Shown: positions 1 through 27,122 of the stretch, piece after piece
Numbering within the stretch: position 1 is the first letter of the stretch
Layout of the letters: each line of letters opens with the position of its first letter
DNA from: a virus
Length of the DNA stretch: 27,122 nt
IMG/VR virus record: IMGVR_UViG_3300036851_000627
Location: 1-27,122 of that record
Strand: one strand, 5' to 3'
The notes under the pieces: model-generated
Database searches by the model: none
The model's input: only the letters and a program-made list of their open reading frames with translations
Told to the model about the DNA's origin: nothing
Made by a program: the position numbers and the translations under genes

Positions 1-2
1 CC

Positions 3-1073
3 GGCTTCGCCGGCCTGTCCGTGTGGGACGGCTGGCACAAGGGCGTCGACGAGGACGGCGAGGACGTCGACCTGACGTTGGTGCAGCGCAACAAGCTGTC
101 CGGCGGAGAGATGGGCACGGGCAAGTCGACGGACGAGCACGTCGACATCGCCGCGGTCGCTCTCGACCCGACGGCGCGGCTGTTCCTGCTCGACCCGTCG
201 GGGCTGGCCGAGCTCGGCCGGTGGGTCCCGGTCGCCGACGGCGCGGCCGGTGACGGGGACTCCTGTGCCCGGCTGCTGGCCCGGCTGCACGCCGAGGGCA
301 CGGCCCGCCTGGAGCGGATCGATGAGAACCGGGAGGCGCGCCGCGCCGCCGGGCTGCCGCCGGCGAACGTGGTCCGCGGCGAGGAGACGACCTGGATCTT
401 CGTTGACGAACTGCTTGCGCTGACGAACCATCCGGACCGGGAGGTGCGGGCCGCCTGCGTCGGGATGCTCTCCGACATCGTCGGCCGGTTCCGCAAGGTG
501 GGTTTCCACCTGGTCGTCTCGACGCTGAAGCCGACGGGGGATGTCATCCCGACGTTCCTGCGCGACCTGATCACCATCAAGCAGGTGTTCCGCTGCACGA
601 CGGCCGAGGGGTCGACCGCCGTGCTCGGCGACAAGGCGTGGGCGTCGCTGGGCTACGGCGGGCACCACATCGACCTGGACGCGCCGAAGGGGGTGTCCTA
701 CCTGCTGGCGCAGGGCGGCTACCCGCGGCGGATGCGCGGGGTGAACCTGTCCGAGGAGGAGCGGGACGAGGTTCTCGAGGTGGCACTGGCGTTGCGCGCC
801 GAGCGCCGCCCTGCGCTGGAGTCGGTGCCGGCGCTGGCGCTTTCCCTTGCACAGCCCGCCCCCGTCGCGGCCCCCATGGCCCCGGCCCGGCCGGGGCTGG
901 CCATCCCCCCGGCCGGGCCGGCTCCACTGCCCGCCGCCATGCCCATGCCCGACCCGGGCGCGTCCCGCCGGGCGCACGAGGCGGCCACGTTCGCGGCTCG
1001 CCGGCGCCGTTCCCGCCCGCCGCGCAGCGAGCGCCGGGCCCGCCCCGTCGGCTCTCCGGAGGAATCATGCTGA
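3..1073 (+). CDS. FtsK/SpoIIIE-type DNA translocase, 5'-truncated by window edge
   Basis: This is the C-terminal part of an FtsK/SpoIIIE-family ATPase, the family that pumps double-stranded DNA (chromosome segregation, or TraB/TraSA transfer of actinobacterial plasmids and integrative elements). The frame is open to the left edge, so the N-terminus is missing; the GTG at 21 is unlikely to be the true start because typical family sequence precedes the P-loop. A Walker A loop (GEMGTGKS) lies near residues 35-42 and a Walker B strand (WIFVDELL) near 130. The segment STLKPTGDVIPTFLRD corresponds to the FtsK stretch following Walker B. The tail beyond residue about 270 is rich in Ala, Pro and Arg and looks disordered. 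The stop overlaps the next start. The family is clear; whether it serves transfer, replication or packaging is inference. Confidence 0.85.
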   Translation, partial: GFAGLSVWDGWHKGVDEDGEDVDLTLVQRNKLSGGEMGTGKSTDEHVDIAAVALDPTARLFLLDPSGLAELGRWVPVADGAAGDGDSCARLLARLHAEGTARLERIDENREARRAAGLPPANVVRGEETTWIFVDELLALTNHPDREVRAACVGMLSDIVGRFRKVGFHLVVSTLKPTGDVIPTFLRDLITIKQVFRCTTAEGSTAVLGDKAWASLGYGGHHIDLDAPKGVSYLLAQGGYPRRMRGVNLSEEERDEVLEVALALRAERRPALESVPALALSLAQPAPVAAPMAPARPGLAIPPAGPAPLPAAMPMPDPGASRRAHEAATFAARRRRSRPPRSERRARPVGSPEESC

Positions 1074-1240
1074 CCGACCCGACCCTGCCCATCGTGCTGT
1101 CCGGCCTCGCGGGCGGTACCACGCTCGCCGTCCTCGCCGCGTCGCTGCGGGACCCGCGGCGGCGGCCCGACGGCGACTCCCCGCGCCCGTTCGCGGACGA
1201 GCCGGAGCCCGTGCCGGCGGGCGAGGACGTGCCGCGGTGA
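1067..1240 (+). CDS. small single-pass membrane protein
   Basis: A 57-residue protein of unknown function. The ATG is preceded by a strong Shine-Dalgarno sequence (GGAGGAATC) and overlaps the end of the translocase gene by 7 bases. Residues 6-27 (LPIVLSGLAGGTTLAVLAAS) are a good membrane helix; the rest is a charged, proline-rich tail. Placement directly behind an FtsK-like ATPase suggests an accessory membrane peptide, but this rests only on gene order. Confidence 0.65.
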   Translation: MLTDPTLPIVLSGLAGGTTLAVLAASLRDPRRRPDGDSPRPFADEPEPVPAGEDVPR

Positions 1241-1638
1241 GCGGGCGCCGCTGCCGGGAGTGCCGCGATCGGTTCGCGCCCCGCCGGGGCCGGCCGTGGG
1301 AGCGGCGCTGCGGGGACTGCCGCGACCCGGTGTCCCGGCGGGGGCCGGTGACCACCCTCCGGTCGCCGTGGTTCGGCCTGTGGCGCGGCCCGGAGGCGCT
1401 GGCGATGCAGGCGTCGGTGGCGGGCGGCGCCCGCTCAGATCCCGCCCGGTTCTCCGACGCCCGGCTGGAGGGGATCCGCCGGGCGCACCTTCCGACGCCA
1501 TTCGAGCTGGCCCTCGACGACGAGGCCCGGGTGGAGGCCGCCGAGGAAGCGCGCCGGGCCGCTGTCCTCGCGTACGTGGCAACACCGATGCAGGCCGCGA
1601 TCGTCGCGGCCGTCGACACCGAAGGAGACGCACCATGA
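1237..1638 (+). CDS. zinc-ribbon protein, unknown function
   Basis: 133 residues from a GTG overlapping the previous stop by 4 bases. The N-terminus carries two CxxC knuckles (CREC near residue 6 and CGDC near residue 25) separated by an Arg-rich loop, the layout of a treble-clef or zinc-ribbon fold that commonly binds nucleic acid. The rest is predicted helical, with an Ala/Glu/Arg-rich stretch at 85-110. No enzyme motif is visible. The gene sits inside the coupled run behind the translocase. Confidence 0.65.
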   Translation: MSGRRCRECRDRFAPRRGRPWERRCGDCRDPVSRRGPVTTLRSPWFGLWRGPEALAMQASVAGGARSDPARFSDARLEGIRRAHLPTPFELALDDEARVEAAEEARRAAVLAYVATPMQAAIVAAVDTEGDAP

Positions 1639-2210
1639 GCACCGATCCGGCCTGGCGGCCGGAAGTCGTGCGGGGCGCTGGCCGGGACTCCCGGCTGGAG
1701 CGCCGCCGCGCGGAGATGAGCACCCTGTGGGCCGAGGGGCTTGCCGCCCTTGGCCGGGGGGACGCCAGCGAGGCCGACGAGCTGTTCGACGAGGCCAACG
1801 ACCTGGGCATGAGCCTGCCGACCGTCGAGTCGCGAGTGTGTGTGCTGACCGGCGGGCCGGCGCTCGGCTACGCCCGGGTGCCCGGCACCGACTGGGGCGC
1901 CGACGTGGCGATCAGCCACGGCCGGGACGAGACCCGGCCGACGGCGCTGGACCGGTGGGTGGGCTGGGTCGATGGCGCTGGCCAGGACCGGGGGCCGGTG
2001 CGGCCGTCGGGCGTGGTGGTGGCGCGCGGCGACGTGCCGATGCTGCGGCTGGCCCCGCCGAAGGGGTCGCCGGCGTTCGGCTTGGCCGGGGTGCTGCACC
2101 GCCTCGGCGTCGCCGAGGGCGACTGGGTGGAGGCCGACGTGGCCCGCGACGGGTCGGTGGTGCTGTGCCGGGCCGCCCCGGGCGGCGGGCCCCGGCCGGT
2201 CGAGGACTGA
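1635..2210 (+). CDS. hypothetical protein, 191 aa
   Basis: ATGA overlap with the previous gene and a GAAGGAGA ribosome-binding site about 6 bases upstream support this start. Residues 20-65 look helical (an ERRRAEMSTLWAEG-type amphipathic stretch with alternating charges), while 75-185 look beta-rich with several Gly/Val segments ending in GSVVLCRA. I do not recognise the family. There is no signal peptide or membrane segment, so it is probably cytoplasmic. Confidence 0.6.
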   Translation: MSTDPAWRPEVVRGAGRDSRLERRRAEMSTLWAEGLAALGRGDASEADELFDEANDLGMSLPTVESRVCVLTGGPALGYARVPGTDWGADVAISHGRDETRPTALDRWVGWVDGAGQDRGPVRPSGVVVARGDVPMLRLAPPKGSPAFGLAGVLHRLGVAEGDWVEADVARDGSVVLCRAAPGGGPRPVED

Positions 2211-2365
2211 TGGGCGCGCTGGTGGCCGCCGTGCGGCGGGCCGTGTCGGCGCTGTCGTGCGCGGCCTGCGCCGGTCGGATCGACCCGGGAGACGAGCTGG
2301 TCGTCAAGGGCGGGCGGAACCTGCACCTGGGCTGCGTGTCCGGGAAGAGCGGGGGTGGGCGGTGA
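2210..2365 (+). CDS. small zinc-finger-like protein
   Basis: 51 residues, start sharing one base with the previous stop (TGATG). It contains CAAC near residue 18 and a later HLGC, spaced like a single zinc-binding knuckle (CxxC...HxxC, LIM/PARP-finger-like). The C-terminal Gly/Lys/Ser-rich tail is probably flexible. Function unknown; a nucleic-acid or protein adaptor role would be typical. Confidence 0.55.
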   Translation: MGALVAAVRRAVSALSCAACAGRIDPGDELVVKGGRNLHLGCVSGKSGGGR

Positions 2366-2580
2366 GCTTCGCTGAGGAACTGGCCGGACGACTGGGCGAC
2401 CACACGCAGGACGTCCGGATCTACAACGCGGACGAGACGGAAGTGACACATCGGCTCGATGTGGACTGGGCGAGCTGGGAGCCGACGACGTTCGTGGCCT
2501 GGGTGCGCGAGGTGGACGGTGGCCCGCGGGTCGGCCGGCTGCGGGTCACGGTCACCGACGAGCCGGACGTGGCGCCGTGA
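2362..2580 (+). CDS. small hypothetical protein, 72 aa
   Basis: GTG start in a GTGA overlap with the previous stop. The protein is acidic; residues 28-70 look like a small beta-sheet domain (WASWEPTTFVAWVREVDGGP, then RVTVTD). No cysteines, membrane helix or catalytic motif. The family is not recognised. Confidence 0.55.
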   Translation: MSFAEELAGRLGDHTQDVRIYNADETEVTHRLDVDWASWEPTTFVAWVREVDGGPRVGRLRVTVTDEPDVAP

Positions 2581-2729
2581 GGCGGTGCGGGTGGACGTTG
2601 GCCGGTGCCGCGGTGCTGGTCGCCGCCTTCCCCGGGGTCGCCGCGGTACTGGCCGCGGTGGCGGTGGTGGGCACGCTGGCGGCCCTCGGCGGGGCGCTGG
2701 CCTGGAGCGGGGCCGGGTGGCCGCGGTGA
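2577..2729 (+). CDS. very small hydrophobic membrane protein
   Basis: 50 residues, GTG start in a 4-base overlap. After an Arg-containing N-terminus almost the whole chain is hydrophobic (residues 7-42, Ala/Val/Leu/Gly), enough for one long or two short membrane helices with a Pro-Gly turn near residue 20. Function unknown. Very small GC-rich ORFs can be spurious; the overlap pattern on both sides is the main support. Confidence 0.45.
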   Translation: MRRCGWTLAGAAVLVAAFPGVAAVLAAVAVVGTLAALGGALAWSGAGWPR

Positions 2730-2914
2730 CCGCGACCGTTCCCGCGGCGGCCACCCCGCGGGCCGGCGAGCGCCGGCCCGCCGACGTTGCCGTGTTCGGC
2801 AGCCGGGTGGCCGACGCGCTCGGCCGGGAGAACTCCGGCCCGGAGCTTGCCGGGCTGGCCCTGGTCGGCCGCTGCGCGCTGGCGGGCCATCACGACCCGC
2901 TGAGGCGGCGCTGA
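2726..2914 (+). CDS. small hypothetical protein, 62 aa
   Basis: The GTG at 2726 is chosen because it forms the same GTGA overlap used throughout this run; a GTG at 2717 in the same frame is the alternative. The N-terminal 20 residues are Ala/Pro/Arg-rich; the remainder is probably helical (RVADALGRENSGPELAGLAL). No recognised domain. Confidence 0.45.
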   Translation: MTATVPAAATPRAGERRPADVAVFGSRVADALGRENSGPELAGLALVGRCALAGHHDPLRRR

Positions 2915-3147
2915 TGGCGCTGTTCTCGGAGGCCGCCGACGCCGAGTTCCGGGCGGCGCACACGGTCGGGGTGTGGCCGCTGGCCCGGAAGTACGGGGTG
3001 GCGGCGGGCCGGGGCGCGGCGGGGCTGGCCCGCCGGCCGGGCCCGTCGGCGGCCGACGTCGCGGTCGAGGTGGAGCTCGTCGACGACGACGAGCCGCTGG
3101 GGCGTGGCTGGCTGGCCGTGACGGACGACGAGGAGGACCTCTGGTGA
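2914..3147 (+). CDS. small acidic-tailed hypothetical protein
   Basis: 77 residues beginning at a TGATG overlap. The first half is basic and helical (AEFRAAHTVGVWPLARKYGV), the second strongly acidic (VELVDDDEP ... TDDEEDLW). The charge split suggests a two-part protein or protein-protein adaptor, but no family is recognised. Confidence 0.5.
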   Translation: MALFSEAADAEFRAAHTVGVWPLARKYGVAAGRGAAGLARRPGPSAADVAVEVELVDDDEPLGRGWLAVTDDEEDLW

Positions 3148-3407
3148 GCGGGTCTGATGAGACGGGGACGGCGGGCGCGCGGGCGCTGGTGGTCGGCGTG
3201 GCGGCGGGGATGCCGCTGATGGCGGCGTTCGCGGCGGCGGTGGAGGGTGGGCCGCTGGGCGTGGTCGCGGCGGCCGGGTCGTCGGCGGCCGTGGTGCTCG
3301 GGGTGACGGTGGTCCGCTGGTTCGACGCGGACGAGGCGGCCGGCGCGGTCGCCGAGGCGGCCGAGTCCGGTGACGGGCCCGCCGCCGTGCTGCGCGAGGT
3401 GGCCTGA
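3144..3407 (+). CDS. small membrane protein, two predicted helices
   Basis: 87 residues from a GTG in a GTGA overlap. Two hydrophobic stretches (about residues 12-32 and 36-58, ALVVGVAAGMPLMAAFAAAV and LGVVAAAGSSAAVVLGVTVV) are separated by a short loop and followed by an acidic, Ala-rich cytoplasmic-type tail. The shape resembles a holin or small transfer-membrane protein, but no diagnostic sequence is present. Confidence 0.55.
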   Translation: MSGSDETGTAGARALVVGVAAGMPLMAAFAAAVEGGPLGVVAAAGSSAAVVLGVTVVRWFDADEAAGAVAEAAESGDGPAAVLREVA

Positions 3408-3856
3408 TGGTGTCCCCCGGCTACCGTGCGTTCCTCGCGTCGCCGGAGTGGCGGATGGCGAAGGCGCGGCACTGGGCCTCGCGCTGGACCATCAAGTCGT
3501 GCGTGGTCTGCGGCGCCCGGCGCGGCGAGCGGCCGCTCGACGTGCACCACCTCGTGTACAGAAGCCGCCGGGACGGCTCCCTCCGCGCGCCGCGCCGCTG
3601 GGAGCTGGTGTCCGCGTGCGCCTACCCGTGCCACCGCCTGCTCATTACCCCGCTGTCGCGGGCGCCGTTCCTGCGTGGGGCGGTCATTTGTGCGTCGGCC
3701 GCTCTGTCTTTGCACCTCGGTGCCCCCGTGGTCCCGGCGCTGGCGGTCGCGGTCGCGCTGCTGGCGCTGCCCCGGATCCCGGAGGCCACGGCGCTGTGCT
3801 TCCTGCTGGGCCTGCCGGCCCGGCTCGCCCGCGCGCTGGCGAGGCTGGCGCGGTGA
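3407..3856 (+). CDS. HNH nuclease-like domain with C-terminal membrane segments
   Basis: 149 residues. Residues 30-90 match the HNH/treble-clef layout: CVVC, then DVHHLVY, then CAYPCHRLL. In HNH nucleases the paired His residues and the final CxxCH bind metal and cleave DNA; the middle Asn is not clearly present here (WELVSAC occupies that place), so activity is uncertain. Beyond residue 95 come two hydrophobic helices (GAVICASAALSLHLGAP; VVPALAVAVALLALP and FLLGLP), which would tether the domain to the membrane. HNH proteins often accompany terminases in phages, but this one lies about 10 kb from the large terminase. The join is contiguous, with overlaps at both ends, so it is not an obvious assembly fusion. 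Confidence 0.6.
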   Translation: MVSPGYRAFLASPEWRMAKARHWASRWTIKSCVVCGARRGERPLDVHHLVYRSRRDGSLRAPRRWELVSACAYPCHRLLITPLSRAPFLRGAVICASAALSLHLGAPVVPALAVAVALLALPRIPEATALCFLLGLPARLARALARLAR

Positions 3857-4404
3857 GCGACCGGCGTGACTGGCGTCCGATCGAGTCGTTCCTCGGCCCG
3901 AAGACAGGCCGCGAGCCGACGCTCGAGGAGCGTTTCCGGGCCACGAATCCCGGCTCGAATCCGGACGTCGAGGCGTTCGCCCGGGAGGCCATGGCCCGGC
4001 TGACCATCACGGGCTTCCCGGGTCCGCTACAGTCCGTTGACCATGGGGATCGTGGTGACGGAGAGGTGACGATCTCGCCCGGGTCAGCGCGTTTCGGCCC
4101 GCCGCCGGAGCGCCGCCGCGCGCTCAAGGAGACCGAGCGGCCGTTCCGGGCGCCGATCGACGCGTGGCTGAAGGGCGGCGGCTGGGGCCGGGGCCGCGAG
4201 GGCGCGTTCTCGGTCGAGGTGGTCTGGACGAACGCCCGGCAGAAGCGCCAGATCGTCAGCAGGTGGCAGTACGAGATCGAGCGGCGCGGCTGGACCGGGC
4301 TCATCGAGACGTCGTTCGGCGACGACGAGGACGGCGGGCAGCGGTTCTGGTGGTGGACGGTGGACGGCGCGCCGAAGGAGCCGCCGCCGGAGCCGGCGCG
4401 GTGA
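3853..4404 (+). CDS. hypothetical protein, 183 aa
   Basis: GTG start in a GTGA overlap. The N-terminal third is polar and acidic (residues 1-60), then an Arg/Pro-rich linker, then a compact Trp-rich region (WLKGGGWGRG, VVWTNARQKRQIVSRWQYEI, FWWWTVDG) that looks like a folded basic domain and may bind nucleic acid. The tail is Pro/Glu-rich. I do not recognise the family. Confidence 0.55.
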   Translation: MSDRRDWRPIESFLGPKTGREPTLEERFRATNPGSNPDVEAFAREAMARLTITGFPGPLQSVDHGDRGDGEVTISPGSARFGPPPERRRALKETERPFRAPIDAWLKGGGWGRGREGAFSVEVVWTNARQKRQIVSRWQYEIERRGWTGLIETSFGDDEDGGQRFWWWTVDGAPKEPPPEPAR

Positions 4405-4652
4405 GCGGTCCCGTCCACCCCGTCCCGCTGGTCCTCACCCTCGACGGCGTCGACCACCTCGTAGACGCCGCCCGCTGGGTGTCGCCCGACGTGCCGCCGG
4501 CCGGCCGGCCCGCCGCGCTGACGAGGGTGGTCCAGGGCTGGCTGACGCGCGCCGACGTGGTCGAGCTGCCAGTGGTCGGCGGCCCGCCGCTGCTGGTCAA
4601 CTGGCGGGCGGTCACGTTCTTCGCGGTCAGGCTGCCCGGCCCGGACGGCTGA
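4401..4652 (+). CDS. small hypothetical protein, last gene of the plus-strand run
   Basis: 83 residues, GTG in a GTGA overlap. Alternating short hydrophobic strands (PLVLTLDGVDHLVDAARWV, ELPVVGGPPLLVNWRAVTFFAV) suggest a small beta or alpha/beta domain. It is the last gene before a strong convergent hairpin, so it ends the transcription unit that begins upstream of the window. Confidence 0.55.
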   Translation: MSGPVHPVPLVLTLDGVDHLVDAARWVSPDVPPAGRPAALTRVVQGWLTRADVVELPVVGGPPLLVNWRAVTFFAVRLPGPDG

Positions 4653-4688
4653 CGGCCCGCCTGCCAGTGGACGGTGGCGCGCGCGGGG

Positions 4689-4750
4689 CCCGCCGCCCCG
4701 GGGGAGTCCCCGGGGCCGTGGCCGCTTCGAGGGGCAGCCGGGGCGGCGGG
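4689..4750. terminator. GC-rich hairpin between convergent gene runs
   Basis: The 13-base arms at 4689-4701 (CCCGCCGCCCCGG) and 4738-4750 (CCGGGGCGGCGGG) are perfectly complementary. An alternative inner hairpin of 9 bp occupies 4695-4716 (CCCCGGGG, loop GAGT, CCCCGGGG). There is no T-tract, as is usual for actinobacterial terminators. It lies between a plus-strand run ending at 4652 and a minus-strand run ending at 4755, so a bidirectional terminator is the simplest reading. The same 13-base arms recur at 7059-7132. Confidence 0.6.
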
Positions 4751-4754
4751 GGTC

Positions 4755-4955
4755 TCAGGGGATGCGGTGGAGCCGCGGGTCGTCCGGATAGTGCTTGGCG
4801 AGCGCCGCCGAGTACGCCATCCCGCCGCGCACGTCCCGCCCGAACGCCTCGGCCCGCCGCTCGTCGGCGGCCTCCTCCGGAGTGGGAGGCCGCTCGCCCA
4901 GCTCGCACCGGAGGCAGGTGCAGCCCCAGGGGTGCCACCAGATGGGGCTAGCCAT
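4755..4955 (-). CDS. small Cys-containing protein, last gene of the minus-strand run
   Basis: 66 residues from an ATG that overlaps the upstream stop by 8 bases; an in-frame start at 4994 would make 79 residues but invades the previous gene further. The N-terminus holds WGCTCLRCELG, a CxCxxC cluster compatible with metal binding. The middle is Glu/Arg-rich (PTPEEAADERRAEAFGRDV), probably helical, and the C-terminus (YSAALAKHYPDDPRLHRIP) is conserved-looking. Function unknown. Confidence 0.55.
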   Translation of the reverse strand: MASPIWWHPWGCTCLRCELGERPPTPEEAADERRAEAFGRDVRGGMAYSAALAKHYPDDPRLHRIP

Positions 4956-5319
4956 CGCCGGGAGCCCGGCCGAGGGCGGGCGTGCCCCCGGCATCGCGAA
5001 CGCGCCAGAAGTGCACCGGCACGCCGTCGAGCGTCACGTCGGCCCGGTCAAAGACGATGTCTGGCCGGCCCTCGATCGCGTAGGACCGGAAGTCAATTCC
5101 CAGCCGGTCACGGACGCGGGCGTACCCCGCGCCATCGGCGTACAGGGTGACCGTGAGGGACCCGTCCTCTTCGACCTCGTAGGAGGCGAGGGAGTAGCGG
5201 CCATCTTCGGTCCGCATGGAGTGATAAGTACCAAGTGGTACGTCTCTTAGTCGTTCGCACAACCGGTGACTTAGTTCGAAGGCCGCCGCCTTGGCTGCGC
5301 CCCGTTGGTCGCCGGTCAC
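4948..5319 (-). CDS. hypothetical protein, 123 aa
   Basis: GTG start (5319-5317) in a GTGA overlap with the upstream gene. Residues 10-30 form a likely helix (KAAAFELSHRLCERLRDV), followed by repeated beta strands (YSLASYEVEEDGSLTVTLYA, FRSYAIEGRPDIVFDRADV, VPVHFWRV). No catalytic motif is evident. The coding part near 5230 has somewhat lower GC than its neighbours. Confidence 0.6.
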   Translation of the reverse strand: MTGDQRGAAKAAAFELSHRLCERLRDVPLGTYHSMRTEDGRYSLASYEVEEDGSLTVTLYADGAGYARVRDRLGIDFRSYAIEGRPDIVFDRADVTLDGVPVHFWRVRDAGGTPALGRAPGDG

Positions 5320-5666
5320 GGCGCCGCCCGCGTCTCGCGCGCCGCCATGCCGGTCTCGGCCGCCGCGATCGCCTGTGCCGGGCTGGCGTACGCCGCCCGG
5401 TCGGGGTGCTCGAGGCCACCGAGTCCGGCGATGACGTGCCACGTCCACTCGCCATTCTCGGCGCCCCAGTAGACGACGGACGCCTGGTCGCAGCGGTGGA
5501 GGCCGTACCGGCAGGCGCCGCGCGGGTCGCACCCGTAGTGGCGCTGTGCGGTCAGCGGGATGTTGCACGAGCCGTAGCTGAGCCGCCACTCGGGCCGCTC
5601 GGCGACCGCGCCCTGAAGGCGTCGACTGGCGAGATCCTGCGGGGAGCCGACCGGGAACTCGATCAC
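5316..5666 (-). CDS. Cys-rich hypothetical protein, 116 aa
   Basis: GTG start overlapping the upstream stop. Four cysteines with a His (SCNI..., CDPRGACRYGLHRC) form a possible metal site around residues 33-60. A Trp-rich segment follows (VVYWGAENGEWTWHVIAGL) and the C-terminus is a helix of Ala/Glu/Arg (PAQAIAAAETGMAARE). Family not recognised; lacks signal peptide and membrane segments. Confidence 0.55.
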   Translation of the reverse strand: MIEFPVGSPQDLASRRLQGAVAERPEWRLSYGSCNIPLTAQRHYGCDPRGACRYGLHRCDQASVVYWGAENGEWTWHVIAGLGGLEHPDRAAYASPAQAIAAAETGMAARETRAAP

Positions 5667-5944
5667 GGCGTCACCGCCGTCTGCCGGTGCAGCTCGTGCG
5701 CCCAGTCGGGCACGTACTTCGGCGGTGTCCGCCGCCGCAGCATCGGTGCCCAGACCTCGGCATACTGGGCGCGCTGGAACGCGGCGACCGCGGCCTCGCC
5801 GGCGATGCCCTCGGCCTTGGCCCGGATCGCCGAGGCGACCGCCGCGCACTCGTCGCGGGAGCCCGTGAATCGGATTCCGGCGAACCGGATCCGGAACACG
5901 TCGGGCTCGCCCCGAACGGGCAGCTGGATCAGGTGGTCCTTCAT
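5663..5944 (-). CDS. hypothetical protein, 93 aa
   Basis: The ATG at 5944-5942 is preceded on the minus strand by a long purine-rich ribosome-binding region (repeated GGAGAA), which decides the start over longer in-frame alternatives. The N-terminus (MKDHLIQLPV...FRIRFAGIRFTG) looks beta-rich, the rest helical and Ala/Arg-rich (AAVASAIRAKAEGIAGEAAV). Function unknown. It is translationally coupled to both neighbours. Confidence 0.6.
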   Translation of the reverse strand: MKDHLIQLPVRGEPDVFRIRFAGIRFTGSRDECAAVASAIRAKAEGIAGEAAVAAFQRAQYAEVWAPMLRRRTPPKYVPDWAHELHRQTAVTP

Positions 5945-6114
5945 GCTCCTTCTCCTTCTCCTGGAGTCTCGTTCTCGGGCGCCTCGTCCAGCTCGGCGCC
6001 GCGAACCGGATCGGGGTCGTCGACAATGCGAACGGGTCGGTCGCCGACGCCTCGGATCGAGTTCGTCCGCTCGTCCAGCCACGCGCCGGGTGGGAGCTTC
6101 AGGAACCTGGCCAT
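5941..6114 (-). CDS. small hypothetical protein, 57 aa
   Basis: ATG at 6114-6112, sharing one base with the stop of the upstream gene; its own stop overlaps the next ATG (ATGA). The N-terminus reads MARFLKLPPGAWLDERTNSI, compact and conserved-looking, and the C-terminal third is highly acidic (Glu/Pro/Gly). Function unknown. The acidic end is encoded by the purine-rich stretch that doubles as the ribosome-binding site of the next gene. Confidence 0.55.
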   Translation of the reverse strand: MARFLKLPPGAWLDERTNSIRGVGDRPVRIVDDPDPVRGAELDEAPENETPGEGEGA

Positions 6115-6269
6115 CACCACTCCCACTCGTCCGGCCCGCCGAGCACCAGCTCGGCGAACAGGCCGGCCGGCAGCGCGACCGCGTCGCAGTCGCGGCAGAC
6201 GAATACCTCGCCCAGCTCGGGGTCGTCGACGGTGTCGAAGTCGTGCGAGTCGGCCAGCGGGCATCTCAT
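6114..6269 (-). CDS. small zinc-knuckle protein
   Basis: 51 residues. An N-terminal Cys/His pair (MRCPLADSHDFD) and a later CRDC give a plausible single zinc site, followed by an acidic hydrophobic tail ending DEWEW. Resembles other one-knuckle proteins in this minus-strand run in size and layout only. Start chosen at the ATG overlapping the previous gene's end by 4 bases. Confidence 0.5.
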   Translation of the reverse strand: MRCPLADSHDFDTVDDPELGEVFVCRDCDAVALPAGLFAELVLGGPDEWEW

Positions 6270-6598
6270 CGGATCACCTCTGGGTGTCGGCGCCGCCAGC
6301 GGTGGGCGGCCGGGTCCCACACCGCCTCGCGGTGCAGCCGGTTCAGGTCGGGCTGGGCGTCGGGCCAGCCCGGTTCGCAGGACACCCAGCCCAGCGGTGG
6401 CTGTAGGCGGGCCCACCAGCCGAACTCGGCGCATTCGGCCTCCCCCGGCCACCGGCCGGTCCAGACGTCCCGGCCGCAGCCGTGGCCGGCAGTGCAGGAC
6501 AGCCGCTGGTGGCCGGTGGCCAGGCAGCGGGCCACGTCGCAGCCGTCGCCGTGCTCGGCGCCGGCCGGGGCGCCACAGTCGGGGCAGGTGGCGGTCAT
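6266..6598 (-). CDS. zinc-ribbon protein with multiple cysteines
   Basis: 110 residues. It opens with TCPDCGAPAG, a typical zinc-ribbon knuckle, then GCDVARC and SCTAGHGCGRDVW, giving at least six cysteines before residue 45. The segment GEAECAEFGWWARLQPPLGWVSCEPG resembles small Cys/Trp-rich proteins frequent in actinobacteria and actinophages. The C-terminus is basic (HRWRRRHPEVIR). Likely a cytoplasmic nucleic-acid or protein-binding factor; no activity can be assigned. Confidence 0.65.
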   Translation of the reverse strand: MTATCPDCGAPAGAEHGDGCDVARCLATGHQRLSCTAGHGCGRDVWTGRWPGEAECAEFGWWARLQPPLGWVSCEPGWPDAQPDLNRLHREAVWDPAAHRWRRRHPEVIR

Positions 6599-7047
6599 GT
6601 GAGCCGTCCGATCCAGGCGACTCCGGCGCCGCCCGCGAACGCGCCGACGCTCGTGAGGGCGATAGCGGCGATCAGGCCGAGCCAGCCGGCGAGCCGGCGC
6701 CGCCAGCCCGGTACGGGCGCGGGCTCGATCTGCTCCGACCCGTCGCCGTCAAGGGGCTCGAGGACGACGGGCCCGGTGAGCGCGAGGTCGCGGGCGGCCT
6801 CGGCGATGACGAGCCGGGCGGTCAGCCGGTCGATCTCGGCCGCGGCGTCGTTCGCGTCGAGGTCGGCCGTTCGCCGTGCGGCGGCGAGCTTCTCGCGGGT
6901 CCGCTCGTGCTCGGACCACTCCTGGTTGGCGCGGTCGAGCTGGTCGCGCAGCGCCGTGTTGGTCGCCAGCAGCCGGCTGATCTCGTCGAGCGCGCGGTCG
7001 AGCCGCGACGTACTGATCACCGTGACCCCCGGTCGGGCGCTCGACAT
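6595..7047 (-). CDS. coiled-coil protein with C-terminal membrane anchor
   Basis: 150 residues. Residues 15-90 form a long amphipathic helix with heptad spacing (LDRALDEISRLLATNTALRD, EKLAAARR, IDRLTARLVIAEAARDLAL), followed by a proline-rich linker, a basic patch (GWRRRLAGW) and one membrane helix (LGLIAAIALTSVGAFAGGAG). Basic residues before the helix favour the coiled coil staying in the cytoplasm. It resembles phage or plasmid spanin-like or scaffold proteins only in architecture. The start could be a downstream GTG. Confidence 0.6.
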   Translation of the reverse strand: MSSARPGVTVISTSRLDRALDEISRLLATNTALRDQLDRANQEWSEHERTREKLAAARRTADLDANDAAAEIDRLTARLVIAEAARDLALTGPVVLEPLDGDGSEQIEPAPVPGWRRRLAGWLGLIAAIALTSVGAFAGGAGVAWIGRLT

Positions 7048-7058
7048 GGGGATGGGGC

Positions 7059-7132
7059 CCCGCCGCCCCGGATGGGGGTCCCCGGCCTCCGCGTGGGGGG
7101 AGGTGCGGGCCGGCCGGGGCCGGGGCGGCGGG
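7059..7132 (-). terminator. second copy of the 13-bp GC-rich inverted repeat
   Basis: Arms at 7059-7071 and 7120-7132 are identical to those at 4689-4750 (CCCGCCGCCCCGG and its complement). The 48-base loop differs from the first copy and contains further G- and C-runs. It occupies the gap between two minus-strand genes, so it may be an internal terminator, attenuator or processing hairpin, dividing the run into an upstream and a downstream unit. Confidence 0.45.
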
Positions 7133-7147
7133 AGTCGTGAGGACCGT

Positions 7148-7450
7148 TCACCGGCGGCGCAGCGCTTCCCGGCGGGCCCGGATGTCGGCGAGCCGGGCGT
7201 CGAGCGCCGCGTCGTACTCGGCCTTCGTCGGCAGCGACGCGGCGCGGGCCTGCACCCGCTGGTCGGCGGCGACCTGCTCGGACTTGTACCGGAGGGCGAG
7301 CCGGTCGTCGAAGTCCTCCCGGGTCAGGTCGAGGACGCTGAGCATCTCCGCCACTCCTTGCTCGACGTCCTGCTGATCGAGGAACGCCCGAAGCGCGTCA
7401 ACGGGCGAGAAGCCGGGCGCGGACGGGTCGCTGATCTGGTACTCGGTCAC
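7148..7450 (-). CDS. helical hypothetical protein, 100 aa
   Basis: GTG start with a GAGGGGGATTCC ribosome-binding site. After a short polar N-terminus the chain is nearly all helix (DALRAFLDQQDVEQGVAEML, EDFDDRLALRYKSEQVAADQ, AALDARLADIRARREALRRR), probably a coiled coil or helical bundle. Possible tail-scaffold or tape-measure-chaperone-like roles cannot be tested here. Family not recognised. Confidence 0.6.
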   Translation of the reverse strand: MTEYQISDPSAPGFSPVDALRAFLDQQDVEQGVAEMLSVLDLTREDFDDRLALRYKSEQVAADQRVQARAASLPTKAEYDAALDARLADIRARREALRRR

Positions 7451-7469
7451 GGAATCCCCCTCGGATCGG

Positions 7470-7895
7470 TCAGTCGGCGTCGGTGGCGGCCACGACGACG
7501 AGCGAGTCGGGCAGCGCCCAGCGGGAGCAGCGGACGCCGTTCTGATCGACGTAGGCGTCGGGGTCGCGCGGGTCGGGCCGCCACTCGCTGTCCATCCAGC
7601 GGTGCCCGCCGTCCATCAGCACCAGCCCGTCACGCAGGTCGGGCAGCACGCGGCGCACCGGCATGCCGGGGGCGAGATTGTGGCGGGCCGACACGAGCGC
7701 CTGGATGGCGTCGTCGACGAAAAGCGCGGCGGTGTCCGGGTCGTCGACCGCGATGACCTCGGCGAGCTGGAGGTGGTCGCGGGCGGTGCCCAGCGCGCCG
7801 TGGAAGGTGTCGTCGCCCGCGGCGGCGCGCAGCTGGTCGGCGGGCAGGCCGGCGACGGCGGCGGCGTGGGCTAGCAGCGCGTCGGTGAGGCTCAC
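7470..7895 (-). CDS. hypothetical protein, 141 aa
   Basis: GTG start overlapping the upstream stop (GTGA). Residues 1-75 are helical with a repeat-like layout (LTDALLAHAAAVAGLPADQL, HLQLAEVIAVDDPDTAALFV), a pattern seen in small regulatory helical domains. The C-terminal part is Trp/Asp-rich (GGHRWMDSEWRPDPRDPD) and ends in a hydrophobic strand (DSLVVVAATD). No known family is recognised. Confidence 0.55.
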   Translation of the reverse strand: MSLTDALLAHAAAVAGLPADQLRAAAGDDTFHGALGTARDHLQLAEVIAVDDPDTAALFVDDAIQALVSARHNLAPGMPVRRVLPDLRDGLVLMDGGHRWMDSEWRPDPRDPDAYVDQNGVRCSRWALPDSLVVVAATDAD

Positions 7896-8107
7896 CGGCC
7901 CGCCTCCGCCCCGTCGGCCGGCAGGCCGGCGCGGTACAGCGGCGCGGCCACCAGCTCGAAGTGCGGGGCCACGCCCGGGAACTCGGCGCGCAGTTCGGCC
8001 AGCCGGCCGGCGGCCTCGGTCTCGTCGAGCCAGGTGCCCCAACCGACGTGGGCGGACGGGTCCTGCCCCCGGTAGAAGACGGTCCAGGCCGTCGTGGCCG
8101 TGCTCAA
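7892..8107 (-). CDS. small hypothetical protein, probable TTG start
   Basis: 71 residues. The reading frame opens at a TTG preceded by GAGGGGGAAATC, nearly the same ribosome-binding sequence as the gene ending at 7148; this similarity supports the rare TTG. The sequence WTVFYRGQDPSAHVGWGTWL looks like a beta-rich start, then an amphipathic helix (EAAGRLAELRAEFPG). It ends in a GTGA overlap with the next gene. Function unknown. Confidence 0.55.
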   Translation of the reverse strand: MSTATTAWTVFYRGQDPSAHVGWGTWLDETEAAGRLAELRAEFPGVAPHFELVAAPLYRAGLPADGAEAGR

Positions 8108-8138
8108 GATTTCCCCCTCGTGGTGCCGCCCGAGCGGC

Positions 8139-8318
8139 CTAGACGTCCATCGCGGACTGGTAGCGGTGCTCCTCGCACATCCACACAGGCGTGTCGTCGT
8201 CGTAGAGTTCCCACGCGGCCGGGTCGGGCCCGTAGGTGACCTCGCCCGCGCAGTCGCTGAAGCGGTAGAGGTCGGCGTCGACGCAGCGGCCGGGCTCGGC
8301 CGGCTCGGGGCTGGTCAC
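8139..8318 (-). CDS. small Cys/His protein, 59 aa
   Basis: GTG start in a GTGA overlap. Three cysteines and a C-terminal His (RCVDADLYRFSDC ... WMCEEH) could form one zinc site. Acidic overall (DDDTP). No known family. It follows the first gene of the minus-strand run. Confidence 0.5.
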   Translation of the reverse strand: MTSPEPAEPGRCVDADLYRFSDCAGEVTYGPDPAAWELYDDDTPVWMCEEHRYQSAMDV

Positions 8319-8572
8319 GCGGCCACCGTCCCGGCGAGCTGGCCGCGCAGGTCCTCGATCGACCACGACAGGTCCGCGACGCGGCGCTGGTCGATCAGCT
8401 CCAGCTCGCCGCGGGCCTCGGCCAGCAGCGTCAGCAGGCCTGCGCCTGGCTCCCCGTGGTCGCGGGCGTAGGCGGTCAGCGCGTCGAGGCCGCCCTCGAC
8501 GGCGTCGAGCAGTCCCTCGTTGGCGCAGTCCTCCATGAAGGAGGGGCCCCCCCACGGTCCCGGTGCGTGCAT
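8315..8572 (-). CDS. first gene of the minus-strand run, helical protein
   Basis: 85 residues; ATG at 8572-8570 with an AGGGGGCAG stretch upstream. After a Gly/Pro-rich start it is predicted fully helical (LLDAVEGGLDALTAYARDHG, LLTLLAEARGELELIDQRRV). Being first in the run, its upstream region 8573-8735 should hold the promoter for the minus-strand block. Function unknown. Confidence 0.55.
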   Translation of the reverse strand: MHAPGPWGGPSFMEDCANEGLLDAVEGGLDALTAYARDHGEPGAGLLTLLAEARGELELIDQRRVADLSWSIEDLRGQLAGTVAA

Positions 8573-8640
8573 TCTTGCTGCCCCCTGACGTTCGTTCTGG
8601 CCGAACGCTCCTACGGCGTGTTCACCGCTTCCCCGCGTCC

Positions 8641-8661
8641 GGTGTTACCCATGCTAACACC
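8641..8661. promoter_or_regulatory. inverted repeat in divergent promoter region, candidate operator
   Basis: GGTGTTA at 8641-8647 and TAACACC at 8655-8661 are perfect 7-base inverted arms with a 7-base spacer. They sit in the 163-base gap between the divergent minus-strand run (start 8572) and plus-strand run (start 8736). A TAGCAT on the minus strand (8656-8651) within it could be a -10 box. This is the layout of a dimeric repressor site overlapping a promoter; no convincing -35 was found. Confidence 0.4.
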
Positions 8662-8735
8662 TGTGCGTCTGCTCTGACCAGCCTCCATGGGTGCTGTGAC
8701 CGCACGCCGGCCTACGATCAGGGCCGGGAGGCGCG

Positions 8736-9440
8736 ATGACCGACACGACGCCCGCCGGCGGGCCGGAGCCGCTGGAGCTGCGCGGCCAGCCGGAGCGCAG
8801 GTGGCCGGCCCGGACGGCGGGCGACGACGAGGGGTGGCCGCCCAAGCAGCCCGGCAAGTGCAACGCGCGCCGCATCGTGGGCGGCAAGAAGAAGCGATGC
8901 CTCCGCGCCGCCGGCTGGGGCACCGACCACCCGGGCTACGGCCTGTGCAAGGGCGACCTCGGCCGCACCCCGGCCGCCAAGCGCAACGCCGTCAGGGAGG
9001 AGTACCGGACCACGATGGCCGGCAGGGCGCGGTTCGGCGAGGTCCTGGACATAGACCCGTTCATGGGCCTGCTCAACGAGATCGGGAGGACGGCCGGGTT
9101 CATGGCCCACGTCCAGCGCCGGATCGCCGCGACCGCCGGCGAGGACGGCGACCCGGTCCTCACCCAGACGACCAGCGCGGGCGAGATCCCCTCAGCCCTG
9201 TGGAAGATCCTCGTCGAGGAGCGCAAGCACTTCGCGGCCGTGTGCAAGATGGCCCACGACGCGGGCATAGGAAAGGTCACCGTGGATCTCGTAGCCGCTT
9301 ATCAGTCCCGTTTCCTCGACATCCTGGAGGCCACGCTCCGCGCCGCCGGCGTCGATCCGGACGCGCCCGAGGTGAGCGCCGCGATCGTGCGGCACCTCGC
9401 GCTGATCCCGCCGGACGCGGCGGCGGGAACCGCGCCGTGA
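8736..9440 (+). CDS. candidate terminase small subunit
   Basis: 234 residues; ATG 4 bases after GGGAGG. Residues 45-85 contain a Cys motif (KCNARRIVGGKKKRCLRAAG, then WGTDHPG.GLC) that I associate with actinophage small terminases, where the usual ending is CKLHGG; here it reads CKGDLG, so the His-Gly-Gly is lost. The C-terminal half is helical (IPSALWKILVEERKHFAAVC, LDILEATLRAAGVDP), consistent with an oligomerising DNA-recognition subunit. The small terminase binds phage DNA and presents it to the large ATPase-nuclease, found here about 4.5 kb downstream at 13900. The distance is unusual, so the assignment is provisional. Confidence 0.55.
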   Translation: MTDTTPAGGPEPLELRGQPERRWPARTAGDDEGWPPKQPGKCNARRIVGGKKKRCLRAAGWGTDHPGYGLCKGDLGRTPAAKRNAVREEYRTTMAGRARFGEVLDIDPFMGLLNEIGRTAGFMAHVQRRIAATAGEDGDPVLTQTTSAGEIPSALWKILVEERKHFAAVCKMAHDAGIGKVTVDLVAAYQSRFLDILEATLRAAGVDPDAPEVSAAIVRHLALIPPDAAAGTAP

Positions 9441-9661
9441 GCCGGGACCGCTGGGAGGCGCGGCGGCGGATCGCCGCCCGCCGGGCGCTCAGCGGGCTCG
9501 GTGACGTGGTCGCGACGGCCGCGCGGCGCGGGCAGCTATTGGAGGGCGGCGTCGCGGACGCGGCCGGCGTCACGCCCTACGACGTGTGCGCCGCCATCTT
9601 CCGGGACCCCGATCTCTCGGCCGCCGCGGCGAACCGGCTCGCGGTCTGGGCGGGTTGGTAG
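9437..9661 (+). CDS. small helical protein following terminase candidate
   Basis: 74 residues from a GTG in a GTGA overlap. Basic N-terminal helix (DRWEARRRIAARRALSGLGD), then a second helical region with GVTPYDVCAAIFRDPDLSAA, which has the spacing of a small helix-turn-helix. It may cooperate with the preceding gene. It is followed within 8 bases by a convergent gene. Confidence 0.5.
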   Translation: MSRDRWEARRRIAARRALSGLGDVVATAARRGQLLEGGVADAAGVTPYDVCAAIFRDPDLSAAAANRLAVWAGW

Positions 9662-9669
9662 CCCCACTG

Positions 9670-9915
9670 CTACGTCTGCGCGTCAAGGCGGAACTGCTCG
9701 TCGAGGCGGTGGTTCCAGAGTGCGTGCTCGACCGATCCGCGAGTGCCGCCGCCGGTGTGCGAGCCCCAGCCGCAGGAGCACTCCACGTCGAAGGCGACGT
9801 AGCCGCGCACCCCATGCGGGCGGGGAATCCGCTCCCAGCGGTCCGAGTCGTCGTGGGTCCACACGAACCAGCGAGCCCGGTGCGCCCGCCTCACCTCGTT
9901 GCTGATGAGTGTCAT
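9670..9915 (-). CDS. small Cys/His protein, 81 aa
   Basis: ATG at 9915-9913. Trp/Asp-rich middle (RARWFVWTHDDSDRWERI) and a VECSCGWGSHTGGG segment with a CxC pair, then EHALWNHRLDEQ with His residues, a likely zinc site resembling small nucleic-acid-binding proteins of actinobacteria. It runs convergent to the gene at 9437 and downstream of the DUF6011/SWIM-type gene. Confidence 0.6.
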   Translation of the reverse strand: MTLISNEVRRAHRARWFVWTHDDSDRWERIPRPHGVRGYVAFDVECSCGWGSHTGGGTRGSVEHALWNHRLDEQFRLDAQT

Positions 9916-9921
9916 CGCCGG

Positions 9922-10383
9922 TCAGACCGCGACCAGCTCGACGCTGGCCCGGTGCCAACACGTCCGGCCGTGCTCGCTGAACGCGAGACAGGTGCAGGTT
10001 GCGGTGGTGGTCTCGTAGATCGCGTCGCCGCGCGAGCCGACGACGTACCAGACGCCCGGCACGGCGGCGGGCACGACGGCGCCGTCCTCGATCGCCTCGA
10101 TGGCGGACTCGACCTGGCGGTCGGAGTACTCGGGGCCGAGGGTGGCGGCGGCGGCCAGCGCGCGGCGGTAGCAGGCCTTCCCACGGCCTCGGGCGATCGA
10201 CGTCTCGGACTTCAAGATCCTGCGGCAGCCCAGGCAGCGGACCGGGGCGGGCGCGGTGACGACGGCCGCCGCATCCTCGGCGTCGAACTCGGCGTCAGCC
10301 TCGGCAAGCATGGCGTCGAGGCGGGCCGCGATGCCCCGCGCGTCGTGGGCGTTGCGGGTGGCGGTGGCCTGCGTCGTCGTCAT
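9922..10383 (-). CDS. DUF6011-like and SWIM-type zinc-finger protein
   Basis: 153 residues. A first zinc module near residues 48-72 reads RCLGCRRILKSETSIARGRG then KAC, matching the DUF6011 pattern (CxxC...RGxGxxC) common in actinobacterial mobile elements. Near residues 130-145 is CTCLAFSEHGRTCWH, the CxCxnCxH arrangement of SWIM zinc fingers. The N-terminus is a helix rich in Ala/Asp/Glu. Such proteins are thought to bind nucleic acid or partner proteins; no enzymatic residues are visible. Transcription probably starts at the A of the ATG (leaderless), since a TAGTAT -10 box ends 6 bases upstream. Confidence 0.7.
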   Translation of the reverse strand: MTTTQATATRNAHDARGIAARLDAMLAEADAEFDAEDAAAVVTAPAPVRCLGCRRILKSETSIARGRGKACYRRALAAAATLGPEYSDRQVESAIEAIEDGAVVPAAVPGVWYVVGSRGDAIYETTTATCTCLAFSEHGRTCWHRASVELVAV

Positions 10384-10389
10384 GATGCA

Positions 10390-10419
10390 ATACTACAGTA
10401 TGACTCCTACTGTCGTCTA
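10390..10419 (-). promoter_or_regulatory. leaderless promoter for the minus-strand zinc-finger gene
   Basis: On the minus strand a TAGACG (-35 like, 10419-10414) is followed after 18 bases by TAGTAT (-10 like, 10395-10390). Six bases then separate the -10 from the ATG at 10383, the distance at which transcription would begin at the start codon. Leaderless mRNAs are common in Actinobacteria; the assignment here is from spacing only. Confidence 0.5.
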
Positions 10420-10434
10420 GTCCTAGACAAGTAG
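10407..10434. promoter_or_regulatory. palindromic operator shared by two divergent promoters
   Basis: GTCTAG (10415-10420) and CTAGAC (10423-10428) are perfect inverted arms around TC, and the outer CTACT (10407-10411) pairs with AGTAG (10430-10434). The TAGAC of each arm forms part of the -35 element of one of the two divergent promoters. A dimeric regulator bound here would control both. The HTH protein encoded at 10458 is the obvious candidate, by proximity only. A second symmetric motif (CAGTA at 10396-10400, TACTG at 10408-10412) lies beside it. Confidence 0.5.
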
Positions 10435-10451
10435 AGACGATGCGCTATGCT
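10424..10451 (+). promoter_or_regulatory. leaderless promoter for the HTH gene
   Basis: TAGACA at 10424-10429 (near TTGACA) and TATGCT at 10446-10451 are 16 bases apart. The -10 ends 6 bases before the ATG at 10458, so transcription should start at the initiation codon. This favours 10458 over the in-frame ATG at 10440, which lies inside the promoter. Confidence 0.55.
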
Positions 10452-10457
10452 GACCGC

Positions 10458-10664
10458 ATGGCGAGACTGGACCTCATGGGGATCTCCGAGATCGCGCTCG
10501 CGATCGGCGTCAGTCCCGGGCGCGTTCATACGATCATCAAGAACGACGCGACCTTCCCGGAGCCGGCGGCCGAACTGAGCGTCGGCCGCATCTGGCGGAC
10601 CGAGGACGTCGGGGAGTGGGCGCAGCGCGCCGGGTACCCGAAGAAGAAGGGAACGGGAGCGTGA
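10458..10664 (+). CDS. AlpA/excisionase-like helix-turn-helix regulator
   Basis: 68 residues. MARLDLMGISEIALAIGVSP followed by GRVHTIIKND and then FPEPAAELSVGRIWR is the layout of AlpA/MerR-type small HTH proteins: helix-turn-helix, FPxP turn, then GRxWR wing and a final acidic helix (VGEWAQRAG). Such proteins act as phage or integrative-element excisionases or as transcription activators binding DNA as dimers. The start at 10458 is chosen because of the promoter spacing. It probably regulates the divergent operator immediately upstream and heads the plus-strand run. Confidence 0.75.
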   Translation: MARLDLMGISEIALAIGVSPGRVHTIIKNDATFPEPAAELSVGRIWRTEDVGEWAQRAGYPKKKGTGA

Positions 10665-10859
10665 TGGCCCGCTACGGAGTGGTGTTCACGGCCACGGCAA
10701 AGCCACGTCGAGGAAGTAGAGGCGGGCAGCCCAGGGGAGGCTCGCGAGAAGGCGATGCGGCAGGTCTACGTGTCGCTGTGCCACGAGTGCGCGCATCACG
10801 TGGATCTGGGGGACTTCGAGGACGACCCCGATGATCCTGAAGGCGTGTTCCTGCGATGA
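10664..10859 (+). pseudogene. small CxxC protein gene, apparently frameshifted
   Basis: The start ATG (TGATG overlap) opens as MARYGVVFTATAK in one frame. The protein-like continuation is one base further on: VEEVEAGSPGEAREKAMRQV then YVSLCHECAHHVDLGDFED, ending at the TGA at 10857-10859 that overlaps the next ATG. The original frame after residue 14 becomes an Arg/Gly-rich shadow ending at 10834. Joined, the two parts make a natural 60-odd-residue protein with a CHECAHH zinc motif. A one-base change near 10695-10715, a sequencing error, or programmed frameshifting would all explain it. A shorter intact product could start at the ATG at 10755. Confidence 0.45.
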
Positions 10860-11122
10860 CGACCACCGACGCCCTCTACCAAGCCGAGTGGCAGCACGTC
10901 GCCCTCCATCAGCTGGCCGCCAACGAGGGCTGGCGCGAGATCGCCGAAGCCGGCGCCGCGCATCTCCGCGAGGCCGGCTATGCGGCCATCGCGGACGGCG
11001 CGTACATCGTCGTGGGCGGGACGCGCTATCGCACCGGGCGGATCGGGACCGCGGCCGGATCGCCCGACGACCCGAGGGCATACCGGTGCCACCTGACCGG
11101 GCCCGACGAGGGGGCGCCGTGA
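10856..11122 (+). CDS. hypothetical protein, 88 aa
   Basis: ATGA overlap with the preceding (frameshifted) gene. An N-terminal helix (ALYQAEWQHVALHQLAANEG) is followed by REIAEAGAAHLREAGYAAIA and short strands (GAYIVVGGTRYRTGRI). Unknown family. The chain ends in an overlapping GTGA that would start the next, disrupted gene. Confidence 0.6.
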   Translation: MTTTDALYQAEWQHVALHQLAANEGWREIAEAGAAHLREAGYAAIADGAYIVVGGTRYRTGRIGTAAGSPDDPRAYRCHLTGPDEGAP

Positions 11123-11274
11123 CGCCCGCCTATCGACCGGTTCCGGAAACTCGCCGAACACCCACCCGTCGGCCTGCGCAACGTCGTCGTGACGACCCTC
11201 GGTGGCACCGTGCTTGCCGATGGCGGCCCGCCGCTCGCAGTCCAGAGACCGACGATGGGGCGGGCACCGCGTGA
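11119..11274 (+). pseudogene. probable small gene with frame disruption
   Basis: A GTG in a GTGA overlap opens a 51-residue Arg/Pro-rich frame. The high-GC third-position signal, however, lies in another frame from about 11132 to 11245, coding for FRKLAEHPPVGLRNVVVTTL and GGTVLADGGPPLAV with no good start, directly after the previous stop. The ending TDDGAGTA with TGA at 11272-11274 is again natural in the first frame. Two compensating one-base shifts would restore a sensible protein of about 50 residues. It may be decayed, mis-sequenced or truncated with a start at the GTG at 11189. Confidence 0.35.
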
Positions 11275-11309
11275 ACGAGATCGAACCATCTGCTCACAGA
11301 AAGATCTGA
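11271..11309 (+). CDS. possible 12-residue peptide or remnant of a gene start
   Basis: GTG in a GTGA overlap begins VNEIEPSAHRKI and stops after 12 codons. Its first codons (NEI) match the starts of the genes at 11477 (MTNEI) and 11695 (MMNEI), so it may be the stump of a paralogous gene rather than a functional peptide. Confidence 0.2.
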   Translation: MNEIEPSAHRKI

Positions 11310-11312
11310 CCT

Positions 11313-11480
11313 ATGACGATTCTGCCCGACCCCGCCACCCTCAAGGGCACCGTCCCGACTTCGTGGGCCGTCGCCGCGATCGTCGACACCGTCGACCCAG
11401 CTACTGCCGCCGCCATCCTCGATCGCCTCGCCGCGAACGACCCGTCCCTGGCCGAAGAACTCTCGAGCCCTAGTCGATGA
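11313..11480 (+). CDS. small hypothetical protein, 55 aa
   Basis: ATG start; weak AGAAAGATC upstream. The chain (LKGTVPTSWAVAAIVDTVDP, then ATAAAILDRLAANDPSLAEE) is probably helical with a hydrophobic face, and has high GC at third positions, supporting real coding. Stop overlaps the next ATG (ATGA). Function unknown. Confidence 0.6.
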   Translation: MTILPDPATLKGTVPTSWAVAAIVDTVDPATAAAILDRLAANDPSLAEELSSPSR

Positions 11481-11698
11481 CAAACGAGATCACTGACGAG
11501 ATGATCGACCGGGCGCGGGCGGTCCTCCGGGAGGAGGGCATCATCCTGGTCAACTATCCCGACGTCGAGCGCTTCACCCGTGCGCAGATCGAGGCGGGCG
11601 ACCTGCGCCGCGCCGACCGCGAGACCGACGCCCGCGCGGACGCCATCGTTCGCCGGGCGCTGGAGGCCGCGCTTGGCGCGGCGAGTGCGGAGGGGTGA
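11477..11698 (+). CDS. small helical protein, 73 aa
   Basis: Begins MTNEITDEMIDRARAVLREE; strongly charged helices continue (RRADRETDARADAIVRRALE). The start overlaps the previous stop by 4 bases. The N-terminal NEIT motif is repeated in the next gene, pointing to local duplication or a shared N-terminal element. Unknown function. Confidence 0.6.
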   Translation: MTNEITDEMIDRARAVLREEGIILVNYPDVERFTRAQIEAGDLRRADRETDARADAIVRRALEAALGAASAEG

Positions 11699-11883
11699 TG
11701 AACGAGATCACCTTCGACCCCAAGCGGCCCCTCACCCTTGCCGACCTGCGCCGGTTCGTCGAACGGTGCGGCGAGTTCGGCCTGCCCGATGACTCGGAGA
11801 TCCGGGCTCGGGTGTCGTTCGGGCAGAAGCTCACGAGGATCGCGGTGCGCGACTCGGAGACCGCCACAGAGGAGAGGATGTGA
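11695..11883 (+). CDS. small hypothetical protein, 62 aa
   Basis: GTG-ATG tandem start at 11695/11698, with the previous stop inside it. MNEITFDPKRPLTLADLRRF followed by VERCGEFGLPDDSEIRARVS matches a pattern I have seen in small actinobacterial and phage hypotheticals (PLTLxxLRxFVxxxxxxGxPDDxxV), perhaps a small nucleic-acid or protein-binding fold. Stop overlaps the next GTG. Confidence 0.6.
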   Translation: MMNEITFDPKRPLTLADLRRFVERCGEFGLPDDSEIRARVSFGQKLTRIAVRDSETATEERM

Positions 11884-12380
11884 CTGTCTTCGCCCACGGC
11901 ATCGACGCCGACGGAACCCGCCACCCGCTCACGGTCACCATGGAGCCGACGCTCGGCGGCGCGCTCGCGCCGTCCGTGCACCTCGACGGGCGGGCGTTCG
12001 ACCGGGTCGAGGTGGTCTACGCACCCGACCCGCCGATCCGCATTGAGTGGGAAACCGGGCCGGGCGCCCTGCTCGGGATGCCCAGCGTCGATGAGCTCCG
12101 TGACGCAGGCGCCCACGCCATGCTGGCCCCGCTGCGCGCAGAGGTGGACGGGGCGATCGCCCGGATGTCCGCCGATCTGGACGCGGAGCGGGAGAGGCTG
12201 CGCGCCGAGGCTTACGGCGAGGCGGTGCCGAAGGTGCCGACATCCTGCCCCGAGTGCGGCAAGCCCTGGCCCGAGTCGCGGACCGACGAGGGGCGGACGG
12301 TGTGGGCGCGCTGCCCACACCACTGCGAGTGGAACCGGTGCGCCATGGTCTACCTGTCCGGCGGGAGGCCGCAACCATGA
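11880..12380 (+). CDS. zinc-ribbon protein with helical middle, 166 aa
   Basis: GTG start overlapping the previous stop. The first 60 residues look beta-rich (HPLTVTMEPTLGGALAPSVH), residues 85-115 form a long helix (EVDGAIARMSADLDAERERL), and the C-terminus carries SCPECGKPWPES and RCPHHCEWNRC, a four-cysteine zinc ribbon. An adaptor or regulator that binds nucleic acid is plausible but unproven. Confidence 0.6.
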   Translation: MTVFAHGIDADGTRHPLTVTMEPTLGGALAPSVHLDGRAFDRVEVVYAPDPPIRIEWETGPGALLGMPSVDELRDAGAHAMLAPLRAEVDGAIARMSADLDAERERLRAEAYGEAVPKVPTSCPECGKPWPESRTDEGRTVWARCPHHCEWNRCAMVYLSGGRPQP

Positions 12381-12622
12381 CCGCGACCGACGCCTACCCA
12401 ACGCGCGACGAGATCTGGGCCGAGGACGCAGCCGACCCTCGGCCGGTCGTCGCAACCTTCGGGCTTCACGTCCGCCGCGACGGCACCGGGGAGGTCGAGA
12501 TGGGTGACATGGTGGTCTTCGAGGCGGACGGCTTGCCGACCGACTCGCCCAACGTCGCGCGGGGCGCACTGAGCTGGGCGTTCGCTACCCGACTTCGCGC
12601 GGTCCTGATGGATGAGCTCTGA
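12377..12622 (+). CDS. small hypothetical protein, 81 aa
   Basis: ATGA overlap start. An acidic N-terminus (DEIWAEDAADP) is followed by beta-rich sequence (VVATFGLHVRRDGTGEVEMG, MVVFEADGLP) and a C-terminal helix (SWAFATRLRAVLMDEL). The family is not recognised. Confidence 0.55.
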   Translation: MTATDAYPTRDEIWAEDAADPRPVVATFGLHVRRDGTGEVEMGDMVVFEADGLPTDSPNVARGALSWAFATRLRAVLMDEL

Positions 12623-12861
12623 TGTGCCGCGCTGATGTCTCTGGCGACGAGACCCCCGACCTGCCCGCCATGCTGATTCGTCTGTGGAACTCGCTACCGG
12701 ACCAGCCGCGACCGCCGAGCTGCGGGAACTGCGGCCGAGCCCTTACTGCACACGGCCCGGCCCCGGACTTCGCGTGCCCGCCGGTTGTCACGCTGTCGGA
12801 CCTCGGCATCTCCATGCGGGAGTTCGTGGAGCAGGGCAAGTCGTCTCGGGTCGTGCCGTGA
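12622..12861 (+). CDS. small zinc-knuckle protein starting MCRADV
   Basis: 79 residues, start sharing one base with the previous stop. CGNCG near residue 35 and a later FACPP suggest a single zinc site. The N-terminal MCRADV is repeated at the start of the next gene, with nearly the same DNA. The C-terminal part (LSDLGISMREFVEQGKSSRV) looks helical. Function unknown. Confidence 0.55.
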   Translation: MCRADVSGDETPDLPAMLIRLWNSLPDQPRPPSCGNCGRALTAHGPAPDFACPPVVTLSDLGISMREFVEQGKSSRVVP

Positions 12862-13019
12862 TGTGCCGCGCCGACGTCACCCCCGCCGCCGAGTCCGCGG
12901 TCGTCGCCCTGCTTGACGACCTCGCCCGCGCAGTTGCCACGCAGGCCGGTGTGACGCGCGACGAGGTGGTCATCGGGCCGGTCGACCTTGGGGCGGTCGC
13001 GGTGGATGGGGTGTACTGA
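12861..13019 (+). CDS. small protein starting MCRADV, 52 aa
   Basis: Starts at a TGATG overlap with MCRADVTPAAESAVVALLDD, repeating the first six residues of the preceding gene. The rest is a helix (LARAVATQAGVTRDEVVIGP) and a short strand. The shared start suggests duplication of the 5' end, perhaps to keep a translation-initiation sequence. Family not recognised. Confidence 0.5.
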   Translation: MCRADVTPAAESAVVALLDDLARAVATQAGVTRDEVVIGPVDLGAVAVDGVY

Positions 13020-13023
13020 TCTC

Positions 13024-13290
13024 GTGAGCGCCACCTGGACCTGGGAGCCGGTAGCCGACCCGCCGCCGGGCGGCGCCCTGTCGCTGGCGATGATCGACGC
13101 GCTGGCCGGTAGCGGCCCGTTCGACGGCCGCGAGCACCTTCCCGGCCGGCACCTGACCCTGTCCGACGTCCCGTTCCTGCGCGGCGTGCTCGCGGGCGCG
13201 CCGGAGGGCAGCGAACTGGCCGAAGATGCCACCGCCCTGCTCGACGCGATCAGGACCCACGGCCGGGTCCGGATCGGCCGCGAGACGTGA
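13024..13290 (+). CDS. hypothetical protein, 88 aa
   Basis: GTG at 13024, 5 bases after the previous stop. The sequence has helices (LSLAMIDALAGSGPFDGREH, PFLRGVLAGAPEGSELAEDA) and an acidic C-terminal helix (TALLDAIRTHGRVRIGRE). No recognised domain; overlap GTGA with the next gene. Confidence 0.55.
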   Translation: MSATWTWEPVADPPPGGALSLAMIDALAGSGPFDGREHLPGRHLTLSDVPFLRGVLAGAPEGSELAEDATALLDAIRTHGRVRIGRET

Positions 13291-13652
13291 CCACCGACGC
13301 AGTCGACCCGTTCGCCGCCGCGATCGCCAGGTTCCGGGCGGGGACGCCCCAGCCGGTCCGCCCCATCCCGAGCCGACTGGATCTGCCGCACCCGCCCAGT
13401 TGCTCCGTGGTCGCCGGTGCGGTCCACGCGGCGCTGACACGCTCGGCGGCGGAGGAGGATGCCGCCTGGCTCGCGCTCGTCGCGGCGTGCGACCCCGCAG
13501 ACGAGGCACGCCTTCGCACCGTGCTGGCCGAGGTCGAACGGCGCTGGGAGTCGTACGCCGCGCAGTACCACACCGTGCCTGGCGCCCACCGGTTGGGCCG
13601 GGCCGGGGTCTATGACTCAGTGCGGCGCGACGTCGCGGCGGGGCTGCTGTGA
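13287..13652 (+). CDS. hypothetical protein, 121 aa
   Basis: GTG start in a GTGA overlap. It has Pro-rich regions (GTPQPVRPIPSRLDLPHPPS) and helices (EEDAAWLALVAACDPADEAR, LRTVLAEVERRWESYAAQYH). The final part (YDSVRRDVAAGLL) is a basic amphipathic helix. Family unknown. It precedes the large terminase by one gene. Confidence 0.55.
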   Translation: MTTDAVDPFAAAIARFRAGTPQPVRPIPSRLDLPHPPSCSVVAGAVHAALTRSAAEEDAAWLALVAACDPADEARLRTVLAEVERRWESYAAQYHTVPGAHRLGRAGVYDSVRRDVAAGLL

Positions 13653-13903
13653 CCGCCACCTGCCAGTGCGCCCGCTTCCGTGGCTACCCCTGCGAGCGGG
13701 CCATCACCCAGGAGGACTTGCGCTGCGACCTGTGCGGCGGGCGGGACCCCGACGGATACCGATGCAGCCGGCTCGGCGCCCTCGGGCACCATGTCCCCGT
13801 GCGCGTCACGCTCGACGGTGCCGGAGGGTCGACGGTCGACCTGTCCGACTTCCTGAAGGGCGTCGAGATCGTGCATTGGCCGCAGGGCATCGCGCGACCA
13901 TGA
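13649..13903 (+). CDS. small Cys-rich protein upstream of the terminase
   Basis: 84 residues from a GTG in a GTGA overlap. Clustered cysteines (TCQCARFRGYPCERA, LRCDLCGGRDPDGYRC) form one or two zinc sites in the first 45 residues, followed by beta strands (VPVRVTLDGAGGSTVDLSDF). Zinc-containing small proteins next to terminase genes are often nucleases or DNA-binding accessories; no HNH histidine is seen here. Confidence 0.55.
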   Translation: MTATCQCARFRGYPCERAITQEDLRCDLCGGRDPDGYRCSRLGALGHHVPVRVTLDGAGGSTVDLSDFLKGVEIVHWPQGIARP

Positions 13904-15423
13904 CGACCGCCCCGCCCGCCGCCTGGGCAGCCAAGGCCGAGGCCGGGCTCGCCGAGCAGTGGGCGAACCGGCGGCAGCGGCGGGTCTGGCAACGGGACCC
14001 GGTCGCGTGGGCCGAGCACCGCGGGATCGAGCTGTGGTCGAAGCAGCGCGAGATCCTCGCCGCGGTCGCCGCGCACAGCCGGGTGGCCGTACGGTCCTGC
14101 CATTCCAGCGGGAAGACGGTGACCATGGCCGTCCTAGCCGCGTATTGGCTGGACGTCCACCCTCCCGGCACTGCGCGAGTCGTCTCAACAGCCCCGACCG
14201 GCGACCAGGTCAAGGGCCTGCTGTGGAACGAGATCCGACAGCTCTGGCGCACCCATTCCGGGCTCCCCGGCAGGGTCAACCAGACCGAGGTCTGGATTGA
14301 CGACTTCCAGGCCGGCATCGGCCGCAAGTCCTCCGACTACCACCCGACGTCGTTCTCCGGCTTCCACGCCCGGCACATGCTCGTCATCGTCGACGAGGCG
14401 GACGGCATCTCCGCCGCACTGTGGGGCGCGATCGACACGTTGGCCACCAACGAGGGCGCGAAGATCGTCGGTATCGGTAACCCCGACGACCCCACCTCGG
14501 AGTTCCGGCGCCGCCAGTCCGACCAGGGCATGGGCGGCAGTTACCACACGATCGTCATCCCGGCCTGGTGCACCCCGAACTTCACCGACGAGCCCGTCTC
14601 GGACCTGCTGCACGACGTGCTGCTCGGCCAGTCGTGGGTGGAGGAGAAGCGCCGCGCCTGGGGTGGCGCGCCGGACGTCGATCCGGACGACCCGCGCTGG
14701 GCGCCCGACCACCCGTTCTGGTCCAGCAAGGTCGAGGCCGAGTATCCGGACGAGGCCGCGAACGCGGTCATCCGGGTCTCCGACCTGCTGCGGGCGCGCC
14801 GGCACGAGGCAACCGACTCGCCCGCCGCCCGCCGCGCCGCCCGCCACGGCGTTACCCTCGGAGTCGACCTCGCCGGCTCCGACCGTGGGGACGAGTCGGT
14901 GGCCCGTGCCCGGCAGGGGCTGCGCCTGCTCGGGCAGGCCACCATCCGAACCGCCGACCCCGACGAGCTGGAGGACTGGCTGATTGACGCGGTCGACACG
15001 TTCGCCGCGACCCGGGCCCAGATCGACGCCGACGGCATCGGCCATGCCTACCCCGGCGCGGTGCGCCGCCGGCGCCCCAGGGTCGCGGCCGTCCCGATCC
15101 GCTCGGGTGTCGCGGCCAGCGATGCGAAGGCGTACGCCAACCGGCGCGCCGAGATGTGGTGGCACCTGCGCGAGCTGCTCATGAAGACGGGCGCCGACCA
15201 GCTCGACTTCTCGCAACTCGACGACGACACGGCCGCCCAGCTGCTCGTGCCCCGGTACAGCTCCCCGAAGGGCCGGATCCTCGTCGAGGGCAAGGACGAG
15301 ATCCGCAAGCGGATCGGGCGCAGTCCCGATTCAGCAGATGCCGTGATCTACGCGTACGCGGACGATCGGGCCGGCGGCGTCGCCACCCTCTCCCGGCCGA
15401 CGGGGTCGCTCACGCGGCGCTAG
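13900..15423 (+). CDS. terL: phage terminase large subunit
   Basis: 507 residues, ATGA overlap with the previous gene. The N-terminal ATPase has a deviant Walker A (RSCHSSGKT, residues 65-73), the CHxSGK variant found in many actinophage terminases, and a Walker B (MLVIVDEAD, residues 159-167). The C-terminal nuclease has acidic motifs GVDLAGSDRGDE (about 321-332), IDADGIG (about 375) and DSADAVIYAYAD (about 477-488), fitting the RNase H-like metal site of large terminases. It packages phage DNA into proheads, docked on the portal encoded at 18169. No frame disruption is evident, so it appears functional. Confidence 0.93.
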   Translation: MTTAPPAAWAAKAEAGLAEQWANRRQRRVWQRDPVAWAEHRGIELWSKQREILAAVAAHSRVAVRSCHSSGKTVTMAVLAAYWLDVHPPGTARVVSTAPTGDQVKGLLWNEIRQLWRTHSGLPGRVNQTEVWIDDFQAGIGRKSSDYHPTSFSGFHARHMLVIVDEADGISAALWGAIDTLATNEGAKIVGIGNPDDPTSEFRRRQSDQGMGGSYHTIVIPAWCTPNFTDEPVSDLLHDVLLGQSWVEEKRRAWGGAPDVDPDDPRWAPDHPFWSSKVEAEYPDEAANAVIRVSDLLRARRHEATDSPAARRAARHGVTLGVDLAGSDRGDESVARARQGLRLLGQATIRTADPDELEDWLIDAVDTFAATRAQIDADGIGHAYPGAVRRRRPRVAAVPIRSGVAASDAKAYANRRAEMWWHLRELLMKTGADQLDFSQLDDDTAAQLLVPRYSSPKGRILVEGKDEIRKRIGRSPDSADAVIYAYADDRAGGVATLSRPTGSLTRR

Positions 15424-15827
15424 CTGTTCGTCCGGTGATGAGCCGCCCGGCAGCGTGAGCAGCGGCACCGCGCGTGCCGATACCCACCCGCCGTCCCATG
15501 CTCCGTGCCGGGCGGGGCCGCCGCGCGGCACGCCTCGTCGAGCTGTCCGAAGAACTCCGGGTCCCGGCTGGACCACGCCCGGACCGCCTGCCAGGTGACG
15601 CCGACCTCGGTGGCCGCCTCGGCGAGCCCGGTCCCGGCCGCGACCCGGTCGACCACCCGTCGCCGCGCGCCGGGCGGGAACGCCTCCGCGGCCAGCCGCT
15701 GCCGGTAGGTGCGGCTGTCCGCGTTGTGCCCGGCGGTGGCCGACGGGTCGCGGTCGCCGTAGCGCCAGCGGCTGTGCGGCTGCGGGCCGTCGCCGTGGAT
15801 CCGCCGGCCGTTCATCCCCATCTTCAC
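15420..15827 (-). CDS. helix-turn-helix protein with C-terminal Cys motif
   Basis: 135 residues, converging on the terminase with a 4-base CTAG overlap of the stops. Residues 50-85 form a homeodomain-like HTH (RRVVDRVAAGTGLAEAATEV, GVTWQAVRAW), as in transposase or small terminase DNA-binding domains. The C-terminus has GTEHGTAGGYRHARCRCSRC, the HGTxxGYxxxxCRCxxCR motif found in many short actinobacterial and phage proteins. The GTG at 15827 is the annotated start; ATGs at 15821 and 15815 are alternatives and no clear ribosome-binding site precedes any. It could be a second small-terminase candidate or a regulator. Confidence 0.6.
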   Translation of the reverse strand: MKMGMNGRRIHGDGPQPHSRWRYGDRDPSATAGHNADSRTYRQRLAAEAFPPGARRRVVDRVAAGTGLAEAATEVGVTWQAVRAWSSRDPEFFGQLDEACRAAAPPGTEHGTAGGYRHARCRCSRCRAAHHRTNS

Positions 15828-15878
15828 GGGGACGATCGTAGCGCCCCGCGTTCGTGGGGATGCTTCCCCATCGCAGGG

Positions 15879-15916
15879 TTGACGACATCGTTTAGTCTGC
15901 TAGACTAAGCGATGTC
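15879..15916 (+). promoter_or_regulatory. promoter overlapped by a 33-base palindrome
   Basis: TTGACG (15879-15884) and TAGACT (15901-15906), 16 bases apart, form a good sigma-A-type promoter for the gene at 15944. Superimposed is a near-perfect inverted repeat: GACATCG (15884-15890) with CGATGTC (15910-15916), and TTAGTCT (15892-15898) with AGACTAA (15902-15908), around GCT. This is the layout of an operator blocking RNA polymerase. The inner TAGTC/GACTA core resembles the CTAGAC palindrome at 10415-10428. Confidence 0.6.
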
Positions 15917-15943
15917 GGAAAAACCGCGAGACCAGGGGGCGTC

Positions 15944-16687
15944 ATGAGCGACATCCAGATCACCACCGCCGACGGCCGGACCGCGCTGGCCACCCCGTAC
16001 CACGCCGGCCTGGTCGCCCGGGCCCGCGACCTCGGCGGCCGGTGGGACCGGACCCGCTCCGTCTGGACGTTCGACGCCCGCGACGAGGGCCGCGTCCGCG
16101 ACCTGGCCCGCGAGTTCTTCGGGACCGACGGCTCCGAGCCCGCCGGCGACGTCGTCACCGTCCGGATCAGGGCCGCCGATCACGAGTGCGACCGCTGGAA
16201 CGACGGCCCGTTCGCCGAGTTCGCCGGTCGCCGCGTCGCCGAGCGCCCCAGCCGCGACGCCCGCGTCCGCCTGGCCGCGAACGTCGTCCTGGTCGACGGC
16301 GAGTTCGACCGTTCCTCCGGGTCGATGAAGAACCCGGGCCTGGGTGGCGGCACGGCCGTCCTGGAGATCCGCGACCTGCCGCGCGCCGCCCTCGACCGCG
16401 AGAAGGCCGACAGCTACGAGATCCTCACCCCGCCCGCGCCGGCCGAGGAGCCCGCCGTCACCGACCTCGACGCGCTGCTCGCCGAGCGGGAGCAGTTGCT
16501 CGCCCGCCTCGCCGAGATCGATGCCCGGCTTCCCGAGCCGGAGGGTGCCGAGGCGAGTACCCGCGACGCGGCGGTCGCGCTCGGCGTCTCGGTCCGCACC
16601 GTCCAGCGCTGGGCCGCCACGGGCAAGGTCGACGCCCGCAAGGACGACCGGGGCCGCTGGGTCATCACCATCACCGTCGGCCGCTGA
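15944..16687 (+). CDS. two-domain protein with C-terminal MerR/AlpA-type HTH
   Basis: 247 residues; AGGGGG lies 8 bases before the ATG. The N-terminal 45 residues (HAGLVARARDLGGRWDRTRS, VWTFDARDEGRVRDLAREFF) form a small domain similar in pattern to HARP-like modules (LGGxWDxxxxxWxFDARDExRVR) often seen in actinobacterial mobile elements. A polar central region and a coiled coil (LDALLAEREQLLARLAEIDA) lead to an HTH at about 205-246 (TRDAAVALGVSVRTVQRWAA, GRWVIT). It probably binds DNA as a dimer. The palindromic promoter upstream could be its own operator. Confidence 0.65.
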   Translation: MSDIQITTADGRTALATPYHAGLVARARDLGGRWDRTRSVWTFDARDEGRVRDLAREFFGTDGSEPAGDVVTVRIRAADHECDRWNDGPFAEFAGRRVAERPSRDARVRLAANVVLVDGEFDRSSGSMKNPGLGGGTAVLEIRDLPRAALDREKADSYEILTPPAPAEEPAVTDLDALLAEREQLLARLAEIDARLPEPEGAEASTRDAAVALGVSVRTVQRWAATGKVDARKDDRGRWVITITVGR

Positions 16688-16705
16688 CCTCGGAAGGGAA
16701 AGATC

Positions 16706-17221
16706 ATGGCCCGGATCAACATCTACGCCCCGCTCGACGAGTACGCGCCCGACGAGCGGCGCCCAGTGGTCGGCTGGTACGACCCGGACAAGGCCGTCGC
16801 GGCGATCAACGAAAACACCGAGTGGAACGGCAACACCCTGGTCAGCGTCGTCGCGGGCGGCGCCTTCGAGCACGAGACGCTGTACCTCACGAAGGCCGGC
16901 CGCTGGGTCTTGTACCACTGGTCGCAGTGGCAGCGCACGGCCCCGACCAGCCAGTTCCTGACCGCCACCGAGGCCCGCGACTGGCTGACTCGCAACGGCA
17001 GCGACGACGAGATCGAGCGGCACTTCGGCGAGACGCTGGAGGAGGAGGCCGGGCCGCCGGTCATGGGCCGACCCGAGATCGGCGGGCGGGTCACGACCGC
17101 GCTCGGCGAGGAGCGACTCGCTGCCGTGGACCTCTGGGCAGCCGATCGGAGCATGAAGCGCGCCGAGGCCATCCGCCGGCTGCTCGACGTCGCACTCGCC
17201 CAGGCGGCCGGCCAGAGCTAG
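16706..17221 (+). CDS. ribbon-helix-helix protein, 171 aa
   Basis: The C-terminal 45 residues (GRVTTALGEERLAAVDLWAA, MKRAEAIRRLLDVAL) match the ribbon-helix-helix fold: beta strand, helix, R-x-E-AIRRLL helix, used by dimeric repressors. The N-terminal 100 residues look like a small beta-rich domain (RRPVVGWYDPDKAVAAINEN, TLYLTKAGRWVLYHWSQW) resembling single-domain phage regulators that read an accessory signal. GGAAGGGAAAG upstream supports the ATG. Likely co-transcribed with the preceding HTH gene. Confidence 0.65.
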   Translation: MARINIYAPLDEYAPDERRPVVGWYDPDKAVAAINENTEWNGNTLVSVVAGGAFEHETLYLTKAGRWVLYHWSQWQRTAPTSQFLTATEARDWLTRNGSDDEIERHFGETLEEEAGPPVMGRPEIGGRVTTALGEERLAAVDLWAADRSMKRAEAIRRLLDVALAQAAGQS

Positions 17222-17237
17222 TCCCGTCGTCGGCCAA

Positions 17238-17256
17238 CGTTCGGTCAGATCGAACG
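17238..17256. promoter_or_regulatory. short inverted repeat after the RHH gene
   Basis: CGTTCG (17238-17243) and CGAACG (17251-17256) are separated by 7 bases in the 107-base gap before 17329. It could be a weak terminator hairpin or a regulator site. A TACCAT at 17286-17291 might be a -10 box for the following run, without a clear -35. Confidence 0.3.
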
Positions 17257-17328
17257 CCCCCGTCTCATCCGACAGAACGCGGCGCTACCATCGGCGCAGG
17301 TAGATCGGCGCGCGGACGGTGGTGGCGG

Positions 17329-17622
17329 GTGAAGCTGGACGTGACCGGCACCGTGCGGCGCGGCGACGACGGCTGGCGCTCGGCCCGCGTCCTCGTCCAC
17401 GACGACGGCCGCGCCGCGGTCTGGTGGGGCAAGGGGATGGACAACGTCCTCGTCTGGTCCGGGCGCGCCACCGTCGAGGACCAGTCCGGCGGCGGCCACG
17501 GCCCGTGGCTGCTCACCGCCACCGACGGGCAGGCGTTCACCGTCGAGCGCCGGTCCTGCGGCTGCGGCACCCGCCTGTTCCTGCTCGGCGAGACGGACCT
17601 CGTCCGGGTCGTGACCGCGTGA
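17329..17622 (+). CDS. small hypothetical protein with CGCG motif, 97 aa
   Basis: GTG start. The chain is beta-rich (VTGTVRRGDDGWRSARVLVH, RAAVWWGKGMDNVLVWSGRA) and carries SCGCGTRLFLLGE near the end, a short Cys pair. It overlaps the next gene with GTGA. The family is unknown. Confidence 0.55.
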   Translation: MKLDVTGTVRRGDDGWRSARVLVHDDGRAAVWWGKGMDNVLVWSGRATVEDQSGGGHGPWLLTATDGQAFTVERRSCGCGTRLFLLGETDLVRVVTA

Positions 17623-17873
17623 CCGGCACCGCAGTCGACCTGGGCGACAGCCACACCCTGGAATGGCGCCGGGTCGACGGGGTCCTGTACGGCGCCAACG
17701 TCGAGCACCTCGACGGGGACGGCCAGCCCTGCCGCAACGGCTGGATCTACTTCGGCCCGCCGGACGGGTGGACGCTGGAGTCCGAGGACCCGCCGACCAT
17801 CTCGCCCTCGGTGCTGTGCACCGCGTGCGGCGATCACGGCTTCGTCCGCCAGGGCAGGTGGCTCCGTGCCTAG
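17619..17873 (+). CDS. small zinc protein resembling DUF6527-type proteins
   Basis: 84 residues. The region PTISPSVLCTACGDHGFVRQ then GRWLRA is the conserved C-terminus of a family of very small proteins that I associate with DUF6527 (SPSxLCxxCGxHGFxRxGxW), widespread in phages and plasmids. An upstream WxFxxPxG stretch (WIYFGPPDGWTLESE) fits the same pattern. The family function is unknown. GTG in a GTGA overlap starts it. Confidence 0.6.
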   Translation: MTGTAVDLGDSHTLEWRRVDGVLYGANVEHLDGDGQPCRNGWIYFGPPDGWTLESEDPPTISPSVLCTACGDHGFVRQGRWLRA

Positions 17874-18165
17874 CTGGCTGCACTGGTCGCCCGCCATCTG
17901 GCTGGTCGTCGACGCGCTCGCGACCTACCGCCTGACGCGCCTGCTCGTCATCGACGAGATCTCCCGGCCCGCGCGGGCGTGGCTCGGCCAGCGCTACACC
18001 GGATGGTTCGTCTACCTGACGAGCTGCATCTGGTGCATGTCCATGTGGGTCTCGGGGTTGGTCGTCGTCCTGCTCACCTACTTCGCGCCCTATGCCTGGT
18101 CGTTCGCCGCGTCCCTGCTCGCGTTCTCGGCCGTCGCCGGCTACCTCGGCTCGCGGGAGCACTAG
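17866..18165 (+). CDS. DUF1360-type small membrane protein
   Basis: 99 residues, GTG start overlapping the previous gene by 8 bases. The beginning (WLVVDALATYRLTRLLVIDE) is the hallmark of the DUF1360 family, common in actinophages and Gram-positive prophages. After a basic loop come a Cys pair (SCIWCMSMWVSG) and two membrane helices (GLVVVLLTYFAPYAW, SFAASLLAFSAVAGYLG). It is located in the membrane with the Cys pair near a helix end. It lies just before the portal gene, suggesting a late-gene context. Role unknown. Confidence 0.7.
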   Translation: MPSWLHWSPAIWLVVDALATYRLTRLLVIDEISRPARAWLGQRYTGWFVYLTSCIWCMSMWVSGLVVVLLTYFAPYAWSFAASLLAFSAVAGYLGSREH

Positions 18166-18168
18166 CCC

Positions 18169-20688
18169 GTGGCCGCGTTCCCGCTCCCGCTGCGACGGCG
18201 CAGCCCGACGCCCGCACGGTTGGGGCGCATCCACCGGCCGCAGCAGGTCCGAGCGCTCAAGGCGTCTGGGGCGATGCTCGACCTGTCGGGGCGTGACTCC
18301 GCCAAGGGGCAGATCCTCGGGGTCCGCCAGGACTGGCAGCCGCAGGCCTACTTCTACCGGGTCGCCGTCGGCGAGCTGCGCTACGCCACCCGCTACCAGG
18401 GCAACGCCGCGCGCAAGACCATCTACCTGCCGGCCGTTCACGTGCCGGGCGAGCCCAACCCGGTCCCCATCGACAACTCTCCTGACGCGCAATGGGCATC
18501 GGTCGGCCACGAGGCACTGGACCGGCTCGGTGACATCAACGGCCGCGGCAGTCTCGCTCGCCGAACGATGGAGCACTTTAAAGTGGGCGGCGAGTGTTTC
18601 ATGGTCGGCCGCACCGACCGTGGTGAAGGCGTCGAGCGCGAGGTCTTCGAGATCCGGTCGATCTCCGAGATTGGCATGCGTGACGGTCGACCGTTCATCC
18701 GCGAGACCCCGGGTGCCCGCGACGGGATTGCGCTCACCGAGGGCGACTTCCTTGCTCGCATGTGGGTGCCTGACCTGGAGTTCCAGCACCTCGCCGACTC
18801 GCCGGTCCGCGCGGCCATCGAGACCTGCCTCGACGAGCTGGTCCTGCTGTCCAAGGACATCCGGGCCGGCGCCACCAGTCGCGTCGCCCTCAACGGGATC
18901 TTCGTCTACCCGGACACGTGGACCGTCGTCACCAACGGTGCGATCGACGACGAGGAAGACGATCCGCTGCTGGCCATGATGATGGCCGCCGGCTCCGAGG
19001 CACTGACCAATCCGGGCAGCGCAGCGGCGGCGCTGCCGATCCTCATGCGTGCACCCGCCGGGTCCGTCGACGGTGGCCACCACTACACGTTCCAGCGTCC
19101 CGAAGGGGACAACGCCGAGAAGCGCGCCGAGGCCCTCGCGCGTCTGTACTCCACTCTCGATCTGCCGCCCGAGGTCGTGAAGGGCCTAAGCGTCGGGAAT
19201 CACTGGAGTGCATGGGAAATCAGCCGGTCGACGTGGCAGGACCACCTGGAACCCGACATCCAGGATGTCGTGGAGGCGTGGACCGCGGCGTACTACCGGC
19301 GCTATCTCGCCGAGGCCGGCGTCCCGCCCGAGGTGGTCGCCCGCTCGGTGATCTGGTACGACCCGGTCAACGTCGTCACCAAACCGGACAAGGCGCAGGC
19401 CGCCACCGAGGCATACGACCGCTACGAACTGTCCGGCGAGGCATACCGCAACCACATCGGCTTCCGCGAGGAGGAGGCGCCCACCGAGGATGAGCGCCTC
19501 GTTCGTGTCGCCCTGAAGTCCTCGCTCGACCCGGCCGCGACGCTGGCGATCCTCCAGGGCAGGGAGCCGGCCGACCCGGCGGCCACCGCGGAGCCGGCGA
19601 CGCCGCCCGCAGTCGAACCCGCGCCTGATGCCGAGACGCCAGCCCTCGAGGGCCCGCCGAACGGTGGCACGCCGCCATCGACCCCGCCTGGCGAGGACCA
19701 GGACGCCGCCGCCGCGATGCGCCGCACCCTGGCCGCCCGCACCCGCCACCTCGCACTGGCGCCAGCGCCCGTCGTGGGCGCGGCCCGCCGCATGACCGAC
19801 GACCGGGCGCTGGCCCTGTCGCAGCGCCTGACCACGATCGACAGCCAGCTACGTGACCGGATCCGCATGGCCAGCGAGAACACGGTCAAGCGGGCGCTGG
19901 AGAAGGCCGGCAACCGGGTCGTCTCACGGGCGAAACGCGACGCCGCACTGACGGCCGCGATCAGCGGCGTCCCGTCGTGGCGCGTGCCCGCCCGACTTGG
20001 CCCCGCGGTCACCGCCGCGCTCGGTCTCGACGAGTTGACCCTGCTCGACTCGGTGCTCGACGAGCTGGCGGAGCTGTGGCGCCGCTACGTCGGCACCGGC
20101 TCCCGGCAGGCCATCGCGACGGCCGCCGCCCTGCTGGGCATCCCCGAGGACGAGGCCCTCGACGTGCTGGCCGCCCAGTTCGGCGAGGACTCCGGCGCCG
20201 GCTGGCTGTTCCTCGCCGGCGTCCTCGCTGCCACCGCCCGCGAGGCGCTGACCAAGGACCCGGCCGACGCGATTGCGACCGCCTCGCTCGTGCCCACCTC
20301 CGCGCTGCGCGCGGCACTCGCCATCGCCGGCGGCTTCAACACGCCCACCTCGCGCGGGATCAACCCGGACACGCTGCTGCCCGTCGACCGGGCCGAGCAC
20401 TTCGGGGGCATCGGCACCGGGACCACGCTGCGCGGGTTCCTGTTGGACCGGGGCGCGACGGTCGAGCGTTTCCAATGGATTCATGGCTTCTCGGAGCGCG
20501 CCTTCGAGCCCCACCTCAAGCTCGACCGCCGCTACTTCGACAGCTTCGACGACGACGTGCTGCGCGCGCCCGAGGGCGCCGACTTCATGGGTTCGCACAT
20601 GCGGCCTGGAGATCATTCGGGCTGCCAGTGTGATCTTGTTTTGGTGTGGGCGCCGCCCGAAGTCCGTAAGGAAGGAGACACCCCGTGA
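18169..20688 (+). CDS. phage portal protein fused to a MuF-type head-morphogenesis domain
   Basis: 839 residues. Residues 40-440 are portal-like: the dodecameric ring at the capsid vertex through which DNA passes. Supporting sequence includes YATRYQGNAARKTIYLPAVH, then MEHFKVGGECFMVGRT, FLARMWVPDLEFQHLADSPV and VKGLSVGNHWSAWEISRSTW. Residues about 445-530 are an Ala/Pro linker. The C-terminal 300 residues are helical and end near 805-822 with GSHMRPGDHSGCQCDLV, the His/Cys signature of phage Mu gpF-like proteins that assist head assembly. Fusion of both functions in one chain is known in actinophages. GTG start; stop overlaps the next start. Confidence 0.85.
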   Translation: MAAFPLPLRRRSPTPARLGRIHRPQQVRALKASGAMLDLSGRDSAKGQILGVRQDWQPQAYFYRVAVGELRYATRYQGNAARKTIYLPAVHVPGEPNPVPIDNSPDAQWASVGHEALDRLGDINGRGSLARRTMEHFKVGGECFMVGRTDRGEGVEREVFEIRSISEIGMRDGRPFIRETPGARDGIALTEGDFLARMWVPDLEFQHLADSPVRAAIETCLDELVLLSKDIRAGATSRVALNGIFVYPDTWTVVTNGAIDDEEDDPLLAMMMAAGSEALTNPGSAAAALPILMRAPAGSVDGGHHYTFQRPEGDNAEKRAEALARLYSTLDLPPEVVKGLSVGNHWSAWEISRSTWQDHLEPDIQDVVEAWTAAYYRRYLAEAGVPPEVVARSVIWYDPVNVVTKPDKAQAATEAYDRYELSGEAYRNHIGFREEEAPTEDERLVRVALKSSLDPAATLAILQGREPADPAATAEPATPPAVEPAPDAETPALEGPPNGGTPPSTPPGEDQDAAAAMRRTLAARTRHLALAPAPVVGAARRMTDDRALALSQRLTTIDSQLRDRIRMASENTVKRALEKAGNRVVSRAKRDAALTAAISGVPSWRVPARLGPAVTAALGLDELTLLDSVLDELAELWRRYVGTGSRQAIATAAALLGIPEDEALDVLAAQFGEDSGAGWLFLAGVLAATAREALTKDPADAIATASLVPTSALRAALAIAGGFNTPTSRGINPDTLLPVDRAEHFGGIGTGTTLRGFLLDRGATVERFQWIHGFSERAFEPHLKLDRRYFDSFDDDVLRAPEGADFMGSHMRPGDHSGCQCDLVLVWAPPEVRKEGDTP

Positions 20689-22562
20689 CCACAACCACGG
20701 CGCTGGTCGCGGGAGCGATCCGGGCGCACAACACCGACACGTCCGACGGCGGCTGGGACGCCGAGACGGCGCGCCGCAACCTGCCGAGCGAGGCCGGCGC
20801 GCTGCGCGAGGCGCATGCCTGGGTCGACGGCGCGGGCAGTGCCGACGCCAAGGGTTCGTACAGGCTGGTGCATCACAACGTCACCCAGGCCGGCACGGTC
20901 GGTGCTGCCAACCTGACTGGCTGCCTCAACGCCATCCACGCCCTCAACCGGGCCGGCTCGTCGGTGCCCGCGGGCGACCGGGCCGCGGCGTACGCCCACC
21001 TGAAGAACCACCTGATCGCGGGCGGCCGGCCCGAACATGCCATCCCCGCGCTGCGTGAGGCTGGCGAGGCTGCCGTCGATGAGCCGGTGACCGCCGCGGC
21101 CGACACCGCGGCGCCCACGCCCGAGGCGGACGCGAACGGCGCCGTCTACCGGAAGTGGCGGGCGCTGGCCGTCACCGAGGGCGTATGGACCGGCGACGAC
21201 CGGTTCATCGAGCCGCAGGCGCTGACCTGGCGGGACTTCCCGTTGCCGCTGATGGCGCAGACCGAGACCGCACCCGGCCACGACGGCGCCCAGCTTGTCG
21301 GCCGCATCGACGCCGCCGAGCGGGTCGACGCCTCGACGATGGTCGACTCCCGCACGGGCAAGAAGTACGGCGAAGGCGCGCAGGCCATCATGCTGTCCGG
21401 CGTCCTGGACTCCGACGAGCTCGCCGAGTCCATTGCCGGGAAGATTTCGGGCGGGTTCCTGCGTGGAGTGTCCGTCGACCTCTCGGATGTCGAGTACGTC
21501 GACGAGCTCACCGACGCTGACGGCAACGTCATCGAGGACGTCGATGAGGCCATCGACTCCGGCGATGTCGACCCGATGGACATCCGGCTCCGCACTCGCG
21601 TCACCGCCGGCCGGATCATGGCATTGACCTGTGTCCCGACGCCCGCGTTCGAGGGCGCCTACATCGAGCTCCTTTCCGACGAGGGCGAAGCCGGCCCGTC
21701 GACCGGCCCCGGCCAGCCGACCCGTGAGCAGGCCGCCGCGGCGATCCACGACGTGACCACGCTCGCCACCCGCGAGTGCGCCCCCTGCGCCAGCGGACTC
21801 ACGGCCGCCGCCGCGCCGATCGCCCCGCTCGCCGCGTGGTTCGCCGATCCGGCGCTTGATGGCCCGACTCCGGTCACCGTCACCGACGACGGCCGCGTCT
21901 ACGGCCACCTCGCCAGCTGGGACACGTGCCACACCGGGATGTCGGGCCGCTGCGTCACCCCACCCCGCTCGTCCAGCGGCTACAGCCTGTTCCGAACCGG
22001 TGCCGTCCAGACCGTCGATGGTGGCCTCGTCGCGGTCGGCCGGCTCACTGTCGGCACCGGCCACGCGGGCACCACCCGCGCGGTCGACGCGGTCGCGGCC
22101 ATGGCCCACTACGACGACACCGGCACCGCGGTCGCCGACGTCGCCGCCGGCGAGGACGCCCACGGGATCTGGGTCGCTGGCGCGCTGCGGCCCGACGCCA
22201 CCGCCGAGCAGATCCGGGTGCTGCGGGCCTCGCCGCTGTCCGGCGACTGGCGGGCGTGGGGCGGCGGGCTGGAGCTTGTTGCCGCGCTCGCGGTCAACAC
22301 TCCCGGCTTCCCGGTCGTCCGCCAGATCGTCGCGGGCGGGCGTCCCGTCGCCCTGGTCGCCGCGGGCCCTCGTCCGGACACCACCCCGCCCGAGCTCGCG
22401 GAGCTGCGCGATCTGATGCCCGACGTCCGCGCCGCCGCCGAGCGCGAGCGCGCCGCGCGCGAGGCCGAGACCGCCGCCCTCACCGCCTCCGCCGCCGACA
22501 CCCGGCGCCGGATGCTCACCGCCCGCGCCGCAGACCTGCGCGCGCGGATGTCCACCCGCTAG
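20685..22562 (+). CDS. capsid maturation protease-like head protein
   Basis: 625 residues; GTG start overlaps the portal stop. An N-terminal module (about 1-125) with HHNVTQAGTVGAANLTGCLN and AHLKNHLIAGG is a pattern found in prohead proteins. Residues 150-350 include a core of strands typical of prohead proteases (GKISGGFLRGVSVDLSDVEY, VTAGRIMALTCVPTPAFEGA), matching the phage-protease pattern GxSxGF..VS....VTPAFxGA. Residues 385-548 (PVTVTDDGRVYGHLASWDTC, ADVAAGEDAHGIWVAGALRP) form a domain that I know from actinophage capsid maturation proteases. The C-terminal tail is a long charged coiled coil, possibly a built-in scaffold. A catalytic triad cannot be assigned with certainty. Confidence 0.75.
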   Translation: MTTTTALVAGAIRAHNTDTSDGGWDAETARRNLPSEAGALREAHAWVDGAGSADAKGSYRLVHHNVTQAGTVGAANLTGCLNAIHALNRAGSSVPAGDRAAAYAHLKNHLIAGGRPEHAIPALREAGEAAVDEPVTAAADTAAPTPEADANGAVYRKWRALAVTEGVWTGDDRFIEPQALTWRDFPLPLMAQTETAPGHDGAQLVGRIDAAERVDASTMVDSRTGKKYGEGAQAIMLSGVLDSDELAESIAGKISGGFLRGVSVDLSDVEYVDELTDADGNVIEDVDEAIDSGDVDPMDIRLRTRVTAGRIMALTCVPTPAFEGAYIELLSDEGEAGPSTGPGQPTREQAAAAIHDVTTLATRECAPCASGLTAAAAPIAPLAAWFADPALDGPTPVTVTDDGRVYGHLASWDTCHTGMSGRCVTPPRSSSGYSLFRTGAVQTVDGGLVAVGRLTVGTGHAGTTRAVDAVAAMAHYDDTGTAVADVAAGEDAHGIWVAGALRPDATAEQIRVLRASPLSGDWRAWGGGLELVAALAVNTPGFPVVRQIVAGGRPVALVAAGPRPDTTPPELAELRDLMPDVRAAAERERAAREAETAALTASAADTRRRMLTARAADLRARMSTR

Positions 22563-22572
22563 GAGCCCGCAC

Positions 22573-22962
22573 ATGTCCGAGCCCGTCCAGCGCCTCAGCC
22601 ACGGCTACCGCACCACCGAGTTCTGGTCCACCCTGTTCGGCCACCTCGTCGCGTGGGTGGCCGCCGGCTACACGCTAATCGGCCAGCCGTTCCCCGACCA
22701 GCTCGACGCCGCGAACGCCGTCGTCCCGACCGCCGCGATGCTCGTCTCCGGCCTCATCCAGATCGGCTACTCGCTGTCCCGAGGCAAGGTCAAGGCCGCC
22801 CTCCTCGACACCGTCGCCGCGATGGACGATGCCGCCGCCGTCTGGACGGCCCTGTTCCCGGGGATCCCGATCCCCGACGAGGTACTGGATGCGTCCGACG
22901 CCAAGCGGCAGACCGCCGCCGGGTTCGCGGGCGTGAAGCTCGCGGCGACACGCTCGCGCTGA
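22573..22962 (+). CDS. holin-like small membrane protein
   Basis: 129 residues; GGAGCCCGC upstream supports the ATG. Two hydrophobic regions (FWSTLFGHLVAWVAAGYTLI at about 17-36 and VVPTAAMLVSGLIQIGYSLS at about 51-70) bracket a polar hairpin, followed by an acidic, helical C-terminus. This shape (tryptophan near the first helix, short N-terminus, charged tail) is that of phage holins or other small late membrane proteins. No endolysin gene is next to it, so holin is a suggestion only. Confidence 0.55.
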   Translation: MSEPVQRLSHGYRTTEFWSTLFGHLVAWVAAGYTLIGQPFPDQLDAANAVVPTAAMLVSGLIQIGYSLSRGKVKAALLDTVAAMDDAAAVWTALFPGIPIPDEVLDASDAKRQTAAGFAGVKLAATRSR

Positions 22963-22964
22963 GC

Positions 22965-23546
22965 GTGCGCGTCAATCTCGGCAGTGGGGATCTCCCCGCC
23001 CCCGGCTGGGTCAACGTCGACCACGGCACCCCGCACCCGCACGACATCGACGCCGACCTGACCGGGCCGCTCCCGCCCGAACTGGCCGGCATCGAGTACG
23101 CCTACGCGGGCCACGTTCTGGAGCACCTGACGCCGGAGCAGGTCATCGCCCTGCTGGAGCGGCTGCGCGAGCGGATGGTGCCCGGCGGGCAGCTCATGGC
23201 CGTCGGGCCCGACGTGAACCGGGCGCGCGCGATGCACGCCCGCGGCGAGCTGGACGACGAGTGGCTACGTCTGGTCGTCGAGGGCGGCGACCGCTGGCCC
23301 GGCGACCGCCACCAGTGGGAGTGCGAGCCGGGCCGGCTGGTGGAGCTGCTGACCAAGGCCGGCTGGATCGAGGCCCGCGAGGTGCCACTGCTGTCCGTGT
23401 CCCAGATCGACTGGCCGATCGCCGCCTACCTCGAATGGCAGTGCGCCGTGACGGCGTACGCGCCCCTCTGCCCGCCCGGGCATTTCAGGGTCGACGGAAA
23501 GTGCTGGCCGTACTCGATCGGCCCGGCGGGCAACCAAGAGCCGTGA
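22965..23546 (+). CDS. SAM-dependent methyltransferase-like protein
   Basis: 193 residues from a GTG two bases after the preceding stop. VNLGSGDLPAPGWVNVDHG at residues 3-21 is motif I of the class I methyltransferase fold as in small LNLGSG-type proteins. GHVLEHLTPEQ near 46-56 and LRERMVPGGQLMAVGPD near 65-82 are motifs II-III/post-I. A Cys/Trp-rich C-terminus (QWECEPGRLVELLTKAGW, CPPGHFRVDGKCWPYS) may hold substrate specificity. Substrate (sugar, protein, nucleotide) unknown. The glycosyltransferase 1.7 kb downstream suggests sugar or surface modification. Confidence 0.75.
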   Translation: MRVNLGSGDLPAPGWVNVDHGTPHPHDIDADLTGPLPPELAGIEYAYAGHVLEHLTPEQVIALLERLRERMVPGGQLMAVGPDVNRARAMHARGELDDEWLRLVVEGGDRWPGDRHQWECEPGRLVELLTKAGWIEAREVPLLSVSQIDWPIAAYLEWQCAVTAYAPLCPPGHFRVDGKCWPYSIGPAGNQEP

Positions 23547-23569
23547 ACCACGACCCGCAAGGAGCCCGC

Positions 23570-23980
23570 ATGGCCGACCCCGAGCACGAGATCACCGTCG
23601 TCGTCCGGCTGAGAGATCGCGTTCTCGCGGAGGGACTGCGTGATCAGCTATACGGCATGGTGCCCGCCGCGGTCGACGCCGTGTCGGAGTCGTCGATCAC
23701 GATGACGCAGATCGACCCCGAGGCTCCGCTCACGCTCGGCTCCTACGGCGAGGGCCTAGCGCGCACGGTCGCCGACGAGATCGAGAACCGCGCCCGCGCC
23801 CGCACGGCCGACTGGTCTCCTGAGGACTTCGCCCGTCTCGCCTACGACGCCTACGGCAAGTCAACCGGCGGCAAGAACTACCAGGGCCTGCCAATGCCCA
23901 CGTGGCTCGACCTGCCCGAGCCGATCCAACAGGCGTGGATGGCGGCGGCGGGCGCCGTCCGTCAGGCACTGGCGGGCTAG
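23570..23980 (+). CDS. hypothetical protein with C-terminal WMAAA motif, 136 aa
   Basis: CAAGGAGCC precedes the ATG. The N-terminus looks beta-rich (ITVVVRLRDRVLAEGLRDQL), the C-terminal half is helical with FARLAYDAYGKSTGGKNYQG, PTWLDLPEPIQQAWMAAAGA. This last pattern (WxxLPxxIQxAWMAAAxAV) occurs in small phage proteins of unknown role. There are no membrane segments and no catalytic residues visible. Confidence 0.65.
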   Translation: MADPEHEITVVVRLRDRVLAEGLRDQLYGMVPAAVDAVSESSITMTQIDPEAPLTLGSYGEGLARTVADEIENRARARTADWSPEDFARLAYDAYGKSTGGKNYQGLPMPTWLDLPEPIQQAWMAAAGAVRQALAG

Positions 23981-23982
23981 CC

Positions 23983-24375
23983 GTGCTCGTGAACCGCACC
24001 GGCCGCGATCTGCGCCTGATGGCCCGCGACACCCCCGACCGGATCCCCGCCGCCGACATCGACCGGTGGACCGTCGCCACGCTGCCCGCCCACGACGGCG
24101 AGCCCGCCCGGATCGGGGAGATCGACCTTGGCCATACCACCTGGGAGCACGGCGGCGACGGCGACTGGCCCATCGCCTGGATCGAGTACCGCCATGTCAC
24201 CGACCTGCCCGCCCCACGGCCGGGGGTGTCCTACGTCGTGTCCCACGCGGTCGCGATGATGCGCACCTACCAGAACGGCGACGCCGGCCGCGGTGACCTG
24301 CTGGTGGTCCACCGCCGGGTCCGCGACGAGACGGGCGTGGTCGTCGGCTGCCGCTGGCTGGCGAGGCCGGTGTGA
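23983..24375 (+). CDS. phage protein of the LVNLTPH-like family, 130 aa
   Basis: GTG two bases after the previous stop: VLVNRTGRDLRLMARDTPDR corresponds to the LVNLTPHxI start of a widespread small phage protein. The centre (RIGEIDLGHTTWEHG) and the C-terminal HVTDLPAPRPGVSYVVSHAV, DLLVVHRRVRD match its LPxPxxGxxYIVSxxVA and late DxLxP pattern. The family's function is unknown to me. Fold probably small beta-rich; cytoplasmic. Confidence 0.65.
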   Translation: MLVNRTGRDLRLMARDTPDRIPAADIDRWTVATLPAHDGEPARIGEIDLGHTTWEHGGDGDWPIAWIEYRHVTDLPAPRPGVSYVVSHAVAMMRTYQNGDAGRGDLLVVHRRVRDETGVVVGCRWLARPV

Positions 24376-24539
24376 TCCGCCGCTGGCTGGCGCGGCGCCG
24401 GCTCCGACGGGCCTGCCCGCACCCGCGCGAGCGCCGCCGGGTCTGGTTCACCGACTCCGACGGCCGCGGCACCGTCGAATGCCTCGACTGCCGGCGGCGC
24501 TGGGTCCAGCGGATGCCCGGCCGCCTGCCGGAGGGATGA
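24372..24539 (+). CDS. small basic zinc-knuckle protein, 55 aa
   Basis: GTG in a GTGA overlap. An Arg-rich start (IRRWLARRRLRRACPHPRER) with CPH, then VECLDCRRRWVQRMP with CxxC, gives a likely zinc site in a very basic peptide, suggestive of nucleic-acid binding. Function unknown. Confidence 0.5.
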   Translation: MIRRWLARRRLRRACPHPRERRRVWFTDSDGRGTVECLDCRRRWVQRMPGRLPEG

Positions 24540-24543
24540 CGCC

Positions 24544-24624
24544 ATGCCCGACGCCCAGATCCTCGCCACCTGCGTGATCGCGCTCTGCCTCGTTATCGGC
24601 TTGCTGATGTGTGGCCGGCGCTAG
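24544..24624 (+). CDS. 26-residue membrane peptide
   Basis: ATG preceded by GGAGGGATGACGCC. The peptide is nearly all one membrane helix (ILATCVIALCLVIGLLMCG) with three cysteines and a basic RR end. Very short; supported by the strong ribosome-binding site and tight spacing. It could be a small membrane regulator or a lipid-modified peptide; no lipobox ordering is evident. Confidence 0.45.
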   Translation: MPDAQILATCVIALCLVIGLLMCGRR

Positions 24625-24642
24625 CCCTCAAGAAGGATCGCC

Positions 24643-25233
24643 ATGACCAGACTCGGTACCGCTCTGAACGCCGTGACCGCTGGTGTCGCGGTGGCCGCCT
24701 ACGCGCAGTGGCAGCGCGAGCGGCGCCGCCGGCCCGAGGTGAAGGTCGACTGGTGGTGGTCCGTCGGCAGCCGCGACGCCGGCTACCAGCCGTGGCCCCA
24801 CGGTGAGCCGATCGCCAGCGAGCCCGGGGCCACCCTGTGGATCCGCACTGCCGTCACCAACGTCGGCGACGCCACCGGCGAGCGGGCCGTCCTGAACTTC
24901 CTCGCCCCCGCCGCCGTCACGATCGACCGCTGGGACCACACCAAGAACGACTACGTCCCGCCGCGCGACGGCGCCGAGAACCCGCGCGTCGGCACCCCGC
25001 CCGTGCACGCCGTCCGCTGGTTCCTCGACGAGTGCGTCTGGACCCCGGGGCTCACCTGGGTCCACCACTACCGGATCACCCTTCCCGAGGGCGACGGCGC
25101 CCACAGATTCGCCGTCGAGGTCGCCGACCCCCGCCTCGACGCGCGCGGCGCACGACGCACCCCGGCCACGGTCGAGGTGGACGAGCACGGCCGTTTCGAC
25201 GTGCGCCAGCTACGGGCGGTCGCGGCTCCATGA
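24643..25233 (+). CDS. membrane-anchored beta-domain protein, 196 aa
   Basis: AAGAAGGATCGCC precedes the ATG. An N-terminal hydrophobic helix (ALNAVTAGVAVAAYAQW) is followed by a basic patch (QRERRRRPEVKV), then a Trp-rich beta domain (DWWWSVGSRDAGYQPWPHG, LWIRTAVTNVGDATGERAVL, YRITLPEGDGAHRFAVEVAD). The body resembles an immunoglobulin-like sandwich. Family not recognised. It directly precedes and overlaps the glycosyltransferase. Confidence 0.6.
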   Translation: MTRLGTALNAVTAGVAVAAYAQWQRERRRRPEVKVDWWWSVGSRDAGYQPWPHGEPIASEPGATLWIRTAVTNVGDATGERAVLNFLAPAAVTIDRWDHTKNDYVPPRDGAENPRVGTPPVHAVRWFLDECVWTPGLTWVHHYRITLPEGDGAHRFAVEVADPRLDARGARRTPATVEVDEHGRFDVRQLRAVAAP

Positions 25234-26225
25234 GGATCCGAAGCTGGACCACCGCCGACGGAGGCTGCGGGTTCTACCGGGTACGTCGTCCCTTCCGCGA
25301 GCTGTCGGTCCACGGCCACGACACCTTCATCCCGAACGATGCCGTGCCCGTGCCCAGCGTCGAGGACGTGCTCGACACCGACGTGCTCGTCGCGCAGCGG
25401 GTGATCCACGCCGAACTGCTGCCCCAGTGGAACCATCGGCGCGCGCTGCGTCCGGTCGTGTTCGAGCTGGACGACGACATCTGGGCCATTGACCCGGACA
25501 ACCCCGCACTGAAGGACTACCTGCACCCGAGCGTCGGGGATTTGGCCGCCGAGTTCGTGGCCCGGTCCGACCTCGTCACCGTGTCGACGGCGCCGCTGGC
25601 GGAGCGGGTGTCGGCGTGGAACCCGCGCGTGCAGGTGATCCCGAACTGCATCGACGCGGCGGTGCTGGAGCTGCCGCGAGCGGACCGGACGACCGACAAG
25701 ATCACGATCGGCTGGAGTTGCTCAACCTCGCATGTCAGCGACTTACGGAGCGTCCTCGGACCGTGGAGGGAGTTCTTCGGGTCGCGGCCCGACGTCGAGT
25801 TGATCATCTATGGTGTCGATTATCGACCCATGCTCGCCCTGCCTGACGTGCGGTTCGAGCCTTGGCGGCCGAACATCATGGACTTCTATCGAGGGATCGA
25901 CTTCGACATCGCGGTTGCGCCGCTCGCACCGCTGATCTTCAATCGGTCGAAGTCCGGCAACAAGGCGATCGAGGCATTCGCCCGGGGCATCCCTGTCGTG
26001 GCCTCGAACATGGAGCCCTACCGGGGGATCGTCGAGGACGGGGTGACGGGCTACCTTGTCGACAGCGCCGAGCAGTGGGCGAAGAGACTCGGCGAGTTGG
26101 CCGACGACGCCGACGCGCGTGCCGAGATGGGCGCGAACGCTCGGCGTGCGGCAGAGCGGCACGTCATTCAGGGCGAGGACAACTGGCGCCGATGGGAATC
26201 GGCATATCGGTCCGTACTGCGGTAG
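25230..26225 (+). CDS. GT-B type (GT4-like) glycosyltransferase
   Basis: 331 residues; ATGA overlap start. The N-terminus MRIRSWTTADGGCGFYRVRR has the D-G-x-G-x-YR start of phage and bacterial glycosyltransferases. VVFELDDDIWAIDPDNP near 75-91 and VQVIPNCIDAAV near 133-144 are typical of the family. The nucleotide-sugar site is KSGNKAIEAFARGIPVVASN followed by MEPYRGIVEDGVTGYLV at about 241-278. It transfers a sugar from a nucleotide donor to an unknown acceptor, perhaps a virion protein, DNA base or host surface. Codon third-position GC seems slightly lower than in neighbouring genes. Its stop is immediately followed by the tRNA-like array. Confidence 0.85.
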   Translation: MRIRSWTTADGGCGFYRVRRPFRELSVHGHDTFIPNDAVPVPSVEDVLDTDVLVAQRVIHAELLPQWNHRRALRPVVFELDDDIWAIDPDNPALKDYLHPSVGDLAAEFVARSDLVTVSTAPLAERVSAWNPRVQVIPNCIDAAVLELPRADRTTDKITIGWSCSTSHVSDLRSVLGPWREFFGSRPDVELIIYGVDYRPMLALPDVRFEPWRPNIMDFYRGIDFDIAVAPLAPLIFNRSKSGNKAIEAFARGIPVVASNMEPYRGIVEDGVTGYLVDSAEQWAKRLGELADDADARAEMGANARRAAERHVIQGEDNWRRWESAYRSVLR

Positions 26226-26286
26226 TGGGCGCCCAGGACTCGAACCCGACGTGTATGCCGTCCGCCCGCACCCGAAGGTGCCCCAA
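26226..26286 (-). ncRNA. tRNA-like module 1 (last on the minus strand)
   Basis: T-arm at 26249-26233: TCGGG, loop TTCGAGT, CCTGG (two wobble pairs). Exactly 7 bases (GCGCCCA) run from the T-stem to the CCA, which abuts the stop codon of the glycosyltransferase on the opposite strand. The 5' hairpin is GCACC-TTCG-GGTGC at 26281-26268, a canonical cUUCGg tetraloop on the minus strand. TTGGGG opens the module and pairs with CCCA. Confidence 0.7.
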
Positions 26287-26369
26287 CCCAGCCTGGCCAA
26301 GCCCACCAAGCCGTGCGGTGCCGTACCCTGACCCGCCAAGCCCGGCCATGCCGAATGGCCTTGTGGCCG

Positions 26370-26429
26370 TGGGAGTCGGGGCCTCGAACCCCGAAGGCTG
26401 CCAGCCTCCCGCGCCTTGCGGCGCCCCAG
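26370..26429 (-). ncRNA. tRNA-like module 2
   Basis: T-arm at 26393-26377: CGGGG, loop TTCGAGG, CCCCG. Seven bases ACTCCCA end in CCA. 5' hairpin GCGCC-GCAA-GGCGC (26424-26411), a GNRA tetraloop. CTGGGG begins the module; UGGGG pairs with UCCCA (one G-U). Confidence 0.7.
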
Positions 26430-26524
26430 CTCTGCCTAGCCACGCCGTACCGGACCGATCCCGGCCGGTCCCGGCCGATCTCTGCCTTGCCATGACCCGC
26501 CAAACCGTGCTGGCCTTGCGGCCG

Positions 26525-26582
26525 TGGACGTCAACGGCTCGAACGTTGATGCCTGCCAGTCGCCCGCGCTTGCGCGCCCCAG
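26525..26582 (-). ncRNA. tRNA-like module 3
   Basis: T-arm at 26548-26532: CAACG, loop TTCGAGC, CGTTG; this stem differs from the others at four positions, all compensated. Seven bases ACGTCCA follow. 5' hairpin GCGC-GCAA-GCGC (26577-26566), GNRA loop. Closing UGGG pairs with UCCA through one wobble. Confidence 0.7.
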
Positions 26583-26697
26583 CATCGCCGTGCCTTGCCG
26601 ATCCCTTCGCTACCGAGCCTTGCCACGCCGTGCCGAATCGGACCATGCGGTTCCTTGCGGAGCCATGACCCGCCCAGCCGTGTTGGCCTTGCGGCCG

Positions 26698-26757
26698 TGG
26701 GGCGCCGGGAGTCGAACCCGGCCGAAGACCGTCACCCCGCTCCCGAGGGAGCCCCAA
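26698..26757 (-). ncRNA. tRNA-like module 4
   Basis: T-arm at 26721-26705: CCGGG, loop TTCGACT, CCCGG. Seven bases CGCCCCA end in CCA; here the closing pairing is longest, UGGGGC with GCCCCA (6 bp). 5' hairpin GCTCC-CTCG-GGAGC (26752-26739), a CUCG loop of the stable YNMG class. Confidence 0.72.
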
Positions 26758-26821
26758 CCTTGCCGAGCCAGGCCATACCAGGCCCGTCCATGCCACGGCC
26801 TGCCTCTTGACCCTGCGGTCG

Positions 26822-26880
26822 TGGGCGTCGGGGAGTCGAACCCCGAAGTGACCATCCGCCCGTCTCCGAGGAGACCCCAA
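26822..26880 (-). ncRNA. tRNA-like module 5
   Basis: T-arm at 26845-26829: CGGGG, loop TTCGACT, CCCCG. Seven bases ACGCCCA end in CCA. 5' hairpin GTCTC-CTCG-GAGAC (26875-26862). TTGGGG opens the module directly after a regular pentamer tract (...CCCGG CAAGG TTGGG). Confidence 0.72.
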
Positions 26881-26965
26881 CCTTGCCGGGCCGCGCCGCA
26901 CCCTGCCGTACCCCGCCACACCCCGCTACGCCATACCTGACCGCACCGCACTGGCCTTGCGGCCG

Positions 26966-27024
26966 TGGGTGCTGACGGCTCGAACGTCAGTGCCTGCCCG
27001 CCACCCGCTCGCGAAGAGCCCCAA
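26966..27024 (-). ncRNA. tRNA-like module 6 (first on the minus strand)
   Basis: T-arm at 26989-26973: TGACG, loop TTCGAGC, CGTCA. Seven bases GCACCCA end in CCA. 5' hairpin GCTC-TTCGC-GAGC (27019-27007), shorter than in other copies. It is preceded by about nine pentamers starting at the stop codon of the upstream gene. Confidence 0.7.
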
Positions 27025-27071
27025 CCAGACCGCGTCTCACCAAACCGCGCCGCGCCTTGCCCCACCTACCC

Positions 27072-27122
27072 CTATGCGGGATCAGCCACAACATCCCCCG
27101 TCTCGTGGTCGATCGTTTCCAC
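27072..27122 (-). CDS. C-terminal end of a minus-strand gene, truncated by window edge
   Basis: The last 16 codons read VETIDHETGDVVADPA followed by TAG at 27074-27072, a protein-like acidic C-terminus with high GC at third positions. The start lies beyond the window. The pentamer tract begins at once after this stop, so the tRNA-like array would be transcribed as its 3' tail unless a terminator intervenes. Too short to assign a function. Confidence 0.45.
   Translation of the reverse strand: METIDHETGDVVADPA

Follow-up and report, generated by a model that had tools for sequence, protein, structure and literature searches.

In mitochondria, tRNAs located between open reading frames are excised from the transcript by RNase P and RNase Z. 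Small RNAs with tRNA-like parts include mascRNA, which has reduced arms, is read by RNase P and lies at a transcript junction, and YrlA, a noncoding RNA of bacteria and phages which carries a tRNA-like module and has Ro as its partner. The tRNA-like structures of plant viruses (TYMV and others) mimic the acceptor/T-arm and are cut by RNase P in vitro (PMC12710915); the RNA subunit of RNase P pairs with R73 and C74, and a small pseudoknot substrate was no longer cleaved once C74 had been changed to G (PMC12710915). At the DNA level, the stoperators of cluster A phages are 13-bp operators bound by a repressor (PMC3029335), and stoperator sites have also been reported in phiScoe phages (PMC10276819). 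Here, the conservation of structure and base pairing indicates, with very little doubt, the existence of a phage-borne RNA element which resembles a tRNA reduced to its upper half.

The window analysed is a stretch of 27,122 nt (positions 1 to 27,122 of the IMG/VR record IMGVR_UViG_3300036851_000627) from a phage encoding a terminase and a portal protein. Six modules are located on its minus strand, running from 27071 to 26225. Modules 1, 4, 5 and 6 have class I, tRNA-like cores (26967–27006, 26526–26565, 26371–26410 and 26227–26267), followed by the dinucleotide R73-C74 at 26966–26965, 26525–26524, 26370–26369 and 26226–26225, respectively. Modules 2 and 3 (both GGTC/TTCGACT), with cores at 26823–26861 and 26699–26738 and R73-C74 at 26822–26821 and 26698–26697, belong to class II, a second linker subclass with GGTT/TTCGATT or GGTC/TTCGACT. 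A structural descriptor combining the T-stem, the TTCRA loop, the linker GG and the 5-bp acceptor matches exactly these 6 cores in the window and nothing in 200 Markov shuffles, and a stricter pattern yields 4 matches against none in 100 dinucleotide shuffles. In cmsearch, modules 1 to 6 score 63.2, 54.5, 51.5, 60.7, 64.5 and 57.7 bits. All six minus-strand copies described in the sequence-only reading were recovered with the make-up given there: a perfectly paired T-stem of 5 bp, a loop of 7 nt that opens with TTCGA, and 7 nt separating the T-stem from a CCA. That reading was also correct in its hairpins and in noting that the T-stems vary while pairing is maintained.

Each core is preceded by a minus-strand hairpin, located at 27007–27019 in module 1 (GCTC/GAGC, with UGGGG on its 5′ side) and at 26862–26875, 26739–26752, 26566–26577, 26411–26424 and 26268–26281 in modules 2 to 6; the stem sequences differ and the pairing is retained. 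A GNRA-type hairpin follows each of modules 1 to 5 on the 3′ side (GGCC-GCAA-GGCC at 26953–26964 in module 1; 26809–26820, 26685–26696, 26512–26523 and 26357–26368 in the others), and a weaker one follows module 6. The modules are joined, on the same strand, by tracts of (GGYNN)n pentamers, at 26878–26947 (13/14 pentamers conforming), 26755–26804 (8/10), 26610–26644 (6/7), 26432–26506 (11/15) and 26303–26352 (8/10), and a further tract lies 5′ of module 1 (27022–27066, 8/9). On one side, the array is bounded by what is probably the 3′ end of a gene on the minus strand (27072–27122), the open frame of which ends with a TAG stop codon at 27074–27072 and apparently continues past the window; we infer that the array lies in the 3′ region of this gene. 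On the other side lies a convergent plus-strand glycosyltransferase gene (24837–26225), the stop codon of which is abutted by R73-C74 of module 6.

The element comprises 42 bases, that is, a core of approximately 40 nt plus R73-C74, with a modal geometry of a 5-bp acceptor-like stem, 11 unpaired linker nucleotides, a 6-bp T-stem and a 7-nt loop (TTCGANY). In the window, the acceptor-like stem is GGGNG/CNCCC and lies directly 3′ of the upstream hairpin. It was recovered independently by RNAalifold, with a covarying fourth pair, and replaces the UGGG/CCCA closing stem of the sequence-only reading, which is a group-specific upstream sequence unsupported by the wider family. The linker follows the consensus A-N-Y-G-G-C-A-N-X-C-A, in which one N base is paired with the other (C-G, A-U or G-C), closing a YGGCA loop, and X pairs with T-loop position 60 (A-U, G-C, C-G or U-A). 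YGGCA resembles the D-loop of tRNA. With only 11 unpaired nucleotides, the linker cannot accommodate an anticodon arm; the interval of 13 to 17 nt noted previously was rightly judged too short for one, but it does hold a counterpart of the D-arm, namely, YGGCA closed by its single pair. The second tetraloop hairpin exists but is not a D-arm, because it lies outside the tRNA-like core. Taken together, these features suggest an elbow in which the D-loop-like YGGCA would dock on the T-loop, stacked on an 11-bp helix formed by the T-stem and the acceptor.

Support for this fold comes from recruits picked without any condition on the acceptor. Among 301 such sequences, 262 have a perfect 5-bp acceptor at the expected register, compared to at most 4 at any other register, and X-60 is a Watson-Crick pair in 293, against 166 ± 5.6 after shuffling. 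A diverse set of 54 recruits, likewise free of the acceptor condition and taken from 60 selected sequences by leaving out six (two plainly unrelated and four dropped without a criterion), shows pairing in 96.7% of cells (62% when shuffled), compensatory changes in 12 of the 13 pairs, including the two tertiary-type pairs, and a covariation score of 0.87 versus 0.20, which collapses upon sliding the columns by 1 to 3 positions. Applied to these 54 recruits, RNAalifold arrived at an identical set of 11 nested pairs. The GG of the linker and the TTC of the loop, corresponding to the GG of the D-loop and the UC of the T-loop that face each other in a tRNA elbow, do not vary, in part because both were conditions of recruitment, and the neighbouring X-60 and loop-closing pairs covary. 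On these grounds, the RNA identity of the element is near certain.

The bases flanking the core are also conserved. Although the search imposed no condition on the tail, R73 and C74 are each present in 325 of the 339 distinct cores (96%), whereas the next base is C75 in only 24 (7%). The CCA previously taken for a 3′ terminus is in fact C71-C72 of the acceptor stem plus the discriminator A73, and it is not a CCA tail, because A73 is followed by the conserved C74. Position −1 is an A in 209 of the 339 cores and thus, given the prevalence of R73, seldom pairs with position 73. A weak signal of pairing between −1 and 75 (203 versus 139 expected) may reflect array versus operon ancestry, and we do not claim it as a family feature. 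A hairpin tends to start 0 to 3 nt 3′ of C74 across the family.

The element is widespread. A consensus pattern matched 52 IMG/VR stretches with unrelated flanks, a few of which are probably chance or coding matches, and a covariance model built from 49 sequences was run on locus sets in turn and gave 126, 114 and 323 matches, with an overlap between the first two. When filters were switched off for the phages Lika and phiScoe10, the elements scored at least 40 bits and everything else at most 11 bits, a clean split. Using the descriptor with no condition on bases outside the stem, we counted 543 occurrences, corresponding to 339 distinct cores in 155 loci. Element-like BLAST matches (E up to 0.1) were obtained in 113 Streptomyces, 24 Mycobacterium and 4 Gordonia phage records, in which the element is almost never annotated, and these hosts include M. 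smegmatis, S. coelicolor and S. lividans; phages of soil bacteria carry hundreds of unannotated copies. The best-stocked phages have 6 to 12 copies per genome, with approximately a dozen in Papyrus. Further copies were found in Omegavirus LittleE and in Microbacterium phage Wolfstar, the latter carrying equal-scoring copies near both genome ends (1261–1314 and 62402–62455), perhaps in terminal repeats. One pattern matched 111 IMG/VR stretches, whereas 257 billion bases from the genomes of bacteria and archaea contained only 10 matches. By the covariance model, bacterial genomes carry 0 to 7 copies, located together on one contig, as would be the case for prophages. Fully paired matches also occur in Tenacibaculum and in a Chitinophagaceae MAG, with several in a Gemmatimonadota MAG. 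A plasmid collection produced only partial matches from halophilic archaea, covering approximately half of the query, which are probably due to chance.

The tandem array, which the sequence-only reading regarded as the defining form, proved too narrow a definition, most copies in named phages being single elements between genes. In six annotated phages, 31 of the 36 elements sit between genes of the same strand, all in the sense orientation, and copies are restricted to operons of small genes, which occupy one or two regions of the genome. The spacing is tight, with a median of 5 nt from the stop codon to the flank of the match, the core following 6 nt further (approximately 11 nt after the stop), and a median of 35 nt (about 35 to 40 nt) from the match to the next start codon. 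By contrast with these gap copies, a lone element in Corynebacterium sp. MSK041 (position 4801 of the locus) has an intrinsic terminator, not a gene, directly behind it, which makes 3′ ends a further location of the element. In Lika, a dyad motif, GTGTGYWACCTTCGCAC, which appears promoter- or stoperator-like, is found on the minus strand at 14451, 14052, 13296, 11536, 10803 and 9376; it lies just upstream of 4 of the 7 elements and is separate from them.

In larger phages, including that of the window, the element occurs in noncoding arrays of 3 to 7 copies. The refutation proposed with the original observation, namely, an absence of arrays elsewhere and of covariation, is decisively contradicted by the arrays of other loci and by the compensatory changes described above. 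In the window, as in 18 further locus strands, the modules are joined by exact (GGYNN)n tracts on the same strand, with about 8 to 15 units in a strict 5-nt register (the tract-bearing loci include L042, L035, L005, L020, L008, L045, L023 and L088). The tracts are nearly all located near an element, and none of at least 7 units appeared in the permuted windows tried. We know of no name for these tracts, which look like a repetitive binding site and are a candidate for one. The window array represents the multi-copy noncoding form of the element and might undergo the same processing or binding as the intergenic copies.

The sequence-only reading suggested roles as an RNase P substrate, a decoy or a scaffold, all of which remain tentative. 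For the intergenic copies, structure and position relative to genes point to a signal for processing or protection, and the element is probably a cutting or protecting mark on phage messages. As a mechanism, host tRNA-maturation machinery, RNase P in the first place, would read the elbow and the end of the helix and cut the polycistronic phage mRNA between A(−1) and G1, just after the stop codon, so that the downstream message would then begin with a base-paired, nuclease-resistant structure. This would be analogous to mitochondrial tRNA punctuation, with the tRNAs reduced to the part which the enzyme reads. Such punctuation by RNase P-type processing has, in our estimate from sequence, somewhat less than an even chance of being correct. 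It is supported by the conservation of R73 and C74, both of which are contacted by RNase P RNA, by the mostly unpaired position −1 and by the sense placement in same-strand gaps with tight stop and start spacing (31/36). The occurrence of the element in unrelated phages from several phyla points to a host reader that is itself conserved. Against it, the stacked helix has 11 bp compared to 12 in tRNA, the RCC motif lacks C75 in approximately 93% of cores, the upstream hairpin of the window arrays abuts position −1 and so leaves no single-stranded leader for RNase P, and the Corynebacterium copy precedes a terminator instead of a gene. The last observation, the tight spacing and the hairpin close behind C74 in most copies would also suit an uncut, nuclease-resistant cap or block, shielding a downstream 5′ end or an upstream 3′ end or barring Rho from untranslated gaps, and transcripts could begin at the element if the promoter-like motif upstream of 4 of the 7 Lika elements is active as such. 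Simple hairpins would suffice for this role, however, leaving the strict conservation of the elbow, R73-C74 and X-60 unexplained, and we consider it rather unlikely.

The conserved elbow, the presence of several copies in small-gene operons and the regular (GGYNN)n pentamers of the arrays, reminiscent of a repetitive protein-binding site, could instead point to a tRNA- or ribosome-binding protein of the host or phage that regulates translation, antitermination or mRNA location without processing. We judge this less likely still, no candidate protein having been found: TRAP, considered as a reader of the pentamer tracts, is absent from 10 array-type records, and Ro/TROVE is encoded in 3 of the 16 array-type records (G002, G007 and G024; phrog_850 in the two proteins checked) and in 0 of the 14 other element-bearing records, whereas seven Ro-encoding actinophages carry no element, which led us to reject a link to Ro and Y RNAs. 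Arrays in particular, with 3 to 7 noncoding copies that keep the elbow and discard the anticodon, might act as decoys titrating a nuclease, nucleotidyltransferase or modification enzyme which reads the top half of tRNA. Known anticodon nucleases would find nothing to cut, there is no CCA end, and a decoy has no need for the fixed stop and start distances of the intergenic copies in coding operons, all of which makes this role improbable. Least credible is a DNA-level element, be it an operator or stoperator, a recombination boundary, or a remnant of an attachment site or tRNA gene. Stoperators are a known case of dispersed intergenic repeats in related phages, but neither a DNA-binding protein nor homologous recombination would yield stems which vary freely while keeping their pairing, all mapped gap copies are sense, and the Lika dyad is separate from the element; this reading was already disfavoured.

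If RNase P-type punctuation or protection of messages holds, more than 140 sequenced phages, including laboratory phages of Streptomyces and mycobacteria, carry an element overlooked by annotation. Such an element would point to a way in which the mRNA of polycistronic phage operons is processed or protected, would test in a naturally minimal form which features of a tRNA its processing enzymes require, and offers compact, transferable sequences for setting genes apart in expression constructs for actinobacteria. A broader view, which we put forward tentatively and with less confidence than processing itself, is that of an RNA class overlooked even in well-studied laboratory phages, possibly the smallest to build a tRNA elbow, serving across several bacterial phyla as operon punctuation that host machinery reads. 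In large actinophages it would have expanded separately into a noncoding RNA, with mini-tRNAs alternating with (GGYNN)n binding tracts, as a multivalent scaffold or decoy.

No Rfam family passes its curated threshold in the window or in any of eight loci rich in elements, except for the unrelated GOLLD RNA (190 bits), which lies at 14838–15297 of Papyrus (NC_022053.1), within a 1,160-nt gap. The statement of the sequence-only reading that no named RNA family has this layout is thereby supported. No publication on tRNA-like, intergenic or RNase P elements of actinophages was found to describe the element in the part of the literature covered, and a prior description is possible. ARAGORN calls no tRNA in the window, and neither the window nor the eight loci have an Rfam tRNA match at the gathering score; since the element has an acceptor strand of its own at a distance of 11 nt from its T-stem, it is not an ordinary tRNA gene or an attachment-site remnant. 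Elsewhere, ARAGORN calls of tRNA-Arg or tRNA-Ala overlap elements (L002, 302–384; L031, 1347–1434; L005, 6613–6706). These look like false positives, and some annotated phage tRNAs may be of the same kind.

Among the described systems, the stoperators of cluster A resemble the element in having many intergenic copies in one orientation, but they have no RNA structure, and the conserved primary DNA sequence that defines them is not seen here, the stems varying freely with pairing kept. YrlA (RF02553) scores 15.9 bits against a cut-off of 69 bits, and the Ro-encoding actinophages tested carry no elements. The mascRNA-menRNA family (RF01684, MEN-beta) reaches 17.5 to 18.6 bits in two window modules, below its cut-off of 42.5 bits; it shares with the element a small, tRNA-like form and a position at a transcript junction, but is longer and forms one 3′ end of vertebrate nuclear RNAs, whereas the element is repeated in operons. 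Mitochondrial tRNA punctuation likewise places tRNA shapes at the boundaries of open reading frames in polycistronic transcripts, but its units are tRNAs working in translation, while the element has no anticodon and its processing is predicted only. The plant-virus structures have a pseudoknotted acceptor and a CCA and stand at the 3′ end of RNA virus genomes, whereas the phage element has an unpseudoknotted acceptor, ends in R73-C74 only and lies inside transcripts of dsDNA phages. With its T-arm and TTCRA loop set on an acceptor-like helix, it can be classed among tRNA-like structures in general, outside any named RNA family.
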